Below, in pieces: positions 1 to 64,000 of a DNA stretch of 64,000 nucleotides (position 1 is its first letter; the number at the start of each line of letters is the position of its first letter). Both the position numbers and the translations under genes were made by a program. Below the pieces are notes generated by a model. That model did no database searches, was not told where the DNA came from, and worked only from the letters and a program-made list of their open reading frames with translations. This DNA comes from Tissierellia bacterium. GTDB lineage: Bacteria > Bacillota > Clostridia > Peptostreptococcales > Acidaminobacteraceae. The stretch covers positions 1 through 64,000 of the forward strand of contig DUPT01000013.1 of assembly GCA_012838225.1 (NCBI GenBank), written 5' to 3'.

Positions 1-1
1 C

Positions 2-1063
2 GGTATCTCGGGTGGGTTGGCCCTGCTGATGAGTGTGGCCCAAAACACCATCGGTAACTATGGCGAAAAGCAGGTCGTGATCAATGGCGAAAAGGAAGTC
101 ACGATGGATGGCGGCGATACGCTGCTGGCCGGACTGATCGATAATGAGGTCTTCTTGCCCTCCGCCTGTGGCGGCAAGGGCACCTGCGGCTATTGTAAGT
201 GTAAGGTCGTCTCAGGCGGGGGACCGCTCCTGCCGACCGAGACCGGCTTTGTCACACCCGAAGAAGCCGCCCAGGGCATTCGACTCTCCTGTCAGCTCAA
301 GGTCAAAGAGGACATTCGGATCGAGATCCCGGAAGAATACCTTGACCTCAAGCAGTGGGAGACGGTGGTGCGTAAGATCGAAGATGTCACACCGACCATC
401 AAGCGCGTCTATCTAAAGCTGCCCGAAGGCGAAGAAATCAATTTCAAGCCGGGTCAATACGTTCAGATCCTGGCACCGGAATATCAAGGCAATGACGAAG
501 AGGTCTACCGGGCCTATTCGATCTCCTCGGCACCGTCGAAAAAGGATGAGATCGAGCTGCTGATCGGCTATATCCCCGAGGGGATCGCTACGACCTATGT
601 CCACCAGCACCTCCAAGAAGGTGATACGCTCAATATCATCGGCCCGTTTGGTCACTTCTTCTATCAGGACACCGATAAACCGATGATCTTTGTCGGCAGC
701 GGGACGGGGATCGCCCCCAACCTGAGCATCCTGCGCTATATGCAGGAGAATGACATCCAGCGAGAGGGGATCTTTATCTCAGCCGGCCGGAAGGTAGAGG
801 ATCTGCCGATGAAGGAAGAGATCGATGCCATTGCCGCCGATCTGCCCAATATCAAGATGCTTTGGAGCGTGACCGGAGCCGAGCCCGGCACATGGGACGG
901 CCCGACCGAATGGGTGACCGATGGCCTGAGAAAAGCCCTCGATGACGGCGCCGATAAAGAAGCCTACCTGTGCGGTTCACCCGTGACCATCGAGCAGATT
1001 GTTGAGATCCTAAAAGAAAAGGGTATGTCTGAAGAGGAAATCTTCTACGACAAATTCGAATAA
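2..1063 (+). CDS. nqrF: NqrF-like NADH:quinone reductase subunit, 5' truncated by the window edge
   Basis: The reading frame is open from base 2, so the start and most of the N-terminal membrane anchor lie outside the window. Numbering from the TTG at 17, a plant-type 2Fe-2S ferredoxin domain comes first, with ligands Cys51, Cys57, Cys60 and Cys92. It is followed by an FAD-binding ferredoxin-reductase domain (YRAYS) and an NAD-binding domain (GSGTGIAP, then YLCGSP). This order, with a hydrophobic stretch before the ferredoxin, is that of subunit F of the Na+-translocating NADH:quinone reductase, which takes electrons from NADH at the membrane. No other Nqr or Rnf subunit is visible, so a stand-alone NADH:acceptor reductase of the same fold remains possible. 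Confidence 0.8.
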   Translation, partial: GISGGLALLMSVAQNTIGNYGEKQVVINGEKEVTMDGGDTLLAGLIDNEVFLPSACGGKGTCGYCKCKVVSGGGPLLPTETGFVTPEEAAQGIRLSCQLKVKEDIRIEIPEEYLDLKQWETVVRKIEDVTPTIKRVYLKLPEGEEINFKPGQYVQILAPEYQGNDEEVYRAYSISSAPSKKDEIELLIGYIPEGIATTYVHQHLQEGDTLNIIGPFGHFFYQDTDKPMIFVGSGTGIAPNLSILRYMQENDIQREGIFISAGRKVEDLPMKEEIDAIAADLPNIKMLWSVTGAEPGTWDGPTEWVTDGLRKALDDGADKEAYLCGSPVTIEQIVEILKEKGMSEEEIFYDKFE

Positions 1064-1075
1064 AAGAGAGGCACC

Positions 1076-1516
1076 ATGAATAAAAAATTCAAGAAAAACA
1101 AAAACCGCCAACGGGCGTTCAATCAGTACGATCCTGAGCGTCATCCCGAGCCCAAGATCCAGGAAGTCAAAGCGGAAGAGCTCAAGGAAGCACCGCAGTA
1201 TTTCCCGGGTGAGCTCGAAGAGATCGAACGTCAGGCTCGCCGTGAGGCCCGAGTGGTTGACGTGCCGGAGGTCCCGCTGGATCCGACCGTGCCGACGCCG
1301 CCGGTGGTCCCGACACCCGATCCGAATGAAGTCCCGACCGACCCGATCAATCCGGTCGATCCGGTCGAGGAGCCGGTCGAAGAAGCACCTTTCGATCTGC
1401 CGGTCGAAGACGAGCCGCCGATCGAGGAACCGACCGATCCGGTCCCGATCGAAGAGCCGGTCGATGAAGACCGGGCACCAATCGAAGATCCGGTCGATCC
1501 CGAAGTCCTACAATAG
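1076..1516 (+). CDS. Hypothetical acidic proline-rich low-complexity protein
   Basis: I do not recognise this 146-residue protein. It starts 12 bases after the NqrF-like gene behind an AGAGAGG ribosome site, so the two are probably co-transcribed. The first 15 residues are strongly basic (KKFKKNKNRQR). The middle is charged and probably helical. The last 80 or so residues are a repetitive run of Pro, Glu, Asp and Val built from units such as DPV, EEPV and IEEP. There is no signal peptide, membrane segment or cysteine. The composition predicts a disordered polyampholyte. The repetitive GATCCGGTCGA-like DNA suggests growth by slippage. A terminator follows directly. Confidence 0.6.
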   Translation: MNKKFKKNKNRQRAFNQYDPERHPEPKIQEVKAEELKEAPQYFPGELEEIERQARREARVVDVPEVPLDPTVPTPPVVPTPDPNEVPTDPINPVDPVEEPVEEAPFDLPVEDEPPIEEPTDPVPIEEPVDEDRAPIEDPVDPEVLQ

Positions 1517-1525
1517 TCTAAAAAA

Positions 1526-1549
1526 GGCCCGAGTGATCGGGTCTTTTTT
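1526..1549 (+). terminator. Intrinsic terminator after the NqrF-like/proline-rich operon
   Basis: A 7-bp stem (GGCCCGA with TCGGGTC, one G-T pair) closes a GTGA tetraloop and is followed by six T residues. Confidence 0.8.
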
Positions 1550-1605
1550 CATCTCCGGCCATCTTAAATCCGATCTTTCTGGTTTCGTTTGGCCGGCGGA
1601 TGGCT

Positions 1606-1611
1606 TATACT
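1606..1611 (+). promoter_or_regulatory. Possible -10 box for the lipoprotein gene
   Basis: TATACT lies about 35 bases before the proposed TTG start, after the preceding terminator. I see no convincing -35 hexamer at the right distance, so this is tentative. Confidence 0.3.
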
Positions 1612-1646
1612 ATGATTAGACACCTATGGACCCACCGGAGGCTCGC

Positions 1647-2837
1647 TTGCGCTATCTGCTACTGCTGGTTCTATGTCTGCTTCTAGTAGGTTGTCAGGCC
1701 CTGCCGACACCCGAGCAGCCCGAAACCGACCAGGTCGAAACAACTGAATCCGACAGTGAAACCGCCCCCTACCGGGCCTTTTTCCAGCAGCTGATCGATC
1801 AACCGATGAGTCAATTGATGACGCCCTTTTTTATCGATTATAAGGACCTGCCGGGCGCCTTTGTCGTTTCGGCCGCCTTGGTCGATCTGACGGGCGATGA
1901 GATCCCGGAGGTGCTGGTGGCCTATTCATCCGATGTCCCCGGCGCCGATGCCCTGACCTATACGCAGATCTATCGGCTCCAGGCTGAACAGATCGTACCG
2001 TGGGGGCAAAAGATCCCGCTGACGATCGAATTCTTCGGCCTAAATCAACTGGTCGGCACGAGCCAAAAGAGTGTCGGCAAACAGACCGATCGGATCTATC
2101 AGCAGTACCAGGTCCAGCCCGAGGTAGCCCGGGTGGCTGAAGAGACCATCCGAGTCATCACCGAGACCAAGCGACCAACCAGCCTCGAGGGCTTCGATCA
2201 ATCGGTGTCGCTAGCTAAAACGATGGCCAGCGGCTCGACCGAAGGCGATCTGCTTGTCATGGATCAGGCCGAACGTGAGCCGCCCTTTATCATCTTTCAT
2301 ACGAAGACGTATGATCACGACCGGCTCAGCCGACTGGCCGAGCGCTTCGATATGCATTTTGTCGACTGGAGACGGCTTGACAGCCGCTTTCTAGCCGATC
2401 TCGATCAACTCTATGCCAATGTCACTTGGGCGGCCGATCGCCACCAGGAGAGCTCGCATAATGAGATCGATCTGATGGTGGCAGCGATCGAGCGTGAGAT
2501 GCAAGGCGGCAGTGTCAGAAGCTTCAGCCGCGGGGAGAATACCTTCTATTATGTTCCTGAGCTTGAGATGAGAGGCATGCGTCAGTTTCGTCTGATCAAG
2601 GCCATCATTGATGATACCGAGGTCTACCTCGATCAACAGCTGCCGTTTTTTCTAAGAGATGACATCGGGGAATACTATCCCGATGATGCATCGGCTCGGG
2701 ACAAATTCTTGAGTCTTCGCCAAAAGCTCCGCTCGGAGGTATCGCGTCAGCTGTTTCGACGCTTCCTCTTGCTGGACAGCTATGACCGGGCGGTGCCGCT
2801 AAGCGGCTATGAATTCGTACCTGAGACGACACCCTAG
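1647..2837 (+). CDS. Putative lipoprotein of unknown function
   Basis: The frame is open from an ATG at 1626. The TTG at 1647 is preferred because a perfect GGAGG sits 5 bases upstream and because it gives a compact signal peptide (MRYLLLLVLCLLLVGC). The lipobox LVGC predicts lipid attachment at the cysteine and display on the outer face of the membrane. A Thr/Glu-rich linker of about 30 residues follows, then a mixed alpha/beta region of about 340 residues with no family I recognise. The DLTGDEIPEVLVAY stretch resembles a VCBS/FG-GAP-like calcium loop, seen in surface proteins that read out solute values, but this is weak. The gene is followed closely by a broken GyrI-like gene. Confidence 0.65.
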   Translation: MRYLLLLVLCLLLVGCQALPTPEQPETDQVETTESDSETAPYRAFFQQLIDQPMSQLMTPFFIDYKDLPGAFVVSAALVDLTGDEIPEVLVAYSSDVPGADALTYTQIYRLQAEQIVPWGQKIPLTIEFFGLNQLVGTSQKSVGKQTDRIYQQYQVQPEVARVAEETIRVITETKRPTSLEGFDQSVSLAKTMASGSTEGDLLVMDQAEREPPFIIFHTKTYDHDRLSRLAERFDMHFVDWRRLDSRFLADLDQLYANVTWAADRHQESSHNEIDLMVAAIEREMQGGSVRSFSRGENTFYYVPELEMRGMRQFRLIKAIIDDTEVYLDQQLPFFLRDDIGEYYPDDASARDKFLSLRQKLRSEVSRQLFRRFLLLDSYDRAVPLSGYEFVPETTP

Positions 2838-2847
2838 GAGGATTTTA

Positions 2848-3305
2848 ATGAAAGTTGATTTGATCCAACAAGACGCCGTGACGCTACTGATCAAGCGGGC
2901 CACACAGGCCGATGATTATTTTCCTATTGTGAGGAGGTAGGCTGTGATGTCTGGGAGGAGCTAAGGACGATCGGGACGGGTGAGCCGCTGGCTTTGTGGC
3001 TGCCGGATCAAATGATCACACCCGGCACCTCACGCTATGTCCAGGGCATCAGCTGGCCCGGCGATCGAGTGATCCCGGACGGCTATGAGCTGATCGAGCT
3101 GCCGTCAGCCACCTACCTGCAGTTTCAGGGGGAGCCCTTTGATGAGGCCGACTATGGCTCAGCCATCGAAGAGCTTCGTGAAAAGATCGAGCAGTATGAT
3201 CCATCGGCCGATGGCTACGCCTTCGATCAGACGCTTCCTCGGATCCAGTGGGAGCCGATCGGGCGGCGGGGCTATCGCGAGTGGGTCGGGGTGAGCTCGT
3301 TGTAG
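2848..3305 (+). pseudogene. Frameshifted GyrI-like (AraC effector-binding) domain protein
   Basis: Behind an AGGAGG site, ATG at 2848 opens a frame that reads MKVDLIQQDAVTLLIKRATQ and stops at the TAG at 2938-2940. From about base 2916 the +2 frame continues without a break to 3305 and reads YCEEVGCDVWEELRTIG and onwards, ending as a GyrI-like domain normally does (WEPIGRRGYREW). Joining the frames needs one extra base between about 2916 and 2937. The whole product would be about 152 residues, the normal size of a stand-alone GyrI-like small-molecule-binding protein. Either the gene is a recent pseudogene or one base is missing from the assembly. The later part could only be translated from the weak TTG at 2994. 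Confidence 0.7.
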
Positions 3306-3326
3306 ATCGCCATAAACCAAACAAAA

Positions 3327-3362
3327 CGAAGCGGTCAACCTTTAAACAGGCTGACCGCTTCG
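3327..3362 (-). terminator. Terminator of the Nudix gene, possibly bidirectional
   Basis: A perfect 11-bp inverted repeat (CGAAGCGGTCA and TGACCGCTTCG, 14-base loop) lies between the convergent GyrI-like and Nudix genes. On the minus strand it is followed by a T-rich run (TTTTGTTTGG). The plus-strand side has no T run. Confidence 0.65.
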
Positions 3363-3377
3363 ACTCGTTGGCTGAGC

Positions 3378-3968
3378 CTAGTCGTCTGATTGGTGTTCTT
3401 TTATCAGCTCGACGAAATTATTCATGACCTTGGCCGTCATGCCCCAGATGATCTCGCCTCCCAGCTCAAAGAATAAGGTCTGAGAGGTCAGGGTGCGAAA
3501 CGGATAGTCCTGGATGGGAAAATCCTCATCGGCTGTGACATGCTGCTTGGTATAGTGGATCCTGGGCGGATGATCGATAAAGTCCTGCAGCAAGACGGTG
3601 AAGACCCGGGCGACCTCATCGGGATTTCGGGACAAGGGACCGCTCTTCAATCGAGCCACCCAAGGCGAGAGCACCAGATCGAACGGGGTGACATAATAGT
3701 CGAGCGGGCCGATCAGCTCGATCTGATCGGGTGTGATCAACAGCTCCTCACAGGCCTCACGGATGGCGGCCTCGGCGGGTGTCTCGCCGGGCTCGATGGC
3801 CCCGCCGGGAAAAGAGATCTCGCCCGGTTGGGTCTTTAGATGATGGGCCCGTTCTTCAAACACCACCGCCGGCCCTCGATCGGTCTCTACCAGAAGGATC
3901 AGGACCGAGGCCAAAAAGATATTTCGAGAAAAGGTCTGCCTCCGACCTCTTAAAAAATTCCAGTTCAT
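3378..3968 (-). CDS. Nudix hydrolase, CoA pyrophosphatase-like
   Basis: A 196-residue Nudix protein. The Nudix box is complete: GGAIEPGETPAEAAIREACEE, ending in the REACEE helix that holds the divalent metal. Just before it stands HLKTQPGEISFPGG, the extra motif typical of the CoA diphosphatase branch (NudL/YeaB type). The likely activity is therefore hydrolysis of coenzyme A or acyl-CoA to phosphopantetheine products and 3',5'-ADP, although other diphosphate substrates cannot be excluded. The gene stands alone, convergent with the broken GyrI-like gene and divergent from the SUFU gene. A TATAGT box about 24 bases before its ATG may be its -10. Confidence 0.85.
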   Translation of the reverse strand: MNWNFLRGRRQTFSRNIFLASVLILLVETDRGPAVVFEERAHHLKTQPGEISFPGGAIEPGETPAEAAIREACEELLITPDQIELIGPLDYYVTPFDLVLSPWVARLKSGPLSRNPDEVARVFTVLLQDFIDHPPRIHYTKQHVTADEDFPIQDYPFRTLTSQTLFFELGGEIIWGMTAKVMNNFVELIKEHQSDD

Positions 3969-4038
3969 AGCTACCTCGTTAAGACTATACCCTTTTTTTC
4001 GACCGGCTTGGGTATATATTCCTTGAAGGAGACCAACT

Positions 4039-4668
4039 ATGGGATATTTCTATGATACAACTGAAAAGATTCTGATCGAACAATATGTCAGTGAACACAT
4101 GGGCGAGATCAAGTCAAAGATCACTGAGGAGGCCGTGTTTGAAGCCGGGATCGATCTACTCATCGCCGAGCCGACTCCCGAGCGGCCGTTTCGCTCGCTT
4201 GTCACCTGCGGTATGGGTGCGATCCCGTTGGAATTGCCGCAGTATCTGAGTATGCACCGGATCAACCGGGCGGAGCTGGTGTTACACCTCTCGCCTGAGT
4301 GGCAGCTGAAGAGCCGATTGGATTGGCCGATCCGACTGATGCATTGGCTGAGCCGGCTGCCGCTCGATGATGCCTCACTCATCCGTGATCTGGCGATCTT
4401 TGAGCTGGACGCTTTTTTGGAGCATGATAATCCCTACCGGGCGGTGATGCTCCACTACTGCAATGAGTGCCATCTGCTCGATCCGTTCGTCCGTTTGCCC
4501 CGCAAGGACCGGGTGATCTTTATGGAACTGATCCCGCTGCTTCCGGCCGAGCTCGACTATATCGAGGCCCATTCGGCCGAGGAATTTCTTCGCGACGTCC
4601 ATCGGTTCTTGCCACTGGCGGCCGATCAGACAAGACAGCCGGTGACTAAGCAGCTATCGGGTGAATGA
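4039..4668 (+). CDS. Suppressor-of-fused (SUFU) domain protein
   Basis: A 209-residue protein made almost entirely of a bacterial SUFU domain. The family pattern is visible in HRINRAELVLHLSPEW, WPIRLMHWLSRLPL and the late IFMELIPLLPAELDYI. There is no signal peptide or membrane segment. Stand-alone SUFU proteins in Bacillota often act as immunity or antitoxin proteins for LXG/polymorphic toxins (YqcF-like, from family knowledge), but no toxin gene lies beside this one. The ribosome site is GAAGGAG. The next gene starts 28 bases downstream with its own possible promoter. The role here is unknown. Confidence 0.75.
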   Translation: MGYFYDTTEKILIEQYVSEHMGEIKSKITEEAVFEAGIDLLIAEPTPERPFRSLVTCGMGAIPLELPQYLSMHRINRAELVLHLSPEWQLKSRLDWPIRLMHWLSRLPLDDASLIRDLAIFELDAFLEHDNPYRAVMLHYCNECHLLDPFVRLPRKDRVIFMELIPLLPAELDYIEAHSAEEFLRDVHRFLPLAADQTRQPVTKQLSGE

Positions 4669-4670
4669 TT

Positions 4671-4679
4671 TGTTATACT
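4671..4679 (+). promoter_or_regulatory. Possible extended -10 promoter of the ABC exporter-folate operon
   Basis: TGTTATACT matches the extended -10 pattern TGnTATAnT. It lies directly after the SUFU stop codon and 17 bases before the exporter ATG. No good -35 is present, as is usual for extended -10 promoters. Confidence 0.4.
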
Positions 4680-4696
4680 GTTAGGTGGAGGAATAC

Positions 4697-6457
4697 ATGC
4701 TAAGACGTTTTGCTAGTTACTATAAACCACATAAGAAATTGTTTTTTCTGGACCTGTTGGCGGCCCTGATCGTCTCGGCCGTCGATCTGATCTATCCGTT
4801 GTTTACTCAGACCATCATCAACGATCTCATCCCCAATGCCGAGATCCGGCGGATGGTGGTGATCGCCTTGATCCTGCTCGGTCTGTATTTCATCCGAGCC
4901 AGTGCCAACTACTTTATGTTGACCTATGGTCATCTGGTGGGCGGACGGATCGAATACGGCATGCGGCGTGATCTGTTCAGTCATCTTCAGACGCTCGATG
5001 TCAGCTTCTTCGATCGCAACAAGACCGGGCAGCTGATGAGCCGGTTGATGAGTGATCTCAATGAGATCTCGGAGCTGGCTCACCACGGGCCGGAGGATAT
5101 CTTTATCTCGAGCGTGATGCTTCTGGGAAGCTTTATCATCCTGCTTCGGATCAATGTGCCGCTGACATTGATCACCTTCGGACTGGTGTCACTGCTGCTG
5201 GTGGTGACGATGCTGACCAGAAAGAATATGCGATCGGCGTCGCTGAATGTTCGAAAGGTCAATGCCGAGATGAATGCCCGGATCGAGAATGCGCTCTCGG
5301 GTGTTCGTTTGACCAAGAGCTTTGTCAATGAGCAGTTTGAGGAAGAGCTGTTTGATGAGGTCAATACGACCCATCTCGGTAAGCGCTTCCAGTTCTTTAA
5401 GGCCATGGGCTGGTTCCATGCCGGCACCAATCTGATCGTCGATGTGATGAGTCTGGTGATCCTGGTGCTGGGCGGCTATTTTGTCTACCTGGGCCAGATC
5501 AATGTCGGTGATATGGTGGCCTATATTTTGTACTCGACCTATTTCATCGCTCCGATCCGCCGGTTGATCAATTTTACGCAACAATTCCTGACCGGGATGA
5601 CCGGCTTTGAGCGGATGGTGGAGATCCTGGAGGTGCGCCCGGAGATCGATGATCGGCCGGGAGCGATCGACCTGAGTGAGGTCGAGGGCTTGATCGAATT
5701 CGATCAGGTGACCTTCCAGTATCAACGAGACGGTGAGGATATATTGCAGAACTTTTCGCTTCGGATCGAGCCCGGTCGCTCGGTCGCCCTGGTCGGTCCC
5801 TCCGGCGTCGGAAAGACGACCATCTCTCGGCTGATCCCGCGCTTCTATGATGTCGCTTCGGGGGCGGTCAAGATCGATGGGATCGATATTCGGGATCTGA
5901 GCATTCGGTCCATTCGCCGAAATGTCGGCATGGTCGATCAGGACGTGTTTATGTTCTACGGCTCGATCAAGGACAATATCCTGTATGGCCGGCTCGATGC
6001 CAGTGATGAAGAGGTGATCGCGGCGGCAAAAAAAGCCAATATCCATGACTTTATCATGGAGCAGACCGATGGCTATAATACCATCGTCGGCGAGCGGGGC
6101 GTCCGGCTGAGCGGCGGACAAAAGCAGCGACTGGCGATCGCCCGGGTCTTTTTGAAGGATCCGAAGATCTTGGTCCTCGATGAAGCGACCAGCTCACTCG
6201 ATAATGAAAACGAAAAGATCATTCAAGCCGCACTGACCGAGCTGGCCAAGGGTCGGACCACCTTGACGATCGCTCACCGGCTATCGACCATCGTAGCGGC
6301 CGATGAGATCGTGGTGCTGGGGGATGAAGGCATACTCGAGCGAGGGCCCCACAGTGAGCTGTTGGCTAGGGACGGACTGTATGCCAGACTCTACCGGGCT
6401 CAGTTTGCCGATCTGACGGAAGAGGAATTAAGGGGGGAAGACAGTGCAACAAGCTGA
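4697..6457 (+). CDS. ABC exporter, fused permease and ATPase (MsbA/LmrA type)
   Basis: A half-transporter of 586 residues that must dimerise. Six membrane helices in the first 310 residues form the exporter permease. The ATPase has Walker [10 protein letters not shown] from residue 367, signature LSGGQKQR, Walker B ILVLDEA and the switch histidine in IAHRLST. ATG at 4697 was chosen over the in-frame GTG at 4685 because GGAGG lies 5 bases before it. It exports an unknown, probably hydrophobic, substrate. Its end overlaps folE by 14 bases, so it leads the folate operon. A link to pterin or lipid export is only a guess from position. Confidence 0.9.
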
Positions 6458-7013
6458 TCATCAAAAAATCGAACAAGCCGTTCGTATGATCCTGGAAGCG
6501 ATCGGAGAGGATCCCGAGCGCGACGGTCTGAAGGATACGCCGAGCCGGGTGGCCCGGATGTATGGCGAGATCTTTTCCGGACTGCATAAGGATCCGGCGG
6601 AAAACCTCAAGGTGACCTTTGCGACCGAGGGCCATGACGAGCTGGTGCTGGTCAAGGATATCCCGTTCAACAGCTTCTGTGAGCACCATCTGGTGCCGTT
6701 TTATGGCGTGGCTCATATCGGCTATATCCCATCGGGTGGGCGAGTGGTCGGTCTCTCGAAGCTCGTTCGCACGCTGCAGGATATCTCGGCTCGGCCGCAG
6801 CTCCAAGAGCGCATCACGACCGAGGTGGCTCGGACGATCATGCAGGAGCTAAAGCCTCAGGGCGTGATCGTCGTGATCGAGGCCGAGCATATGTGCATGT
6901 CGATCCGGGGCGTTCGAAAGCCGGGCTCAAAGACCGTCACCTCGGCGGTCCGAGGAAGCTTTCGCAGTGATGAGAGAAGCCGGATCGAGGCGATGGAGCT
7001 GATCCGTTCATGA
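6444..7013 (+). CDS. folE: GTP cyclohydrolase I (type IA)
   Basis: Converts GTP to 7,8-dihydroneopterin triphosphate, the first step of folate synthesis. The zinc and active-site residues of the IA type are all present: Cys79 in [12 protein letters not shown], the paired histidines just after it, and Cys151 in EHMCMSIRG. The 189-residue length is normal. The start is GTG behind GGGGGGAAG, inside the end of the ABC exporter gene. The stop overlaps folP in an ATGA arrangement, indicating translational coupling along the folate run. Confidence 0.95.
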
Positions 7014-7786
7014 AGATCATGGGGATCTTGAATGTGACGCCGGATTCTTTTTCCGATGGCTCACAGCACAATACACCGGACTTGGCCCTCGCATTTGCGA
7101 GGCAGATGGTGGCTGATGGGGCTGATATCATCGATTTGGGCGGGGAGTCGACCCGTCCCGGCCATCGGCCGATCAGTGATCAAGCCGAGATCGATCGGAT
7201 CGTGCCGGTGCTTCAGGCACTGGAGGGGATCTCGGTCCCGATCAGTATCGATACGTATAAGGTCCGGGTCGCCCGGGCGGCCATCGAACACGGTGCCACC
7301 ATCCTAAACGATATCTGGGGCTTTCAGAAGCAGCCCGATATGGCCAAGCTGGCCGCCGAGCATCAGCTCCTCAGCATATTGATGCATAATCAGACGACGT
7401 GTGACTATCATGAGGATCTGCTGCAGGCCATGCAACGCTTCTTTGATCGCAGTATCGAGCTGGCACTCTCCGCCGGTCTAAAAGAAGAGAGGATCGTTCT
7501 CGATCCCGGCATCGGCTTTGGTAAGACCTGGCAGCATAACTGGCAGGTGCTTCGGCGACTGGATGAAATCATCGACTGGGGCTATCCGGTGCTGCTTGGC
7601 ACCTCGCGCAAGGGGATGTATGGCGCTCTGTTAGGCAATCAGGTGAGTGAGCGGCTGGCGGCGACGCTGGCCACCAGTGTCTACGCGTTTGAGCGCGGTG
7701 TGGCGTATCTGAGGGTCCACGATGTCAAGGCCCATGATGATGCCAGAAAGGTATGGCAGAGGATCAATGACGAAACTCTTGATTGA
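7010..7786 (+). CDS. folP: Dihydropteroate synthase
   Basis: Joins p-aminobenzoate to 6-hydroxymethyl-dihydropterin diphosphate to make dihydropteroate, the sulfonamide target. The signature blocks are clear: [14 protein letters not shown] at the N-terminus, [13 protein letters not shown] near residue 40, and [10 protein letters not shown] and LLGTSRKG further on. At 258 residues it is a normal bacterial enzyme. It overlaps folE by 4 bases and folB by 20 bases. No resistance-type insertion is evident in the loop after TRPG. Confidence 0.95.
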
Positions 7787-8126
7787 AGATCTCGAGGTCT
7801 ACGGCTATCACGGGGTGTATGATTTTGAGAAGACGAAGGGCCAGCCCTTTGTCCTAAACTGTCAGGTGAAGCTGAAGGACCAAGGCGATATCGCGGATGA
7901 TCTGGCCGACACCATCAGCTATGTCGATGTGCTCGATACCCTTGTCGAAGGCTTTAGCCAGACTGCCTATGATCTGGTCGAGTATGCCGCTCAGGAGATC
8001 TGCCGACAGATTCTAGCGCTCGATGACAGGATCGAGGAGGTCTGTCTGCGGATCATGAAGACCGATCCGCCGGTCGAGGCCAGGCTCTCGGGCTTGGGCG
8101 TTGAAGTATGCCGCTCGTCTATTTGA
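7767..8126 (+). CDS. folB: Dihydroneopterin aldolase
   Basis: Cleaves 7,8-dihydroneopterin to 6-hydroxymethyl-dihydropterin and glycolaldehyde. The family opening is present ([22 protein letters not shown], with the conserved Tyr-His pair), and the later block DTISYVDVLDTL matches the family. The ATG at 7767 is preferred because AGAGGA precedes it and because it gives the family's usual 119 residues. An in-frame ATG at 7722 would add 15 unrelated residues. The gene overlaps folP by 20 bases and folK by 19. Confidence 0.92.
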   Translation: MTKLLIEDLEVYGYHGVYDFEKTKGQPFVLNCQVKLKDQGDIADDLADTISYVDVLDTLVEGFSQTAYDLVEYAAQEICRQILALDDRIEEVCLRIMKTDPPVEARLSGLGVEVCRSSI

Positions 8127-8596
8127 GTCTGGGCTCGAATCTGGGGGAGCGCTGTGACTATTTGCGCCGGGCCATTACAATGCTTGATGAGCATTATGCG
8201 ATCGTAGCCATCAGCTCGGTCTATGAGACGGCCGCCTGGGGCAAGACGGATCAGCCGGACTTTTTAAATCTGGTGTTGGCACTGGAGACGCCAGTCGATC
8301 CCATTACGCTGCTGGATACGATCCAAGCGATCGAGACCGAGCTGGGGCGAGTAAGGCGTGAGCGATGGGGCGAGCGAACGATCGATATCGATATCCTGTT
8401 CTTTGGCGATCAGGTGATCGATCAGGCTCGACTGAGCGTACCGCATCCGAGGCTGTGGGAGCGGGCGTTTGTGCTAAAGCCGCTTTATGAGATCGCCCCG
8501 ACACTGTCCTTTAGGGGACGAAGCATCCAGCAGGCCTTAGCCGATCTTCCGGGACAAGATGTGAGATACTATGCCGAAACTGCGACTGATTGTTAG
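8108..8596 (+). CDS. folK: 6-hydroxymethyl-dihydropterin pyrophosphokinase
   Basis: Transfers pyrophosphate from ATP to hydroxymethyl-dihydropterin, supplying the FolP substrate. The HPPK hallmarks are visible: LSLGSNLGER at the start, TDQPDFLNLV in the middle, and the metal-binding block RWGERTIDIDILFFGD followed by VPHPRLWERAFVLKPL. The 162 residues match the family. The gene overlaps both neighbours, so folB, folK and the YihY gene are surely on one message. Confidence 0.95.
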   Translation: MPLVYLSLGSNLGERCDYLRRAITMLDEHYAIVAISSVYETAAWGKTDQPDFLNLVLALETPVDPITLLDTIQAIETELGRVRRERWGERTIDIDILFFGDQVIDQARLSVPHPRLWERAFVLKPLYEIAPTLSFRGRSIQQALADLPGQDVRYYAETATDC

Positions 8597-9488
8597 AGAG
8601 ATCTACTATACCTTGGACGACTATGGCCGTAACCGCGGCGGAGTTCATGGTGCCCAGATCGCCTTTTATATGATGCTCTCGATCTTTCCGCTGTTGACGT
8701 CGCTGGTGGCGATCCTCAGTCTGTTCAAGATCGATCTCTACAATCTGATGGTCAATAATGCTCAGGTCTTTCCGCTTGAGACCTCTCGCTTTATCATGGA
8801 TTATATTCTCAATGTCAAGACCTCGAATAATATCTTGATCCTGACGTATTCTGTCATCATGGCGCTGTGGAGTTCCTCCAAAGCCATGTTTGCGATCCAG
8901 TTTGCGCTTGATAAGATCTATAATGTCACGCTTAGAAAGCACTATCTGCTGATGAAGCTTCTAAGTGTGCTCTACAATTTTTTCTTTGTCCTGTTTTTGA
9001 TCCTGATCATCATTGCGCCCTCCTTGATCCAGATCGGGATCGAGCTGTTTGAGCGCTATCTGTGGCCGCTGCAGGGACTTCGGAATATTCTGGTCATCAT
9101 TCGCTACCTGGTGCAGGTGGTGGTGATGTTTGGTATCATCTGTCTGATCTTTATGCGTCTGCCGACAAGAAAGATGCGGTTTGGCCGGATCTGGCCCGGG
9201 GCGCTATTTACCACCCTGTCCTGGATCGTTGCCTCGCAATTATTTACATATTTTATGGCCAACTTCTCCCGCATCAACGCCATCTACGGCGCCCTCAATG
9301 TCTTTATCCTGCTGAGTCTGTGGTTCAATATCAATGCGACGCTGCTGTTGATCGGGGCTCACCTCAATCGGCGGATCCAGTTTCGGCGTGAGTTTGGCAG
9401 CCCCTTGTTTCAGCTCCAGAACCAGCCGGACTCGCTCTTACCGGCCGATCACCTCGAGGAGCAGAATGATCATTCATCCGAGACGTGA
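8571..9488 (+). CDS. YihY/BrkB-family inner membrane protein
   Basis: A 305-residue integral membrane protein with about six hydrophobic helices. It carries the YihY/virulence-factor-BrkB pattern: an early GGVHGAQIAFYMMLSIFPLLTSL, then the central LWSSSKAMFAIQFALDKIYN, then YGALNVFILLSLWFNINATLLLIGAHLN. The family's function is not settled; earlier claims that it was RNase BN were withdrawn. It overlaps folK by 26 bases, which makes it the last gene of the exporter-folate operon. Nothing in it suggests a direct part in folate synthesis. Confidence 0.85.
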   Translation: MPKLRLIVREIYYTLDDYGRNRGGVHGAQIAFYMMLSIFPLLTSLVAILSLFKIDLYNLMVNNAQVFPLETSRFIMDYILNVKTSNNILILTYSVIMALWSSSKAMFAIQFALDKIYNVTLRKHYLLMKLLSVLYNFFFVLFLILIIIAPSLIQIGIELFERYLWPLQGLRNILVIIRYLVQVVVMFGIICLIFMRLPTRKMRFGRIWPGALFTTLSWIVASQLFTYFMANFSRINAIYGALNVFILLSLWFNINATLLLIGAHLNRRIQFRREFGSPLFQLQNQPDSLLPADHLEEQNDHSSET

Positions 9489-9534
9489 TTTTTGCCCGAA
9501 TATAGGGTAAGATGGGCTTCAGGAGGAAGAATCA

Positions 9535-10089
9535 ATGTCACGTAATTACCAATATGAAGTCATGGAAGAAATCAAAAAGCGCTGGTCACCGCGGGCGTTT
9601 GACCCGAATAAACCGCTGGTCGATGAGGATATCTATCCCTTGATCGAAGCCGCCAATCTGGCACCCTCGGCCTTCAATTCGCAACCGCGTCGGTTTATCG
9701 TAGCGGCTGATCCCGAAAAAAGACAGAAGGTATTCGATGCCTTATTTGAGGGCAATCAACTCTGGACCAAGCTCGTCCCGGCCTTCATCGTCATCCTGGT
9801 AAAAGCCGAGGACGACGAGGGCAGAAAGTCACGTTGGACGGAGTTTGACACCGGTACCAGCTTTGGACTGCTTAGCCTGGAGGCGGTTCGGCGAGGCCTT
9901 CATACGCACGCCATGGCCGGCTTCTCACCGGATAAGATCAAACAAAACTTTGAGCTAGCCGACGGACTCGAGCCGATCGCAGTGGTAGCTGTCGGCTATT
10001 ATGGCGATAAACGAGATCTGCCTGAGAAGTACCAGGCGATGGAACAGCCCAACAGTCGGTTGGCGCTGTCGGATATCATTGTTGAATAG
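9535..10089 (+). CDS. Nitroreductase-family protein
   Basis: A 184-residue FMN-dependent NAD(P)H oxidoreductase of the nitroreductase fold. The N-terminal RWSPRAFDPNKP and the block EAANLAPSAFNSQPRRFIV are the family's FMN-phosphate and flavin contacts. The later GLLSLEAVRRGLHTHAMAGF and AVVAVGYYGD complete the fold. The natural substrate cannot be read from sequence; relatives reduce quinones, nitro compounds or flavins. The ribosome site is AGGAGGA. It lies alone between the folate operon and the PfpI gene and may share the redox-stress theme of the next two genes. Confidence 0.85.
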   Translation: MSRNYQYEVMEEIKKRWSPRAFDPNKPLVDEDIYPLIEAANLAPSAFNSQPRRFIVAADPEKRQKVFDALFEGNQLWTKLVPAFIVILVKAEDDEGRKSRWTEFDTGTSFGLLSLEAVRRGLHTHAMAGFSPDKIKQNFELADGLEPIAVVAVGYYGDKRDLPEKYQAMEQPNSRLALSDIIVE

Positions 10090-10166
10090 AGCTTTTCTGG
10101 ATTGAGTGATTAGACCGACTTTTAGGAGGGGTAAGAGAGAAATAACCCTGAAAGGAGTAGACGCAA

Positions 10167-10673
10167 ATGAAAAAGATTGCTTTATTGATCGAAAACATGT
10201 TTGATGAACAAGAACTGATCTATCCCTATCACCGGCTAAGAGAAGACTATGAGGTCGTCTTGGTCGGTTCGGAAGGGGAGAAGGAATACGAAAGCAAGTC
10301 CGGCTACAAGCATAAGAGTGATATCGCAGCCGAGGATGCCAAGGCAGAGGATTTTGACGGCCTGTATATCCCGGGCGGCTTCTCACCGGATTATATGAGG
10401 CGTAACAAGGCAACCGTGGAGTTCGTTAAGGCAATGGACGAAAAGACCAAGCCGATCGCCGCCATCTGTCACGCCCCATGGGTCTTGGCCTCAGCCATCG
10501 ACCTTGAGGGAAAGGATATCACATCCTATCCTTCGATCCAGGACGATTTGAAGAATGCCGGCGCCAACTGGCTCGACCAAGAGGTCGTAGTGACCGACCA
10601 TCTGGTGACCTCACGCAGTCCTAAGGATCTGCCGGTCCACTTAAAAGAGTTTATCCGGCTGATCGAAGACTAA
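10167..10673 (+). CDS. PfpI/DJ-1 family protein (general-stress type)
   Basis: A 168-residue class I glutamine-amidotransferase-like protein of the PfpI/YhbO branch. The nucleophile elbow is intact as AAICHAPW (Cys101, followed by His102), and YIPGGFSPDYMRR lines the pocket. Members act as stress proteins against carbonyls or glycation, or as chaperones; protease activity is doubtful for many. The ribosome site is AAAGGAG. A clean terminator follows, so it is separate from the flavodiiron gene downstream. Confidence 0.88.
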   Translation: MKKIALLIENMFDEQELIYPYHRLREDYEVVLVGSEGEKEYESKSGYKHKSDIAAEDAKAEDFDGLYIPGGFSPDYMRRNKATVEFVKAMDEKTKPIAAICHAPWVLASAIDLEGKDITSYPSIQDDLKNAGANWLDQEVVVTDHLVTSRSPKDLPVHLKEFIRLIED

Positions 10674-10686
10674 GCCAAAACCTAGT

Positions 10687-10710
10687 GCCACCTCGACAGG
10701 TGGCTTTTTT
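10687..10710 (+). terminator. Intrinsic terminator after the PfpI-family gene
   Basis: A 7-bp stem (GCCACCT and AGGTGGC) with a CGAC loop is followed by six T residues. Confidence 0.9.
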
Positions 10711-10758
10711 ATTAGGTAGATCACAGGCTGGACTATCGATCAGTTTTTTATTATTTTT

Positions 10759-10772
10759 GTAACGTAGGTTAC
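10759..10772. promoter_or_regulatory. Crp/Fnr-family operator (HcpR-like) before the flavodiiron gene
   Basis: GTAACGTAGGTTAC is a perfect palindrome of GTAAC arms around four bases. Its centre falls between 10765 and 10766. With the TATAAT at 10795-10800 as -10 and a start site at about 10807, the centre is at -41.5, the exact position of a class II Crp/Fnr activator site. From memory, GTAAC-N4-GTTAC sites have been proposed for HcpR-type nitrosative-stress regulators in anaerobes. The identity of the factor is inference. Confidence 0.6.
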
Positions 10773-10794
10773 GGATGTTAGAATGGAGTTCGAG

Positions 10795-10800
10795 TATAAT
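10795..10800 (+). promoter_or_regulatory. -10 box of the flavodiiron gene
   Basis: A perfect TATAAT without a recognisable -35 hexamer 16 to 18 bases upstream. The missing -35 and the palindrome at -41.5 together point to an activator-dependent promoter. Confidence 0.7.
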
Positions 10801-10844
10801 GAAAACAGAAATCCACTTTTTACTGCAGTCAAAAAGGAGTTTTT

Positions 10845-12029
10845 ATGAAAGTCCACTTGAAAAACAATGTCTATTGGTTGGGCAAGATCGACTGGGAATT
10901 GCAATCATTCCACGGCGATGATTATTCGATCAACAACGGTTCGTCTCAAAATGCCTACCTGATCCGTGAGGAAAAGACCATCCTGATCGATACGGTCTGG
11001 TCACCTCATAAGAATGAGTTCATGGACAACCTGGAGGCCGAGATCTCACTCGATGAGCTCGATGCCATTATCGTCCAACACGGTGAAGTCGATCATTCGG
11101 GCTCATTGGTGGAGCTGATGAAGAAGCGGCCGGATCTGCCGATCTATTGTACCGCCAATGGCGTCAAAAGTCTGAGCGGACAATTCCATCATCCGGAGTG
11201 GGATTATCGCGTCGTCAAGACCGGCGATACACTCGATGTCGGTAATGGCAAGTCCTTGGTCTTTGTCGAGATGCCGATGCTTCATTGGCCGGACTCCATG
11301 GCCAGCTTTTTGACAGAAGATAATATCCTGTTCTCGAATGATGCCTTCGGACAACACTTTGCGGTGGCCGAGCTGTTCAATGATAAGGCCGATCAGTGTC
11401 TGTTGTGGGAAGAAGCGATTAAATACTATGCCAATATCCTGACGCCCTTTGCTGCGATCGCCAAGCGAAAGCTCCAGGAGGTCATCGGCCTGAATCTGCC
11501 GATCGAGATGATCGCGCCGAGCCACGGTGTCATTTGGCGGGATAATCCGCTGCAGATCGTAGAGAAATATGTCGAGTGGAGCGATAACTATCAGGAAGAT
11601 CAGATCACGATCGTTTATGATACGATGTGGGACGGTACGAAGAAGCTGGCCCATCAATTGGCGGCTGAGCTGAGACAAGCAGCGCCAAATACGGTCGTCA
11701 AGATCTTTAATGCCGCCCATAATGACAAGAACGATATCATGACCGAGGTGTTTAAATCACGGGCCATTGCGGTCGGATCGCCGACCGTCGGCAATGATAT
11801 CCTTTCGAGTGTGGCCGGTTGGTTGTATTTTCTAAAAGAGCTCAAGATGAAGCAAAAAAAGGCAGCCGTCTTTGGCTGCTACGGCTGGAGCGGTGAGGGC
11901 AATAAGGTATTGCGCGGACTGTTGGAGCAAGCCGGTTTTGAGGTCGTTGAGCCGGAGGTCCGGATCAACTGGAATCCTCGGCCGGAGCAGCTGGAGGAGA
12001 TGAAGACCATTGCCGAGGCCTTGGCCTAG
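10845..12029 (+). CDS. Flavodiiron protein (oxygen/nitric oxide reductase)
   Basis: A 394-residue class A flavodiiron protein: a metallo-beta-lactamase-like diiron domain followed by a flavodoxin domain. The diiron ligands are all present: His79, Glu81 and Asp83 in HGEVDHSG, then His147, Asp166 and His227. The flavodoxin part opens at ITIVYDTMWDGTKKLAH (FMN phosphate loop) and includes GSPTVGNDILSSV and FGCYGWSGEG. It reduces O2 to water and/or NO to N2O in the cytoplasm. There is no rubredoxin or flavin reductase tail, so electrons must come from a separate partner. Single-gene unit: own promoter with Crp/Fnr-like site, own terminator. Confidence 0.93.
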   Translation: MKVHLKNNVYWLGKIDWELQSFHGDDYSINNGSSQNAYLIREEKTILIDTVWSPHKNEFMDNLEAEISLDELDAIIVQHGEVDHSGSLVELMKKRPDLPIYCTANGVKSLSGQFHHPEWDYRVVKTGDTLDVGNGKSLVFVEMPMLHWPDSMASFLTEDNILFSNDAFGQHFAVAELFNDKADQCLLWEEAIKYYANILTPFAAIAKRKLQEVIGLNLPIEMIAPSHGVIWRDNPLQIVEKYVEWSDNYQEDQITIVYDTMWDGTKKLAHQLAAELRQAAPNTVVKIFNAAHNDKNDIMTEVFKSRAIAVGSPTVGNDILSSVAGWLYFLKELKMKQKKAAVFGCYGWSGEGNKVLRGLLEQAGFEVVEPEVRINWNPRPEQLEEMKTIAEALA

Positions 12030-12040
12030 AGAAAAAGTGA

Positions 12041-12066
12041 GGAGAACCGATCGGTTCTCCTTTTTT
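12041..12066. terminator. Bidirectional terminator
   Basis: A perfect 10-bp inverted repeat (GGAGAACCGA and TCGGTTCTCC) is followed by six T residues on the plus strand and preceded by an A-rich stretch (GAAAAAG). It ends the flavodiiron gene and probably the convergent small gene. Confidence 0.85.
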
Positions 12067-12412
12067 AACGATTGTATTCGTCCAGTTCTTCGTCTGAGGG
12101 AATATCCTTATAGCCCTGCTCATTCGACTTTTTATTGATATAGTCGACGGCTTCGCGGTTCCGGGCATAGCCGGCCTGATAGGTGTTGACATCGCCGGCC
12201 CGGTCCATCGGGTTTTGTTGGATCGGCTCCCTTTCGTAGTCGGCTTCGGTTTTGTCGCCGTAGATGCGGTTGGACAGTTCCTCTTGAGACGGTCCCTTGG
12301 CTTCATCGACCTGATCCTTATACGTCTTGCCATAATCAGCCACCGGCTGATCGACATCGTAGCATTTGTCGGAATCGGTCAGCGTGGTACAATCTTTTTT
12401 CTTGTCTTCCAT
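12065..12412 (-). CDS. Hypothetical small acidic hydrophilic protein
   Basis: I do not recognise this 115-residue protein. It is very hydrophilic, rich in Asp, Glu, Lys, Asn and Tyr, with two cysteines near the N-terminus (DCTTLTDSDKC) and none later. There is no signal peptide or membrane helix. Repeated tyrosine-centred patches (DYGKTYK, EADYER, DVNTYQ) suggest an extended or disordered chain. An AAAGGA site lies 6 bases before the ATG, and a palindrome lies about 30 bases upstream. Good ribosome site, own terminator and normal codon use argue that it is real. Confidence 0.6.
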   Translation of the reverse strand: MEDKKKDCTTLTDSDKCYDVDQPVADYGKTYKDQVDEAKGPSQEELSNRIYGDKTEADYEREPIQQNPMDRAGDVNTYQAGYARNREAVDYINKKSNEQGYKDIPSDEELDEYNR

Positions 12413-12442
12413 GGTTCGTCCTTTCTCGTGGTTGCTTGATTC

Positions 12443-12467
12443 TTACCCGACTGGGCCGGTCGGGTAA
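12443..12467. repeat. Perfect inverted repeat upstream of the small acidic gene
   Basis: TTACCCGAC and GTCGGGTAA flank seven bases. It lies 31 bases before the ATG of the minus-strand gene. It could be an operator or a 5' leader hairpin. There is no T run, so it is not a terminator. Confidence 0.55.
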
Positions 12468-12507
12468 CGAGTCGGCGGGTCGATTATTGGAATTTTTCCA
12501 TTAGGTA

Positions 12508-12535
12508 TTGGTTAGGCCCGGCAATCAGGTAGAAT
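12508..12535 (+). promoter_or_regulatory. Probable sbcDC promoter
   Basis: TTGGTT and TAGAAT are separated by 16 bases, 17 bases before the sbcD ATG. The strong GGGGGGAGGTG ribosome site follows. Confidence 0.5.
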
Positions 12536-12551
12536 AGGGGGGAGGTGATTT

Positions 12552-13688
12552 ATGAAACTGATGTTAATGGCCGACCTGCATTTGGGAAAAAAAGTCAATG
12601 AGTTTTCCATGCTGGAGGATCAGGCCTATCTATTGGATCAAGTCATCGGGCTGATCGATGAGCATCGGCCGGATGGACTGATCATTGCCGGGGATGTCTA
12701 CGATAAGTCCTCGCCCTCGGCCGAGGCGGTCCGGTTGTTAGACGTGTTTATTCGGCGGATCAAGCAGCGCGATATCTGTCTGTTCATGATCGCCGGCAAT
12801 CACGACTCGGCGGATCGATTGTCGTTTGGGGCGAGTATTTTTTCGGATTCTGATATCTATATCGCCGAAGCGTTTCGCCGGCCGATCGAACCGATCGAGT
12901 GGCAGGCCGGCGGTGTGATGGCCCACATCTACCTGCTGCCGTTTATCAAGCCGATCCAGGTGAGAGCGGTCTGGCCTGAATCGGATGTATCAGGCTATGA
13001 TGAGGCCTTGAAATACGTTTTGGGGCAGATCGAGCTGGCTCCGAACCGCTTCAATCTGCTGGTGGCCCATCAATTCATCAGCGGGGCCAAGACCTTTGAT
13101 TCCGATGATATTTTGATCGGCGGGATCGATCAGGTGAGTGCGGCCCATTTTGAGTCATTTGATTATACCGTCCTAGGCCATCTGCACGGACCTCAGACGG
13201 TGGGCTCCGAACATATCCGCTATCCCGGTTCGCCCTTAAAGTATTCCTTCAGTGAAGCGGCCCATCAAAAGTCGATCCCCTTGATCGAGATCGATCCGGA
13301 TCATCGGATCGAGACGACGCTTCTTGGGCTGAAGCCGCTACGGGATATGCGAATCATCCGAGGGCCGTTTCAGTTGATCACTGACCCCAAACACTACCGG
13401 GCGGCCGATCAGCACGACTATGTTCAGATCACGCTGACCGATGAATTGGAGGTGGCTGATGCCATCGCCCGGCTGCGGGCGATCTACCCGAATCTGATGA
13501 AGCTGAGCTATGACAACAAACGGACGCAGGGCTCGGACGGTTACCGGGTGGCCGAAGCGATCCACCACCGATCGCCCTTGGAGCTATTCGAGGACTTCTA
13601 CCAAAGCCAAAACAATCATCAGCCGATGAGCGACGAGCAAAAGGATTATGTCGAAGCCTTGCTGCGTGAGATGGAGGAGGATCGATGA
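12552..13688 (+). CDS. sbcD: Exonuclease SbcD (Mre11-type nuclease)
   Basis: The nuclease half of the SbcCD complex, which opens hairpins and trims blocked DNA ends. The calcineurin-like phosphoesterase metal motifs run in order: ADLHLGK at the N-terminus, GDVYDKSSPS, AGNHDSADRLSFG, VAHQFISG and VLGHLHGPQ. The 378-residue length is normal, with a C-terminal capping region. It overlaps sbcC by 4 bases (ATGA), the usual sbcDC arrangement, so the two subunits are made together. Confidence 0.95.
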   Translation: MKLMLMADLHLGKKVNEFSMLEDQAYLLDQVIGLIDEHRPDGLIIAGDVYDKSSPSAEAVRLLDVFIRRIKQRDICLFMIAGNHDSADRLSFGASIFSDSDIYIAEAFRRPIEPIEWQAGGVMAHIYLLPFIKPIQVRAVWPESDVSGYDEALKYVLGQIELAPNRFNLLVAHQFISGAKTFDSDDILIGGIDQVSAAHFESFDYTVLGHLHGPQTVGSEHIRYPGSPLKYSFSEAAHQKSIPLIEIDPDHRIETTLLGLKPLRDMRIIRGPFQLITDPKHYRAADQHDYVQITLTDELEVADAIARLRAIYPNLMKLSYDNKRTQGSDGYRVAEAIHHRSPLELFEDFYQSQNNHQPMSDEQKDYVEALLREMEEDR

Positions 13689-16438
13689 AGCCGATTTTTT
13701 TAAGGATGAGCGCCTTTGGTCCCTATGCCGGGACCGAAGAACTCGATTTCAGCCGGCTCGAGGAGCAGGGGATCTTTTTGATCACCGGAGATACCGGGGC
13801 CGGCAAGACCACTATTTTCGATGCCATCATGTTTGCCTTGTATGCTCAGGCCAGTGGGGCCCACCGAGAGGTCAAGAGCTTTCGCTCCCAGTACGCTTCA
13901 CCGGAGACCAAGACCGAGGTCGAGCTGACCTTCGGCTTTAAAGGCAAGACCTATCGCATCCGGCGTAATCCCGAGTATACTCGGCCCAAGCTTCGAGGCG
14001 AGGGAGAGACCACTCAGCCGGCCGATGCCGCCCTCTTTGAAGAGGATGAGCTGATCACGACCGGCGTGACGGCTGTCACCCGAGCGGTCGAGGAGCTCTT
14101 AGGGATCTCGGCCGAGCAGTACGCTATGATGGCCATGATCGCTCAGGGGGAATTTCTAAAGCTACTACTGGCTAGGACCGAGGACCGAAAAGATATCTTC
14201 CGCCAGATCTTTGACACCGAGGCCTTCTTAGCCTTTCAGAACCGGATCAGAGACGACTATCACCGGCTCAACCGCAGCTTCCAGGACATCAAAAAAGAGC
14301 TCTACCGCTGCGGCAGGTCCCTGATCGCTCATGACTCGTCGCCGCTAAGCGAGCAGATCGAAGCGATGAGTGAGGCTGAGCCGGGCGATATCACGGTGCT
14401 GGCCGAGCGGCTGCAAGCTCAAAATGAGTCCGATACGGCCCAAGAAACCGATCTCAGACAACGGACTAAAAAACTACAAACGGCCCTCGATGAGCTCAAC
14501 CGCATCAAGGGATTGGCTGAGAAGCAAGCCGAGAATCGGCGAAGTCTGACGACAATCACGGCCGAGCTCACCCGGCTCGAAGAGGAGCTGCCCGGAGCCG
14601 AACTAGCCGCCGACGAAGCGGCCAAGCAAGCCCCCCGCCGCGATCAGTTGATCGAGCTCATCGCCAAGGACCGAGAACGCTTGCCGGTGTATGATGCGTT
14701 GGATGAAGCAAAAAAAGTCCTGAGTTCTTTGGCAGAGGAGCAGGCCGAACAGTCGAAGCGTTTGGCAAGTGATCAACAAAAAGGGCAGAAGCTAAAGCAA
14801 AGGATCGACCAGACGAAGCTGGCACTAGTCGGACGAAGTGATCTGACAAAGACCGAAGCCAAACTTGAGGCCACCCGGCGTGAGCTTGAGGATCGAGCCG
14901 ACAGGCTCAGAGCCATCACGCAAAAACACGAGCAGTTGGAGGCTTTGGAGGAACAGGTGGCCGCTCACCAGGACAAATATGCTCAGGCAGCGGCAATCTG
15001 GCAAAAGGAGGCCGACAAGGCGACCGGGATGGAGCGAGCCTTCTACGATGCCCAGGCCGGCCTATTGGCCTCTCGTTTAAAAGGCGGTGAAGCTTGTCCG
15101 GTCTGCGGCTCGCTCGATCACCCCGCACCGGCCGGCTTATCACTCGAGGCTCCGTCTGAGGCAGCCCTCGATCGAGCCAGAGCGGCCCGTGACAAGGCGC
15201 AGCAAACGATGCAGCAGGCCTCCCTGGCCGTAACCGAGCATCAAACAAGATCAGCCGCTTTGCTTGAGCAGACCAAAGAAGAGGAGCGCTTTTTTGTGAC
15301 AGACGATGGCGTCTTCGATCACGCAGCTCTCCAAACCGCTCAAGCCGAGGCCGAGCAGGCCTTGGCTAGGGCCCTGGCCGAGCATCAAGAAAAAATGACG
15401 GACCTGCTGGCGCTGGAGAAGCGTCTGCCGAAGGACGAAGCCGCCTCTCAGTCACTGAGTGATGCCATCCACCAAACGAGTCTACACTTGGCCTCTCTAA
15501 GCCAATCGATCATCGATCAGACGAAGCGGGTCGAGGAGACTGCTCGAGAGCTGGGCGATCGGAGTCGGGCCGAGCTTCAACAGAGCATCGACGACAAGCT
15601 AGCCGAAGCCGACCGGATCGCTCGGCGGATCGAAGAGACGTCAAAAGCACTGGCTGATCGACGATCCCACCAAAAGGTCCTGCTGGCCAAGCAGCAAACA
15701 CTTGAAGAGCAGTTGGCCGGTGCCAAGGAGATCGATCTTGGGGCCCTGAAGACCGAATCAGAGGATCTGATGGCGCAGCGCACAAGCCTTGAGAAGCAGC
15801 TTGAGACGCTTCGAAATCGGTTGTTTTCCAATCAGAAGAGCCTGGTAGAGCTCGAGGCCAGTATCGCCGACTATCACCAGACAGGCGAGCATTTGAGCTG
15901 GCTCAAGAATCTGTCGGATACGGCCACCGGTCAGTTGGCCAATAAGCCCAAGATCCAGTTCGAGACCTACCTGCAGATGGCTTATTTTGAAGAGATCATC
16001 TATCGGGCCAATCAGCGTCTGGTCGCAATGACCAATGATCAGTATGAATTGATCCGCCAGCAGGGCGGTGGTGCCCGCTCCCAGATGGGGCTCGATCTCG
16101 ATGTGATCGATCATTATAATGGCACCCGGCGAAGTGTTCGCACACTCTCGGGCGGAGAATCCTTCAAGGCGTCACTGGCTTTGGCCCTGGGCTTGAGTGA
16201 TGTCATCCAGTCCTTTGCCGGCGGCGTCCAGCTTGATTCGATGTTTATCGATGAGGGCTTTGGTTCACTCGATGAGGAATCGCTTCAGGCGGCCATCCGG
16301 ACGCTGGCCGAGTTATCGCTTGGCAATCGCCTGGTCGGCATCATCTCACACGTGCGTGAGCTAAAGGAGCAGATCGATGCCAAGGTGGTGATCACCAAGG
16401 ATCGCACCGGTTCGTCCATTCGACTCGAAACCATATGA
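13685..16438 (+). CDS. sbcC: Exonuclease subunit SbcC (Rad50-type ATPase)
   Basis: The 917-residue SMC-like partner of SbcD. The N-terminal ATPase half has Walker A GDTGAGKTT. Long coiled coils run to a zinc hook, CPVC, at about residues 471-474, and back. The C-terminal half has signature LSGGESFKASLALALGL and Walker B MFIDEGFGSLD. Two SbcC and two SbcD form a ring that scans DNA ends. A terminator begins at the stop codon. The upper coiled coil is rich in Glu, Ala and Gln, as expected. Confidence 0.95.
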   Translation: MKPIFLRMSAFGPYAGTEELDFSRLEEQGIFLITGDTGAGKTTIFDAIMFALYAQASGAHREVKSFRSQYASPETKTEVELTFGFKGKTYRIRRNPEYTRPKLRGEGETTQPADAALFEEDELITTGVTAVTRAVEELLGISAEQYAMMAMIAQGEFLKLLLARTEDRKDIFRQIFDTEAFLAFQNRIRDDYHRLNRSFQDIKKELYRCGRSLIAHDSSPLSEQIEAMSEAEPGDITVLAERLQAQNESDTAQETDLRQRTKKLQTALDELNRIKGLAEKQAENRRSLTTITAELTRLEEELPGAELAADEAAKQAPRRDQLIELIAKDRERLPVYDALDEAKKVLSSLAEEQAEQSKRLASDQQKGQKLKQRIDQTKLALVGRSDLTKTEAKLEATRRELEDRADRLRAITQKHEQLEALEEQVAAHQDKYAQAAAIWQKEADKATGMERAFYDAQAGLLASRLKGGEACPVCGSLDHPAPAGLSLEAPSEAALDRARAARDKAQQTMQQASLAVTEHQTRSAALLEQTKEEERFFVTDDGVFDHAALQTAQAEAEQALARALAEHQEKMTDLLALEKRLPKDEAASQSLSDAIHQTSLHLASLSQSIIDQTKRVEETARELGDRSRAELQQSIDDKLAEADRIARRIEETSKALADRRSHQKVLLAKQQTLEEQLAGAKEIDLGALKTESEDLMAQRTSLEKQLETLRNRLFSNQKSLVELEASIADYHQTGEHLSWLKNLSDTATGQLANKPKIQFETYLQMAYFEEIIYRANQRLVAMTNDQYELIRQQGGGARSQMGLDLDVIDHYNGTRRSVRTLSGGESFKASLALALGLSDVIQSFAGGVQLDSMFIDEGFGSLDEESLQAAIRTLAELSLGNRLVGIISHVRELKEQIDAKVVITKDRTGSSIRLETI

Positions 16439-16461
16439 CCGCCCGATCAGGGCGGTTTTTT
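16438..16461 (+). terminator. Terminator of the sbcDC operon
   Basis: Stem ACCGCCC with GGGCGGT around a GATCA loop, followed by six T residues. It begins in the sbcC stop codon. Confidence 0.9.
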
Positions 16462-16464
16462 CAA

Positions 16465-16492
16465 GAAAAAACCACCCTGAAGGGCAGGGTGG
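16465..16492 (-). terminator. Terminator of hsp20
   Basis: On the minus strand a CCACCCT/AGGGTGG stem is followed by a run of T residues (A run at 16465-16471 on the plus strand). With the sbcC terminator it forms a back-to-back pair. Confidence 0.8.
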
Positions 16493-16521
16493 AAATGGTA
16501 GAGATAACGTGGTCGATGCGA

Positions 16522-16962
16522 TTATTCGATCGCGATCGTCTTTTTGGTTTCGAGTTTTGGCTTCTTGGGAACGATGATCTCGAGAATCCCGTCACTGAGC
16601 TTGGCACTCAGGCCGTCCTCATCGACTTCGCCTAGGGCAACTCGACGAGTCATGGAGCTGAGGGTCCGCTCACGGTGAACGTAGTTTTCGGTATCTTCTT
16701 CCTTGGTTTCTTCTTTTTTGACGCTGATGGTCAACAGACCTTTTTCAACATCGAGACTGATCTCGTCACGGCTGTAGCCGGGAACTTCGGCTTCGATGAC
16801 ATATTGGTTATCCTGATCCTTGATGTCCATCTTGAAATTGCTGGTGGACAAACGATTGTTCATCGAGTCGTTGAAGAAATCATCGATCATGTTGGCGAAT
16901 CGGTCATATCGTCTGGCAGTCAGATCATTTCGCCGACTGCTAAAGGGTACTAAGCTTGTCAT
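16522..16962 (-). CDS. Small heat-shock protein, Hsp20/alpha-crystallin family
   Basis: An ATP-independent holdase chaperone of 146 residues. The alpha-crystallin domain spans roughly residues 40-135, from MDIKDQDNQYVIEAEVPGY to AKLSDGILEIIVPK. The C-terminal tail ends TKKTIAIE. The ATG at 16962 is chosen because GGAGG lies 5 bases before it; an upstream in-frame ATG at 16992 would start inside the operator. A near-perfect CIRCE element and a consensus promoter precede it, so HrcA is the expected repressor. That is less common for hsp20 than for groESL or dnaK. Confidence 0.95.
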   Translation of the reverse strand: MTSLVPFSSRRNDLTARRYDRFANMIDDFFNDSMNNRLSTSNFKMDIKDQDNQYVIEAEVPGYSRDEISLDVEKGLLTISVKKEETKEEDTENYVHRERTLSSMTRRVALGEVDEDGLSAKLSDGILEIIVPKKPKLETKKTIAIE

Positions 16963-16981
16963 ATATACCTCCTTGGAACTG

Positions 16982-17008
16982 TTAGCACTCAATGTGCTTT
17001 AGTGCTAA
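16982..17008. promoter_or_regulatory. CIRCE element (HrcA operator)
   Basis: TTAGCACTC, nine bases, then TAGTGCTAA. This matches the CIRCE consensus except for one base at the start of the right arm (T for G). It covers the expected hsp20 start site at about 17006, so HrcA binding would block transcription. Confidence 0.92.
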
Positions 17009-17012
17009 TAAT

Positions 17013-17041
17013 ATTATAGGGACATTCCTTTGATTTGTCAA
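17013..17041 (-). promoter_or_regulatory. Consensus sigma-A promoter of hsp20
   Basis: On the minus strand TTGACA (17041-17036) and TATAAT (17018-17013) are both perfect, with a 17-base spacer. Confidence 0.92.
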
Positions 17042-17120
17042 GGGCTGTTTTAGAAAAAAAATCATCGGTATATATACAATGAGCCCATTCCCCCCGGCTC
17101 ATCGACCCAAAGGAGAGAGC

Positions 17121-17666
17121 ATGCATCCTTATGTGGCATTTTTTAATGAAGACGTACCGCTCAGACAGCTGAAGGACAGCTTGGAAAATGACGGTTTTGA
17201 GAATATCGACATCCTGCATTTTGCCGGCGGATTGGTGTTTGATACCGAGAACTACGGCGACGAGGCCGCGACGAAGCTCGAACACATCCTGGAAGAAGAA
17301 TTTGACGAGGACGGCTTTGTCATCGTTCGATCGAGGGTCAGGCTGAGCCGCTTATTGCAGGAGAATCCGCTGCTGGATGAATGTCAGGAATACCGGACAC
17401 GCTTTTTATTATTTGAGCGCCCGCTGATCGACAGTCGTAAGCAGGCGGCCTTGGCTTGGGCCGAGCCCCATCCCAGCTTTCGACTGCGCTTTGGTCGAGA
17501 AGGGGGCTATCTTTGCTTTAAAGGAGAGACTGACCGACTAAAGCGAGGTCTGAGTCAGATCGAGGAGAAACTAAGACAACCCGCCCTGGCCGTGACAGAA
17601 GACATGGTGGAACGGGCAATAGAGGTGGTAGGCGAACATGAAGCAAGACTTGAAGCGTCACTTTGA
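17121..17666 (+). CDS. DUF1697-like protein of unknown function
   Basis: 181 residues from the ATG at 17121, which follows AAAGGAGAG; the frame is open further upstream but without a better site. The N-terminal half (YVAFFNEDVPLRQLKDSLENDG, then a beta strand, then FVIVRSRVRLSRLLQENPL) resembles the DUF1697 alpha/beta fold, although the usual opening glycines are missing. The second half (ERPLIDSRKQAALAWAEP) is less clear. No catalytic motif is visible. It heads a three-gene run in which each gene overlaps the next, ending in a GerMN lipoprotein. Confidence 0.5.
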   Translation: MHPYVAFFNEDVPLRQLKDSLENDGFENIDILHFAGGLVFDTENYGDEAATKLEHILEEEFDEDGFVIVRSRVRLSRLLQENPLLDECQEYRTRFLLFERPLIDSRKQAALAWAEPHPSFRLRFGREGGYLCFKGETDRLKRGLSQIEEKLRQPALAVTEDMVERAIEVVGEHEARLEASL

Positions 17667-17997
17667 TACTTGGGAGGATTTTGAGAACTATCAGCCAACG
17701 ATCTGGCAGGATCCCGAGATCGCTGAACTGGTCGAACGGGTGAATGATCGGTTTGAGATGCTGCTTAGAAATGCGGTCACCGTCCGCCATGAGATCCGGA
17801 CCGGCATCCGCCAATCGGATGAGAAGATCCTGGTGACGATCTATGAATGGATCAACCGCTTCATGGCCCGAACGCATCGCTACGAGCCGATCGAGGGCGT
17901 AACGATCGGGGATCAAACCGGCACGATCCAACTTCACCTATACGAACAGACGATGGAATTCATCCCCGATGCTCTTGGCCCCGGGAGTTTGATATGA
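17638..17997 (+). CDS. Hypothetical protein in the GerMN lipoprotein operon
   Basis: I do not recognise this 119-residue soluble protein. It is mostly helical in its first two thirds (HFDTWEDFENY, EIAELVERVNDRFEMLLRNAVTV), then has a short beta-rich end. There is no signal peptide, cysteine cluster or membrane helix. It starts inside the preceding gene behind GGTAGG and shares an ATGA overlap with the lipoprotein gene. Position alone suggests a job linked to that lipoprotein. Confidence 0.6.
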   Translation: MKQDLKRHFDTWEDFENYQPTIWQDPEIAELVERVNDRFEMLLRNAVTVRHEIRTGIRQSDEKILVTIYEWINRFMARTHRYEPIEGVTIGDQTGTIQLHLYEQTMEFIPDALGPGSLI

Positions 17998-19121
17998 AAA
18001 AAACGTTGATCTTTGGACTTCTCATTGGTCTGATCCTTAGTGGCTGTCAGGCCCCGGCGATGCCGATGAGTGAGTCCCCGGTCGAGCCGGTCACGGTGAA
18101 GGCTGAGACACCGGCGGTCGTGAAAGAGAGCGTCCCGGTCGAGACGATCGAAGCCATGGCGGCTGAGCCTGAGACAGAGACCGCCGAACCGGAAACGACC
18201 GAGCCGGTCATGCCTGAGACTGATGAGAGTGAGCGAGAGCTGAGCTTGGCTGATTATTTTCCGGCGCTGGAGAACAGTCGCCGTACCTTTAAAGGCGTCG
18301 GGATCGAATACGCCAGCTACTCGGTCCGAACAGAATATACCGACGGCGATCGCTACCAGTTCCACAACAATAACGGCGGTACCGAGACGGTCAATGTCTT
18401 TGAGGTGAGTGAGAGCGAGGTTCGGCTGGTATTCACCGAGTCGGAGAACTACAGTCGGCTCGATCGCTTGGCTCACGCCACTCCCAATCAGGAGCGGATC
18501 CTGCTCCAGGCACCGCTGGTGGCCGGGCATAGCTGGGAGGATCCGATCCTCGGTGTGTCGACCATCCTCCGACTGGATGAACCGATCGTTATCCTCGGCA
18601 CCGAACTGGTCCGGGCCTTGGTGGTCGAAAGTGAGGAGATGATCAATTACTATGCTCCGGGCTACGGGCTGGTCAAGACCGTCTATCCCGAGCACGATAT
18701 CTCCTCGACGCTCGATCAGATCGAGTATGACCTGGCCTATCCGGAGCGGATCGATCTGGTCCATCTGGATGAGTCGGGCCGGCCGATGGGTACGACCGTC
18801 ACCTTTGATATCAAGACCAATGATCCACTGGAGGCTAGGCTGTCGGAAGCACTCCGCCGACCAAGCCCCGAGGGACTGGGTCTGCCGGCGGGCTTTGAGA
18901 TCAACCGGATCGACAAGGAGCCGTTCTCGCCGGCCGTATCGGTCGACCTTGGCGCCGGTATCTATGATATCGCGCCGGAAGAGGAACCCGACCGGCTGCG
19001 GGAGTTGGCGCTGACACTATCGGGTTATTTCTCGGCGAGCGATGTCTATTTCTCAGTCGAGGGGGGTGACTATGATAGTGGGACACTCCGGCTTGATCGG
19101 ACGGAGCCGTTTGAAGGCTGA
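17994..19121 (+). CDS. GerMN-domain lipoprotein
   Basis: 375 residues from the ATG at 17994, which gives a clean lipoprotein signal ending in the lipobox LSGC; the longer frame from 17847 lacks a signal. A Thr/Glu/Pro-rich linker (residues 20-80) leads to a beta-rich middle domain. The last 130 residues look like a GerMN domain (LEARLSEALRRPSP, then LPAGFEINRID, then VSVDLGAGIYDI, then LRELALTLSGYF). GerMN occurs in spore germination and cell-envelope lipoproteins of Bacillota. It sits on the outer membrane face. A role in sporulation is possible but cannot be shown from this window. Confidence 0.72.
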   Translation: MKKTLIFGLLIGLILSGCQAPAMPMSESPVEPVTVKAETPAVVKESVPVETIEAMAAEPETETAEPETTEPVMPETDESERELSLADYFPALENSRRTFKGVGIEYASYSVRTEYTDGDRYQFHNNNGGTETVNVFEVSESEVRLVFTESENYSRLDRLAHATPNQERILLQAPLVAGHSWEDPILGVSTILRLDEPIVILGTELVRALVVESEEMINYYAPGYGLVKTVYPEHDISSTLDQIEYDLAYPERIDLVHLDESGRPMGTTVTFDIKTNDPLEARLSEALRRPSPEGLGLPAGFEINRIDKEPFSPAVSVDLGAGIYDIAPEEEPDRLRELALTLSGYFSASDVYFSVEGGDYDSGTLRLDRTEPFEG

Positions 19122-19145
19122 TCGGGTAAGAAATGAATGAAGGAA

Positions 19146-19171
19146 GGAAGCCCTGCGCGGGCTTCCTTTTT
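19146..19171 (+). terminator. Terminator of the GerMN lipoprotein operon
   Basis: An 8-bp stem (GGAAGCCC and GGGCTTCC) with a TGCGC loop and five T residues. The T run touches the stop codon of the convergent tmcAL. Confidence 0.85.
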
Positions 19172-20270
19172 AAGTGATATAAGTGGGCCGTCTGGTCTGT
19201 TCGGGCCGGGACTGCTGTAGATGATAGTAGAGATTGGAGCTGATGATATCGAACCGGAGGGCGCGCATGATCTTGGGGTCACCTCGGTAGCGGGCCAGGG
19301 TAGGGATGAAGTTTTCCGGATTCTGCCGCTTGATCTGCTTTAGGAGCTCACGTCCCCGGTCGTTAAAGGCCAGTGGCCGAAAATAGACCACCTGTTGGAG
19401 CTCGGCTTGGTCTTTTTTGGTATAGCCCATCAGCGTGTGGCCGAGGAGGCGTTTTAGCCGAGCCAGACCAAAGCGAGGCGTCCGGGTGGCCTCGATCAGC
19501 TCAGAAAGGCTGTGGCGGTTGAGAGCGGCAAACTTCAGGGCGTGTTCGATGCCTTCTTGCATGCCGTGGATATCAGACAGCTCGGCGGTGATCAGGCGTG
19601 AGAAGATCATATCACTGAGGTCCTCCCAAAAGATCGGCTGGGAGATCCGGCTCAGCCGGCCGTCGCGGTGGGCTCGGCGGATGGCACTGGCCGAGGGGTA
19701 GGCCGGCCGGAGCGATTCGTCGTGATAGTCGCCTAAGCGAGTGATCTGAAGGGGCTCGATCGGGCTGTCGTGCTTGATCAGCGCTCTGAGATACTGGATG
19801 GCCAGGATATCGTTTGGCCGGCGGGATGCTCCGCCTAAGCGGGTCTCGACCGCCCGGGCATAGGACAGGCCCTGGCTCATGAGCTGTTTGATCTCGGCGG
19901 CGTGATCGGGCTCGAGCAGTCGCTTAGCGCTATGTTTTAGCGCATCCAGGTCGGCTGTTTCACTGCCAAAGCTTAGGACATCGACCACCCCGCTGTCGTT
20001 CAGGATCCGGATGGCACCCTCGGCAAAATACTCGGCTGAGTTTTGAGCATAGATATAGGGCAGCTCGAGCACCAGGTCGGCGCCCATTCGGATGGCCTGC
20101 TCGGCTCGACTGAATTTGTCCTCGATGGCCGGCTCGCCTCGCTGGACGAAATTACCGCTCATCAGGATCAGACTGTGGCTGGCACCGCCTTGGCGAAGGC
20201 TTTGTTCAAGGTGGTAGCGGTGGCCCTCGTGCAACGGATTGTATTCGGCGATGATGGCCAGCGTCTTCAT
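19170..20270 (-). CDS. tmcAL: tRNA(Met) cytidine acetate ligase (YlbM family)
   Basis: A nucleotidyltransferase-fold enzyme that uses ATP and acetate to make N4-acetylcytidine in the elongator tRNA(Met) anticodon. The nucleotide site is clear: IIAEYNPLHEGHRYHL, with the HxGH motif, and MSGNFVQRGEPAI. Further family blocks are LELPYIYAQNSAEYFAEGAI and RRPNDILAIQYL. The ATG at 20270 was chosen over one at 20288 since the protein then begins at the conserved core. It overlaps the GNAT gene by 4 bases. Its co-substrate acetate links it to the nearby ackA, its common neighbour in clostridia. Confidence 0.9.
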   Translation of the reverse strand: MKTLAIIAEYNPLHEGHRYHLEQSLRQGGASHSLILMSGNFVQRGEPAIEDKFSRAEQAIRMGADLVLELPYIYAQNSAEYFAEGAIRILNDSGVVDVLSFGSETADLDALKHSAKRLLEPDHAAEIKQLMSQGLSYARAVETRLGGASRRPNDILAIQYLRALIKHDSPIEPLQITRLGDYHDESLRPAYPSASAIRRAHRDGRLSRISQPIFWEDLSDMIFSRLITAELSDIHGMQEGIEHALKFAALNRHSLSELIEATRTPRFGLARLKRLLGHTLMGYTKKDQAELQQVVYFRPLAFNDRGRELLKQIKRQNPENFIPTLARYRGDPKIMRALRFDIISSNLYYHLQQSRPEQTRRPTYIT

Positions 20271-20725
20271 TTGGTTAGCTCCATCCACGGGTGAAAATAG
20301 TCACGCGATTCCGTGAGGATGATCTGGTTTTTTTGCCAGATGGCCAGAGCGGCCGGGTTATCCCGGGGCACATTGGCGGTGATATAGTGGAAGCCCTTGC
20401 CGGCGGCGACCTTTTTAAACAGTCGGAGCGCCCGGGTGGCAAAGCCCAGATTCCACTGATCACTTCGGATCCAATAGCCGACGGTGGCCGTGGTGTCCGA
20501 CAGCGGCAGATAGCTGAGCACCCCCAGGACCATCTTTTGTTCGATGATGGCATAGACCCGACCGTCGTGCTTTTTTTCCCACTGACGGGTGGTCCAATAG
20601 TATTCATCCGGCGTGATATCGGGCAGCTCCGCTTGGTCGCCCATCTGCCGGTTGAGGACTTCATCATTCGACAGAATGTCGGCCAGCGCAGCGGCGGATT
20701 CATGATTGATCGTTACAAGCTTCAC
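20267..20725 (-). CDS. GNAT-family N-acetyltransferase
   Basis: 152 residues of the RimJ/RimL-like GNAT type. The acetyl-CoA region is seen in TVGYWIRSDQWNLGFATRALRLFKKVA and the family tail in ITANVPRDNPAALAIWQKNQ. The substrate amine is unknown. The start is GTG behind CAGGAGG. It is co-transcribed with tmcAL. It should be read as a housekeeping-type acetyltransferase; nothing marks it as a toxin or resistance gene. Confidence 0.85.
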   Translation of the reverse strand: MKLVTINHESAAALADILSNDEVLNRQMGDQAELPDITPDEYYWTTRQWEKKHDGRVYAIIEQKMVLGVLSYLPLSDTTATVGYWIRSDQWNLGFATRALRLFKKVAAGKGFHYITANVPRDNPAALAIWQKNQIILTESRDYFHPWMELTK

Positions 20726-20775
20726 GGCTACCTCCTGAGATTATTATAGCATTTGATGTTAGAATATTTTGTAGC

Positions 20776-20803
20776 TTGATAGATTTTGTTTAAGGGGTAT
20801 ACT
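20776..20803 (+). promoter_or_regulatory. Promoter of the thioredoxin-ccdA pair
   Basis: TTGATA and TATACT are separated by 16 bases, about 30 bases before the thioredoxin-like ATG. It is divergent from a possible TATAAT box (20748-20743, minus strand) of the GNAT gene. Confidence 0.6.
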
Positions 20804-20832
20804 AGTACAAACATGACGAAGGAAGGTAGGCA

Positions 20833-21342
20833 ATGGATAAGAAAAAGATCCTGCAAATATTCGTTCCGGTCCTGATCATCGCGGTCATCGCCGGATTGTA
20901 TATCCAAAAGAATTTCTTAGGCCAAGGTGAAGCCGAGCTCTCGGGCACCTCGATGCCGATGTCGAGTGAGTATGATCTCGATGGCTGGCTGGCTGAAGGC
21001 AAGCCCGTTCTGATCGAATTCGGGACCGAGTCCTGTCCGTTTTGTGCAGAGATGGCCGTGCGCCTTCAGGCAATGCATGAAAAATACGGTGACCGGATCA
21101 CGATCAAGAATATCGATCTGAATCAGGTCCCGGAGGCAGCCAATGATTTCCCGCTCAGCTTTGTCCCGGCTCAGTTTATGTTTGATGCCTCGGGCAAGCC
21201 GTTTGTCCCGACCGAGGATACCGCTGTCAAGCTACAGCGACACTTCCTGCGCGGCACGACCGATCACGTGTTGACCGGCCATGTCGGAGCGATCCCGGAT
21301 GATCCGTTTGAGCAATTGATCCTTGAGATGATCGATGATTAA
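20833..21342 (+). CDS. Membrane-anchored thioredoxin-like protein
   Basis: 169 residues. An N-terminal signal anchor (residues 7-25, ILQIFVPVLIIAVIAGLYI) is followed by an extracytoplasmic thioredoxin domain with the redox pair Cys-Pro-Phe-Cys in ESCPFCAEM. The usual cis-proline block appears as FPLSFVPAQFMFD. The ribosome site is GGAAGG. It overlaps ccdA by 8 bases. In such pairs CcdA passes electrons from cytoplasmic thioredoxin across the membrane to the anchored thioredoxin, which then reduces surface proteins or helps cytochrome c or oxidative-repair enzymes. The final substrate is unknown. Confidence 0.85.
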   Translation: MDKKKILQIFVPVLIIAVIAGLYIQKNFLGQGEAELSGTSMPMSSEYDLDGWLAEGKPVLIEFGTESCPFCAEMAVRLQAMHEKYGDRITIKNIDLNQVPEAANDFPLSFVPAQFMFDASGKPFVPTEDTAVKLQRHFLRGTTDHVLTGHVGAIPDDPFEQLILEMIDD

Positions 21343-22024
21343 TCTCGACAGTATCGTTGATCTGATCGCCAATGAAACCTCCCTGCTGGTGCCTTTGTTT
21401 GCCTTGCTGGGCGGTATTTTGGCGTCGACTCTGCCGTGCTCCTTAGCCGGCATCCCCCTCGTCATCACCTATGTCGGGGGCGCCGGGGCCAAGGAGCCAA
21501 AGACGGCGTTGAAGCTGTCACTGCTGTTTGCCCTCGGCTCAGCCGTCGTGTTCACCGGTCTAGGCTTGACGGCGGCGGCGATGGGCCGATTCCTCGGTAC
21601 CACCAGTACGATCTGGAATATCATCCTGGCGATCGTGTTCATCTTGATGTCGCTACAGCTGTTTGGCATCTTTGAATTCGTTCCCTCGATCAATCTATTG
21701 GCTAAGAACAAACGACGCGGCATGCTGGGGGCGTTTATCACCGGGATGCTGGCCGGAGTGTTCAGCTCTCCCTGTGCCACCCCGATCCTGGTGGCGCTGT
21801 TGGCGGTCGTTGCCCGAGGCGGTTCGTTGGCCTGGGCCGGTCTGCTGTTCTTTATGTATTCGGTCGGTCACTCCATTTTGGTCGTGATCGCCGGGACTTC
21901 GTTTGGTCTGGTCGATAAGCTGTCGGCCTCCGGCAGATATCAGACGGTGACAAAGGTCCTGCAGTATATCTTTGGAGCGATCCTGCTGGGCTTTGGACTC
22001 TACCTGTTATATATCGAAATGTAG
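21335..22024 (+). CDS. ccdA: CcdA-type thiol-disulfide transport membrane protein
   Basis: 229 residues with six membrane helices. The two cysteines that carry reducing power lie in helices 1 and 4: STLPCSLAGIPLV and SSPCATPILVALL, both in the Cys-Pro context expected of CcdA/DsbD. It accepts electrons from cytoplasmic thioredoxin and hands them to the membrane-anchored thioredoxin encoded just upstream, with which it overlaps. No cytochrome c genes are in the window, so a general role in keeping surface thiols reduced is as likely as cytochrome maturation. A terminator follows the gene. Confidence 0.9.
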   Translation: MINLDSIVDLIANETSLLVPLFALLGGILASTLPCSLAGIPLVITYVGGAGAKEPKTALKLSLLFALGSAVVFTGLGLTAAAMGRFLGTTSTIWNIILAIVFILMSLQLFGIFEFVPSINLLAKNKRRGMLGAFITGMLAGVFSSPCATPILVALLAVVARGGSLAWAGLLFFMYSVGHSILVVIAGTSFGLVDKLSASGRYQTVTKVLQYIFGAILLGFGLYLLYIEM

Positions 22025-22029
22025 CGGAT

Positions 22030-22056
22030 GACGGCCGGAAGCGGTCGTCTTTTTTT
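22030..22056 (+). terminator. Terminator after ccdA
   Basis: Stem GACGGCC with GGTCGTC (one G-T pair), loop GGAAGC, then seven T residues. Confidence 0.85.
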
Positions 22057-22097
22057 GTCGATGAGCCATTTTTCAAACCGACTGGCCGGTTTGTCCC

Positions 22098-22126
22098 TTG
22101 TTAGGAACTGAAAAGTTCGTTATAAT
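22098..22126 (+). promoter_or_regulatory. ackA promoter with an inverted repeat in the spacer
   Basis: TTGTTA and TATAAT are 17 bases apart. The spacer holds GAACT and AGTTC arms separated by four bases (22105-22118), a possible small operator. Confidence 0.7.
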
Positions 22127-22154
22127 TAAAACGTAGAAGAACGGGAGGAAAAAA

Positions 22155-23348
22155 ATGAAAATATTTGTCATCAACTGCGGCAGCTCGTCGCTCAAATTCC
22201 AACTCTTGGATATGCAGACCGAAGAGTTGATCACCTCGGGTCTGGTCGAGCGGATCGGGATCGAGGGTTCGTGTTACTTAATCAATGACGGTCAGGAAAA
22301 GCACCGAGTGTTTACCGACCTGCCCGACCACGCCGTGGCACTCCAACATGTGCTCGATGCGCTGGTCGATCCGAAATTCGGATTTATTTCTTCGCTCGAT
22401 GAGATCTCGGCCGTCGGCCACCGGGTGGTTCATGGCGCCGAGGCCTACGCCTCCAGTGTTCTGATTGATGACGATGTGATGAATGAGCTGGAGAAATGTA
22501 CCGAGCTGGCTCCGCTGCACAATCCGGCCAATATCATCGGGATCGAAGCCATTCAAAAGCTGATGCCAGGTACGCCCAATGTCGGCGTGTTCGATACTGC
22601 CTTCCATCAGACGATGGAGCCGGCCGCCTATATCTATGCGCTGCCGTACGAAATGTATACTAAGCACGGCGTGCGCCGCTACGGCTTCCACGGCACCTCG
22701 CATAAGTATGTCTCCGAGCGCGTGTCAGCCATCCTCGGCCGCGATGATCTCAAGGTCGTCACCTGCCACCTCGGTAATGGTGCTTCAGTCACGGCAATCG
22801 ATAGCGGAAAATCAGTTGAAACGTCGATGGGTTTCACACCGCTCGAGGGTCTCGTGATGGGGACCCGCTCCGGTCAGATCGATCCGGCGATCATCAGCTT
22901 CCTGATGGATAAAGAGAATATGACGATCGATGAGCTCAACAATATGCTCAATAAGAAATCCGGTATCCTCGGTGTCTCGGGGGTCTCCAGCGACTTCCGC
23001 GATGTCGAAGCGGCCGCCGATGAAGGGCATGAGCGCTCGCAGCTGGCCCTCGATGTCTTCCATCGCCGCGTCAAACGCTATATCGCCTCCTACGCCGCCG
23101 TCATGGGCGGACTCGATGCCATCGTCTTTACCGGTGGACTGGGTGAGAATTCCGGCCGCAGCCGTAAACTCATCTGTGAGGGTATGGAGTTTATGGGGGT
23201 GGAGATCGATGACGAGCGAAACGACACCCGCGGGAAGGAAGTCGAGATCTCGCCCGAGGGAGCCAAGGTCAAGATCTATGTCATCCCGACCAATGAGGAG
23301 TTGGCGATTGCCCGCGATACGCTGGCATTGACCAAAGACTTAGTATAA
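22155..23348 (+). CDS. ackA: Acetate kinase
   Basis: Makes ATP and acetate from acetyl phosphate, the usual last step of acetate fermentation; the reverse reaction activates acetate. The 397-residue protein is full length. It shows the opening [24 protein letters not shown], the HNP block, [43 protein letters not shown] and TGGLGENS. Strong GGGAGG site and a near-consensus promoter suggest high expression. No phosphotransacetylase gene is adjacent. A terminator separates it from the atypical sirtuin. Confidence 0.97.
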
Positions 23349-23352
23349 GCAT

Positions 23353-23375
23353 CAGCCGCCTCCGGGCGGTTTTTT
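23353..23375 (+). terminator. Terminator after ackA
   Basis: CCGCC/GGCGG core with flanking weak pairs and a TCCG loop, followed by seven T residues. Confidence 0.85.
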
Positions 23376-23406
23376 TATGACCCACACCTTAGACAAAGGA
23401 GGATCC

Positions 23407-24111
23407 GTGCAAGCACTCGTTCAAGCGATCAAACAAGCCAACTCCCTGATAGCCTTCACCGGGGCCGGGATGGATACCGAAAGCCGGCTGCCTGATTTTC
23501 GGGGGCCGGAGGGTCTGTGGAGAAATCACGATCCCAGGACGCTGGCCAGTACCCAAGCCTTGGCCGGCAATTATCCACTGTTTCAGCAGTTCTATGCCGA
23601 TCGGATAAAGGCGCTCCATGAGGCCGAGCCTCATGTCGGTCATACGATCCTGGCGGACTGGGAGAAGTCCGGTCGCCTTCAAGCCATCATCACCCAAAAT
23701 GTCTCGGGCCTCCACGCCGCCGCCGGCTCAAAAAATGTCATAGAGCTCCACGGCAGTATCCGGCGGATCCATTGTTCGCTCTGCGGCAAAGCAGCCGGGG
23801 AGGAGGCGTTTTTAGCCAAGCAGGCCTGCTCGTGTGGCGGCCGGCTTCGCCCCGGGGTGACACTGTTTGGTGAGAGCCTGCCCCAAGCGGCCTTTCAGCG
23901 GGCTGATGAAGCCCTATCCCGAGCCGATCTGATCCTGATCCTGGGGACATCGCTCGAGGTCTTTCCGGCCGCCCAGCTGCCCTTTATCTATCCGATGCTA
24001 CGGGCCTATGTCGATCTGGCGGCAAAACCTGACCCTCGGATCGATCACAGCTATGCTCAACCGATCGGACCGTTTCTAGACCGGCTCGACCGCGCCTTGA
24101 CGGCGGATTAG
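23407..24111 (+). CDS. Atypical sirtuin (Sir2-family NAD-dependent deacylase)
   Basis: The GTG at 23407 is used because AAAGGAGG precedes it; the ATG at 23377 lies in the ackA terminator. The 234-residue protein has the Sir2 fold: FTGAGMDTESRLPDFRG, the catalytic His115 in ELHGS, and zinc cysteines 123, 126, 141 and 143. Two positions depart from the family. The conserved Asp of TQN-I/V-D is Ser100 (TQNVS), and the Ser after GAG-x is Asp23. The C-terminal NAD-contact region is also shortened. The Asp to Ser change affects the nicotinamide pocket, so kinetics or chemistry may differ. The place after ackA suggests reversal of acetyl-phosphate-driven lysine acetylation. Confidence 0.85.
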   Translation: MQALVQAIKQANSLIAFTGAGMDTESRLPDFRGPEGLWRNHDPRTLASTQALAGNYPLFQQFYADRIKALHEAEPHVGHTILADWEKSGRLQAIITQNVSGLHAAAGSKNVIELHGSIRRIHCSLCGKAAGEEAFLAKQACSCGGRLRPGVTLFGESLPQAAFQRADEALSRADLILILGTSLEVFPAAQLPFIYPMLRAYVDLAAKPDPRIDHSYAQPIGPFLDRLDRALTAD

Positions 24112-24125
24112 GCGACAGGTTGTTG

Positions 24126-24154
24126 TTGACAAAGGCTAAGCCGCAAAGTATAAT
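24126..24154 (+). promoter_or_regulatory. Consensus promoter of yceD-rpmF
   Basis: TTGACA and TATAAT, both perfect, with a 17-base spacer, 25 bases before the yceD ATG. Confidence 0.92.
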
Positions 24155-24178
24155 TGTAACGTTATCACGAGGAGTATC

Positions 24179-24625
24179 ATGAAAGAACAACTGAGAGATT
24201 TAGCTCGCGGGGTGATCACCCAGATCGAGCTGAATGAACGATTGATGGTTGAAACACCATTTGACAACCGGGTACCGGTTGAAGTAACAGGCGCTCTCAC
24301 CCGCGAGGGTAAGCAGATCCTGCTTCGCTTCCTGGCCCGAGCGGTCGAAGACCAGTCCTGCAGTCGCTGTCTCGGAGATACCAAATTTCTTTATGAAATC
24401 CCGTATGAAGAAGTGGTCGAGATCGAACAGATCGAGACCTTTGATCTGAGCGAAGTCCTACGCCAGGAGCTTCAGTTGGCCGCACCGATGCGGGTGCTGT
24501 GTGACGAAGACTGTCAGGGATTATGTCCGCACTGCGGCATCAATCTCAACGAAGCGACTTGTGATTGTGAGACGGAACAGATCGATCCCAGACTTAGCGC
24601 TCTCAAGCGACTGTTAGACGAATAG
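24179..24625 (+). CDS. yceD: YceD/DUF177-family protein
   Basis: 148 residues. Members sit before rpmF across bacteria and are linked to 23S rRNA accumulation. The C-terminal half has two zinc-like Cys pairs, CSRC (in DQSCSRCLGD) and CPHC (in GLCPHCGINLNEATCDC), and the family ending DPRLSALKRLL. The ribosome site is ACGAGGAG. It is followed after 11 bases by rpmF, so the pair is one operon driven by the consensus promoter. This starts the conserved yceD-rpmF-plsX-acp-rnc-smc-ftsY series, which is split in this genome. Confidence 0.9.
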   Translation: MKEQLRDLARGVITQIELNERLMVETPFDNRVPVEVTGALTREGKQILLRFLARAVEDQSCSRCLGDTKFLYEIPYEEVVEIEQIETFDLSEVLRQELQLAAPMRVLCDEDCQGLCPHCGINLNEATCDCETEQIDPRLSALKRLLDE

Positions 24626-24636
24626 GAGGTGAAATC

Positions 24637-24816
24637 ATGGCTGTACCGAAAAGAAAATCTTCCAAAGCTCGCCGCGACAAACGCCGCGCCAGCACCACCA
24701 AAATCGATGCCCCGAACCTGATCGATTGCCCCAATTGTCAGGCAAAGACGGTTCCTCATCGGGTATGTCCGGCTTGTGGTTTTTATAAAGGCAAGGAAGT
24801 TATCGCAGTAGACTAG
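24637..24816 (+). CDS. rpmF: Ribosomal protein bL32
   Basis: A 59-residue protein of the large ribosomal subunit. It begins MAVPKRKSSKARRDKRRAS, the bL32 signature, and has the zinc-ribbon form with two CxxC pairs (CPNC and CPAC). A perfect AGGAGGTG site precedes the ATG. Because the cysteines are kept, this is the zinc-binding (C+) version; a cysteine-free paralogue under zinc control may exist elsewhere but is not in the window. Confidence 0.97.
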   Translation: MAVPKRKSSKARRDKRRASTTKIDAPNLIDCPNCQAKTVPHRVCPACGFYKGKEVIAVD

Positions 24817-24823
24817 ACCAATG

Positions 24824-24848
24824 ACGGCAGGTGGACCTGCCGTTTTTT
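24824..24848 (+). terminator. Terminator after rpmF
   Basis: Perfect 9-bp arms ACGGCAGGT and ACCTGCCGT with a minimal loop, followed by six T residues. Confidence 0.9.
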
Positions 24849-24854
24849 CGTGCC

Positions 24855-24887
24855 AAAAAGACAGCGGCCGCCTGGGGAGGCGACCGC
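24855..24887 (-). terminator. Terminator of the alanine symporter gene
   Basis: On the minus strand a 10-bp stem with a CCCC loop (plus-strand arms GCGGCCGCCT and AGGCGACCGC, one G-T pair) is followed by TGTCTTTTT. It faces the rpmF terminator. Confidence 0.8.
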
Positions 24888-24913
24888 CGGTATTGATTGA
24901 TCAGTTGCTTTTA

Positions 24914-26269
24914 TTAGGTTCGCAGATTGCGAAAATAGTCTTTGGTTAGGCTGATGACGGTGCCGCTAAGCAGGATGACACCGATGATATTGGGCAGGAT
25001 CATCAGACCGTTTAGGGTATCGGCCACATCCCACAGCAGTTCAAGCCCACCGATCGAACCGATGATGATCGCCGGGATCCAGATGACCCGGTAGGGGATG
25101 ATGGCGCCCTTGCCGAACAAGAACTCAGCACAGCGCTCGCCGTAGTAGGACCAGCCCAGGATGGTCGAGAAAGCAAACAGCATGATCCCGATCGATACGA
25201 TATAGCCACCGCCCGGGATCGCTTCGTTGAAGGCCTGGGTGGTCAAGGCTGCGCCACTGACGCCGCTGTCCCACAGACCCGACACCATGATGGCCATGGC
25301 CGTCAGCGTACAGATGATGATGGTATCGACAAAGACTTCAAACACGCCCCATAGGCCTTGACGAACGGGAGAATCGGTCGTAGCTGCCGCATGAGCGATC
25401 GGGGCCGAACCGAGACCGGCTTCATTCGAAAAGACACCGCGCGAGACCCCGCGGCGCATCGCGATCGAGATGGTCGCTCCGGCAAAACCACCGGTGGCTG
25501 CCGCCGGCGTAAAGGCGTGACGGAAGATCAGACCAAAGGCCTCGGGCAGGTGTGCGCCGTTAAGGATGATGATAAAGAGCGCCCCCAGGATATAGATGGC
25601 CGCCATAAACGGTACCAGTTTTTCAGTCACGGCACCGATCCGCTTGATGCCACCCAGGATGACCAGGGCCGTCAGGATAGCCAGAGCGATCCCGGTCCAA
25701 AGCGGGGGAACATTGACCGCTTCCTCCAGGGCGGCCGCAACCGAGTTTGATTGCACCATATTGCCGATCCCAAAGGCGGCGAGCCCGCCAAAGATCGAGA
25801 ACAAGACCGCCAGGAACTTGCCCAGTCCCTTCGAGCGGATGCCATTACGCAGATAGTACATCGGGCCGCCGACAAATCGGCCGTCAGCCGTTTGTTCGCG
25901 GTACTTGATCGACAGGACGACCTCGGCAAATTTGGTCGTCATACCAAAGATGGCTGAGATCCACATCCAAAAGACGGCGCCCGGCCCACCCAAGGCAATC
26001 GCGGTCGCCACACCGGCGACATTACCGGTACCGACCGTTGCCGCCAAGGCGGTCGAGACCGCTTGGAAGGGCGTGATCTCACCCTCGCCGCGAACTTCCT
26101 TGTCGAACATCTTGAACAGGGTGTTTTTCATCACATAGCCGATTTTTAGGATAGCGAAAAAATTAGTCCGTAATGTGAGATAAACCCCCGCGCCGACCAA
26201 TAGCGCCAGCATGACAGGGCCCCAAACGAAATCGTTTAATGCGGTGTGAAAATCAAGCAGTATGTCCAT
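24914..26269 (-). CDS. Amino acid (alanine/glycine):cation symporter, AGCS family
   Basis: 451 residues from the ATG at 26269, which follows GGAGGAAT; the frame is open 13 codons further up without a site. About eleven membrane helices. Family blocks include GEITPFQAVSTALAATVGTGNVAGVATAIALGG, PMYYLRNGI, SNEAGLGSAPIAHAAA and FAFSTILGWSYYGERC. It imports alanine or glycine with Na+ (or H+). A single-gene unit on the minus strand with its own promoter and terminator, inserted between rpmF and plsX. The 5' region was checked for a glycine riboswitch and none was seen. Confidence 0.93.
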   Translation of the reverse strand: MDILLDFHTALNDFVWGPVMLALLVGAGVYLTLRTNFFAILKIGYVMKNTLFKMFDKEVRGEGEITPFQAVSTALAATVGTGNVAGVATAIALGGPGAVFWMWISAIFGMTTKFAEVVLSIKYREQTADGRFVGGPMYYLRNGIRSKGLGKFLAVLFSIFGGLAAFGIGNMVQSNSVAAALEEAVNVPPLWTGIALAILTALVILGGIKRIGAVTEKLVPFMAAIYILGALFIIILNGAHLPEAFGLIFRHAFTPAAATGGFAGATISIAMRRGVSRGVFSNEAGLGSAPIAHAAATTDSPVRQGLWGVFEVFVDTIIICTLTAMAIMVSGLWDSGVSGAALTTQAFNEAIPGGGYIVSIGIMLFAFSTILGWSYYGERCAEFLFGKGAIIPYRVIWIPAIIIGSIGGLELLWDVADTLNGLMILPNIIGVILLSGTVISLTKDYFRNLRT

Positions 26270-26280
26270 TATTCCTCCTT

Positions 26281-26308
26281 TGTATACTACAAGTGATGAG
26301 CCAATCAA
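26281..26308 (-). promoter_or_regulatory. Probable promoter of the alanine symporter gene
   Basis: On the minus strand TTGATT and TATACA are 16 bases apart, just before the GGAGG site. The resulting leader would be only a few bases longer than the ribosome site. Confidence 0.45.
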
Positions 26309-26390
26309 TACGTCTATATTTTATCATTATTCCGGCCATAAACAACAGGATCAGGCAGTCTTCATGAACGGAGCTTAACAAATCAGCCTG

Positions 26391-26539
26391 GCAGACAAAG
26401 AACCGGCCTTCAGTCGGGGGTGGTTTCTTCCTATATTAATTGTCTGCAATAAGATGTTATCGAAATAACCGATGGAGTTACAAAAATATAAAGGAATACA
26501 GGAGAAACGACCGGCAACACCGGTCGCTTCTCCTGTATT
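26391..26539. other. Two unexplained hairpins in a gene-free A+T-rich gap
   Basis: The gap from 26270 to 26839 has no gene I can support and is visibly richer in A and T than its surroundings. It holds two strong inverted repeats. The first has outer arms GCAGACAA (26391-26398) and TTGTCTGC (26440-26447) with inner pairing of AAGAACC and GGTTTCTT. The second has arms of 12 bp plus 7 bp with one mismatch: AATACAGGAGAA and CGACCGG against CCGGTCG and TTCTCCTGTATT (26495-26539). On the minus strand the second is followed by a T-rich stretch, so it could end a short RNA. The function is unknown. Confidence 0.5.
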
Positions 26540-26723
26540 GATTCGCTCAATGAGAAATAAGGCAAAGGAAGAATAAAAGAATATGAGGTTTAGAGACACT
26601 CACTTGTCTGGTTGCTTTATATTAACAATAATTGACTGAAAATGCAAGGCTATTTCGGGAAATATATAATATAGGTAGAATTTCGAAATCAGTTGGCCTC
26701 CTCAACCGCTATCGATCGCTTGA

Positions 26724-26751
26724 TTGAAGGTGACTCTATTCGCTTTATAAT
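26724..26751 (+). promoter_or_regulatory. Possible upstream promoter of the zinc-ribbon membrane gene
   Basis: TTGAAG and TATAAT with a 16-base spacer, about 90 bases before the next ATG. Confidence 0.45.
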
Positions 26752-26790
26752 AGTCGAGAATGCTATTTTATCGCTGAAAAGTGATGAAAT

Positions 26791-26820
26791 TTGAGGAAAA
26801 AAGAGTATAATGACTATAAT
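26791..26820 (+). promoter_or_regulatory. Possible proximal promoter of the zinc-ribbon membrane gene
   Basis: TTGAGG and a perfect TATAAT with an 18-base spacer, about 20 bases before the ATG. Confidence 0.5.
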
Positions 26821-26839
26821 ACACGTATGAGGTGGAATT

Positions 26840-27529
26840 ATGAAATTGTGTAGCTACTGCCAACGCGAACTGGAAGATCATCAACAAATCTGTCCCTATT
26901 GCGGCGAGCAACAAGAAGTCGCACCGATCCGTTATCAGCGGACTGAATACACGGAAGAATCCTATAGTGAGCCCAGGTCGGCCCGGGCGTCTCAAGTGGC
27001 CAGCGGGATCGGTCTGTCGGTCCTCGGCTATTTCAGCTATCTGCAGAATAAGTGGTCGGGCCGCAATGTCATGGCGACCTCGGCTGCCTTTAGCTGGCTG
27101 ACGATCGTGCTCTACAGTCTGTTTACCGGTCTGTTGGCCAATATCATCAGCCGGGGCGATTTTCTCAGCTTCCTTAAAAACAGCCTGATCGTCTTGGTGT
27201 TTTTGGTCTTATCGGCTTTGATCAGCTTTGTCATCTCAAAGCTATTGGAAAGGGATCGATCCTTTATCCTGGACTATCTGTATGAATTTGCCAACTTTTT
27301 TATCCTGCCGATGCTGCTGAGCCTGATCGGTGTCATCGTCGGCCTGGTCAAGGCCCACAATGTCGCCCAGATCATTCTGTTTACCAGCCTGTTCTTTGTC
27401 TTTACCGCCATGATCACCAAGCTGACCAAATCCTACGACCTGAATGAGCCGAATCACTATCCGGGTCTGTTGATCCTGAGCACGTTATTCGTCGGTTTCT
27501 TCCTGATCCTGACCCGCTTAGTCTTCTAG
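26840..27529 (+). CDS. Zinc-ribbon membrane protein of unknown function
   Basis: 229 residues. The N-terminus is a cytoplasmic zinc ribbon with two CxxC pairs (CSYC at residues 4-7 and CPYC at 18-21). A polar linker rich in Ser, Arg and Glu follows, then five or six membrane helices (from about residue 75 to the end). It resembles Yip1-like or DUF6574-type proteins found widely in Bacillota, with no known activity. The next gene starts one base after its stop and also encodes a membrane-anchored unknown. A second, unrelated-looking zinc-ribbon membrane protein precedes valS in this window. Confidence 0.7.
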   Translation: MKLCSYCQRELEDHQQICPYCGEQQEVAPIRYQRTEYTEESYSEPRSARASQVASGIGLSVLGYFSYLQNKWSGRNVMATSAAFSWLTIVLYSLFTGLLANIISRGDFLSFLKNSLIVLVFLVLSALISFVISKLLERDRSFILDYLYEFANFFILPMLLSLIGVIVGLVKAHNVAQIILFTSLFFVFTAMITKLTKSYDLNEPNHYPGLLILSTLFVGFFLILTRLVF

Positions 27530-27530
27530 T

Positions 27531-27926
27531 ATGGAAAAGAAAAAAGACTATCTGCTGATCTATATCGTCATCATCGGGGTGGTCGCAGTCTTTGGCTGGA
27601 TACTGCTCCGGCCGACGCCGGTCGTCTACTATGGTGAAGTCCGATCGATCGATCGGACGGAGGAATCGATCCGGTTGGTCTTTGGACCGGCCGATTCGCC
27701 CTATCCGGAGCGAGACGTCGCCATCCGTCGGCCCAAGGAGGGACTGGTCGGTCCCAAGGGAATCGAGCTTCAGATCAGACAAGCCCCCGACGGCACCCGG
27801 CTACAATACGTCGACCTGGAGGCATTGTTTCATGACTTGGCACCGGGCGATGGGGTCGGCTTCAGCTACCGGGATAAAACTGAAACAGAGCTTAAGCTGA
27901 TCCTGTTTACCACGCCAACCAATTAG
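27531..27926 (+). CDS. Hypothetical membrane-anchored protein
   Basis: I do not recognise this 131-residue protein. One N-terminal membrane helix (residues 8-25, LLIYIVIIGVVAVFGWIL) anchors a small beta-rich outer domain (VVYYGEVRSIDRTEESIRLVFG onward) with no cysteine. The stretch GEVRSIDRTEESIRLVFG has the look of a small beta-barrel that binds nucleotides or metals, but that is not safe to call. It begins one base after the zinc-ribbon membrane gene and ends at a terminator, so the two are one operon. Confidence 0.6.
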   Translation: MEKKKDYLLIYIVIIGVVAVFGWILLRPTPVVYYGEVRSIDRTEESIRLVFGPADSPYPERDVAIRRPKEGLVGPKGIELQIRQAPDGTRLQYVDLEALFHDLAPGDGVGFSYRDKTETELKLILFTTPTN

Positions 27927-27945
27927 AAGCTGACGGCTTCTTTTT
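27925..27945 (+). terminator. Terminator before plsX
   Basis: AGAAGC and GCTTCT arms with a TGACG loop, then five T residues. It begins in the stop codon of the preceding gene. Confidence 0.8.
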
Positions 27946-28000
27946 GTTTTTGGCCTAAGTTTGATATACTGGTGATAGTTTGTAACCACAAGGAGTCTGT

Positions 28001-29011
28001 ATGAAACTAGGAATCGATGCCATGGGAGGCGATCACGCGCCTTCGGAAATCGTTCAGGGTGCGATCGAAGCCGCCCGATTGATCGATGCTCAACTGGTCC
28101 TTTATGGCCAAGCCGAGCAGATCCTGCCGCTGATAGGCGATCGACCGATCCTGGTCGTTGATTGTCGGGAAGTCATCCAAAATGATGAGATGCCGGTGCC
28201 GGTGATCCGTTCCAAGACGGATTCGTCCATGGTGCGCGGGCTGATGGATCTAAAGGAGGGCAAGATCGATGGCTTTTTATCAGCCGGTTCGACCGGTGCC
28301 CTGCTGGCCGGCGGACTGCTCCGGGTCGGTCGGATCAAGGGGATCGAACGGCCGGCACTGACAACGGTCTATCCGATGAATGATCGGATGGGACTGTTGG
28401 TCGATGCCGGGGCCAATGCCGACTGTAAGCCGGCCCACCTGAGAGACTTTGCCCTGATGAGCAGTATCTATGTCGAAAAGGTCTATGGAATCGACAATCC
28501 CAAGGTCGGACTGGTCAATATCGGTGAAGAGCCGGGCAAGGGCAATGAATTGGTCAAAAACACCTTTCCGCTGATGGAAAAAGCCCCGATCAACTTTGTC
28601 GGCTCGATCGAAGGCCGTGATATCCCGTCGGGGAAGGTCGATATCGTCGTCACCGACGGCTTTACCGGCAATGTCATCCTGAAATTATCCGAGGGTCTGG
28701 CCAAGACCATGGGCCAGTGGGTCAAGGAGATGTTTCTTAAAAATGCCATCACCAAGCTGAGCAGCCTGTTCTTTAAGCAAGGCTTTCGTGAGTTCAAGGC
28801 TCGCTTGGACTATACCGAATACGGCGGAGCTGCTCTCCTGGGCGTCAATGGTGCCTTAGTTAAGGCCCACGGCTCAAGCAATGCCAAGGCGATCAAAAAC
28901 GCCGTCCTGTATATGGAAAAATATGCCGCCAGCGGTGTGATCGCTGAGATCAAGCAAGCCCTCGATAGCCTGTTAGCGGAGGAAGCCGATGAGCGAGCAA
29001 ATCCTGAATAG
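28001..29011 (+). CDS. plsX: Phosphate acyltransferase PlsX
   Basis: Makes acyl phosphate from acyl-ACP for the PlsX/PlsY route of phospholipid synthesis. The family signature is complete: KLGIDAMGGDHAPSEIVQGA, SAGSTGALLAGGLLRVGRI, GANADCKPAHLRDFALM, NIGEEPGKGNEL and VVTDGFTGNVILK. The 336 residues are normal. AAGGAG precedes the ATG. It overlaps the acyl carrier protein gene by 23 bases. FapR, often just upstream of plsX in Bacillota, is absent here. Confidence 0.96.
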   Translation: MKLGIDAMGGDHAPSEIVQGAIEAARLIDAQLVLYGQAEQILPLIGDRPILVVDCREVIQNDEMPVPVIRSKTDSSMVRGLMDLKEGKIDGFLSAGSTGALLAGGLLRVGRIKGIERPALTTVYPMNDRMGLLVDAGANADCKPAHLRDFALMSSIYVEKVYGIDNPKVGLVNIGEEPGKGNELVKNTFPLMEKAPINFVGSIEGRDIPSGKVDIVVTDGFTGNVILKLSEGLAKTMGQWVKEMFLKNAITKLSSLFFKQGFREFKARLDYTEYGGAALLGVNGALVKAHGSSNAKAIKNAVLYMEKYAASGVIAEIKQALDSLLAEEADERANPE

Positions 29012-29213
29012 TCTGCGGACGTATTTTGGCCTGCGAGAAGACGAGCTGACAGCCGAAACGTCCTTTCGCCGTGATCTTGCCTGGGATGATATCGATCTGT
29101 TCGAAGTCTTTTTTGGCATCGAGCAGCAATACGATGTCGAGATCCCGGATGAGGCCGCCGACCAAATCGATACGATCAACCAATTAGTCGATTGGCTCCA
29201 AGCCAGCCGGTAG
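28989..29213 (+). CDS. Acyl carrier protein-like protein lacking the attachment serine
   Basis: 74 residues with the full acyl carrier protein fold: four helices and the family end EIPDEAADQIDTINQLVDWL. It starts inside plsX behind GGAGG. The position that should read Asp-Ser-Leu, where holo-ACP synthase adds phosphopantetheine, reads Asp33-Asp34-Ile35 (DLAWDDIDLFEV). The codon for residue 34 is GAT (29088-29090). A Ser codon would need at least two base changes, so a single sequencing error does not explain it. As read, this protein cannot carry an acyl chain by the normal chemistry. It may be a regulatory or structural ACP mimic, perhaps binding PlsX. A normal acpP must then lie elsewhere. 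Confidence 0.88.
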   Translation: MSEQILNSLRTYFGLREDELTAETSFRRDLAWDDIDLFEVFFGIEQQYDVEIPDEAADQIDTINQLVDWLQASR

Positions 29214-29237
29214 CTGTCTATGACAGCTATTTTTTTG
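29211..29237 (+). terminator. Terminator of plsX-acp
   Basis: Perfect 8-bp arms TAGCTGTC and GACAGCTA with a short loop, followed by eight T residues. Confidence 0.92.
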
Positions 29238-29331
29238 TGAAAGTTAAACCCTAAGATGACAATATATAAATATATGAAGAAACTCATGGTTTTATGAATC
29301 CAAGGAGTATAATAGAGCTCGTGAGGTGATT

Positions 29332-29667
29332 ATGGAAAAAACTCAATTGATTCAACTGATGGATACGGCGATCTCACTCGATCAGGAACTTCAGGACTGG
29401 ATGGCCGATAAAGAGGCGGAGCTGGCCAAAGCCGGCCGGTCGCTGGAGGAGGCCTTGCCGAAGGAGTATGCTCAGCGCCGGGCTGATTTCGAGAAGTCAT
29501 ATCAGGCCTTGGCGAGCCGCGCCAGACAGGATATTGACCGTGAGCTGGAGCGGATCGAGGCTGAAAAGAACGAACAGCTCAGGGCCAACGAGCAGGCCTT
29601 TGAAGCCCATAAGGAGCAGATGATCACGGCCGTGCTCGATCGGATCCGAGGTGATGAGCTTGGGTAG
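29332..29667 (+). CDS. V/A-type ATPase peripheral stalk subunit (G/H-like)
   Basis: 111 residues, nearly all one charged coiled coil rich in Glu, Lys, Arg and Ala (EALPKEYAQRRADFEKSYQ, then ELERIEAEKNEQLRANEQ). As the first gene of the V-ATPase operon it matches the peripheral stalk subunit that pairs with subunit E. The ATG at 29332 follows GAGGTG; the GTG at 29326 is inside that site. A TATAAT box at 29308-29313 probably drives the operon, with a weak -35. Sequence alone cannot separate this from other short coiled coils; the operon position decides it. Confidence 0.75.
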   Translation: MEKTQLIQLMDTAISLDQELQDWMADKEAELAKAGRSLEEALPKEYAQRRADFEKSYQALASRARQDIDRELERIEAEKNEQLRANEQAFEAHKEQMITAVLDRIRGDELG

Positions 29668-30661
29668 AGTCCAGCGCCATGCGGCTGTCGTCTCGAAGGT
29701 CCAGGCTCTGCGAGGCAAGCTCCTCAAGCCGGTTGATTATGCCAAGGCTTTGCAGACCGATGATCTGATCGGTCTTCTTCGGCAGTGGTATCCTGATCTG
29801 CCGGCATCCGGCGGTATCTACGAATTGGAGATGGCCTTCATGCGAAAATTCCAAGAGGAGATCGAGCCGATCTATCTCTACTATACCTTTGCCTATCGTG
29901 AGGTGCTAAAGCGTATCTTTATGCGCTTTGAGATCGAGCGGGTCAAACGGGCTCTGCGCTACCTGACGACCCATGATGAATCGCCTCATCCGCCGATCCT
30001 TTTAAGCCATATCCTCGAGCATGTCGACGAGGAGCTGTTTCAAAAGGCCGAGACGTATCAGCAGCTGGCCGATGCGATGAAGTATCCGCCCTATCGCAAG
30101 ATCGTCCTCAGCATGAAGGCGATGGATGAGGACCGATTGTTCCACGCCGAGATGTCACTCGATAAGGAGTATTTTCGGGGCTTGGTCGATATCCGGGATA
30201 AGCTCGATCCGATCGATCGTGAGATCCTGTTAGAAGCCGTCGGGGTCCATGTCGATATGCTCAATCTCAACTGGATCCACCGGGCGAAGGCGACCTTTGC
30301 GATCACGCCCGAAGAAATCTTTAACTATACCTTGTCTCGCGGCAAGCGGATCGGGATCAAGCAGCAGCGAGCCCTGAGCTATCTGAGCCTAAAGGAGCTC
30401 GATGATTGGATCGCTCACTCAGCCTACCACACAGTCTTTGATGGCAATCCGCTCGGGCAGGAAGCCCGGATCGAGGGCTATCTCTATCGGACGCTTCGGG
30501 CCTTGGAAAAGGCTCATCCGATGAGTCTGGCTCCGCTGATCAGCTATCTGCATGAGGTGGAATACCAGATGCGTGATCTTGATATGATCGTCGAGGCCAG
30601 GGACTATCAGGTCGATATATACCATGAATTGTTAGGAAAGCAGGTGGGTGCATGGCGATAG
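29654..30661 (+). CDS. ntpC: V/A-type ATPase subunit C
   Basis: The funnel-shaped subunit that joins the central stalk to the membrane rotor. It is mostly helical, with repeated YxxL-type helices and the ending EVEYQMRDLDMIVEARDYQVD. The start is uncertain: GTG 29651, ATG 29654 and TTG 29660 are in frame, and the GAGGTG at 29648-29653 best suits the TTG. The choice changes only two or three residues. It overlaps the genes on both sides. Confidence 0.88.
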   Translation: MSLGRVQRHAAVVSKVQALRGKLLKPVDYAKALQTDDLIGLLRQWYPDLPASGGIYELEMAFMRKFQEEIEPIYLYYTFAYREVLKRIFMRFEIERVKRALRYLTTHDESPHPPILLSHILEHVDEELFQKAETYQQLADAMKYPPYRKIVLSMKAMDEDRLFHAEMSLDKEYFRGLVDIRDKLDPIDREILLEAVGVHVDMLNLNWIHRAKATFAITPEEIFNYTLSRGKRIGIKQQRALSYLSLKELDDWIAHSAYHTVFDGNPLGQEARIEGYLYRTLRALEKAHPMSLAPLISYLHEVEYQMRDLDMIVEARDYQVDIYHELLGKQVGAWR

Positions 30662-32586
30662 AAAAAATGAAGATGCTTAACATCGTCTTGCCAAAACAAG
30701 ATGTCTATCCGGTGTTACGCCAGGTCAGTCTCAAAGAACGCGTCGAGATGATCGATGCCCAGCGGGCGATCGATGAGACGTCCTTTCTTTTGACGGCCAC
30801 GGTCGAAAATGCCGAGGTGATCCAAGAATTGGCCGAGGTCGGGGCCTATACCATGCCGACCGATGCCGATCGGCTATCAGATCAGCTGGCCGCCATCCTG
30901 GTCGGCACCAACTGGAAGCCGACGCTTGATGTGACGAGTCTGGATAAGACCTATGACTACACGGAGCTTGAGCAGCAGCTGACCAGCTATAATCTGCGTC
31001 TGGCGGCCATCGAGCAGGAACGACAGGCCCTCAGGCCTTATGCCATCTTGGCGGAGCTGGGGATGGACATGCCGCTCGATCGGATGGCGCAGATGGAGTA
31101 TCTGACGTATCGGGTGGGACTGATCCACCCGGCATCCTATCAGAGGCTGCGGCTCAATGCCGAGAATATCTCGGCCATGTTTTTGAGGCTGGGGACGTAT
31201 CGTCGCCAAGAGGTCTGTCTGTTCGTCTATCCGAAGATCCTCGAGACGGAGACCGAGCGGATCCTGCTGAGCGTCCAGTTCGATGAGATCGTATTCGATC
31301 CGATGTTCTATGCCATCGATGCCGGCACGACCCCGACCAGGTTGAGAGCACTGAGGGCAGAGGCGGAGGAGATCAGTCGCCGCAAGGAGAGTCTGCTCGA
31401 TCTGCATAAAGAGGCCATCGATGGCCTGTTCACCAAAGCCAAGCTCGATAAGCAGTTGGAGGAGGTGGCCGCGATGATCGGTCAGTCGGAAAACTTCGCC
31501 TACTTATCGATGTGGGTGCCGGCGGATCGGGTCGAGCCGATCACTCAGATGATCCGGTCGATGTCCGAGGCCATCATCGGTGCCTATGGCAGCGCCGAGG
31601 CCCGAAGCATCGAGCATGCGCCGACTTCACTGAAGAACAATCGCCTGTTTCGGCCGTTTGAGAGCTTGGTGCTGATGTATGATGTGCCCAACTATCACGA
31701 GCTCGATCCGACGCCGTTTTTTGCCATCGCCTATACGGTCTTGTTTGGCGCGATGTTTGGCGACCTCGGTCAGGGGCTGATCATTCTGCTGGCTGGTCTT
31801 CTCATGGTCCATAAGTGGCAGATGGCCTTTGGCGGATTGCTGGTGAGACTGGGGGCGGCCTCGATGATCTTCGGCTTCTTCTATGACTCGCTGTTTGGCT
31901 TTGAACACGTCATCAGCGCCATCGTCGGCTGGCCGATCTTCTTCTATCCGTTTGAAAACACCAACCTGGTCTTGATCGCGGCCATCATGGTCGGGTTGTT
32001 TCTGCTGATCGTCGGTTATGGCTATGGCATCATCAATAAGTATAAGCTGGGTGATATCGACGGGATGCTGTTGGGCAAGACCGGTCTGGCCGGCCTGATC
32101 TTGTTTTTATCCCTGCTGCTTAGCCTCCTGCCGATGGTGGTCGATGTCTCGGTCCCGAGTTTTATCACCTGGCCGGTCGTGATCATCTCGGCTCTTTTGA
32201 TCGTACTCAAAGAACCGATCGGCAATGCCCTTCGAAAAGAGGATCGCCTGTTCGATCAGGGCTTGGGCGAGTTTTTGACCGAGCAATTGTTTGAGCTGAT
32301 CGAAACCTTTCTAAGCATGTTCTCGAATGGGCTGTCGTTTATTCGAGTCGGGGCATTCACTCTGAGTCATGTCGGTCTGTTCGTGGCTTTTCATACCCTG
32401 GCCGATATGATCGGCGGAGCCCAAGGGGCTGTCTCAATGGCAATCGTCGGCAATCTCCTGATCATCGTGCTCGAGGGGCTGGTCGTGTTCATCCAGGGTC
32501 TTCGACTGATGTATTATGAGCTGTTCAGTAAGTATTTCGTCGGCCAGGGGCGCCGATTCAAAGCCCTGAAATTGGAGGAAAAATGA
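30652..32586 (+). CDS. ntpI: V/A-type ATPase subunit I (a-subunit)
   Basis: 644 residues. The first half (to about residue 340) is soluble and coiled-coil rich and forms the arm that meets the peripheral stalks. The second half has about seven or eight membrane helices and makes the ion path beside the rotor. Family blocks include the membrane entry FFAIAYTVLFGAMFGDLGQGL, the later FLTEQLFELIETFLSMFSNGLSFIRVGAFTLSHVGL with the essential arginine (FIRVGAF), and the C-terminal GLRLMYYELFSKYF. It overlaps ntpC by 10 bases and ntpK by 4. Confidence 0.95.
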   Translation: MAIEKMKMLNIVLPKQDVYPVLRQVSLKERVEMIDAQRAIDETSFLLTATVENAEVIQELAEVGAYTMPTDADRLSDQLAAILVGTNWKPTLDVTSLDKTYDYTELEQQLTSYNLRLAAIEQERQALRPYAILAELGMDMPLDRMAQMEYLTYRVGLIHPASYQRLRLNAENISAMFLRLGTYRRQEVCLFVYPKILETETERILLSVQFDEIVFDPMFYAIDAGTTPTRLRALRAEAEEISRRKESLLDLHKEAIDGLFTKAKLDKQLEEVAAMIGQSENFAYLSMWVPADRVEPITQMIRSMSEAIIGAYGSAEARSIEHAPTSLKNNRLFRPFESLVLMYDVPNYHELDPTPFFAIAYTVLFGAMFGDLGQGLIILLAGLLMVHKWQMAFGGLLVRLGAASMIFGFFYDSLFGFEHVISAIVGWPIFFYPFENTNLVLIAAIMVGLFLLIVGYGYGIINKYKLGDIDGMLLGKTGLAGLILFLSLLLSLLPMVVDVSVPSFITWPVVIISALLIVLKEPIGNALRKEDRLFDQGLGEFLTEQLFELIETFLSMFSNGLSFIRVGAFTLSHVGLFVAFHTLADMIGGAQGAVSMAIVGNLLIIVLEGLVVFIQGLRLMYYELFSKYFVGQGRRFKALKLEEK

Positions 32587-33002
32587 GTATTGTAATTCTG
32601 GCTAGCCTAGCGGTGCTGGCCACCATCACCACCGGCATCTATCTTCTAAGACGTGACACCTATCCTCGGCCATGGATGAAGCACGCCCTGCGGATCAATC
32701 TCGCCCTGGGGGCGCTCCTGCTGTTGGCTTTTTCGGTCCAGCTGGTATCGGGTGTCAGCTTCGCTCAAGCCGAAACGACGCCGGCGGCGGTCAACGGCCT
32801 CGGTCTGATCGCGGCGGCACTGTCGACCGGTATGGCGACCATCGGGGCCGGGCTGGCCGTATCAGCGGTCGGCTCGAGTGCCATCGGGGCCATCAGTGAG
32901 GACCCCTCAAACCTCGGTCGGACCTTGATCTTTGTCGGACTCTCGGAAGGGATCTCGATCTTTGGGCTGATCATCTCGATCCTGATCCTGGGAAAAATCT
33001 AG
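32583..33002 (+). CDS. ntpK: V/A-type ATPase rotor subunit K (proteolipid)
   Basis: 139 residues. An N-terminal helix and a signal-like segment ending SFAQA precede the c-type hairpin GLGLIAAALSTGMATIGAGLAVSAVG. The second hairpin helix holds the ion-binding glutamate in LSEGISIFGLIISILIL. The hairpin has no Gln beside the usual site, which leans towards H+ rather than Na+ transport; this is inference only. The long N-terminus is seen in clostridial relatives from memory. It overlaps ntpI by 4 bases. Many copies per complex are expected, and a strong GGAGG site precedes it. Confidence 0.92.
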   Translation: MSIVILASLAVLATITTGIYLLRRDTYPRPWMKHALRINLALGALLLLAFSVQLVSGVSFAQAETTPAAVNGLGLIAAALSTGMATIGAGLAVSAVGSSAIGAISEDPSNLGRTLIFVGLSEGISIFGLIISILILGKI

Positions 33003-33296
33003 ATGAAACCCTATCTGATCGCCGCTCGGCGCGAGGTCGTTTCGAGCTTTCGGCTGATGGGCATTCGGGGCGAGTGGCTGCCCGAGGGCGGCTATGAGCG
33101 CTTTTTGGAACTCTATCAGACGGGCGAGTATGGGCTGTTCTTTTTAGGGGAGGCCATCATCAAGGGCCATGAAGCCGATATCAGCCGAAAAAAAGTCCGT
33201 GGCCAAAAAATGATCCTGGTGATCCCTGAACAAGGCGGCGATCTCTTATCGTCCGTTCGGGGACAGATCGAGCAGGGTCTGGGAATGAAGGTATAA
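33003..33296 (+). CDS. ntpG: V/A-type ATPase subunit F
   Basis: 97 residues. The central-stalk regulatory subunit with the small Rossmann-like fold: FRLMGIRGEWLPEGGYERFLELYQ, then YGLFFLGEAI, then MILVIPEQGGD. The start codon directly follows the ntpK stop codon. In E. hirae nomenclature this is NtpG. The match in size and order (K, F, E, A, B, D) supports the call more than any single motif. Confidence 0.85.
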   Translation: MKPYLIAARREVVSSFRLMGIRGEWLPEGGYERFLELYQTGEYGLFFLGEAIIKGHEADISRKKVRGQKMILVIPEQGGDLLSSVRGQIEQGLGMKV

Positions 33297-33845
33297 ATGC
33301 TTCAGGTAGAAGATAAGATTCCGTTTTTTCGACGGATCATGGAAAATGAATTGAAGTTTCAGCTCGATTGGCTGACCCGGGCTCAAACAGCCGAGCTGGC
33401 CGAGAGGCAAGAGCAGTTGGAGAAACAGTTGGTCGATGAAACCACCGCCCGGAGTGAGCGCCAAAAGGAGTTGATCACTCAGGATCGAAGGAATCGGCTG
33501 TCTCAGGCCGAAGCCCTTCGCAAGCACGCCCTATTGGCTCAGCGTGAGGCTTTAATGGCGGAGCTTCGGCGGGAGCTGAGTGTCCATCTAAGAGACTGGC
33601 TAAGAAGTGATGACTTCCTGGATAAGCTCCGGTCGATCCGCTTCCAACGCGTCGATGGCCCGGATGAGATGAAGCCGCGCTTCCTCGAGCGGTTTTCAGT
33701 GAGCTATCGATCAAAGGCCATCGATGGCTTCGTTCTCTACGATGATGAGGAGGCGACCCGCCTCGATTTGACGCTGCCGCGCTGGTTGGAGCGCTATGAA
33801 CGCTCTTTGGCCGAGGTGTTTCAAGAAAGGGTCGGTGGGCTATGA
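33297..33845 (+). CDS. ntpE: V/A-type ATPase subunit E
   Basis: 182 residues. An N-terminal coiled coil (AELAERQEQLEKQLVDETTARSERQKEL) leads to a mixed C-terminal domain that grips the A3B3 head. It pairs with the G/H-like subunit as the peripheral stalk. Its start directly follows the ntpG stop codon, and it overlaps ntpA by 4 bases (ATGA). Sequence drift in this family is high, so position in the operon is important evidence. Confidence 0.85.
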   Translation: MLQVEDKIPFFRRIMENELKFQLDWLTRAQTAELAERQEQLEKQLVDETTARSERQKELITQDRRNRLSQAEALRKHALLAQREALMAELRRELSVHLRDWLRSDDFLDKLRSIRFQRVDGPDEMKPRFLERFSVSYRSKAIDGFVLYDDEEATRLDLTLPRWLERYERSLAEVFQERVGGL

Positions 33846-35614
33846 TCGGCCGGATCAGTTCGATCAATGGACCGGTCGTCGGTTGTGTCGACACCACCGG
33901 CTTTCGGCTGCGAGAGATGGTCCTGGTCGGTCATAAGCGGCTGATCGGTGAGATCATTGAAATCAAGTCTCAGGGAGCGACGCTTCAGGTCTATGAAGAG
34001 ACGGAAGGACTGCAATTGGATGAGCCGGTCTATCCGACCGGTAAGCCGCTGCATGTCCGCTTGGCCCCGGGGATCCTGGGTCATATCTATGACGGCATCC
34101 AGCGGCCGCTCGATGTCATCAAGCAACAGGCCGGTGATTTCTTAAGTGAGGGGATCGGTCTGATGTCGATCGATGAAACGACGGTGTGGTCGCCTGATTT
34201 TATCGTTCAAGAAGGAGATCAGGTCTCGCCCGGTCAGATCTATGCCACCCTCCAGGAGACCCGACTGATCGAGCACCGTCTGATGATCCCGCCCGGGGTC
34301 AGCGGTCGCATCAAAGCGATCCATCGCGCCCCGGCGACGATCACCGAGGAGATCATGGTCATAGAAACCGAATCGGGCGATCGGTCGATCACGATGGAGC
34401 TCATCTGGCCGGTCCGTCAGCCCAGACCGCTGAAGGAACGTCTGGCCATCTCCCAGCCGCTCCAGACCGGTCAGCGGGTGATCGATATGTTCTTTCCGAT
34501 CGGTAAGGGCGGGACGGCCGCCATCCCGGGTGGCTTTGGGACCGGCAAGACGATCACTCAGCACCAGATTGCTAAGTGGAGCGATGCCGACATCATCGTC
34601 TATATCGGCTGCGGTGAACGCGGCAATGAAATGACCGATGTCCTGGAGCAGTTTCGGGAGCTGGAGGACCCTCAAAGTGCCCACAAGCTGATCGAGCGGA
34701 CGATTTTGATCGCCAATACCTCGAATATGCCGGTGGCCGCCCGTGAGGCCAGTATCTATACCGGCATCACCTTGGCCGAGTACTACCGCGATATGGGCTA
34801 TCATGTGGCCATCATGGCCGATTCTACCAGCCGCTGGGCCGAAGCCCTCCGAGAGATCTCGGGCCGACTCGAGGAGATCCCGGCCGAGGAGGGCTATCCG
34901 GCCTACCTGGTATCTCGCCTGGCCGAGTTCTATGAGCGAGCCGGCTATGGCTTGACCTATTCCGGGAAAGAAGCCTCGGTCACGATCATCGGGGCCGTCT
35001 CGCCCGCCGGCGGTGATTTTTCCGAGCCGGTGACCGAGAACACCCGGCGCTATATCAATGCCTTTTTAGCGCTCGATCGCAAGCTGGCGTATTCGCGTCA
35101 CTATCCGGCGATCGATTGGATGACGAGCTACTCCGGCTATGCCGGCCTGCTTGAGCGGTGGTATGAAGAGCGGCTGGGAGAAAACATCGCACCGCTTAGA
35201 CAGCGGATGCTGGCGCTCCTGCACGAGGAGAGCAGTCTGCGTGAGATCGTTCAGCTGGTAGGAGAAGATGTCCTGCCGGATTCACAGCGGCTGACACTGG
35301 CAGTCGCCCGATTGCTTCGCATCGGCTATCTGCAGCAAAACGCCTTTCACCCGGTGGATGTCTATGTACCGCTGGAGAAGCAACTCTTGATGCTTCAGCG
35401 GATCGATCAGTTCCACCGCCGGGCCCAAGCGGCGCTGGCTGCCGGGGTGCCGGTCGATCAGGCGACAGATCCCAAGCTGATGGAGGAGCTGACCAAGATG
35501 AAATACGATATCCCCAACGACAACCTGAGGGCATTCACAGACCTCGCCCAGCGGATCGATCAGACCTTTGATCAACTGGAGCGCTCTTATCGGAGGCTGC
35601 ATGAAAGAGTATAG
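33842..35614 (+). CDS. ntpA: V/A-type ATPase catalytic subunit A
   Basis: 590 residues. The catalytic nucleotide site is complete: Walker A GGFGTGKT in [19 protein letters not shown], the following [16 protein letters not shown] with the catalytic glutamate, and [35 protein letters not shown]. The bulge domain typical of V/A-type A subunits lies between about residues 110 and 200. It hydrolyses or makes ATP in the cytoplasmic head. It overlaps ntpB by 14 bases. Confidence 0.97.
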
Positions 35615-36965
35615 AGGTATCCAATCGGCTCGGGGTCCGCTGGTCTTTTTGGAGCCAAAAACAGGCGTCCAAAACGGCGAGATCGTCGAGCTAAGAGATG
35701 AGACCGGACTTCGACGGGCCCGGGTGATCAGGCTGGAGCCGGACCATCTGGTGGCCCAGGTATTTGAAGGCACCTCCGGGATCGAGCGAGATGATGTCTA
35801 TGTCCGCTATACCGGCGATCATTTCAAGCTCGAGCTGAGTCCGGACATCCTGGGCCGGACCTTTAGCGGTGTCGGTCAGCCGATCGATATGGACGGCAGC
35901 TTCTTTGGCGAGGTCCGACGAGACATCAACGGCCGTCCGATCAATCCGATGAGCCGAGAATATCCCCGAAACTATATCCATACCGGGATCTCGGCCATCG
36001 ATAGCCTGATGACGCTGATCCGGGGGCAGAAGCTGCCAATCTTTTCGGGAGCGGGGCTGCCTCACCGGGAGATCGCGGCGCAGATCGTGGCCCAGGCCCG
36101 GCTAAAAGATCAGACCGAAAGCTTTGCCGTGGTGTTTGGGGCGATCGGGATCACCCAAGACGACGCCTTCTTCTTTATGAATTATTTTAATGAAAACCAG
36201 GTGTCGGATCATTTGGTCAGCTATTTCAACTATGCCCAGGATCCGGTCAGTGAGCGGGTCATGACCCCGCGGTGTGCGTTGTGTGCCGCCGAGTATCTGG
36301 CGTTTGATCTGGGGATGAATGTCCTGGTGGTCCTGCTCGATATCACCAGCTATTGTGAAGGCCTGCGTGAGATCTCGTCTTCCCGCGAGGAAGTCCCCAG
36401 CCGCAAGGGCTTTCCCGGCTATCTGTACTCCGATCTGGCATCGCTGTATGAGCGGGCCGGCATCTTGGCCGATCGACCGGGCTCGATCACGCTGCTGCCT
36501 ATCCTGACGATGCCGGGCGATGATATCACTCATCCGATCCCGGATTTGACCGGCTATATCACCGAGGGTCAGATCGTGCTGTCTCGCTCGCTCCACCGAG
36601 CCGGCATCTATCCGCCGATCGATGTCCTGCCGTCGCTCTCGCGGCTGATGAAGGATGGGATCGGGGAGGGTTATACCCGGGAGGATCATGCCGATCTGTC
36701 CAATCAGCTCTTTAGCGCCTATGCCAAGGTCGGGGATGCCAGAAACCTGGCACAGGTCATCGGGCGAGATGATCTCTCGCCGATCGATCAGACCTATCTT
36801 GATTTCGGGGACGCCTTTGAGCAGCGGTTTTTATCACAGTCGGCCACCGAGAGCCGCTCCCTGGACAAGAGCTTTGCCATCGGTTGGGAGATCCTCAAGA
36901 TCTTGCCGCTATCAGAAATGGATCGTCTCTCGCCCGAGCGGATCCGGCGATTCCTAGAGCGCTGA
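35601..36965 (+). CDS. ntpB: V/A-type ATPase subunit B
   Basis: 454 residues from the ATG at 35601, which follows CGGAGG; the frame is open 11 codons further up inside ntpA. It is the non-catalytic partner of subunit A, with the degenerate P-loop [15 protein letters not shown] and the family blocks [47 protein letters not shown] and [11 protein letters not shown]. It is intact to its end. Confidence 0.97.
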
Positions 36966-36966
36966 T

Positions 36967-37578
36967 ATGACCGATTTCACCCCGACCAAAACCAATCTCG
37001 ACCGAGCCAAGCATTTTTTGGTCTTTGCTCACAGCTCACACGCCCTGCTTGATCGCAAACGAAAGGTCCTGATCCAGGAGATGATGGAGCGGGTATCACG
37101 GGCTCAGGACATGGCCCGGGAGCTCCAAGCCCGACTCGATGAGGTCTATCAGCTGATCATCCATGCCAATATCGTCTATGGCTCGCTGGCGGTCGAGGAG
37201 CTGGCCCGAACGGTCGATCCGCTCGAGACGATCGAACAGCTGAGCAGCTCCGTGATGGGCGTAAGCCTGCCTCGGCTGCTGGTCGAGGACTATCAGCTCG
37301 AAGCCAGCTACGGGATGTATCGCGGCGGTGTCAGTCTCGATCATGCCATGGAGAAGATGGTCGGCCTAAGACGCCTATTGTTTCAGTTTGCGGAGATGGA
37401 GACGGCCATCTCTCGGCTGGCCTATGAGATCGACCGGACCGCCAAGCGGGTCAATTCGATCGAAAAGATCCAGATCCCACGCTATGAAGCGCTGGTCAAG
37501 ACGATCGAGGAGGCGCTCGAGGAAAAGGACCGGGAGGATCTGTTCCGGTTGAAGATCGTCAAAAAGAAGTTAAAATAA
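36967..37578 (+). CDS. ntpD: V/A-type ATPase subunit D
   Basis: 203 residues, the central rotor shaft. It begins FTPTKTNLDRAKHFLVFAHSSHALLDRKR, the family opening, and ends NSIEKIQIPRYEALVKTIEEALEEKDREDLFRLKIVKKKL, both long helices that form the antiparallel shaft. It starts one base after the ntpB stop. It is the last gene of the nine-gene V-ATPase operon; a hairpin follows. Confidence 0.95.
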   Translation: MTDFTPTKTNLDRAKHFLVFAHSSHALLDRKRKVLIQEMMERVSRAQDMARELQARLDEVYQLIIHANIVYGSLAVEELARTVDPLETIEQLSSSVMGVSLPRLLVEDYQLEASYGMYRGGVSLDHAMEKMVGLRRLLFQFAEMETAISRLAYEIDRTAKRVNSIEKIQIPRYEALVKTIEEALEEKDREDLFRLKIVKKKLK

Positions 37579-37597
37579 GTCGGGGCGACCCGACTTA
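37576..37597 (+). terminator. Hairpin after the V-ATPase operon, possible terminator
   Basis: Perfect 9-bp arms TAAGTCGGG and CCCGACTTA with a GCGA loop, starting in the ntpD stop codon. The T run is poor, so termination may be weak or this may be an RNA-stabilising hairpin. Confidence 0.55.
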
Positions 37598-37656
37598 GAT
37601 TCTGCGAAAAAAGGGCCGGATCCGTTGTATAATGAAGAAAAGATTAAGGAGAAGGT

Positions 37657-38181
37657 ATGCGACTGAGTGAAGCGCTCTATATCGATCTGCAGACGCCCAG
37701 ACTACAGGATGCCTCGGGGATCATCGATTATCTAAACCGGGTCGGTGGAGAGAGCGACAATCTGCTGTTTGGCAAGGACGAGTTCAGCCTGAGCCTCGAG
37801 CAGGAGGAGGCTTGGATCCGGCGGATGAATGAGGCTCCGACCTCGGCGGCGGTGCTGGCGATCGCCGAAGGGGAGATCATCGGGCTGGCAGCCTTGACGT
37901 CGAGTCCTCAGCCGAGGATCGCTCACCACGGCGAGATCGCGCTGTCAGTCTGTCAGGACTATTGGAATCAAGGGGTCGGTCGGGAGCTGATGAAATACCT
38001 GATCCGATTTGCCAAAAACAATGGCGTCACCGAGATCATCCACCTGGGGGTTCGATCGGACAATCAAGCCGCCCTGAAGCTATATCGTGAGCTGGGCTTT
38101 TATGAGATCGGGCGCTTTCCCCGCTTTTTTAAGATCGGGCCAGACTATTTCGATGAGATCCTCATGAATCTGGAACTATAA
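37657..38181 (+). CDS. GNAT-family N-acetyltransferase
   Basis: 174 residues with the GNAT acetyl-CoA motif A as SVCQDYWNQGVGRELMKYLIRFAKNN and the following GVRSDNQAALKLYRELGFYEIGRFPRFFKIG. The Q/N-x-G-x-G/A loop is intact. The closing YFDEILMNLEL matches RimL/phosphinothricin-type relatives, but the substrate cannot be called. The ribosome site is AAGGAGAAGG and a TATAAT box lies at 37628-37633. It stands between the V-ATPase operon and a small membrane protein gene. Confidence 0.85.
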   Translation: MRLSEALYIDLQTPRLQDASGIIDYLNRVGGESDNLLFGKDEFSLSLEQEEAWIRRMNEAPTSAAVLAIAEGEIIGLAALTSSPQPRIAHHGEIALSVCQDYWNQGVGRELMKYLIRFAKNNGVTEIIHLGVRSDNQAALKLYRELGFYEIGRFPRFFKIGPDYFDEILMNLEL

Positions 38182-38201
38182 AGAGAAAAAAGGAGGAGGC
38201 C

Positions 38202-38612
38202 GTGCCGGAATCATCCAACAGACCAAACTATTCGCTGCTGATACTGTCTTTGATCGGCTTGTTTCTCCTTGGCCTGATCATTGCTCTGGCCCGAGATATT
38301 CCGAGGGTTTCTTCCACCTTTTTATGGCTGCTGGCGGCTGTCCTGGTCGCGACCGGGATCTACGGTTCTTTGGCCGGAGAACATCGGACCCAGCATCAAA
38401 AAGCTGATATTGTTATCCTTTTGGTTTGGTATGGCCTAGCGGTCGTCGGTCTGATCCTTGACCTATCGGGTCGGGGCCTGTCGAGACGCTTGCTCCCGGG
38501 TACCCGGATCAGTTCCATGACCGGTTTGCTTATACTCCAGGCGATCCAACCGAGCGTCTCTGAGCTAAAGATCTACTACAAACGAAAAAAAGACCAAGCC
38601 AAAGTCATCTGA
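38202..38612 (+). CDS. Hypothetical membrane protein
   Basis: I do not recognise this 136-residue protein. The start is GTG behind a strong GGAGGAGG site. There are about four hydrophobic segments: residues 10-28, 38-58, 68-86 and a weaker one near 105-118. The C-terminus is basic (YYKRKKDQAK). There are no conserved motifs I can name. It follows the GNAT gene by 20 bases and may be co-transcribed. A strong hairpin follows. Confidence 0.6.
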   Translation: MPESSNRPNYSLLILSLIGLFLLGLIIALARDIPRVSSTFLWLLAAVLVATGIYGSLAGEHRTQHQKADIVILLVWYGLAVVGLILDLSGRGLSRRLLPGTRISSMTGLLILQAIQPSVSELKIYYKRKKDQAKVI

Positions 38613-38618
38613 TACCAC

Positions 38619-38640
38619 GAGGCAGCCCTAGGGCTGCCTC
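38619..38640. terminator. Hairpin between convergent genes
   Basis: Perfect 10-bp arms GAGGCAGCCC and GGGCTGCCTC with a two-base centre. It overlaps the stop codon of the minus-strand reductase gene. T runs are weak on both sides, so it may be a bidirectional stop of modest strength. Confidence 0.55.
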
Positions 38641-39670
38641 AAGTCTTTACCTTGATCGATTGGAGACCGCTTTGCATGATCAGACGCCGAAGCGTCGGCT
38701 GATAGAGAAAGGGCACCTTTAGGAGCTTGCCAAAGAGCTTGAGCTTCAGCCGGCGATAGCTTGGCATGTCGGGGAAGTGGCGGGCCAGCTCGCGAGCCGA
38801 GATCAGGGCGTAGCTGATGCCCTCGAGCGAGCTCGGAGAGATCCAGCCGGCCGCCTCACCGATCAGGTAGGCGCCGTGTTTTCCGGTCACGATATCGGCC
38901 ACCCGTTCCGGCCGAAGCACCAGACAGGCCTCTCGCTTGATCGGTCGATCGAGCACAAAGCCATAGTCTCGGAGTTTTTTCTTTTGACGATCGAAGCGCT
39001 CTCGGGCACCGGCTTGGGGATAGGCTCCGCCGAATATAAAGCAGTCGTCCTTATACATCGCCCAGCTGTAGCAATCACTCACCTCGGGATCAAAGATCGA
39101 GGCGTAGAACGGATGGCTCGCTTGATGAGGATACCACTCCTGGATCGAGAGATAGGTCCGCATTTTGTGGGTCGGATAAAGCGAGCGTCTGACCAGGGAA
39201 TTGGCGCCATCGGCCCCGACGATATAGCGGGCCGAGGCGGTGACGGTTTGGCCGCTTCGAGTGCGGTAGTGGATGATATAGTTGCCGTCTTGCCAATCGA
39301 TCCGGATGACGCGTGAGTCCATGGATCTGTCGATCCGATCGGGCATCTGAGCGATGCACCACATATCAAAGGCGTGGCGGTCGAGATTGACATAGGCCCG
39401 TTGATAGTGTCGCTCGAGCTTCGAGGAGAAATCGATCGTATGGACACTAAAGATCTGCGGGTCGACTAACAGATCCTTGGTGATGTGAAAGCCCATCTCA
39501 GCAATCGTCTTTTGAGCGTCCGGAGCCAATAAGCCGCCGCAGGGCTTACGGTATTGGTCGGCCTCGCCCTTGGCATCGATGGCGAGGATATGGTATTTGT
39601 CGGGCACGAGCCGGGCAAAGGTCGCCCCGGCCGGGCCCAGTCCGATGATAATGATGTCGTAGTGTTCCAT
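38639..39670 (-). CDS. Geranylgeranyl reductase-like FAD-dependent oxidoreductase
   Basis: 343 residues. The N-terminal FAD-binding Rossmann motif is IIGLGPAGATFARL. The next block YRKPCGGLLAPDAQKTIAEMG and the central YIVGADGANSLVRRSLYP are those of the geranylgeranyl-reductase/digeranylgeranylglycerophospholipid reductase group, with YLIGEAAGWISPSSLEGISYAL near the C-terminus. In bacteria such enzymes saturate isoprenoid chains or act on quinone or lipid side chains; the substrate here is unknown. A TATAAT box ends only 7 bases before the ATG and no ribosome site is seen, so the message may be leaderless. Confidence 0.85.
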   Translation of the reverse strand: MEHYDIIIIGLGPAGATFARLVPDKYHILAIDAKGEADQYRKPCGGLLAPDAQKTIAEMGFHITKDLLVDPQIFSVHTIDFSSKLERHYQRAYVNLDRHAFDMWCIAQMPDRIDRSMDSRVIRIDWQDGNYIIHYRTRSGQTVTASARYIVGADGANSLVRRSLYPTHKMRTYLSIQEWYPHQASHPFYASIFDPEVSDCYSWAMYKDDCFIFGGAYPQAGARERFDRQKKKLRDYGFVLDRPIKREACLVLRPERVADIVTGKHGAYLIGEAAGWISPSSLEGISYALISARELARHFPDMPSYRRLKLKLFGKLLKVPFLYQPTLRRLIMQSGLQSIKVKT

Positions 39671-39677
39671 AGAGCCT

Positions 39678-39683
39678 ATTATA
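39678..39683 (-). promoter_or_regulatory. -10 box directly before the reductase ATG
   Basis: On the minus strand TATAAT lies 7 bases before the ATG, so the transcript would start at or one base before the start codon. No clear -35 is present; the upstream terminator hairpin occupies that space. Confidence 0.45.
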
Positions 39684-39710
39684 ACAAAACGACCCGCCTG
39701 GTGGCGGGCC
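39684..39710 (-). terminator. Terminator of telA
   Basis: On the minus strand GGCCCGCC and GGCGGGTC pair around ACCA (one G-T pair), followed by GTTTTGTT. Confidence 0.75.
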
Positions 39711-39717
39711 GTGACGG

Positions 39718-40872
39718 TTATTTATTGGATGGTTGAGGTTTGGTCAGTAGCAGGGTCTCTTTTAGCCGTTCTTCGATCTGGGTCAGCTCCTGCTGGGCGG
39801 CTTGACGTTTTTCGCGGCCTTCGGTGTGGATGCGAAGCGTTTCTTCGATCGTTTCAATCAGGTCCTGATTGACCTTCTTGAGGGTCTCGACATCGACGAT
39901 GCTGCGCTCGGATTCACGGGCGACCTCGATCGAGGAGGTCTTGAGCTGCTCGGCATTCTTTAGGAGCAGTTCGTTGGTGGTGTCGGTGACCTGCTTTTGC
40001 ATCTTCAAGACATTTTCCTGCTTGTGCAGGCCGAGGGCGATCACGATCTGGCTCTTCCACAGCGGGATGGTGTTTAGCATGGCGGTCTGGATCTTATCGA
40101 CCAGTTGCTTGTCATTGTTTTGGATCAGCTTGATCTGCGGGGCCGTTTGGATGGCCAGCGTTTTTGAGATCTCAAGATCATGCACCTTTTTTTCAAAGCG
40201 GTTGACCGTGTCTTCAAAGTCAGCCACCAATTGGGCGCTCATCGGTTCGCCGCTGCTGGCGGCTTCCTGACGCAGGCGCGGGATGGTCTCTTCACGCATT
40301 TCTGCCAGCTTCTCCTGGCCGGCGATGATATAGAGTTGGAGCTGATTGAAATAGTCAAGGTTGTTGGCGTAGAGCGAATCGAGATTGGAGATATCGGTCA
40401 ACATCTGCAATCGGGCGACATCGAGCTCGGCTTCGATCTTATCGATCTGTTGATCGAGGTCTTCGTAGCGGGCCAAGAAGGTGCCCATCTTATCATTGGC
40501 TTTTCGGAGAAACGGGATATTGTCGAGCCAGGATGATTTCTCGCCGGCTTGCTCAAGCTCGAGCGAGCGGACCTTGACCATGAGATCGGTCATGATATCG
40601 CCGACATAGCCGGCATCCTTTGATTTGACTTGGCTCAGGATCGTCTCGGAGAATTGTGACAGGTTCTTTTGGGCATCGACACCGTATTCGGTGGCCAGCT
40701 TATTGTCCATCAGATCGATCTGATCCTTGATCCGGTCGATCTCTTGGCGCTGCTCGGGGGTGATCTCGGCCAGCTGGTGTTCGATCTTGGCGATTTCGTG
40801 CTCGGCATCCTCGATCGGCTCTTCGAAGGCCGGTTTGTTTTTCTGTAGTGTCTCGAGTGTGATTTCTGACAT
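39718..40872 (-). CDS. TelA-like toxic anion resistance protein
   Basis: 384 residues, almost wholly helical with long coiled coils, of the TelA/KlaA (YaaN) family first linked to tellurite resistance. Family blocks are the central VKVRSLELEQ, then FLARYEDLDQQIDKIEAELD, then PLWKSQIVIALGLHKQ and the following LLKNAEQLKTSSIEVARESERSIVDVETL. No membrane helix or signal is present. Its usual partner XpaC/YaaK is not adjacent. In other genomes TelA also appears with TerD-type and phage-defence or envelope-stress genes, so the true role here is open. Confidence 0.88.
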   Translation of the reverse strand: MSEITLETLQKNKPAFEEPIEDAEHEIAKIEHQLAEITPEQRQEIDRIKDQIDLMDNKLATEYGVDAQKNLSQFSETILSQVKSKDAGYVGDIMTDLMVKVRSLELEQAGEKSSWLDNIPFLRKANDKMGTFLARYEDLDQQIDKIEAELDVARLQMLTDISNLDSLYANNLDYFNQLQLYIIAGQEKLAEMREETIPRLRQEAASSGEPMSAQLVADFEDTVNRFEKKVHDLEISKTLAIQTAPQIKLIQNNDKQLVDKIQTAMLNTIPLWKSQIVIALGLHKQENVLKMQKQVTDTTNELLLKNAEQLKTSSIEVARESERSIVDVETLKKVNQDLIETIEETLRIHTEGREKRQAAQQELTQIEERLKETLLLTKPQPSNK

Positions 40873-40993
40873 GGTTTCCTCCCATTCATTGTTGGTTCAT
40901 CTCTACCAATACCCAAAAAAGCCAGGGCTAGATGCTTCAAACAGAAAAAACAGTGAGGCATTGCTGTGTTACAATATAGGCCAGGGAGGCCGC

Positions 40994-41617
40994 ATGAGAA
41001 CCAAGCATGATCTTGCCCAACCGGCACTGGTAAAAGAAGCCTTGACAACCAAGGGGTATGCCTATGAACAACAGCTCGATTATGACAATCAGCGGCTGGA
41101 GTTTTTGGGGGATGCCGTGATGGAGCTGATCGTATCGGACCATCTGTTTTCTCAAACAGAGCTGAGCGAAGGCCAACTGACGAGGCTTCGGTCCTCGGCG
41201 GTCGATGAAGCCAGTTTCTCGAAGCTGGCTCTGCGCTTTAAGCTCGATCAGGACCTGAGGCTGGCCACCGGTCAGCGCTTGACCCCATCGCTCCTAGCCG
41301 ATGCCTTTGAGGCCTTTATCGGGGCCTACTACCTGGCCAACGGCTTCGAGGCGACAAAGGCCTTTGTCGTTGAATCGATCATGCCCCTGATCGACTTGAG
41401 CGGGGAGCGCGATCCCAAGAGCCGGCTCCAGGAGATGCTTCAGGCTAAAGGGATCACCGATATTAAATATCACACCCTGGCTCAGACGGGGCCGGATCAT
41501 GATTGCCGGTTTGAGGTGGCACTCCATATCGCAGGCACCGAGGTATCCCGCGGCCGCGGACGCTCCAAAAAGGAGGCACAAAAGGCGGCGGCAGCCGACT
41601 ATTTGAATGTATTATGA
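40994..41617 (+). CDS. rnc: Ribonuclease III
   Basis: Double-strand-specific endonuclease that matures rRNA and cuts structured RNA. 207 residues from the ATG at 40994 behind GGGAGG; the frame is open from 40727 but that part lies over telA. The nuclease signature is NQRLEFLGDAVMELIVSDHLF (usual start NERLEFLGDA), and the second acidic block is LADAFEAFIGAYYL. A double-stranded RNA-binding domain ends the protein (EVSRGRGRSKKEAQKAAAADYL). It overlaps the radical SAM gene by 4 bases and heads the rnc-smc-ftsY series. Confidence 0.95.
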   Translation: MRTKHDLAQPALVKEALTTKGYAYEQQLDYDNQRLEFLGDAVMELIVSDHLFSQTELSEGQLTRLRSSAVDEASFSKLALRFKLDQDLRLATGQRLTPSLLADAFEAFIGAYYLANGFEATKAFVVESIMPLIDLSGERDPKSRLQEMLQAKGITDIKYHTLAQTGPDHDCRFEVALHIAGTEVSRGRGRSKKEAQKAAAADYLNVL

Positions 41618-42630
41618 CCTATGCCAATATCCCGATCTTTGTAGCTCATATGGGCTGTCCCTATCAGTGTGTCTATTGCAATCAGCACACCATCACCGGC
41701 AGCGACGCCGAGCCGAGTGAAGCGATGGTCCGACAAACAATCGAAGACGCCCTGGAGACGATGGGGCAAAAAGATGAGGTGGAGATCGCTTTTTTTGGCG
41801 GCAGCTTCACCTTGCTTCCCAGAGACCTCCAGGCCCGCTATCTGTCGATTGCGACCGAATACGTCCAAGCTAATCAGCTGGCCGGCATCAGGCTATCGAC
41901 TCGCCCCGACGGGATCGACCGGCCCATCATCGACTTTCTAAGTGACTATCCGGTCCGGACGATCGAGCTCGGTGTCCAGTCGATGGATGAACACGTCTTG
42001 AAGGCCTCGGGTCGAGGCCATGATATCATCTCGGTCCTTCGAGCGGTCAATCAGATCAAGCGCTATGGCTTTCGCCTCGGTCTTCAGATGATGCTCGGGC
42101 TGCCCGAGGATTCGTACGATAAATCGATCTATACGGCCGAGAAGCTGGCCACGATGAAGCCGGATTTTGTCCGGGTCTATCCCACCTTGGTCCTGGCCGA
42201 TACGCCGCTTGAGGCGATGCATCGGCGGGGAACGTATCAGGCCTGGGAGCTTGAAGAAGCCATCGAGGCGGCTGCCGGCGTGACCAGCATCTTCATGCGT
42301 CACGCGATCCCGATCGTTCGGATGGGCCTGTATTCCAATGAGGCCGACTTTTCTAAAAAGGTCATCGCCGGACCGTATCATCCGGCCTTTCGGGAGCTGG
42401 TCATGAGCCGAATGATCAGAAAGCGGATCGAGCGCTCGATGGATCTGGGTGAGAAAACGCTGATGATCGCGGTGCCGGCGCAGGACGTCTCGGCGACCAT
42501 CGGACATAAGCGGGAGAATGCCAAATACTTCCACCGGCAATACGGTATCAAAGACTATCAGGTGGTGGCCGATGAGACGCTCGAACGCCACACCTATCGC
42601 TATAAAGACAAGGTATATCGACTGTACTAG
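41614..42630 (+). CDS. Radical SAM protein (Elp3-like)
   Basis: 338 residues. The 4Fe-4S cluster site is Cys-x3-Cys-x2-Cys in MGCPYQCVYCNQH, near residue 15. Next come FFGGSFTLLPRD (SAM-binding GGE-like region), RLSTRPDGID and ELGVQSMDEHVL. This group of Elp3-related proteins without an acetyltransferase domain is regularly found between rnc and smc in Bacillota and is of unknown or tRNA-modifying function. The C-terminal part (KYFHRQYGIKDYQVV) matches its relatives. It overlaps rnc by 4 bases; smc starts 10 bases downstream. Confidence 0.88.
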   Translation: MTYANIPIFVAHMGCPYQCVYCNQHTITGSDAEPSEAMVRQTIEDALETMGQKDEVEIAFFGGSFTLLPRDLQARYLSIATEYVQANQLAGIRLSTRPDGIDRPIIDFLSDYPVRTIELGVQSMDEHVLKASGRGHDIISVLRAVNQIKRYGFRLGLQMMLGLPEDSYDKSIYTAEKLATMKPDFVRVYPTLVLADTPLEAMHRRGTYQAWELEEAIEAAAGVTSIFMRHAIPIVRMGLYSNEADFSKKVIAGPYHPAFRELVMSRMIRKRIERSMDLGEKTLMIAVPAQDVSATIGHKRENAKYFHRQYGIKDYQVVADETLERHTYRYKDKVYRLY

Positions 42631-42640
42631 AAGGAATCAC

Positions 42641-45600
42641 ATGAACTTAAAACGAATCGAACTGCGCGGCTTCAAATCGTTTGCCGATCGGACGGCGATC
42701 GACTTTTTAGACGGCGTCACCTGTATCGTCGGCCCCAACGGCTGCGGCAAAAGCAATATCATCGACTCGATCCGCTGGGTGCTGGGCGAACAGCGCACCG
42801 GAGCGCTCAGGGCTCGCCGGATGGAGGACGTGATCTTTAGCGGTACTCAGCACCGTGATCCCCTGAACTACGCCGAGGTCAACCTGATCTTCGATAATGC
42901 CGAGGGCTTTTTCGATCAGGGACTAAAGGAGATGAGTCTCAAACGCGTCCTGCATCGCAGCGGCGAGAGCAATTATTATATCAATGGACAAGTCGTCCGC
43001 CTAAAAGACGTCCGGGAGCTTTTGATGGACTCCGGCATCGGCGTCAGCGGCTATTCCCTCATTTCACAGGGCGATATCGAGGATATCCTACGCGATAACA
43101 AATTCAATCGACGAAAGATCTTTGAAGAGGCCTCGGGGATCTCGCTCTTCAACCATAAGAAAGAAGAAGCTCAGCGCCGACTCCTTAAAGTCAAGGATCA
43201 TTTGCTGCGCCTGCAAGATATCTTCGGTGAGATCGATGCCCGCTTGGAGCCGCTAAAGGAAGCAGCCGACAAGGCCAGGCAATACATCCGCCTGCGAGAC
43301 GAACTCAAACGCCTCGAGATCCACTTCGGACTGATCGATTATGATCGCTATAAAGCCGAGCTCTTGACGCTCGAGCGTGAGATCAAGCGGCTCCGATCGG
43401 ATCTGGAGGAAGTGTCTCGCCTGCGAAGCGAGCGGCTGGAGCTGAAGTCCGAGCTCGAGGAGCAGCTGGCACTCCTGGAAAGCGAGCGAGAGCTTCTAAG
43501 AGATACGATTCGACTGGAAGTCGAGGTCCGAGATGAGCTGGCGGTGCTGGTCCGAGTCAATGAAGAAAAGATCCGTCAGACCGATCGGAGGCTGAGTGAG
43601 CTTGATCAGACGAGGCTACGCCACGAAGAAACGATCCTGGCTCGTCAGCAGGAAGCCGACGGCCTGTCAGACCAGCTGAAGATCGCTCAAACCACCCATC
43701 AAGAAACGGCCGAGGCCTTGGCCTCGCTGGAGGCAGAAATCAGTGCCCTGCGCCGAGAGCTCCATCTCTCCGGCAAATCGAAAGAGGAGCTGAGCGAGCT
43801 GATCGGCGAGCTCCGCTTAGAGCAGGAGCGCATCAAGAGCAGCCTGTCGATGCTGGAGGAGCAGCAGGCCGAACGCCTCAGTTCACGCCAGAGCATGGCT
43901 CATGAAGCCAAGCTCCTAAAGATCGATCGGCGCAAGCAAGAGGATGACGGCTTGGCCTTTGAAGAAGAACTGGCCGAGGCCCAGACCGGTCTGGCCGGTC
44001 TCGATGGCGACATCCATCAGATCAGGCATCTCAGGCGTCAGATCGAGGAGCAGGTCGAAACGATCAACGAAGAACTGCGTGAGCTCGATGTCGAGCGGCG
44101 ACTGAGTGAGGATAGGATCCGACTGCTCGATACCCTGGCCGACTCGGCCCAGCAGGCGATCTCTCAGAGTCTGATGGAGCAAAACATCGACCTCAAGGGT
44201 CAACTGATCGAACACCTCAAGATCAAGAAGGGCTATGAGAAGGCCATCGAAGCCTCGCTCGGACGAGCCTTCTATGATCAGCTACTGAGGGATGTCGATC
44301 AGGTGGCTTCGGTCATGGACTATCTCAGAGGGAAGGATCTGCCCCAGATGGGCTTTCTGGTCCCCAGTCTGATCCGGGATAAACAGATCGAGGTGCCCGG
44401 TGATGCCGGCGTCCTCGGGATCGCCAGTGATTTTGTCACCGGAGCCGGCGAGGGCTTTGCCGCCATCCAAAAGCTACTGCAGAACACCATCGTCACCCGG
44501 GATATGGCGACGGCGCTGAACCTTGAGACCACGGCCACGATCGTGACGCTGGCGGGAGAATCGATCAAGCCCAGCGGCGCCGTCACCTCGGCTAAGAGTG
44601 AATCGCGCGCCCTAAATCTGCTCGAGGAGAGAGACCGACTGGCGGATGTGGTGGCGCGGATCGCCGACAAAACAGCCAAGCTCGAGCCTCTCCAGCAGGC
44701 GCTCGATGCCGATGAGGCCGATCAGGCCGATCGACTGAGAGCGCTCGAAGACGAGCGTCAGACGATCCTTGAACGGATCGAACGGATCCGACAACAAAAG
44801 ACCGAGTCCGAGCAGGCCGGTGCTATGCTTCTCTTTCAGGAGCGACAGCTCCAAGAGAGCATGAGCGTGGCCGATAGTCAACTGGCTGACTTTGCCAAGC
44901 GCCGAGAGGCTATCCTTGGCCGGTTGAAGGATATCACCGCCCAGGAGAAGCAGGCCCTAGCGGAGCAGCAGCCGGTGGCAGAATCGGGCCAAAAGGCCCG
45001 CTATGATGAGCTGCTCGATCAGCAGCTGAAGCTTCGCCTAAAGCAAGCCCGATCGGAGGAGGAGACAAGCCAGGTCCGCTCGCGAGCCGACGAGGCGAAA
45101 GCCCGTCTGGAGGGCGAGCAGGCCAGCCTGAGTAGACTCCAACAGCAGTACACCGCCCTGCAAAATGAGCGGCAGGATCAGCAGCAAGAAGCCGACCGGC
45201 TCCAAGAAGAGCTATCAGCCAAAAAAATGGCGCTGAGTGAGCTCGATGCTCGGGCGGCCGGCTATCAGGAGCAGATCGGACGGATCCGTCAATCGATCAG
45301 AGACTTGGATGAGCTGATTTTGACTCAAGACGATGCCAATCAGTCCAAGCGCGACGCCCTGACGCAAAAAGAGATCCAGTTCACCCGAAATGAAGAGCGC
45401 CAAAACGCCATCAGCGACGATCTGTGGGAGAAGTATGAGCTGTCGATCCTGCAGCTGAGAGATTTTGTCAAGGACGATGACATCACGCAAAGCCGAAGTG
45501 CCATGAAAAAGCTCCGGCTGTCGATGATCGCTCTCGAGCCGGTCCATCTGGGTGCCATCGAAGAATACGCCGAGCTGAGCGAGCGACACGGCTTTTTGGA

Positions 45601-46129
45601 TAAGCAGATGGGTGATCTTCGGGCGTCGGAGAAGGATATCCAGCATACCATCCGGACGCTTGAGGCCCGGATGAAGGAGGATTTTCGTCAGACCTTCGAT
45701 CGCATCCGAGACAATTATCAGCAAATATTCACCGAACTCTTCCAGGGCGGCCACGGCGACATCCAGCTCGATGAGCCCGACAATATCCTGGAGAGCGATA
45801 TCATCATCCTGGCCTCACCGCCGGGCAAGAAGCTGCAGCATATGAATCTATTGAGCGGGGGTGAGAAGGCCCTGACGGCGATCGCCCTGCTGTTTTCAGT
45901 CCTGAAGGCCAAGCCCGCCCCGTTCTATGTCCTCGACGAGATCGAGGCGGCCCTCGATGATATCAATATCCAGCGCTTCGGGCGCTTCCTGGAGGAGTTC
46001 TCCAAGGGCTCTCAGTTCATCCTGATCACCCACCGCAAGGGCACCATGGAATTTGCCAAGGCCCTCTACGGGGTATCGATGGAGGAGAAGGGCATATCAA
46101 AAACAGTTAGTTTGGAGTTAGTATCATGA
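42641..46129 (+). CDS. smc: Chromosome partition protein SMC
   Basis: 1162 residues from the ATG at 42641. The N-terminal ATPase part has GFKSFADRT and Walker A GPNGCGKSN. Two long coiled coils flank a hinge at about residues 500-660. The C-terminal head has the signature LLSGGEKALTAIALLFSVLK and the Walker B region PFYVLDEIEAALDD. It organises and segregates the chromosome with ScpA and ScpB, which are not in the window. It overlaps ftsY by 4 bases. The ribosome site is AAGGAAT. Confidence 0.97.
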   Translation: MNLKRIELRGFKSFADRTAIDFLDGVTCIVGPNGCGKSNIIDSIRWVLGEQRTGALRARRMEDVIFSGTQHRDPLNYAEVNLIFDNAEGFFDQGLKEMSLKRVLHRSGESNYYINGQVVRLKDVRELLMDSGIGVSGYSLISQGDIEDILRDNKFNRRKIFEEASGISLFNHKKEEAQRRLLKVKDHLLRLQDIFGEIDARLEPLKEAADKARQYIRLRDELKRLEIHFGLIDYDRYKAELLTLEREIKRLRSDLEEVSRLRSERLELKSELEEQLALLESERELLRDTIRLEVEVRDELAVLVRVNEEKIRQTDRRLSELDQTRLRHEETILARQQEADGLSDQLKIAQTTHQETAEALASLEAEISALRRELHLSGKSKEELSELIGELRLEQERIKSSLSMLEEQQAERLSSRQSMAHEAKLLKIDRRKQEDDGLAFEEELAEAQTGLAGLDGDIHQIRHLRRQIEEQVETINEELRELDVERRLSEDRIRLLDTLADSAQQAISQSLMEQNIDLKGQLIEHLKIKKGYEKAIEASLGRAFYDQLLRDVDQVASVMDYLRGKDLPQMGFLVPSLIRDKQIEVPGDAGVLGIASDFVTGAGEGFAAIQKLLQNTIVTRDMATALNLETTATIVTLAGESIKPSGAVTSAKSESRALNLLEERDRLADVVARIADKTAKLEPLQQALDADEADQADRLRALEDERQTILERIERIRQQKTESEQAGAMLLFQERQLQESMSVADSQLADFAKRREAILGRLKDITAQEKQALAEQQPVAESGQKARYDELLDQQLKLRLKQARSEEETSQVRSRADEAKARLEGEQASLSRLQQQYTALQNERQDQQQEADRLQEELSAKKMALSELDARAAGYQEQIGRIRQSIRDLDELILTQDDANQSKRDALTQKEIQFTRNEERQNAISDDLWEKYELSILQLRDFVKDDDITQSRSAMKKLRLSMIALEPVHLGAIEEYAELSERHGFLDKQMGDLRASEKDIQHTIRTLEARMKEDFRQTFDRIRDNYQQIFTELFQGGHGDIQLDEPDNILESDIIILASPPGKKLQHMNLLSGGEKALTAIALLFSVLKAKPAPFYVLDEIEAALDDINIQRFGRFLEEFSKGSQFILITHRKGTMEFAKALYGVSMEEKGISKTVSLELVS

Positions 46130-47040
46130 GTTTATTTGATCGGTTTCGTAAGAGTTTAACCAAGACCCGGGAGAATGTCCTCGGTCAGTTCGATCGGCTG
46201 TTTGGCAACTATGATGTCATCAATGAGGATTTTCTCGAGGAGCTTGAGGAGATCCTGATCCTGTCGGATGTCGGCTTTGAGACGACCGAAGAGGTGATGG
46301 CCAAGCTAAAAGAGAGCATCAATCTCAACCGGATCGACAAGCCCGAGTACGTTCGACCGCTGCTTGAGCATATCCTGATCACGCTGATCGATACGCCCCA
46401 AGAGGAGCATTTCGATCCGGATAATCCGCCCAAGGTCATCCTGATCATCGGGGTAAATGGCGCCGGTAAGACGACCAGTATCGGAAAGCTGGCCCATCTG
46501 TTAAAACAAAACGGCAAGAAGGTCATCCTGGCGGCCGGCGATACCTTCCGGGCTGCGGCCATCGAACAGCTCCAGGTCTGGGCGGATCGGGCCGGCGTCG
46601 ATATCATCAAGCAGGAGGCCGGGAGTGATCCGGCCAGTGTCATCTATGACGGCATCCAAGCCGCCCGGGCCCGAAAGGCCGATGTCCTGATCTGTGATAG
46701 TGCCGGTCGGCTGCACAATAAGAAAAACCTGATGGAGGAGCTCGGAAAGATCGTCCGCATCATTAAACGAGAGTATGACGAGGCCGATATCCGCACCCTG
46801 CTGGTGCTGGATTCCACCACCGGTCAAAACGCTGTCAATCAGGCGGTCCTGTTCAAAGAATATGCCGATATGGATGGACTCATCCTGACAAAGCTCGATG
46901 GTTCTTCCAAGGGAGGCTTTGTCTTCAATATCAAAAAGGAACTCGATATCCCGGTGCTGTTTATCACCCTGGGAGAAAAGCTCGAAGACATCGCGCCCTT
47001 TGACGGGGAGAGCTTTGTCCGGGGGATCTTTGAAAAATAG
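46126..47040 (+). CDS. ftsY: Signal recognition particle receptor FtsY
   Basis: 304 residues. The NG domain GTPase motifs are GVNGAGKTTSIGKLAHL (G1), the DTFRAAAIEQLQVWA block, DSAGRLHNKKNLMEEL (G3, with Ser in place of the usual Thr) and TKLDGSSKGG (G4/G5). The acidic A-domain is very short, as in many Bacillota. It receives SRP with nascent membrane proteins at the membrane. Overlap with smc and the terminator right after its stop mark the operon end. Confidence 0.96.
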   Translation: MSLFDRFRKSLTKTRENVLGQFDRLFGNYDVINEDFLEELEEILILSDVGFETTEEVMAKLKESINLNRIDKPEYVRPLLEHILITLIDTPQEEHFDPDNPPKVILIIGVNGAGKTTSIGKLAHLLKQNGKKVILAAGDTFRAAAIEQLQVWADRAGVDIIKQEAGSDPASVIYDGIQAARARKADVLICDSAGRLHNKKNLMEELGKIVRIIKREYDEADIRTLLVLDSTTGQNAVNQAVLFKEYADMDGLILTKLDGSSKGGFVFNIKKELDIPVLFITLGEKLEDIAPFDGESFVRGIFEK

Positions 47041-47057
47041 ACGCTACGGCGTCTTTT
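47040..47057 (+). terminator. Short terminator after ftsY
   Basis: GACGC and GCGTC arms with a TACG loop and four T residues; it begins in the stop codon. Confidence 0.6.
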
Positions 47058-47161
47058 CTCATAGGAGATGACTGGGCGATCGTTTTCCTCGACCATGACC
47101 ACCCGGTCGAAACCGCCATCAACTACCAGCGTCGACTCCAAACGAACGAAGGGAGAAAAGC

Positions 47162-47893
47162 ATGATCCGACAACTCAAACGCTTGATCGATCAGGCCGAG
47201 ACGGTCGTCTTTTTTGGCGGCGCCGGTGTCTCGACCGAGAGCGGTGTGCCGGATTTTCGAAGTTCTCAAGGGCTGTATCGGCAGTATCAGGGAGCTGAGA
47301 AGTTTCTGTCGCCTCGCTTTCTTAAAAAGGATCCGGTCACCTTCTATACTTTCTATCGGAAGCACTTTCTATCAGACAAAGAACTGACACCGAATCAGGC
47401 CCATATCGGTCTGGCTGAGCTCGAGGCGAGGGGGAAGCTGGCGGCCATCATCACTCAAAATGTCGATCGGCTGCACCAAAAGGCCGGCTCCAAGACCGTC
47501 TATGAGCTGCACGGCCGAGCCGATACCTTCACTTGTCGGAGCTGTGGGAAGGTCTATACCAAGGATCAGATCCGGCAGATGGATCATGTGCCGTATTGCA
47601 GCTGTGGTGAGATCCTTCGCTCCGATGTCGTTTTGTTTGATGAGGGACTCGAGCCTAAGACGCATGAGCAGGCGATCAGGGCGATCGAACAAGCGGATCT
47701 GCTGATCATCGGCGGAAGCTCGCTTCGGGTCTATCCGGCGGCCGGGCTGCTTCGCTATCAAAAGCCTGGCGGCAAGAAGGTCCTGATCAATCTCGAACCG
47801 GGCAATACCCCGGTCGAGCTTGAGATCAATCGGCCGATCGGCGAGGTCTTTGGTGAACTGATGCAATTGTATGAAATGGAGGAGAGGGAGTGA
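47162..47893 (+). CDS. cobB: NAD-dependent protein deacylase (sirtuin)
   Basis: 243 residues with all canonical sirtuin motifs: GGAGVSTESGVPDFRS, TQNVD with Asp102, catalytic His117 in ELHG, zinc cysteines 125, 128, 146 and 148, and GGSSLRVYPAAGL. It removes acetyl or other acyl groups from lysines using NAD. GGGAGAAAAG precedes the ATG. This is the second sirtuin of the window and, unlike the one near ackA, keeps the TQNVD aspartate. It overlaps the TIM-barrel gene at its end, so the two are translationally linked. Confidence 0.95.
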   Translation: MIRQLKRLIDQAETVVFFGGAGVSTESGVPDFRSSQGLYRQYQGAEKFLSPRFLKKDPVTFYTFYRKHFLSDKELTPNQAHIGLAELEARGKLAAIITQNVDRLHQKAGSKTVYELHGRADTFTCRSCGKVYTKDQIRQMDHVPYCSCGEILRSDVVLFDEGLEPKTHEQAIRAIEQADLLIIGGSSLRVYPAAGLLRYQKPGGKKVLINLEPGNTPVELEINRPIGEVFGELMQLYEMEERE

Positions 47894-48813
47894 TGAAACG
47901 ACTGATCAGCTGCGTCACATCCGAGCTACAGGCACTGAGCGGAAAAGCTTTGATCGAGGCCATCGCCCGTTCAGAGGGGCGAGTGATGGTGAGTGAAACG
48001 ATCGGCCAAATGACGCCGCTTCTTACCCATATCACCAATGCCGAGCTGGCGGCTGCCTTTGGGGCGGATCTGATCATCCTCAATCTGTTCGATCTGGATC
48101 AGCCGATGGTACAGGGTCTGCCCGAGGCTCGGCCGGGGCAAACGGTGATCGAGCAGGTGAGGCACTTGAGCGGGCGGCTCATTGGGATCAATCTGGAGCC
48201 GACTCAGCCGGCCCAACCGGGCGACCCCAATCCGTTTAGGATGACGCCGGGGCGGATCGCCTCGGCGGAGAATGCCAAAAAGGCGCTTGCTCAAGGAGCT
48301 GACTTTCTAGTGATCACCGGTAATCCCGAGACCGGCGTCGATAATCCGGCCATCCTCCAAGCACTCCAAGACATCCGCCAAGCCGTCGGTGAGGAGCTTG
48401 TCCTGATCGCCGGCAAGATGCATGGCTCGGGCGTGCCGGCTGAGACTGCCCAGGATATCATCACGAAGCAGGCGGTACTCGACTTTGTCGCGGCCGGAGC
48501 GGATGTCATCCTGCTTCCGGCTCCGGGGACGATCCCCGGCATCACGCTAGAGAATATTCGAGACCTCGTTACAGCGGCTCATGGGGCCGGCGCTCTTACC
48601 ATGACGGCCATCGGGACCTCGCAAGAAGGAGCCGATGAGGCGACGATCCGTCAGATCGCTCTGTGGTGTAAAATGACCGGCACCGACCTGCACCATATCG
48701 GCGATGCCGGCTATCTGGGGCTGGCACTGCCGGAGAATATCCTAGCCTATAGCATCGCCATTCGAGGGATCAGACACACCTATAGCCGGATGGCGGCCTC
48801 GATCAGACGCTAG
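47893..48813 (+). CDS. TIM-barrel protein of unknown function (DUF7916-like)
   Basis: 306 residues from the ATG at 47893 behind GGAGAGGGA. The pattern of a phosphoenolpyruvate-mutase/IGPS-like barrel is visible: FGADLIILNLFD, GINLEPTQP, NAKKALAQGADFLVITGNPETGVDNPAIL, LIAGKMHGSG, AAGADVILLPAPGTIPGITLENI and HHIGDAGYLGLALPENI. I recall this family as a Bacillota group without a proven function, sometimes misnamed as a hydrolase and often near sugar PTS genes. Here it overlaps the cobB stop codon instead. Substrate unknown; LLPAPGT and HHIGDAG suggest a phosphate-binding end of the barrel. Confidence 0.7.
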   Translation: MKRLISCVTSELQALSGKALIEAIARSEGRVMVSETIGQMTPLLTHITNAELAAAFGADLIILNLFDLDQPMVQGLPEARPGQTVIEQVRHLSGRLIGINLEPTQPAQPGDPNPFRMTPGRIASAENAKKALAQGADFLVITGNPETGVDNPAILQALQDIRQAVGEELVLIAGKMHGSGVPAETAQDIITKQAVLDFVAAGADVILLPAPGTIPGITLENIRDLVTAAHGAGALTMTAIGTSQEGADEATIRQIALWCKMTGTDLHHIGDAGYLGLALPENILAYSIAIRGIRHTYSRMAASIRR

Positions 48814-48836
48814 CCGAAAATACGAGGAGGCTTGCG

Positions 48837-49273
48837 ATGGATATACCGGCCATCATCGAATATATCAAATCGTTACCGGTAGAGGCGATCACGCCGGAAA
48901 AGGTGGCCGAGGAATTCCACTATCACTCGGCTTATTTATCAAAAAAGTTCTCCCAAGAAATCGGGATAGCCTTTCGCAAGTATGTCTAACACCGGCCGTC
49001 GGTGTCGCTACGAGCGTACCTTCTGGCATTACACTGACCAATATCCCTAATGGAACGTACTTTCTGCTAGCCTGTGAGCTCGACCCTCATATCACATTTT
49101 TTAGGGCCTTTTTGCTGGAGGATCACTTCCGCGGGCGAGGGGAGAAAGGGTATCGGTTCGGGGAAAATGATCATTATCAGGTGGAGATCGGGATGAGGCC
49201 GCCTCAGCCGAAGGATCCGGCCATCACCTTCAATCTGCTTAAGCTGCTGATGGATTTGATGGAAAAGAAGTAA
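48837..49273 (+). pseudogene. Degenerate AraC-type regulator (HTH and effector-domain fragments)
   Basis: A GAGGAGG site and ATG open a 50-residue frame ending at 48989. It reads as one AraC-type helix-turn-helix (TPEKVAEEFHYHSAYLSKKFSQ then GIAFRKYV). The second HTH of the family is missing. Just past the stop the -1 frame continues to the TAA at 49271 and reads IPNGTYFLLACELD, later HYQVEIGMRP, like the end of a GyrI-type effector domain. So the gene has lost an internal segment and its frame. A short transposable event is not visible. It could still yield a 50-residue DNA-binding peptide. Confidence 0.65.
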
Positions 49274-49339
49274 GTCAGCATAGGTAAATATGGTACCTAT
49301 TGGATATCATTATACTATCAATCACCGGAGGTGCTATGG

Positions 49340-49894
49340 ATGAACCTGGAAGAACAAATCCACCAACTGGAAGAAGAGATCGAGAAGGCAGCTGATCAAC
49401 TAAGCGAACTGAGAGCTCAAGCTGAGCCGACGCCCATAAAGGACTATGATTTCATCGCTCTTGATGGGGAAGTCGTGAGCCTGAGTGAGCTCTTTGGTGA
49501 GAGTGATCGATTGATCATCGTCTACAATATGGGCCGTCAATGCCCCTACTGTACCGTTTGAGCTGATGGCTTCAGTGATAGCTATCACCGGATCTCGCAG
49601 AAATTTCCCTTTATCGTCACCTCGAAGGAGACGATTGAGCGGCAGCAGGCAAATATTGCCGAGAGAGGCTGGCAATTCCCGATGGTTTCGTCTAAGGATA
49701 ATCAGTTCTTGGAGGAGATGGGTTTCTTAAAAGACGGGAGGATGTATCCCGGACTGGCCCTCCTTTGCAAGAATGAAGCCGGCGAGATGGCTTCTCACGG
49801 TCGTCGGGGTTTTGGTCCCGGTGACAATTTCGGCCTGCTGTGGCATGTCTTCGATCTGGCCGGGGTGTGGGAGGCGGACGAATACAGTCAATAA
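49340..49894 (+). pseudogene. Redoxin-family (thioredoxin-like) gene with an in-frame TGA
   Basis: GGAGG then ATG at 49340 start a thioredoxin-like protein of the AhpC/TSA group. The first 73 residues end at the redox pair in MGRQCPYCTV, and then a TGA (49559-49561) interrupts the frame. The same frame stays open to 49894 and gives the rest of the fold (ADGFSDSYHRISQ and onward to FGPGDNFGLLWHVFDL), 184 residues in total. Relatives read CPYCTLWADGF, so TGA stands where Trp (TGG) is expected: a single G to A change. Recent nonsense mutation is likeliest. Elsewhere in the window TGA is plainly a stop. Read-through or a sequence error are alternatives. Confidence 0.75.
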
Positions 49895-49898
49895 TAGT

Positions 49899-49924
49899 GC
49901 CAGGGAGGTTTCCCTGGCTTTTTT
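49899..49924 (+). terminator. Terminator after the broken redoxin gene
   Basis: Perfect 8-bp arms GCCAGGGA and TCCCTGGC with a GGTT loop, followed by six T residues. Confidence 0.9.
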
Positions 49925-51163
49925 CTATAGTTCATGACCCTGCGGCGGATCGTCCTCTTCTGAGATTTTTCCGATCATGGGCTTGACGTCTTGTCCGGCA
50001 AAGGTGGCTCGCTTGATGGCGCTGTCTCCAAACTTTTCTCGCAGCTTGTCGATCGTGGCATCGAGGCTTCGGTCCTGCTCGATGGTATCCATCGTAAAGA
50101 TATCCAGGGCGTATTGGTCATTATCGACCAGCTCACTCACCTGGACACCGACCAATCGGACCGGATAGCCGGTCCAAAAGTGTTGAAACAGTTCGATGGC
50201 CGTCTGGTAGAGGGCGGTCGTATGGTCGATCGGTGAGAGGAGCTTTCGCTGATGTGTTCGGGTCTTAAACTCTGTATCCTTGGCTTGGACCGTCACGACA
50301 TGGGCCATCTTATCGATCAGGCGGAGCCGGGTGGCGACGGTTTCTGACAGGGCCAGGAGATACATTTTGATGGTGTCGAAATCACTGATGTCTTGAGGTA
50401 GGGTGGTGGAGTTACCGATGCCCTTGGCATCTCTTGGGGTGCGGGCCTCGATCGGACTCGATTCGATCCCGTGGGCATAGCGGTGGATCATGCGGCCGTA
50501 GCTTTTAAGGTGGGCCTCTAGGACCTCAGGGTCGGCCTTGGCCAGATCACCGATCGTGCGGATGCCCATACTGTGAAAGTTTTTCTCCGAGGCCGGTCCG
50601 ACCATATAGAGCTCTCGGATCGGCAGCGGCCAGAGCTTGGTCGCGATCTCGGTCGGAAACAGTGTGTGGACGCGGTTGGGCTTTTGAAAATCACTCGCCA
50701 GCTTGGCCAGGAGCTTATTGACCGAGATCCCGATATTGACAGTAAAGCCCAGGCGATCCCAGATGGCCCGCTGCATATCATAGGCCGTTTGGATGGGATC
50801 CTTGACATGCGTCATATCCAGAAACGATTCATCGATCGAAAAGGGCTGGATGTCGGGTGTATATTCATCAAAGAGCGTCAGCAGTTGGCGGGAGCATTCG
50901 GCGTAGAGGGCGTGATTGGGCTGGGCGACATACAGGCTTGAGCACTTGTCAAAGGCTTCCTTAAGGGATTCGCCGGTCCGAACACCAAAGGCCTTGGCCG
51001 GTGTGCTTCGGGCCAATACGACACCCTTTCTCGTTTTGGGATCTCCGCCGATGATAGACGGGATCGTGCGCAGGTCGAGCTCATCGCCCTGTTGCAGGCG
51101 ATGGGCCGCTTCCCAGCTCAGATAGGCGCTATTGACATCGACGTGAAAAATGATCCGGTTCAT
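49925..51163 (-). CDS. dinB: Y-family DNA polymerase (DinB/Pol IV)
   Basis: 412 residues. The catalytic blocks are FHVDVNSAYLSWEAA (first metal Asp) and FSIDESFLDMTHV (Asp-Glu pair), followed by the thumb helix-hairpin-helix around MGIRTIGDLAKAD and the little-finger domain with VGVQVSEL. It copies damaged DNA past lesions. A LexA box lies between the -35 and -10 of its promoter, so it is SOS-controlled. The predicted start site coincides with the A of the ATG and no ribosome site is present, so the mRNA is probably leaderless. A start further inside is unlikely since FHVDVNS is the true N-terminus. Confidence 0.94.
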   Translation of the reverse strand: MNRIIFHVDVNSAYLSWEAAHRLQQGDELDLRTIPSIIGGDPKTRKGVVLARSTPAKAFGVRTGESLKEAFDKCSSLYVAQPNHALYAECSRQLLTLFDEYTPDIQPFSIDESFLDMTHVKDPIQTAYDMQRAIWDRLGFTVNIGISVNKLLAKLASDFQKPNRVHTLFPTEIATKLWPLPIRELYMVGPASEKNFHSMGIRTIGDLAKADPEVLEAHLKSYGRMIHRYAHGIESSPIEARTPRDAKGIGNSTTLPQDISDFDTIKMYLLALSETVATRLRLIDKMAHVVTVQAKDTEFKTRTHQRKLLSPIDHTTALYQTAIELFQHFWTGYPVRLVGVQVSELVDNDQYALDIFTMDTIEQDRSLDATIDKLREKFGDSAIKRATFAGQDVKPMIGKISEEDDPPQGHEL

Positions 51164-51169
51164 AGCATT

Positions 51170-51198
51170 ATTCTAACAAACAGATGTTCTGAAATCAA
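51170..51198 (-). promoter_or_regulatory. dinB promoter, leaderless
   Basis: On the minus strand TTGATT (51198-51193) and TAGAAT (51175-51170) are 17 bases apart. The start site falls at about 51163, the first base of the dinB ATG. Confidence 0.75.
51178..51189. promoter_or_regulatory. LexA (SOS) box in the dinB promoter spacer
   Basis: GAAC-ATCT-GTTT on the minus strand matches the Bacillota LexA core GAAC-N4-GTTC in seven of eight arm bases. It fills the spacer between -35 and -10, a position where repression would be direct. Confidence 0.75.
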
Positions 51199-51222
51199 TC
51201 ATAGCCGGTGGTTGGGGTATAC

Positions 51223-51251
51223 ATGACATAATCAGTCAGACCGACTATAAT
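51223..51251 (+). promoter_or_regulatory. Promoter of the class IV aminotransferase gene
   Basis: ATGACA and TATAAT with a 17-base spacer, 27 bases before the ATG. Confidence 0.65.
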
Positions 51252-51277
51252 AGAAATATCAAGACACAGGAGAGAGC

Positions 51278-52009
51278 ATGATTAAAATCTATGAGGTCAT
51301 TCGGGTCATCGATCGGCAACCGATCTTTTTGGTGGAGCATCTTCATCGGATGCAGCACAGTCTGGATCACTATACGGGTGAGCATCAATTGAATCTAAAG
51401 TTTTTGAAGGATGAGATCGATCATCTGGCGGCTCATCATGAGCGGACGGATTTCAATATCCGGATCGAGTATGAGCTGGAAACGGATGCCTACGGCTTTT
51501 ATACGGTCCCCGGCGTCTATCCGACCGAGGAAATGTATCAAAACGGTGTCCGACTGGTGACCTTTCCCTACGTGCGACATGATCCCAATGTCAAGGTCTA
51601 TGATGCCGAGCTGCGCGATGCGATGGATGAGAGAAAACGCGAATTTGGCGCCTTCGACCTGCTCTATACCCACGATGGCATCACCAGTGAGGCCTCAAAA
51701 TCAAATATCTTCTTTATCAAAGACGGCCAGCTCTACACCTCGCCTGATGAAGCGGTCCTGATGGGGATCACCCGGATGAAGACCCTGGAGTCGGCGGCGG
51801 ATATTGGCATCACGGTCCATAAACGGCTCATCCCGGTGGATGAGCTGGGAACCTTTGATGGCGCTTTCTTGACCGGGACCTCCCTTCATCTCCTGCCGAT
51901 CCATCGGATCGATGAGCATGACTATCAGGTGCCGCATCCGATCTGGCAGGCGGTGAGTGATCAGTTTGAGAAGAAAATCATCGATGAGGTCGATCGGTCC
52001 GATCTGTAG
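51278..52009 (+). CDS. Class IV aminotransferase (PabC/IlvE/D-amino acid group)
   Basis: 243 residues of the fold-type IV PLP enzymes. The N-terminal domain has HLHRMQHSLDHY. The PLP lysine is in DPNVKVYD near residue 105, and the cofactor-phosphate region is GITSEASKSNIFFIKDGQLYTSP, then AVLMGITRMKTLESA, ending FLTGTSLHLLPIHRID. It could be aminodeoxychorismate lyase, making the p-aminobenzoate that FolP needs, or a branched-chain or D-amino acid aminotransferase. The shorter length fits PabC, but sequence alone does not settle it. It has its own promoter and AGGAGAG site. Confidence 0.8.
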   Translation: MIKIYEVIRVIDRQPIFLVEHLHRMQHSLDHYTGEHQLNLKFLKDEIDHLAAHHERTDFNIRIEYELETDAYGFYTVPGVYPTEEMYQNGVRLVTFPYVRHDPNVKVYDAELRDAMDERKREFGAFDLLYTHDGITSEASKSNIFFIKDGQLYTSPDEAVLMGITRMKTLESAADIGITVHKRLIPVDELGTFDGAFLTGTSLHLLPIHRIDEHDYQVPHPIWQAVSDQFEKKIIDEVDRSDL

Positions 52010-52050
52010 ACAACAGCTAATGCTAAACATAGGCGATGATAGGAGGCGCC

Positions 52051-53001
52051 ATGCTGCTTAATCGCTCGCTGAAACGGGTTTTATTATGGGTCAGTCTGGG
52101 AGTGATCATCTTCTTTTTGGTGATCGCCTTCAATCAGCTGATCGGTCTCTACCGCAATCTCTCGACCATCTCGTCCGGTCTGGCGATCGTCATCACTTCG
52201 CTGGCCGGGCTGATCGTGCTGGCACTGCTGGTGTTTCCAGTCTATGTCTTCTTTCGGTTTCCTCGTCTGGAGGAGCTGCCGGAGTCAAAAGAAGACCCGC
52301 AATATCCGGCCTATCTCGCTCGGCAGATGGCTAAGCTTAGGCGCAACAAGTATTTGCTGAGCATCGACTTCGATTTCTCGGGAGCGTCTGATGAACGGGT
52401 CGTCGAGCGAGCCTTTGATCGGCTAAAGCTTCGAGGGGATGAGATGATGCGAAGTGATGCCTCGGCCGTCTTTTTGACGACGGCGGTGTCACAAAATGGG
52501 GTGCTGGATGGTTTGACGGTCCTGGCGGCCCTGATGAAGCTGGTCTATAACCTGACGACCCTGTATGAAAATCGGCCCGATGTCCGCCGCATCGTCTATC
52601 TCTATGGTCAGATCGCCTCGGTGGTGCTGTTGGTCCGAACGATCGAGGACACCGACCTGATCGAAGAACAGATCGAGCCGCTGATGGCCTCGCTCTTAGG
52701 CGGGACGGTCATCTCGGCCATCCCGGGAGCTGTCGGGATCACAACACTGATCGTCAACTCCGTCGTGGAGGGGGCGGTCAATGCCTTATTGACTCTTCGA
52801 GTCGGAGCGATCGCTCAGCGCTACCTGAGTGAGACGGTGCAGTTCGATAAACGATTGATCCGGCGATCGGCGTCACTGGAGGCCACCCGGCAGCTGGGAT
52901 CGATCCTGAGTGAGAACGCCGTCCTGGTCGTTAAGAGCTTTGTCAATGCGACCAAAGACGCGACCAAGAATGCCCTACGGATGCCCTGGAGGAGAGCATG
53001 A
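52051..53001 (+). CDS. DUF697-like membrane protein
   Basis: 316 residues from the ATG at 52051, placed 5 bases after AGGAGG; the ATG at 52036 would begin upstream of that site. Two N-terminal membrane helices (about residues 9-27 and 42-64) are followed by a long soluble region and a weakly hydrophobic DUF697-like part (TLIVNSVVEGAVNALLTLRVGAIAQRYL). No GTPase motif is present, unlike DUF697 proteins fused to one. The C-terminus is basic. It overlaps the next gene by 4 bases. I would place it with envelope-stress or dynamin-like membrane partners only tentatively. Confidence 0.6.
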   Translation: MLLNRSLKRVLLWVSLGVIIFFLVIAFNQLIGLYRNLSTISSGLAIVITSLAGLIVLALLVFPVYVFFRFPRLEELPESKEDPQYPAYLARQMAKLRRNKYLLSIDFDFSGASDERVVERAFDRLKLRGDEMMRSDASAVFLTTAVSQNGVLDGLTVLAALMKLVYNLTTLYENRPDVRRIVYLYGQIASVVLLVRTIEDTDLIEEQIEPLMASLLGGTVISAIPGAVGITTLIVNSVVEGAVNALLTLRVGAIAQRYLSETVQFDKRLIRRSASLEATRQLGSILSENAVLVVKSFVNATKDATKNALRMPWRRA

Positions 53002-53561
53002 GTCGTTTGTTTGAAATGATCGAGGCCTGTCATCAGGCCGCCGTCATCCTGCCGGCTAGACGGAGCACGAGGGAGGTCATCGACTACCTGGTCGAGACGT
53101 ATGATGCCTTTGAGATCGATGATCCGATCCGAAAGGCTCGGATAAAGTTTCACGCCCTGCCGCCCGAGGTGCTGGCGGAAAAGGGCATCCGGATGTACGA
53201 TGTGATCGAGGACTTTCAGATCCTCCATCAGTTCTCGAATGACTACTATAATATCGACTTAAAGATCTTTGAGCTGCCGAGAAATCGTCATACCCGAGAG
53301 CTCTATGATCATGCCACCGGCACGATCTTGGTGCTGTTCGATCTGACGAATGAAACGATCGAATGCATCAACGGTTTATTTCTGATCGATGAGCTGATCG
53401 TCTATCGCGGGATCGAACAGCGAGACGCCGATGAGGAGAATAAGGTGTTTCGGGAATACTGCTCGAGTCTGAGAGAGCTCGGAGTACTCGATGATTATGT
53501 CGCGGTGCCGTTTGAGACCCAGGCGCAGCGGACGATCGAGTTTCTAAAGCAGACCGACTGA
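52998..53561 (+). CDS. Hypothetical protein partnered with the DUF697-like gene
   Basis: I do not recognise this 187-residue soluble protein. It has no signal peptide or membrane helix. The N-terminal 90 residues look helical (FEMIEACHQAAVILPARRSTREVIDYLVE), the middle beta-rich (ATGTILVLFDLTNETIECINGLFLIDELIVYRG) and the end acidic. The ATGA overlap with the DUF697-like gene and a terminator right after it make a two-gene operon, so the two products probably act together. Confidence 0.6.
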   Translation: MSRLFEMIEACHQAAVILPARRSTREVIDYLVETYDAFEIDDPIRKARIKFHALPPEVLAEKGIRMYDVIEDFQILHQFSNDYYNIDLKIFELPRNRHTRELYDHATGTILVLFDLTNETIECINGLFLIDELIVYRGIEQRDADEENKVFREYCSSLRELGVLDDYVAVPFETQAQRTIEFLKQTD

Positions 53562-53585
53562 CCGGGCAAAAGGCCCGGTTTTTTT
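53561..53585 (+). terminator. Terminator of the DUF697-like operon
   Basis: ACCGGGC and GCCCGGT arms with an AAAAG loop, followed by seven T residues. Confidence 0.9.
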
Positions 53586-53599
53586 AAGGAGATTTCTTA

Positions 53600-54030
53600 A
53601 TGATTGATTATTCTCAAATCGGTAGACATAGGCTGCTTAATCAACCAAGTGAAACAACCATCCCGCTTGAAGCCTGGATGACTTTCCGCTCTTTTTCACC
53701 ACGGAATATCTGGTGAGTGATATCGCCGTGGAGGTGGGCTTTTACGCCTATGCCTTGGGCTTGGATTTTTTAAGCCTGGCCGAGGATTATGTCATCGTCA
53801 AAAATCCCGACGGTTCGACCTTCTCTTTCAAGTATAGCGAAGAAGCTTTACCGGCGGCCATCAAGCTGCAGTGGTTCACGAAAGCACTGGATCGGGTGAT
53901 CGAGGTAATAAAAGAGCGCCGGATAGAGTTTGACATGATTCATGTCTCTGATATCCAGCGCTTGATTCGCCTGCATAGTCCGGGAGGGATGACGCTTGAG
54001 ATCTGGTCGGGGGATGAGTCTCAGTCCTGA
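53600..54030 (+). pseudogene. Frameshifted gene for a small unknown protein
   Basis: AAGGAG then ATG at 53600 open a 38-residue frame that ends at the TGA at 53714-53716. Near base 53672 the -1 frame takes over and reads SLDDFPLFFTTEYLVSDIA and then without a break to 54030. Joined, the product would be about 143 residues: an N-terminal segment (SQIGRHRLLNQPSETTIPLE), a helical core (FYAYALGLDFLSLAEDY) and a beta-rich end. I cannot name the family. One missing base accounts for the break. The 3' end overlaps the convergent SGNH gene by 10 bases. The downstream half alone could be made from the GTG at 53713, but no ribosome site supports that. Confidence 0.6.
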
Positions 54031-54689
54031 TTCAGCAGCGCCCGGAGCATGATATCCTGCCCGGCCTGATTGGGATGCATGCCATCGAGACAGATATAGT
54101 CTTCATACGACCGGGTGGTCAAAAAGGGCAGTCGCAGATCCAATAGCTTGAGTTTGAACTCGGCCGCCAGGTCGACGACGACCAGGTGATACATTTCCTG
54201 CCAGCGATAGATATGATGCTTATCGCCTAAAAAGCGCAGGACATTGTCCGGATTTAGTCCCTGGGTGAAAAACTGGAAGAAGCGTTTATAGTCGAGCGGG
54301 GGAAGGGTCGAGACAGTGACATTTTTGGTGCGCTCCAGGACGCGTTCGATCACTTCGCGATAGCTTTGGCGAAAGCTCTCCAGCGGTGTATTGGCCGAGT
54401 GGGGTGCATCGGGATCCTCCGATACTTCTCGCCAGTCAAAGTTGCAGTCATTGCCGCCATACATCAAAATGACCTCATCCTCCGGCGTGATATGGGGGCT
54501 GAAGCGTTCGATCACAGCTTTCCCCTTGGCGATGGTGGCGCCAAATAGGGAATGATTCTTGATCTGACGCTGGGTCATTTGACCATAGCGATCCAAAAAG
54601 TTTTCCGATAGATTGTGATAGCGCTGGCGCTCCTCATCGAAGATGACACCCTTAGTGATCGAATCACCGAAAACAAATACCGTCGACAT
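54021..54689 (-). CDS. SGNH/GDSL-type hydrolase
   Basis: 222 residues without a signal peptide, so cytoplasmic. The catalytic blocks of the SGNH fold are in order: FVFGDSITKG (nucleophile Ser), an oxyanion Gly region around HSLFGATIAKG, MYGGNDCNFDW (Asn) and CLDGMHPNQAG (Asp/His pair). It is a lipase/esterase or deacetylase whose ester is unknown; relatives act on carbohydrate acetyl groups and phospholipids. The promoter is consensus-like with a long palindrome over the -10 and start site, so it is tightly regulated. It is divergent from a DUF1836 regulator. Confidence 0.9.
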   Translation of the reverse strand: MSTVFVFGDSITKGVIFDEERQRYHNLSENFLDRYGQMTQRQIKNHSLFGATIAKGKAVIERFSPHITPEDEVILMYGGNDCNFDWREVSEDPDAPHSANTPLESFRQSYREVIERVLERTKNVTVSTLPPLDYKRFFQFFTQGLNPDNVLRFLGDKHHIYRWQEMYHLVVVDLAAEFKLKLLDLRLPFLTTRSYEDYICLDGMHPNQAGQDIMLRALLNQD

Positions 54690-54708
54690 ATTTAACTCCC
54701 TAATACCA

Positions 54709-54737
54709 TGTGATATAGTTATTAATACTATATTACA
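54709..54737. promoter_or_regulatory. Large palindromic operator of the SGNH hydrolase gene
   Basis: Arms TGTGATATAGT and ACTATATTACA, 10 of 11 bases complementary, flank seven bases. It covers the -10 box and the predicted start site of the SGNH gene, so a bound protein would repress. The divergent DUF1836 helix-turn-helix protein is the obvious candidate. Confidence 0.7.
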
Positions 54738-54755
54738 TCGTTTTAGTTATGTCAA
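54727..54755 (-). promoter_or_regulatory. SGNH hydrolase promoter
   Basis: On the minus strand TTGACA (54755-54750) and TATAGT (54732-54727) are 17 bases apart. Confidence 0.85.
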
Positions 54756-54855
54756 CGCCGGAGTCGGCTCTAAAAAATATTTAACATGATCCGACAAAGG
54801 CCGCAATGCCAGTCTTTTGTAAGGGTTTTGTCAGAAATTGACACCGGTTTATAAA

Positions 54856-54884
54856 TTGACGGAGCGGACGAATTAACATAAGAT
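54856..54884 (+). promoter_or_regulatory. Promoter of the DUF1836 regulator gene
   Basis: TTGACG and TAAGAT with a 17-base spacer, just before the GGAGGAG site. Confidence 0.6.
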
Positions 54885-54903
54885 AAACACGGAGGAGTTA
54901 GCT

Positions 54904-55395
54904 ATGACTCTGGAGAACATCAAACAGGATCTGGCGACGACGGAATCCGTCGCTTGGGAGTATTTGCCGGATCTTGATCTATATCTGGATCAGGTAGTGA
55001 CCTATCTGAGCCGAGAACAGGTGCAGGGCTGCCCGGAGGCGGAGCTGACACCATCGATGGTCAATAATTATGTCAAAGAAGGCTTGTTGCCCAGGGCGAA
55101 GGGCAAAAAGTACAACCGGGAGCATCTGGTGTATCTGCGCATGATCAATGCCCTGAAGCAAGTCTATAATGTAAAGGAAATCAAGGAGCTGCTCGAGCAT
55201 TTTTCGCTCGATAAGGAGCCTTCGACAATATATACCAGCTATCTGGCTACGCTTGAAAAGGCGCTCGCTCAAGTCGAGACGGTTCTCGATGAGGCCGATG
55301 CGTCGGATCTGGCGATGCAATTGGCTGTGCAGAGCTATGTCTATAAATTGGTTTCTTTACGTTTGCTGGAGCAATTGACATCAAACGACAAATAA
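54904..55395 (+). CDS. DUF1836 helix-turn-helix regulator
   Basis: 163 residues. The MerR-like winged helix-turn-helix is seen in LTPSMVNNYVKEGLLPRAKGKKYNREHLVYLRMINALKQVYNVKEIKELL, the core of DUF1836. The helix after it (YLATLEKALAQVE) is probably for dimerisation. Such proteins are taken to be transcription factors of Bacillota, with unknown ligands. The gene is divergent from the SGNH hydrolase, whose promoter carries a 29-bp palindrome. It is followed after 32 bases by the deacetylase lipoprotein gene and may regulate that unit too. Confidence 0.85.
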   Translation: MTLENIKQDLATTESVAWEYLPDLDLYLDQVVTYLSREQVQGCPEAELTPSMVNNYVKEGLLPRAKGKKYNREHLVYLRMINALKQVYNVKEIKELLEHFSLDKEPSTIYTSYLATLEKALAQVETVLDEADASDLAMQLAVQSYVYKLVSLRLLEQLTSNDK

Positions 55396-55427
55396 TTCGC
55401 CGCCGGTGAATTGGAAACCGAGGATTT

Positions 55428-56738
55428 ATGAGAAAGCTAGTTGCCCTTGTCTTGATGATTCTTTTTCTGGTAAGCTGCTCGCCTTCGGCCGAGAAGGTCT
55501 CGGCCGATTGGACCGAGCGTCAAAATGAACTGAGGGAGTCGATCAATCGGATCGAGCTCCTCAAAGGAGAACTGCCCGGTGCCTGGTCGGGCGATCTCTT
55601 GCCCGAGGATGGGCTGGAGAAGCTGATGGCCAAGGATTCGCGGATTCAGCAGAATCATCAGCAGCGCGCAGATCTGATCAAAGAAGCTTCAAAAATCGCG
55701 GACAAATTGACAGCGCTTGACCGAGAAAAACTAAGCGAAGATCAGAATCGACTGACGGATCAGTTAGTCGAGTATTTGCGTTTGGAGAGTCTCGGACTCG
55801 ATCAGGAGAGGGCCTTCTTCAACGGACTGGTGAGTGATGAGCCGGATGAGGTGCTGGGTGATTTGTTCCAGGCCGTGATCGCCAACCGTCAGCTCCAGCG
55901 CGATGTCATCGCCGGAGTGGTAGCGGTATCGACGCCGCTGCCGAACGAACCGACGGAGGAAGAAGCAGAACCGACCGAGACACCGGAGGTCGAGCTGACG
56001 CCACCACCGGTGGCAGAAACGCCGACCGAGCCAGCCCCGCCGGTGGCCGCCGGCTATCGATTAAACCAAGCCACCCAGCTGTTTGAGCCACTAAGCGAGA
56101 GTGATCCGATGGCTGTGCTGTTGACCTTTGATGATGTGCCAATGACCGAAGGAGCCAAGGAATCGATCGCCATCGCCAAGACGCTCAAAGAACAGAATAT
56201 CCCGGCCATCTTTTTCGTCTTTGGCAATTATCTCCACGAAGCCATCGGTCAAGAGACGATCATTGAGCTGCATGAGATGGGCTTTGCGCTGGGAAATCAC
56301 GCCCAGACACATCAGGATCTGAGTGCCATGAGCGAGGAGATGGTGCGCCAAGAGCTGCAGTTTGTGAATGATGAGATCGAGGCACTGGTGGGTGAGCGAC
56401 CGAAGTTCTTTCGGCCGCCCTTTGGCATGACAAACGACACCGTCAATCGGATCGCCCGGGAGGAAGGCATGCTGCCGATGAACTGGACCTATGGCTATGA
56501 CTGGGAGGAAGAGTATAAAGACGACTCGGCCGCCTTGGCACAGATCATGGTCGAGACGCCGTATCTGACCCCCGGCGCCAATCTGTTGATGCATGACCGA
56601 GCCGTTACAGCCGGTGCCATCGGACAGATCGTCGAGGGCCTGCAGGCCAAGGGCTATCACTTTATCGATCCGGCCGAGATCGATCTGACCGGCCAGGACA
56701 TCATTCAAAGCCAGAGTGGAGCGGCCGATCATGAGTAA
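55428..56738 (+). CDS. Polysaccharide deacetylase lipoprotein
   Basis: 436 residues. A lipoprotein signal ends in the lipobox LVSC near residue 17. A helical region follows (residues 25-165), then a Pro/Glu/Thr linker, then a NodB-type carbohydrate esterase 4 domain. Its motifs are LLTFDDVPM (metal Asp), NHAQTHQDL (metal His pair), FFRPPFGMTND and LLMHDRA. It should remove N-acetyl groups from peptidoglycan or another glycan at the outer face. It overlaps the DUF4015 gene by 8 bases, so the pair acts on the envelope together. Confidence 0.9.
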   Translation: MRKLVALVLMILFLVSCSPSAEKVSADWTERQNELRESINRIELLKGELPGAWSGDLLPEDGLEKLMAKDSRIQQNHQQRADLIKEASKIADKLTALDREKLSEDQNRLTDQLVEYLRLESLGLDQERAFFNGLVSDEPDEVLGDLFQAVIANRQLQRDVIAGVVAVSTPLPNEPTEEEAEPTETPEVELTPPPVAETPTEPAPPVAAGYRLNQATQLFEPLSESDPMAVLLTFDDVPMTEGAKESIAIAKTLKEQNIPAIFFVFGNYLHEAIGQETIIELHEMGFALGNHAQTHQDLSAMSEEMVRQELQFVNDEIEALVGERPKFFRPPFGMTNDTVNRIAREEGMLPMNWTYGYDWEEEYKDDSAALAQIMVETPYLTPGANLLMHDRAVTAGAIGQIVEGLQAKGYHFIDPAEIDLTGQDIIQSQSGAADHE

Positions 56739-58095
56739 AATAACGATCAAGGACCACGGTAAATTCTATTCACGCCTGCTGCTGCTAGTCGGCTTGATCG
56801 TGCTGATCAGCCTCGGTATCACCGGCATTATCAAATTATTTCGTGATGATGAGGTACCACCGGAGGGCGAGACGCTGCTGCCGGAGGTCGAGACCACCGA
56901 GACCGAAAACCCCGAGACCGCCTCGACCGACGAAATCCCGGTCGAAGAGCCGATCCCGCTCAAGCTCTATCAGGGACCGTTCATCGATCTGGGTCTGTTG
57001 CCCGAGGGCACCATGAAGGTGCTGCCTAAGGGCTACAATTATCCCCGCAGCGGCGTCAGGGGACTGTTTATCAGCGGCTCGGCGATCGAAAACGCCGAGG
57101 TGATGACGGAGATCATGCAGATCATCGATGAGACCGATATCAACAGCCTGGTGATCGATTTTAAAGATGATAACGGCTTTATCCGGATGGCTAATGAGTC
57201 GGACAATCCGCTGATCCGGGAGATGACCAATCCGACCTATGATCAGGCGATCATCGATGAGCTTCGGGCTCGCGGCGTCTATCTGATCGCTCGGATGGTG
57301 GCCTTTCGTGATCCGGCGCTGGGGTGGAATCATCCCGAATATGCCTTCAATTATTCCTGGGGCGGCCAGCTTGCCAGTAATGATGGCCACGTATTTGTCA
57401 ATCCGCTGATGGAGGAGGTCTGGGAATACAATACAGCCGCGGCGGAGCTGGCGATCGATCTGGGCTTTGATGAGATCCAGTTCGATTATGTTCGGTTTGC
57501 CGAGGGCTTTGAATTGGTCGAGCACGACCTGGTCTATGACCGGGGCAGGTTCTCCGAGATCAGTGATATGTATGAACGAAATCGTCAAGCCATCTCGGGC
57601 TTTTTGGAGTATGCCCGCCAGCGCATCCATGCCAAGGATGCCTTAGTGTCGGCCGATATATTCGGCTATGTCACCTTTAATCCGACCAATGCCATCGGTC
57701 AGGATCCGTATGAGATCGTAGAGCGGGTCGATGCCCTCTCAGCCATGATCTATCCCAGCCACTGGGGAGCCGGCTATTTCGATCTGCCGACACCGGATAC
57801 CGAGCCCTATACGGTGGTCGAAGAGTATATCAAAAAAGAGCACGAGGTCATGGCGAGCGCGTCGGATCCACCGATCTCTCGGCCCTGGATCCAAGCCTTT
57901 ACCGCCTACTACCTGGGTGAGGGCAATTATATCGAATACGGTCCCAAGGAGTTGGCCGACCAGATCCGGGCTCTGGCCGATAGCGGTGTCAATGAATATC
58001 TGATGTGGCACGCCGGCGGTGACTATAAGCCGTTTTATCCCGAACTCTTTCCGCCCCAGCCTGAGGATGAGACCGAGGCGGATTCGGACGGCTAA
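56731..58095 (+). CDS. DUF4015 family putative glycoside hydrolase, membrane-anchored
   Basis: 454 residues from the ATG at 56731. One N-terminal membrane helix (about residues 15-35) and an acidic Glu/Thr/Pro spacer precede a TIM-barrel domain of the DUF4015 type (PF13200). Blocks are GVRGLFISGSAI, SLVIDFKDDNGFIRM, YLIARMVAFRDPAL, FDEIQFDYVRFAEG (likely acidic catalytic site), VSADIFGYVTF, SAMIYPSHWG and EYLMWHAGGDY. The family is predicted to cleave glycans, though proof is thin. With the upstream deacetylase it forms a two-gene envelope operon. No terminator is seen right after; transposase debris follows. Confidence 0.85.
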   Translation: MSKITIKDHGKFYSRLLLLVGLIVLISLGITGIIKLFRDDEVPPEGETLLPEVETTETENPETASTDEIPVEEPIPLKLYQGPFIDLGLLPEGTMKVLPKGYNYPRSGVRGLFISGSAIENAEVMTEIMQIIDETDINSLVIDFKDDNGFIRMANESDNPLIREMTNPTYDQAIIDELRARGVYLIARMVAFRDPALGWNHPEYAFNYSWGGQLASNDGHVFVNPLMEEVWEYNTAAAELAIDLGFDEIQFDYVRFAEGFELVEHDLVYDRGRFSEISDMYERNRQAISGFLEYARQRIHAKDALVSADIFGYVTFNPTNAIGQDPYEIVERVDALSAMIYPSHWGAGYFDLPTPDTEPYTVVEEYIKKEHEVMASASDPPISRPWIQAFTAYYLGEGNYIEYGPKELADQIRALADSGVNEYLMWHAGGDYKPFYPELFPPQPEDETEADSDG

Positions 58096-58124
58096 CTGGC
58101 GCTCCGCCATGTCTGGAAGGGAAA

Positions 58125-58487
58125 TCAAGCGACAAGGATTCTGAAGGAGAGGATATCGAGTTGCTCAAAGGTTTTTCGTCTCTTGCGGGCGATGGGCTTA
58201 AAATATCCTCTGGGACTATCTCTGGCGTAGCCGAAAATAACCCGGAGCCCCTCTGCGAAACGATAGAATAGAAAAACGATCTTCCGACGAATACCTTTTG
58301 CGGCATCATAGATATACCTAGCATAATGGCCCTTGCGGTGGAGCGAGAGGCTCATCCTGGCAAGTCAAGTCATTGCATAACCCAACAGTCGGTTGAGATC
58401 GTTAATGGCATGAAGGTTTCGGATACGAACCCCTTCCCAATCGAAGCGTTGCTTTTTGCAACGGAAATATTCTTGGTCAGTTTTTCA
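58125..58487 (-). pseudogene. IS4-like transposase remnant
   Basis: The minus strand encodes the C-terminal third of a DDE transposase of the IS4 type: DQEYFRCKKQRFDWEGVRIRNLHAINDLN, a block that fits the family pattern EEYFRFKKQ plus RVRSLQAINNL, then LARMSLSLHRKG and FLFYRFAEGLRVIFGYA. Two in-frame TGA codons (58487-58485 and 58367-58365) interrupt it, and the N-terminal and catalytic parts are gone. The last 76 residues could only be made from the ATG at 58355, which has no ribosome site. Terminal repeats were not found. It fills the space between the DUF4015 gene and the T-box leader. Confidence 0.65.
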
Positions 58488-58620
58488 AAAAAATGAACCA
58501 AAGAACGCTTCCTTGTGTTTTAGGGCCTAAAAAGAAGGAAAACGTCACTATTATCGGTAAAAATGACGGAAAGAAAGGTTTTGGTGCTGTTGCCTTGAAA
58601 ACCCGCTGATAATAGTGCGG

Positions 58621-58858
58621 AAACTCAAGACGGATAATGATTGACAGAGCCGATGGAAATCAGTATCATAGGACTAAGGTTCAATGACTAAGAGGAGTAG
58701 TTTGCCATCTGATCAAGCGAGGAAACGGTCGGTGAAAGTTTCTGAAAGAGGCAAATGAAGGTCGCTTATGAGAACCATCGGGTAAGCCCGTTATCGCGAA
58801 GAGAAGTAATTAGGGTGGTACCACGGTCTGACGTCCCTTGCGTCAGGCCTTTTTTATT
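58621..58858 (+). promoter_or_regulatory. Valine T-box leader of the zinc-ribbon gene and valS
   Basis: A tRNA-sensing leader. The T-box core AGGGTGGTACCACGG is at 58812-58826. The terminator stem GGTCTGACG / CGTCAGGCC (58825-58849) is followed by six T residues; its 5' arm overlaps the antiterminator. Stem I shows AGTAG (S-turn) at 58696-58700, arms TTTGCC and GGCAAA, the distal GCGAG...GGTCGGTG pattern, and then TGAAG-GTC, which places the specifier GTC (Val) at 58761-58763. The base is closed by CCGATGG and CCATCGG. Uncharged tRNA-Val should stop termination and turn on the operon below. Confidence 0.93.
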
Positions 58859-58871
58859 TTTAGGAGGGCTT

Positions 58872-59303
58872 ATGAAGGATCCCAAATACGACATATCGGA
58901 AGGTCGAAAGACCCTGTACTATCTGGGCATGGCCTTGATGGCAGTGGGCTTCTTGTTGTTCATTTCCGTCTTTTTTACCATGTGGAGCAATCCCTTCGGC
59001 GGTCCCTCGAGCATGGGCGCTGCGCCGATCGGCTTTGTCCTGATCATCCTCGGCTCGATCCTTCGGGGCATCGGTGCCAAAGGCTTGGCCGGCAGCGGGG
59101 TCGTACTCGATCCCAAGCAGGCCAGAGAAGACCTCGAGCCCTATACCCGAGCCGGCGGTGGCATGATAAAGGATGCCTTGGATGAGACCGGCCTGACACG
59201 GCCCGACAACTATGAACCTCAGGTGAAGCTTCGCTGTCGGAGCTGCCGGGCGCTAAATGATGAAGCAGCCAGATACTGTAGCCAATGCGGTGAAGAACTA
59301 TAA
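58872..59303 (+). CDS. Zinc-ribbon membrane protein under T-box control
   Basis: 143 residues from the ATG at 58872 behind TAGGAGGG; longer frames upstream lie in the T-box. Two membrane helices (about residues 15-35 and 47-68, the second rich in Gly and Ile) precede a cytoplasmic tail that ends in a zinc ribbon with two CxxC pairs (CRSC and CSQC). The arrangement mirrors, in reverse order, the zinc-ribbon membrane protein at 26.8 kb. It has no known function. It lies between the valine T-box and valS with 12 bases to valS, so it must respond to valine shortage too. Confidence 0.7.
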   Translation: MKDPKYDISEGRKTLYYLGMALMAVGFLLFISVFFTMWSNPFGGPSSMGAAPIGFVLIILGSILRGIGAKGLAGSGVVLDPKQAREDLEPYTRAGGGMIKDALDETGLTRPDNYEPQVKLRCRSCRALNDEAARYCSQCGEEL

Positions 59304-59315
59304 GAAGGAATGATT

Positions 59316-61934
59316 ATGAAAGCAATGGAAAAAACCTACTCCCCTCAGAGTTTTGAGAAGCGGATCTATCAGAAATGGCTTGATGAGGGCAATTTCAAAG
59401 CCCGTGTCAATCCCGACAAGATGCCCTTTACCATCGTCTTGCCGCCGCCCAATATCACCGGCCGGCTGCATGAGGGGCATGCCTTGAATCACACCATGCA
59501 AGACATCCTGATCCGGTATAAGCGGATGAAGGGCTTTGAGACCTTGTGGCTGCCCGGGACCGATCACGCCTCGATCGCGACCGAGGTCAAGATACTCGAT
59601 CAGGTGCTAAAAGAAGAGGGCCGGACGAAGGACGAATTGACCCGAGAGGAGTTTCTCGAAAAGGCCTGGGCCTGGAAGGATAAATACGGCGGTGAGATCG
59701 TTGAGCAGATGAAGCGTTTAGGCAACAGCTGTGACTGGGACCGGGAACGCTTTACCATGGATGAGGTCTGCTCCAAGGCGGTCATCGAAGTGTTTGTTCG
59801 CCTATACGAAGAAGGTTTGATCTACAAGGGCAACCGGCTGATCAACTGGTGTCCGACCTGCGGCACCTCGTTGTCTGATGCCGAGGTCGATCACGAGGAT
59901 GTCTCGGGCGCCTTCTATGATATCGCCTATCCGGTAGCCGGCTCGGATGAGCAGCTCATCATCTCGACCACTCGGCCCGAGACGATGCTGGCGGATACGG
60001 CGGTAGCCGTTCATCCGGAGGATCCGCGCTATCAGCACCTGATCGGGCAAAGGGTCCGTCTGCCGCTGATGGATCGTCTGATCCCGGTGGTGGCCGATGA
60101 TTATGTTGATAGAGAGCTTGGCACCGGAGCCCTCAAGGTCACGCCGGCGCATGATCCGAACGACTATGAGATCGGACAGCGGCATGGGCTTGAGGTCATC
60201 AATATCTTTACCGAAGATGCCAAGGTCAACGAAGCCGGCGGCAGCTACGCCGGGCTGGACCGCTATGAAGCGAGAAAGCAGGTAGTCAAGGACCTGAAGG
60301 ATCAAGGCTATCTGATCGGTCAAAAGGATCACCTCCACGCCGTCGGCCACTGCTACCGCTGTCATAAGGTGGTCGAGCCCAGGATCAGTGATCAGTGGTT
60401 TGTTGCCATGCAGGAATTGGCCAAGCAGGCCAAACAAAGCGTTGAACGAGGCGAGATGAGCTTTGTCCCGCCGCGCTATGTCAAGATCTATAACAATTGG
60501 TTGGATAATATCCGCGACTGGAATATCTCGCGTCAATTGTGGTGGGGTCATCGCATCCCGGCCTACTACTGTGACAGCTGTCAGTCGATTGCGGTCGCCC
60601 GTGAGATGCCCGATGTCTGTCCGGATTGCGGCGGTGAGCATTTCACTCAGGATCCCGATGTGCTCGACACTTGGTTCAGCTCGGCCCTGTGGCCGTTTAG
60701 TACCTTGGGTTGGCCGGATGAATCGCCGGATCTGAACTATTTCTATCCGACCGATGTCTTAGTCACGGGCTATGATATCATCTTCTTCTGGGTCATCCGG
60801 ATGATGTTTTCGGGACTGAAATTTATGCAGGAGGCCCCGTTTCACACCACCCTCATCAATGGGATCGTACGCGACAGCATCGGTCGAAAGATCTCAAAGA
60901 GCCTCAACAACGGGACCGACCCGATCGAGGTGATCGACGAGTATGGGGCCGATGCACTGCGCTATATGCTGATCAGTGGGACGGCGACCGGCAATGACAC
61001 CCGGTTCTCGCTTGAGAGAGTGGAGTCGGCTCGCAACTTTGCCAATAAGCTATGGAATGCCTCCCGCTTCGTATTGAGTTCGCTGGAAGCGGCGCCGACT
61101 GAGCTGACCGGCGAAGAAGAGCTGACACTGGCCGATCGCTGGATCCTGAGTGAACTCAATCAAGCCATCCGCGACATCTCTGAGAACCTGGAGAAGTCGG
61201 AGCTTGGCATGGCGGCCGATCGGGCGCTCGATTTTGCCTGGGGGACGTATTGCGACTGGTATATCGAATTATCGAAAAAGCGACTCTACGCCGGCGATGA
61301 ACTCGTTCGAAGAGTCCTTTGGACGGTGCTCAAGGATCTGTTAAAGCTGATGCATCCGTTTATGCCCTTTATCACCGAAGAAATCTGGCAGGCCATCCCC
61401 GGTGCCGACGGCAATCTGATCGTGGCACCGTGGCCGAAAGAGCGGGCGATCGATACGACCGATCTTGACGCGATGGAGGCGATCATGAGTGCGATCGGTC
61501 GGATCAGAAACCTTCGGGCTGAGATGGATCTGCCGGTCGGTAGAAAGGGTCGACTGTATGTCTCAGGCGATAAGCGACTGGTCGAGATCATGAAGCAGCA
61601 GGCTGAAGCCTTCCAGGCGCTGGCTTCTGTCAGTGAGGTCTTGGATGAGCCGGAGTCGGTCGAGAATGCCTCGACGATCCTGGTCGATAAGGTAGAGCTG
61701 ACCTTGCCGCTCGACGATCTGATCGACTATGCCAAGGAATACCAGCGGCTGGCCAAGCAAAAGGAACGGCTCGAGGGGGAGATCGAACGAGCGCAAGCCA
61801 AGCTGGCGAATGAGGGCTTTGTCTCAAAAGCGCCGGCCCAGTTGGTCGAAGGAGAACGGAACAAAGTGATCGACTACCGGGAGCAGGTGGTGGAATTAAC
61901 CGAGAAGATGGCGTTGATCGAGGCGAAGAAATGA
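59316..61934 (+). CDS. valS: Valyl-tRNA synthetase
   Basis: 872 residues from the ATG at 59316 (an ATG at 59310 is closer to the ribosome site AAGAAGGA than ideal). The class I signatures are PPNITGRLHEGHALNHTMQDIL (HIGH-type) and GRKISKSLNNG (KMSKS-type). The editing domain lies between (STTRPETMLADTAVAVHPED). Zinc-like CPTC and CDSC / CPDC pairs appear in the insert. The tRNA-binding coiled coil closes the protein (LAKQKERLEGEIERAQAKLANEGFVSKAP). It overlaps folC by 4 bases. Controlled by the valine T-box. Confidence 0.97.
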   Translation: MKAMEKTYSPQSFEKRIYQKWLDEGNFKARVNPDKMPFTIVLPPPNITGRLHEGHALNHTMQDILIRYKRMKGFETLWLPGTDHASIATEVKILDQVLKEEGRTKDELTREEFLEKAWAWKDKYGGEIVEQMKRLGNSCDWDRERFTMDEVCSKAVIEVFVRLYEEGLIYKGNRLINWCPTCGTSLSDAEVDHEDVSGAFYDIAYPVAGSDEQLIISTTRPETMLADTAVAVHPEDPRYQHLIGQRVRLPLMDRLIPVVADDYVDRELGTGALKVTPAHDPNDYEIGQRHGLEVINIFTEDAKVNEAGGSYAGLDRYEARKQVVKDLKDQGYLIGQKDHLHAVGHCYRCHKVVEPRISDQWFVAMQELAKQAKQSVERGEMSFVPPRYVKIYNNWLDNIRDWNISRQLWWGHRIPAYYCDSCQSIAVAREMPDVCPDCGGEHFTQDPDVLDTWFSSALWPFSTLGWPDESPDLNYFYPTDVLVTGYDIIFFWVIRMMFSGLKFMQEAPFHTTLINGIVRDSIGRKISKSLNNGTDPIEVIDEYGADALRYMLISGTATGNDTRFSLERVESARNFANKLWNASRFVLSSLEAAPTELTGEEELTLADRWILSELNQAIRDISENLEKSELGMAADRALDFAWGTYCDWYIELSKKRLYAGDELVRRVLWTVLKDLLKLMHPFMPFITEEIWQAIPGADGNLIVAPWPKERAIDTTDLDAMEAIMSAIGRIRNLRAEMDLPVGRKGRLYVSGDKRLVEIMKQQAEAFQALASVSEVLDEPESVENASTILVDKVELTLPLDDLIDYAKEYQRLAKQKERLEGEIERAQAKLANEGFVSKAPAQLVEGERNKVIDYREQVVELTEKMALIEAKK

Positions 61935-63211
61935 AGATCAAACGAGCCCTAAAATACCTGGAGCAAACCTATAAGCTGGGCCGAAAGCTGGGCTTGGACA
62001 ATATCTATCAGCTGCTGAATGAGCTGGGACGGCCGGATGAGGCGATGAAGCTCATCCATGTCGCCGGCACCAATGGCAAAGGCTCGACCTCGTCGATGAT
62101 CGCCAGCATGCTCCAGCAGGCCGGCTATCTGGCGGGCTTTTATTCCTCACCCCATCTGGTCAAATACAACGAACGCTTTCAGGTGGGTGGGGAGATGATC
62201 AGTGATGAGGATCTGGCCAAGTATATCACCAAGGTCAAATCGGCCGTTACGGCCATGGTCAAGCGAGGGCTGACCCATCCGACCGAGTTTGAGGTATTGA
62301 CGGCGGTGGCCCTGGTCTGCTTCAAGGACAAAGGCTGTGACTTTGCCATCATGGAGGTGGGTCTTGGGGGGAGACTCGATGCCACCAATGCCATCGTCGA
62401 TCCGGTCTGCAGTGTGATCACACCGATCGAGATCGATCACACCGCCTTTTTAGGCAACAGCCTGAGTGAGATCGCCGGCGAGAAGGCCGGCATCCTGAGA
62501 AAGGGCGTGCCGGCGGTCATCGCCCCGCAACAGACGGAGGCCAAAAAAGAGATCGAGCGGATCGCCAAACAAAAGAACACGCCGCTGATCCATGTCAAGG
62601 TGCCCAAGAAAGCGATCCAATCGGCCGATTTGACCGGCTCAGTCTTCACCTGGAACAACAAAGACTACAAGCTAAAGCAGCTGGGCAGCTATCAGGTGGA
62701 GAATGCCATGACGGCGCTGACGGTGATCGATACGCTTAGACAGACCGGTGAGATCAAGATCACCGACTACCGGATGAAGCAGGGGATCCTGCACACCAAA
62801 TGGCCGGGCCGTCTGGAAAAGATCGGCACCAAGCCGGATACCTATATCGACGGCTCGCATAATCCGCATGGGGCTAAGACGTTGAAGCAGGCCTTTGGCA
62901 GCGTCTGCCGAGACAAGCGCTGCATTGGGGTGCTGGGCATGAAAGAGGATAAGGATGTCCCGGGGGTGCTCGAACAAACCGCCAAATTGTTTCAGCATAT
63001 CATTGCCACCGAGCCAAACTCCGACACCAAGCACTCGGCGGCAGAGATCGCGGAGTTGATAAAGCCTTATGGCATCGAAACGTCGATCGAACCCGATCCG
63101 ATCAAGGCGTTCGAACAAGCCCGGTCGATGGCCGGACATGATGATCTGATCATTGTCTATGGCTCCTTCTATCTGATCGGCGATATCCGGGAAATGGTGG
63201 TGGAATCATGA
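61931..63211 (+). CDS. folC: Folylpolyglutamate/dihydrofolate synthase
   Basis: 426 residues. Adds glutamate to dihydropteroate and to folates. The Mur-ligase fold ATP loop is HVAGTNGKGSTSSMIASML, the folate loop AGFYSSPHLVKYNERFQVGG, and further blocks are FAIMEVGLGGRLDATNAI, ITPIEIDHTAFLGNSLSEIAGEKAGIL and YIDGSHNPHGAKTL. It completes the folate set of the window, 53 kb from folEPBK. It overlaps valS and maf by 4 bases each, so it is part of the valS operon. That order (valS-folC) is common in Bacillota. Confidence 0.95.
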   Translation: MKIKRALKYLEQTYKLGRKLGLDNIYQLLNELGRPDEAMKLIHVAGTNGKGSTSSMIASMLQQAGYLAGFYSSPHLVKYNERFQVGGEMISDEDLAKYITKVKSAVTAMVKRGLTHPTEFEVLTAVALVCFKDKGCDFAIMEVGLGGRLDATNAIVDPVCSVITPIEIDHTAFLGNSLSEIAGEKAGILRKGVPAVIAPQQTEAKKEIERIAKQKNTPLIHVKVPKKAIQSADLTGSVFTWNNKDYKLKQLGSYQVENAMTALTVIDTLRQTGEIKITDYRMKQGILHTKWPGRLEKIGTKPDTYIDGSHNPHGAKTLKQAFGSVCRDKRCIGVLGMKEDKDVPGVLEQTAKLFQHIIATEPNSDTKHSAAEIAELIKPYGIETSIEPDPIKAFEQARSMAGHDDLIIVYGSFYLIGDIREMVVES

Positions 63212-63762
63212 AGATCATTTTGGGCTCCGGCTCGGCCCGTCGTAAAGAGCTGCTGGGTGAGATCTATCCTGAATTCGAGATCGATGTGCCCCGGGTCGAA
63301 GAGAAGATCGATCCGCTGGGAGACCCCAGGATCGAGGCAATGAATTGTGCCATGGCCAAGGGCCTCGAGGTCGCCACGCGTCACACCGAGGGCAAGCTGA
63401 TTTCTTGTGATACCATGGTCTATCTCAATCGGCTGATCGGAAAGCCCAAGGATCGTCAAGACGCCTTTGATATCATTTCACATCTTCAAGGCAGGACCCA
63501 TCAGGTGATCACCGGTGTCTATGTCAGAAACCTTGAGACCGGGGAGAGCCGAGTCGACTATGAGGTATCCCTCGTCACCTTTAAGGAAAAAACACCACGA
63601 GAGATCGAGCGCTATCTCGATAAGGCCGACTACCTGGATAAGGCAGGCGCTTATGCCATCCAGGAGGAGGGTCGTGATCTGGTAGAGGAGATCATCGGAG
63701 ACGTCAACAATGTGATCGGTCTACCGACAGAAAAACTGAAGCAAATGCTGGCTGCCATTTAA
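63208..63762 (+). CDS. maf: Maf-family nucleotide pyrophosphatase
   Basis: 184 residues. Hydrolyses non-canonical or standard nucleoside triphosphates (dTTP, UTP) to monophosphates; once linked to septum formation. The family opening is ILGSGSARRKELL, where the common form is S-x-S-P-R-R. The catalytic region has SCDTMVYLN, with the family Asp, and the IGKPKDRQDAFDIISHLQGRTHQVITG block. The tail is AGAYAIQEEG and VIGLPTEKLKQML. The Pro to Ala change in SARR is unusual but conservative. It overlaps folC and ends with a strong terminator. Confidence 0.93.
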   Translation: MKIILGSGSARRKELLGEIYPEFEIDVPRVEEKIDPLGDPRIEAMNCAMAKGLEVATRHTEGKLISCDTMVYLNRLIGKPKDRQDAFDIISHLQGRTHQVITGVYVRNLETGESRVDYEVSLVTFKEKTPREIERYLDKADYLDKAGAYAIQEEGRDLVEEIIGDVNNVIGLPTEKLKQMLAAI

Positions 63763-63771
63763 AGACTAGCC

Positions 63772-63801
63772 CTGTCGCTCATATCAAGCGACAGTTTTTT
63801 T
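63772..63801 (+). terminator. Terminator of the valS-folC-maf operon
   Basis: Perfect 8-bp arms CTGTCGCT and AGCGACAG with a CATATCA loop, followed by seven T residues. Confidence 0.92.
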
Positions 63802-63877
63802 GACCTGGATGGAACATATCGGGCCGCACCAAATCATTTCGTCATTGTCCTCTATACTGAAAACAAGGGAGGCAGGT

Positions 63878-64000
63878 ATGAAATTAATGGATCTACCGAT
63901 ATCAGAACGACCGCGCGAAAAGGCACAGCGCTTTGGCATCGAGCAACTCTCAACCGCCGAGCTGATCGCGATTCTACTTCGCAGCGGCACCCGACAGGAT
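63878..64000 (+). CDS. radC: RadC/UPF0758 family protein, cut by the window edge
   Basis: Only the first 41 codons are in the window. They read [20 protein letters not shown] and then [15 protein letters not shown], the N-terminal helix-hairpin-helix start of RadC/YsxA proteins, whose JAB-like catalytic domain would follow. Its role in DNA repair is historic and not well proved. GGGAGG precedes the ATG. A possible TATACT -10 box lies at 63853-63858. It often sits next to maf in Bacillota, which supports the call. Confidence 0.88.

Follow-up and report, generated by a model that had tools for sequence, protein, structure and literature searches.

The gene for PlsX in the window (the whole 64-kb stretch of DNA analysed) overlaps a short open reading frame (ORF) whose product was noted in a preliminary description as an AcpP-like acyl carrier protein (ACP) with Asp at the position of the phosphopantetheine-bearing Ser. 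This locus raises the question of whether such a protein can act as a carrier at all and, if not, what it might do beside plsX. The relevant features are as follows, with the Ser-less product referred to from here on as the Asp34 protein.

28001..29011, + strand: plsX, acyl-ACP:phosphate acyltransferase (PF02504, E = 2.4e-97; TIGR00182, 329 bits against a cut-off of 243)
28978..28982, + strand: GGAGG, a Shine-Dalgarno-like site within the 3' end of plsX (sequence)
28989..29213, + strand: gene for the Asp34 protein, a Ser-less acyl-carrier-like protein of 74 amino acids (PF00550, E = 1.5e-8; AlphaFold2; Foldseek)
29088..29090, + strand: GAT codon of Asp34, in the phosphopantetheine-Ser column and first residue of helix II (alignment, model and sequence)
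29209..29231, + strand: intrinsic terminator-like hairpin (10 pairs, 4 GC) plus T-run, closing the pair formed by plsX and the Asp34 gene
29326..37578, + strand: V-type ATPase gene cluster, between that pair and rnc (ORFs)
40727..41617, + strand: rnc (RNase III; start uncertain; PF00636/PF14622)
41614-42630: radical SAM gene, after rnc and followed by smc and ftsY (ORFs)

In the ORF list the Asp34 gene starts at an ATG within plsX, giving an overlap of 23 nt, and the GGAGG lies 6 nt 5' of this ATG. By this arrangement the gene is translationally coupled to plsX, and co-production of its product with PlsX is to be expected. Since the terminator-like hairpin lies 3' of the Asp34 gene, the two genes make up a closed pair. 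PlsX itself is canonical: a comparison with 43 relatives gave 62 columns of ≥90% conservation, and it keeps 61 of them, no alteration of the enzyme being seen alongside the unusual ACP. A plsY gene is also present in the genome. Two Sir2-family genes were found elsewhere in the window, at 23377-24111 and 47162-47893 (PF02146, E = 5e-42 and 3e-48).

The codon score of the Asp34 frame is 0.64 bits/codon, against 0.17–0.56 for thirteen window genes, and all five other frames score lower. Its codon bias was matched by none of 2000 random synonymous versions; on the strength of these two tests, this is a real coding gene, beyond what chance would produce. The ACP assignment made in the preliminary description was confirmed as well: residues 3–70 match the entire Pfam PP-binding profile PF00550 (positions 1–67 of 67) with 35.2 bits, above the gathering cut-off of 20.8, while the score against the NCBIfam acyl_carrier model TIGR00517, 56.3 bits, is below the equivalog cut-off of 70.45. 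Single-sequence structure prediction gave a pLDDT of 60, and a model based on an alignment with 58 ACPs from viral contigs was used instead. This AlphaFold2 model (mean pLDDT 86.5) has helices at residues 2–13, 34–48, 54–59 and 63–73, and Foldseek aligned it with E. coli ACP at a TM-score of about 0.9 and with solved ACPs at up to 0.91. The predicted structure is thus the standard four-helix ACP fold. Nine of the 12 columns that are ≥90% conserved in a 59-ACP alignment are kept (D29, L30, D33, E39, E45, E51, I52, D54 and A57); in the other three, Leu is replaced by Ile, Val by Phe, and the Ser is lost. The positions of F50 and I54 of E. coli ACP, which are absolutely conserved and required for stability (PMC3340395), are occupied by Tyr48 and Ile52, and the acidic recognition face of helix II is retained.

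The alignment with E. coli ACP is ungapped over the whole length, at about 31% identity, and places Asp34 on Ser36, so that the Ser required of a functional AcpP is absent and the site reads WDDID versus the usual GADSL. Even the conservative S36T substitution leaves E. coli ACP unmodified and non-functional (PMC3340395). Because the attachment Ser is missing, the Asp34 protein should be unable to carry phosphopantetheine, as the preliminary description had held, and, judged by sequence, it has no carrier role. The evidence comes from one genome, a draft assembly of 77 contigs, which leaves room for a Ser codon misread in sequencing or assembly, or for modification of a different residue. We regard either as very improbable: two changes would be needed to turn the GAT codon into TCT or AGT and three for any remaining Ser codon, which bears out the earlier count of at least two, there is no indel, the flanking residues differ too, and helix II begins without an alternative Ser. 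It had also been suggested that Asp makes the protein a permanently "modified" mimic. This is not favored. In the model, helix II begins exactly at Asp34, and because the site residue opens this helix, a structural reason would suffice for the choice; Asp, Ser and Gly all start helices well, so that Asp or Gly at this site, suited to the first turn of helix II, may be purely structural.

If this were the only ACP of the lineage, as the preliminary description had considered, acyl transfer would call for another explanation. A search of the genome refuted this: three further ACPs score above the cut-off of the Pfam profile, and all have Ser. The first (GIDSLD) lies on a different contig in an operon resembling fabH-acp-fabK-fabD-fabG-fabF-fabZ, the gene names being taken from a reading of the ORFs only. 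The second (KADSIDA) adjoins an ABC-F gene and shares 65–73% identity with ACPs from the two nearest genera; the third (ELSSYD) lies between genes for an AMP-ligase and an Sfp-type transferase. Both AcpS (C47) and this type of transferase (C55) are encoded, and with three Ser-bearing ACPs and AcpS at hand, acyl transfer in this lineage needs no new explanation. The gene for the third ACP is part of a small cluster (L080, G000:C55:26000-39565), which holds the AMP-ligase and Sfp-type transferase genes and also ABC transporter genes; a related ACP was observed in genus g6 (G006, C85).

Loss of the Ser was rare in the ACPs gathered. Among 164 distinct ACPs from this genome and its relatives, a set gathered by similarity to the Asp34 protein and hence not a random sample, 161 have Ser at the site; the exceptions are the Asp34 protein and one protein each in G011 and G012. 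Seven ACPs were found directly 3' of plsX, and the other six all have Ser, in the form of DSL or DSV. Among ACPs from viral contigs, Ser was present in 82 of 84, with Glu in one and Asp in one. Overall, four of the five non-Ser cases gathered have an acidic residue, the residues seen being Asp, Gly and Glu. The two further cases from the family of the window are at G011:C6, about 129239-129493 (L154, L184; NGND), and at G012:C300:1-231 (L150, L185; DDTT), and no plsX adjoins either in the stretches read. On the 133-kb IMG/VR contig 3300035660_000002, a 78-residue AcpP-like protein (L288:2986-3222) has Glu in place of Ser (HADELDLVE), and its gene adjoins one for a cold-shock-like protein. The 48-kb IMG/VR contig 3300037424_001312 encodes an ACP-like domain (L359:2887-3639) whose site residue is Asp instead of Ser (GMDDLAMVE); the open frame runs on into a second, unassigned domain, and the sole relative found is the L288 protein.

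Searches of genomes from the family (41), the order (394), the class (391) and the phylum (398), and of the viral collections, yielded no ortholog of the Asp34 protein; the best matches in those genomes are ordinary ACPs of at most 43% identity. As to whether Asp is conserved in the plsX-adjacent ACPs of relatives, the comparison gives Ser in all six and no ortholog to set beside the Asp34 protein. The only congener, G001, encodes orthologs of both the FAS-operon ACP and the KADSID ACP. Its contig C170 stops 214 bp beyond the gene upstream of plsX, and its assembly has neither plsX nor the V-ATPase gene tested, which means that the plsX segment is either unassembled or absent. In the tree of the 164 ACPs, the terminal branch of the Asp34 protein is the fourth longest (0.91, against a median of 0.06). 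Bit scores are divided between descent from the acpP that relatives have in their plsX operon and descent from a different ACP, and the tree is weakly supported on this point.

The statement that the gene occupies the normal place of acpP stood in part. It does overlap plsX, and plsX-acp adjacency occurs in other Clostridia, in Enterococcus and in one family member (G005). However, in the 29 plsX loci of relatives first read (27 from the family, two from the order), the next gene is rnc, fabH or a transporter gene, with no ACP directly after plsX. The nearest genera (g6 and g16) have plsX followed directly by rnc and then the radical SAM gene, with no ACP between; in other genera fabH follows plsX, and in several of these an acp lies about 2.8 kb downstream. 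A scan of named genomes with PlsX returned distant Bacillota only, in which the gene after plsX is rnc or fabH. In the window, the V-ATPase cluster and other genes separate the plsX pair from rnc, the radical SAM gene, smc and ftsY, whereas relatives with adjacent plsX and rnc have no V-ATPase block between them.

Taken together, we consider it about an even chance that the Asp34 protein is an auxiliary, plsX-coupled ACP which lost its carrier function through the change from Ser to Asp and was kept as a non-carrying partner. The substitution would have removed the phosphopantetheine site, so that the protein carries nothing, and it would be made together with PlsX. The kept acidic face of helix II and the expected co-production suggest that any action of the protein would most likely be that of a permanently empty ACP, which binds to PlsX or to a different partner of ACP and tunes or stabilizes it. 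Carrier work being covered elsewhere, by the FAS-operon ACP, the KADSID ACP and AcpS, supports such a non-carrying partner. A more specific version, in which the protein fills the ACP site of PlsX or another ACP-binding site, controls how acyl-ACP and acyl-phosphate are balanced and so regulates phospholipid synthesis as a dead substrate, is possible but on the unlikely side. Judging from gene order, a partner function of this kind cannot be general, because in the nearest genera plsX is not directly followed by an ACP gene. The occurrence in a single genome, with no ortholog in more than 1,000 others searched, also weighs against the partner reading.

The same gene order, together with the redundant ACPs of the genome, the long terminal branch and the two other Ser-less ACP-like proteins found in the family in other contexts, also favors a decaying relic, that is, an ACP that was no longer needed after synthesis came to be served by the FAS-operon ACP, lost its Ser and is drifting, its frame being open because the loss is recent. 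We hold this account to be a serious competitor, at somewhat below even odds, and the long branch also fits relaxed selection. Against it, the frame is open with a strong codon bias and a Shine-Dalgarno-like site, and nine of the 12 near-invariant positions are kept; a frame of 74 codons would probably not have survived neutral drift along so long a branch, though a recent loss of Ser would still be compatible. The intact frame and kept core over this branch argue for constraint during most of the history of the gene, which does not fix the date at which Ser was lost. A third account would make the Asp34 protein a non-carrying structural subunit outside PlsX. A role of ACP that is independent of the prosthetic group has a precedent in E. 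coli, where, according to the account given in a later article, ACP takes part in MDO glucan synthesis without phosphopantetheine (Therisod and Kennedy 1987, cited in PMC6158461). The coupling to plsX and the terminator right after the Asp34 gene point instead to plsX and not to other neighbors, making this account improbable.

Should the non-carrying partner be functional, the cell would be using an ACP for nothing but its protein surface, co-produced with the enzyme to which ACP hands acyl chains, and the case would show that the acyl-phosphate pathway is regulated by a dead substrate analogue. If the gene is instead a relic, it records a plsX-linked second ACP losing its job after the fab operon kept its own. 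Either way, plsX-adjacent ACPs annotated by domain match alone are not always carriers, and because non-Ser, mostly acidic residues recur in unrelated ACPs, two of them on viral contigs, the general question is open to testing.

Compared with AcpP of the E. coli type, the Asp34 protein is alike in its ungapped alignment, predicted fold and acidic helix II, and differs in lacking the phosphopantetheine Ser and in falling under the TIGR00517 equivalog cut-off. The Ser-less proteins of G011, G012, L288 (ADEL) and L359 (MDDL) share with it an ACP domain and a mostly acidic site residue; unlike the Asp34 gene, none adjoins plsX where the neighbors are readable, and they are independent occurrences rather than orthologs. 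Conversely, the plsX-adjacent ACPs of the Bacillota G587 (L186) and G714 (L214) and of the family member G005 (L081) share its position and differ in having DSL or DSV; within the class, no other relative scores as high as that of G587 (52.9 bits, 40% identity). A natural, plsX-linked ACP with Asp for Ser was not found in the literature searched, a body of work that most subscription papers lie outside.

The closest known arrangement, by position, is plsX-acpB of Enterococcus faecalis, which encodes a second ACP with 30% identity to AcpA of the fab operon (PMC6509188). AcpB is phosphopantetheinylated and takes acyl chains from acyl-phosphate via PlsX (PMC6509188), and it is the source of the acyl-ACP that the repressor FabT has as its ligand (PMC6509188, PMC13046290); it is thus a plsX-coupled second ACP with a regulatory job apart from synthesis (PMC6509188). 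Like acpB, the Asp34 gene lies directly downstream of plsX and is separate from the fab operon, in which an ACP gene follows fabH in both organisms, and its product is similarly distant (29% identity) from its own fab-operon ACP. The E. faecalis fab operon starts with fabT, whereas no MarR/FabT gene was seen beside the fab operon here. AcpB keeps its Ser and accepts acyl chains, which the Asp34 protein, without Ser, cannot do. A plsX-coupled auxiliary ACP is therefore already known in the form of AcpB, and what is new here is such an ACP without the attachment Ser.
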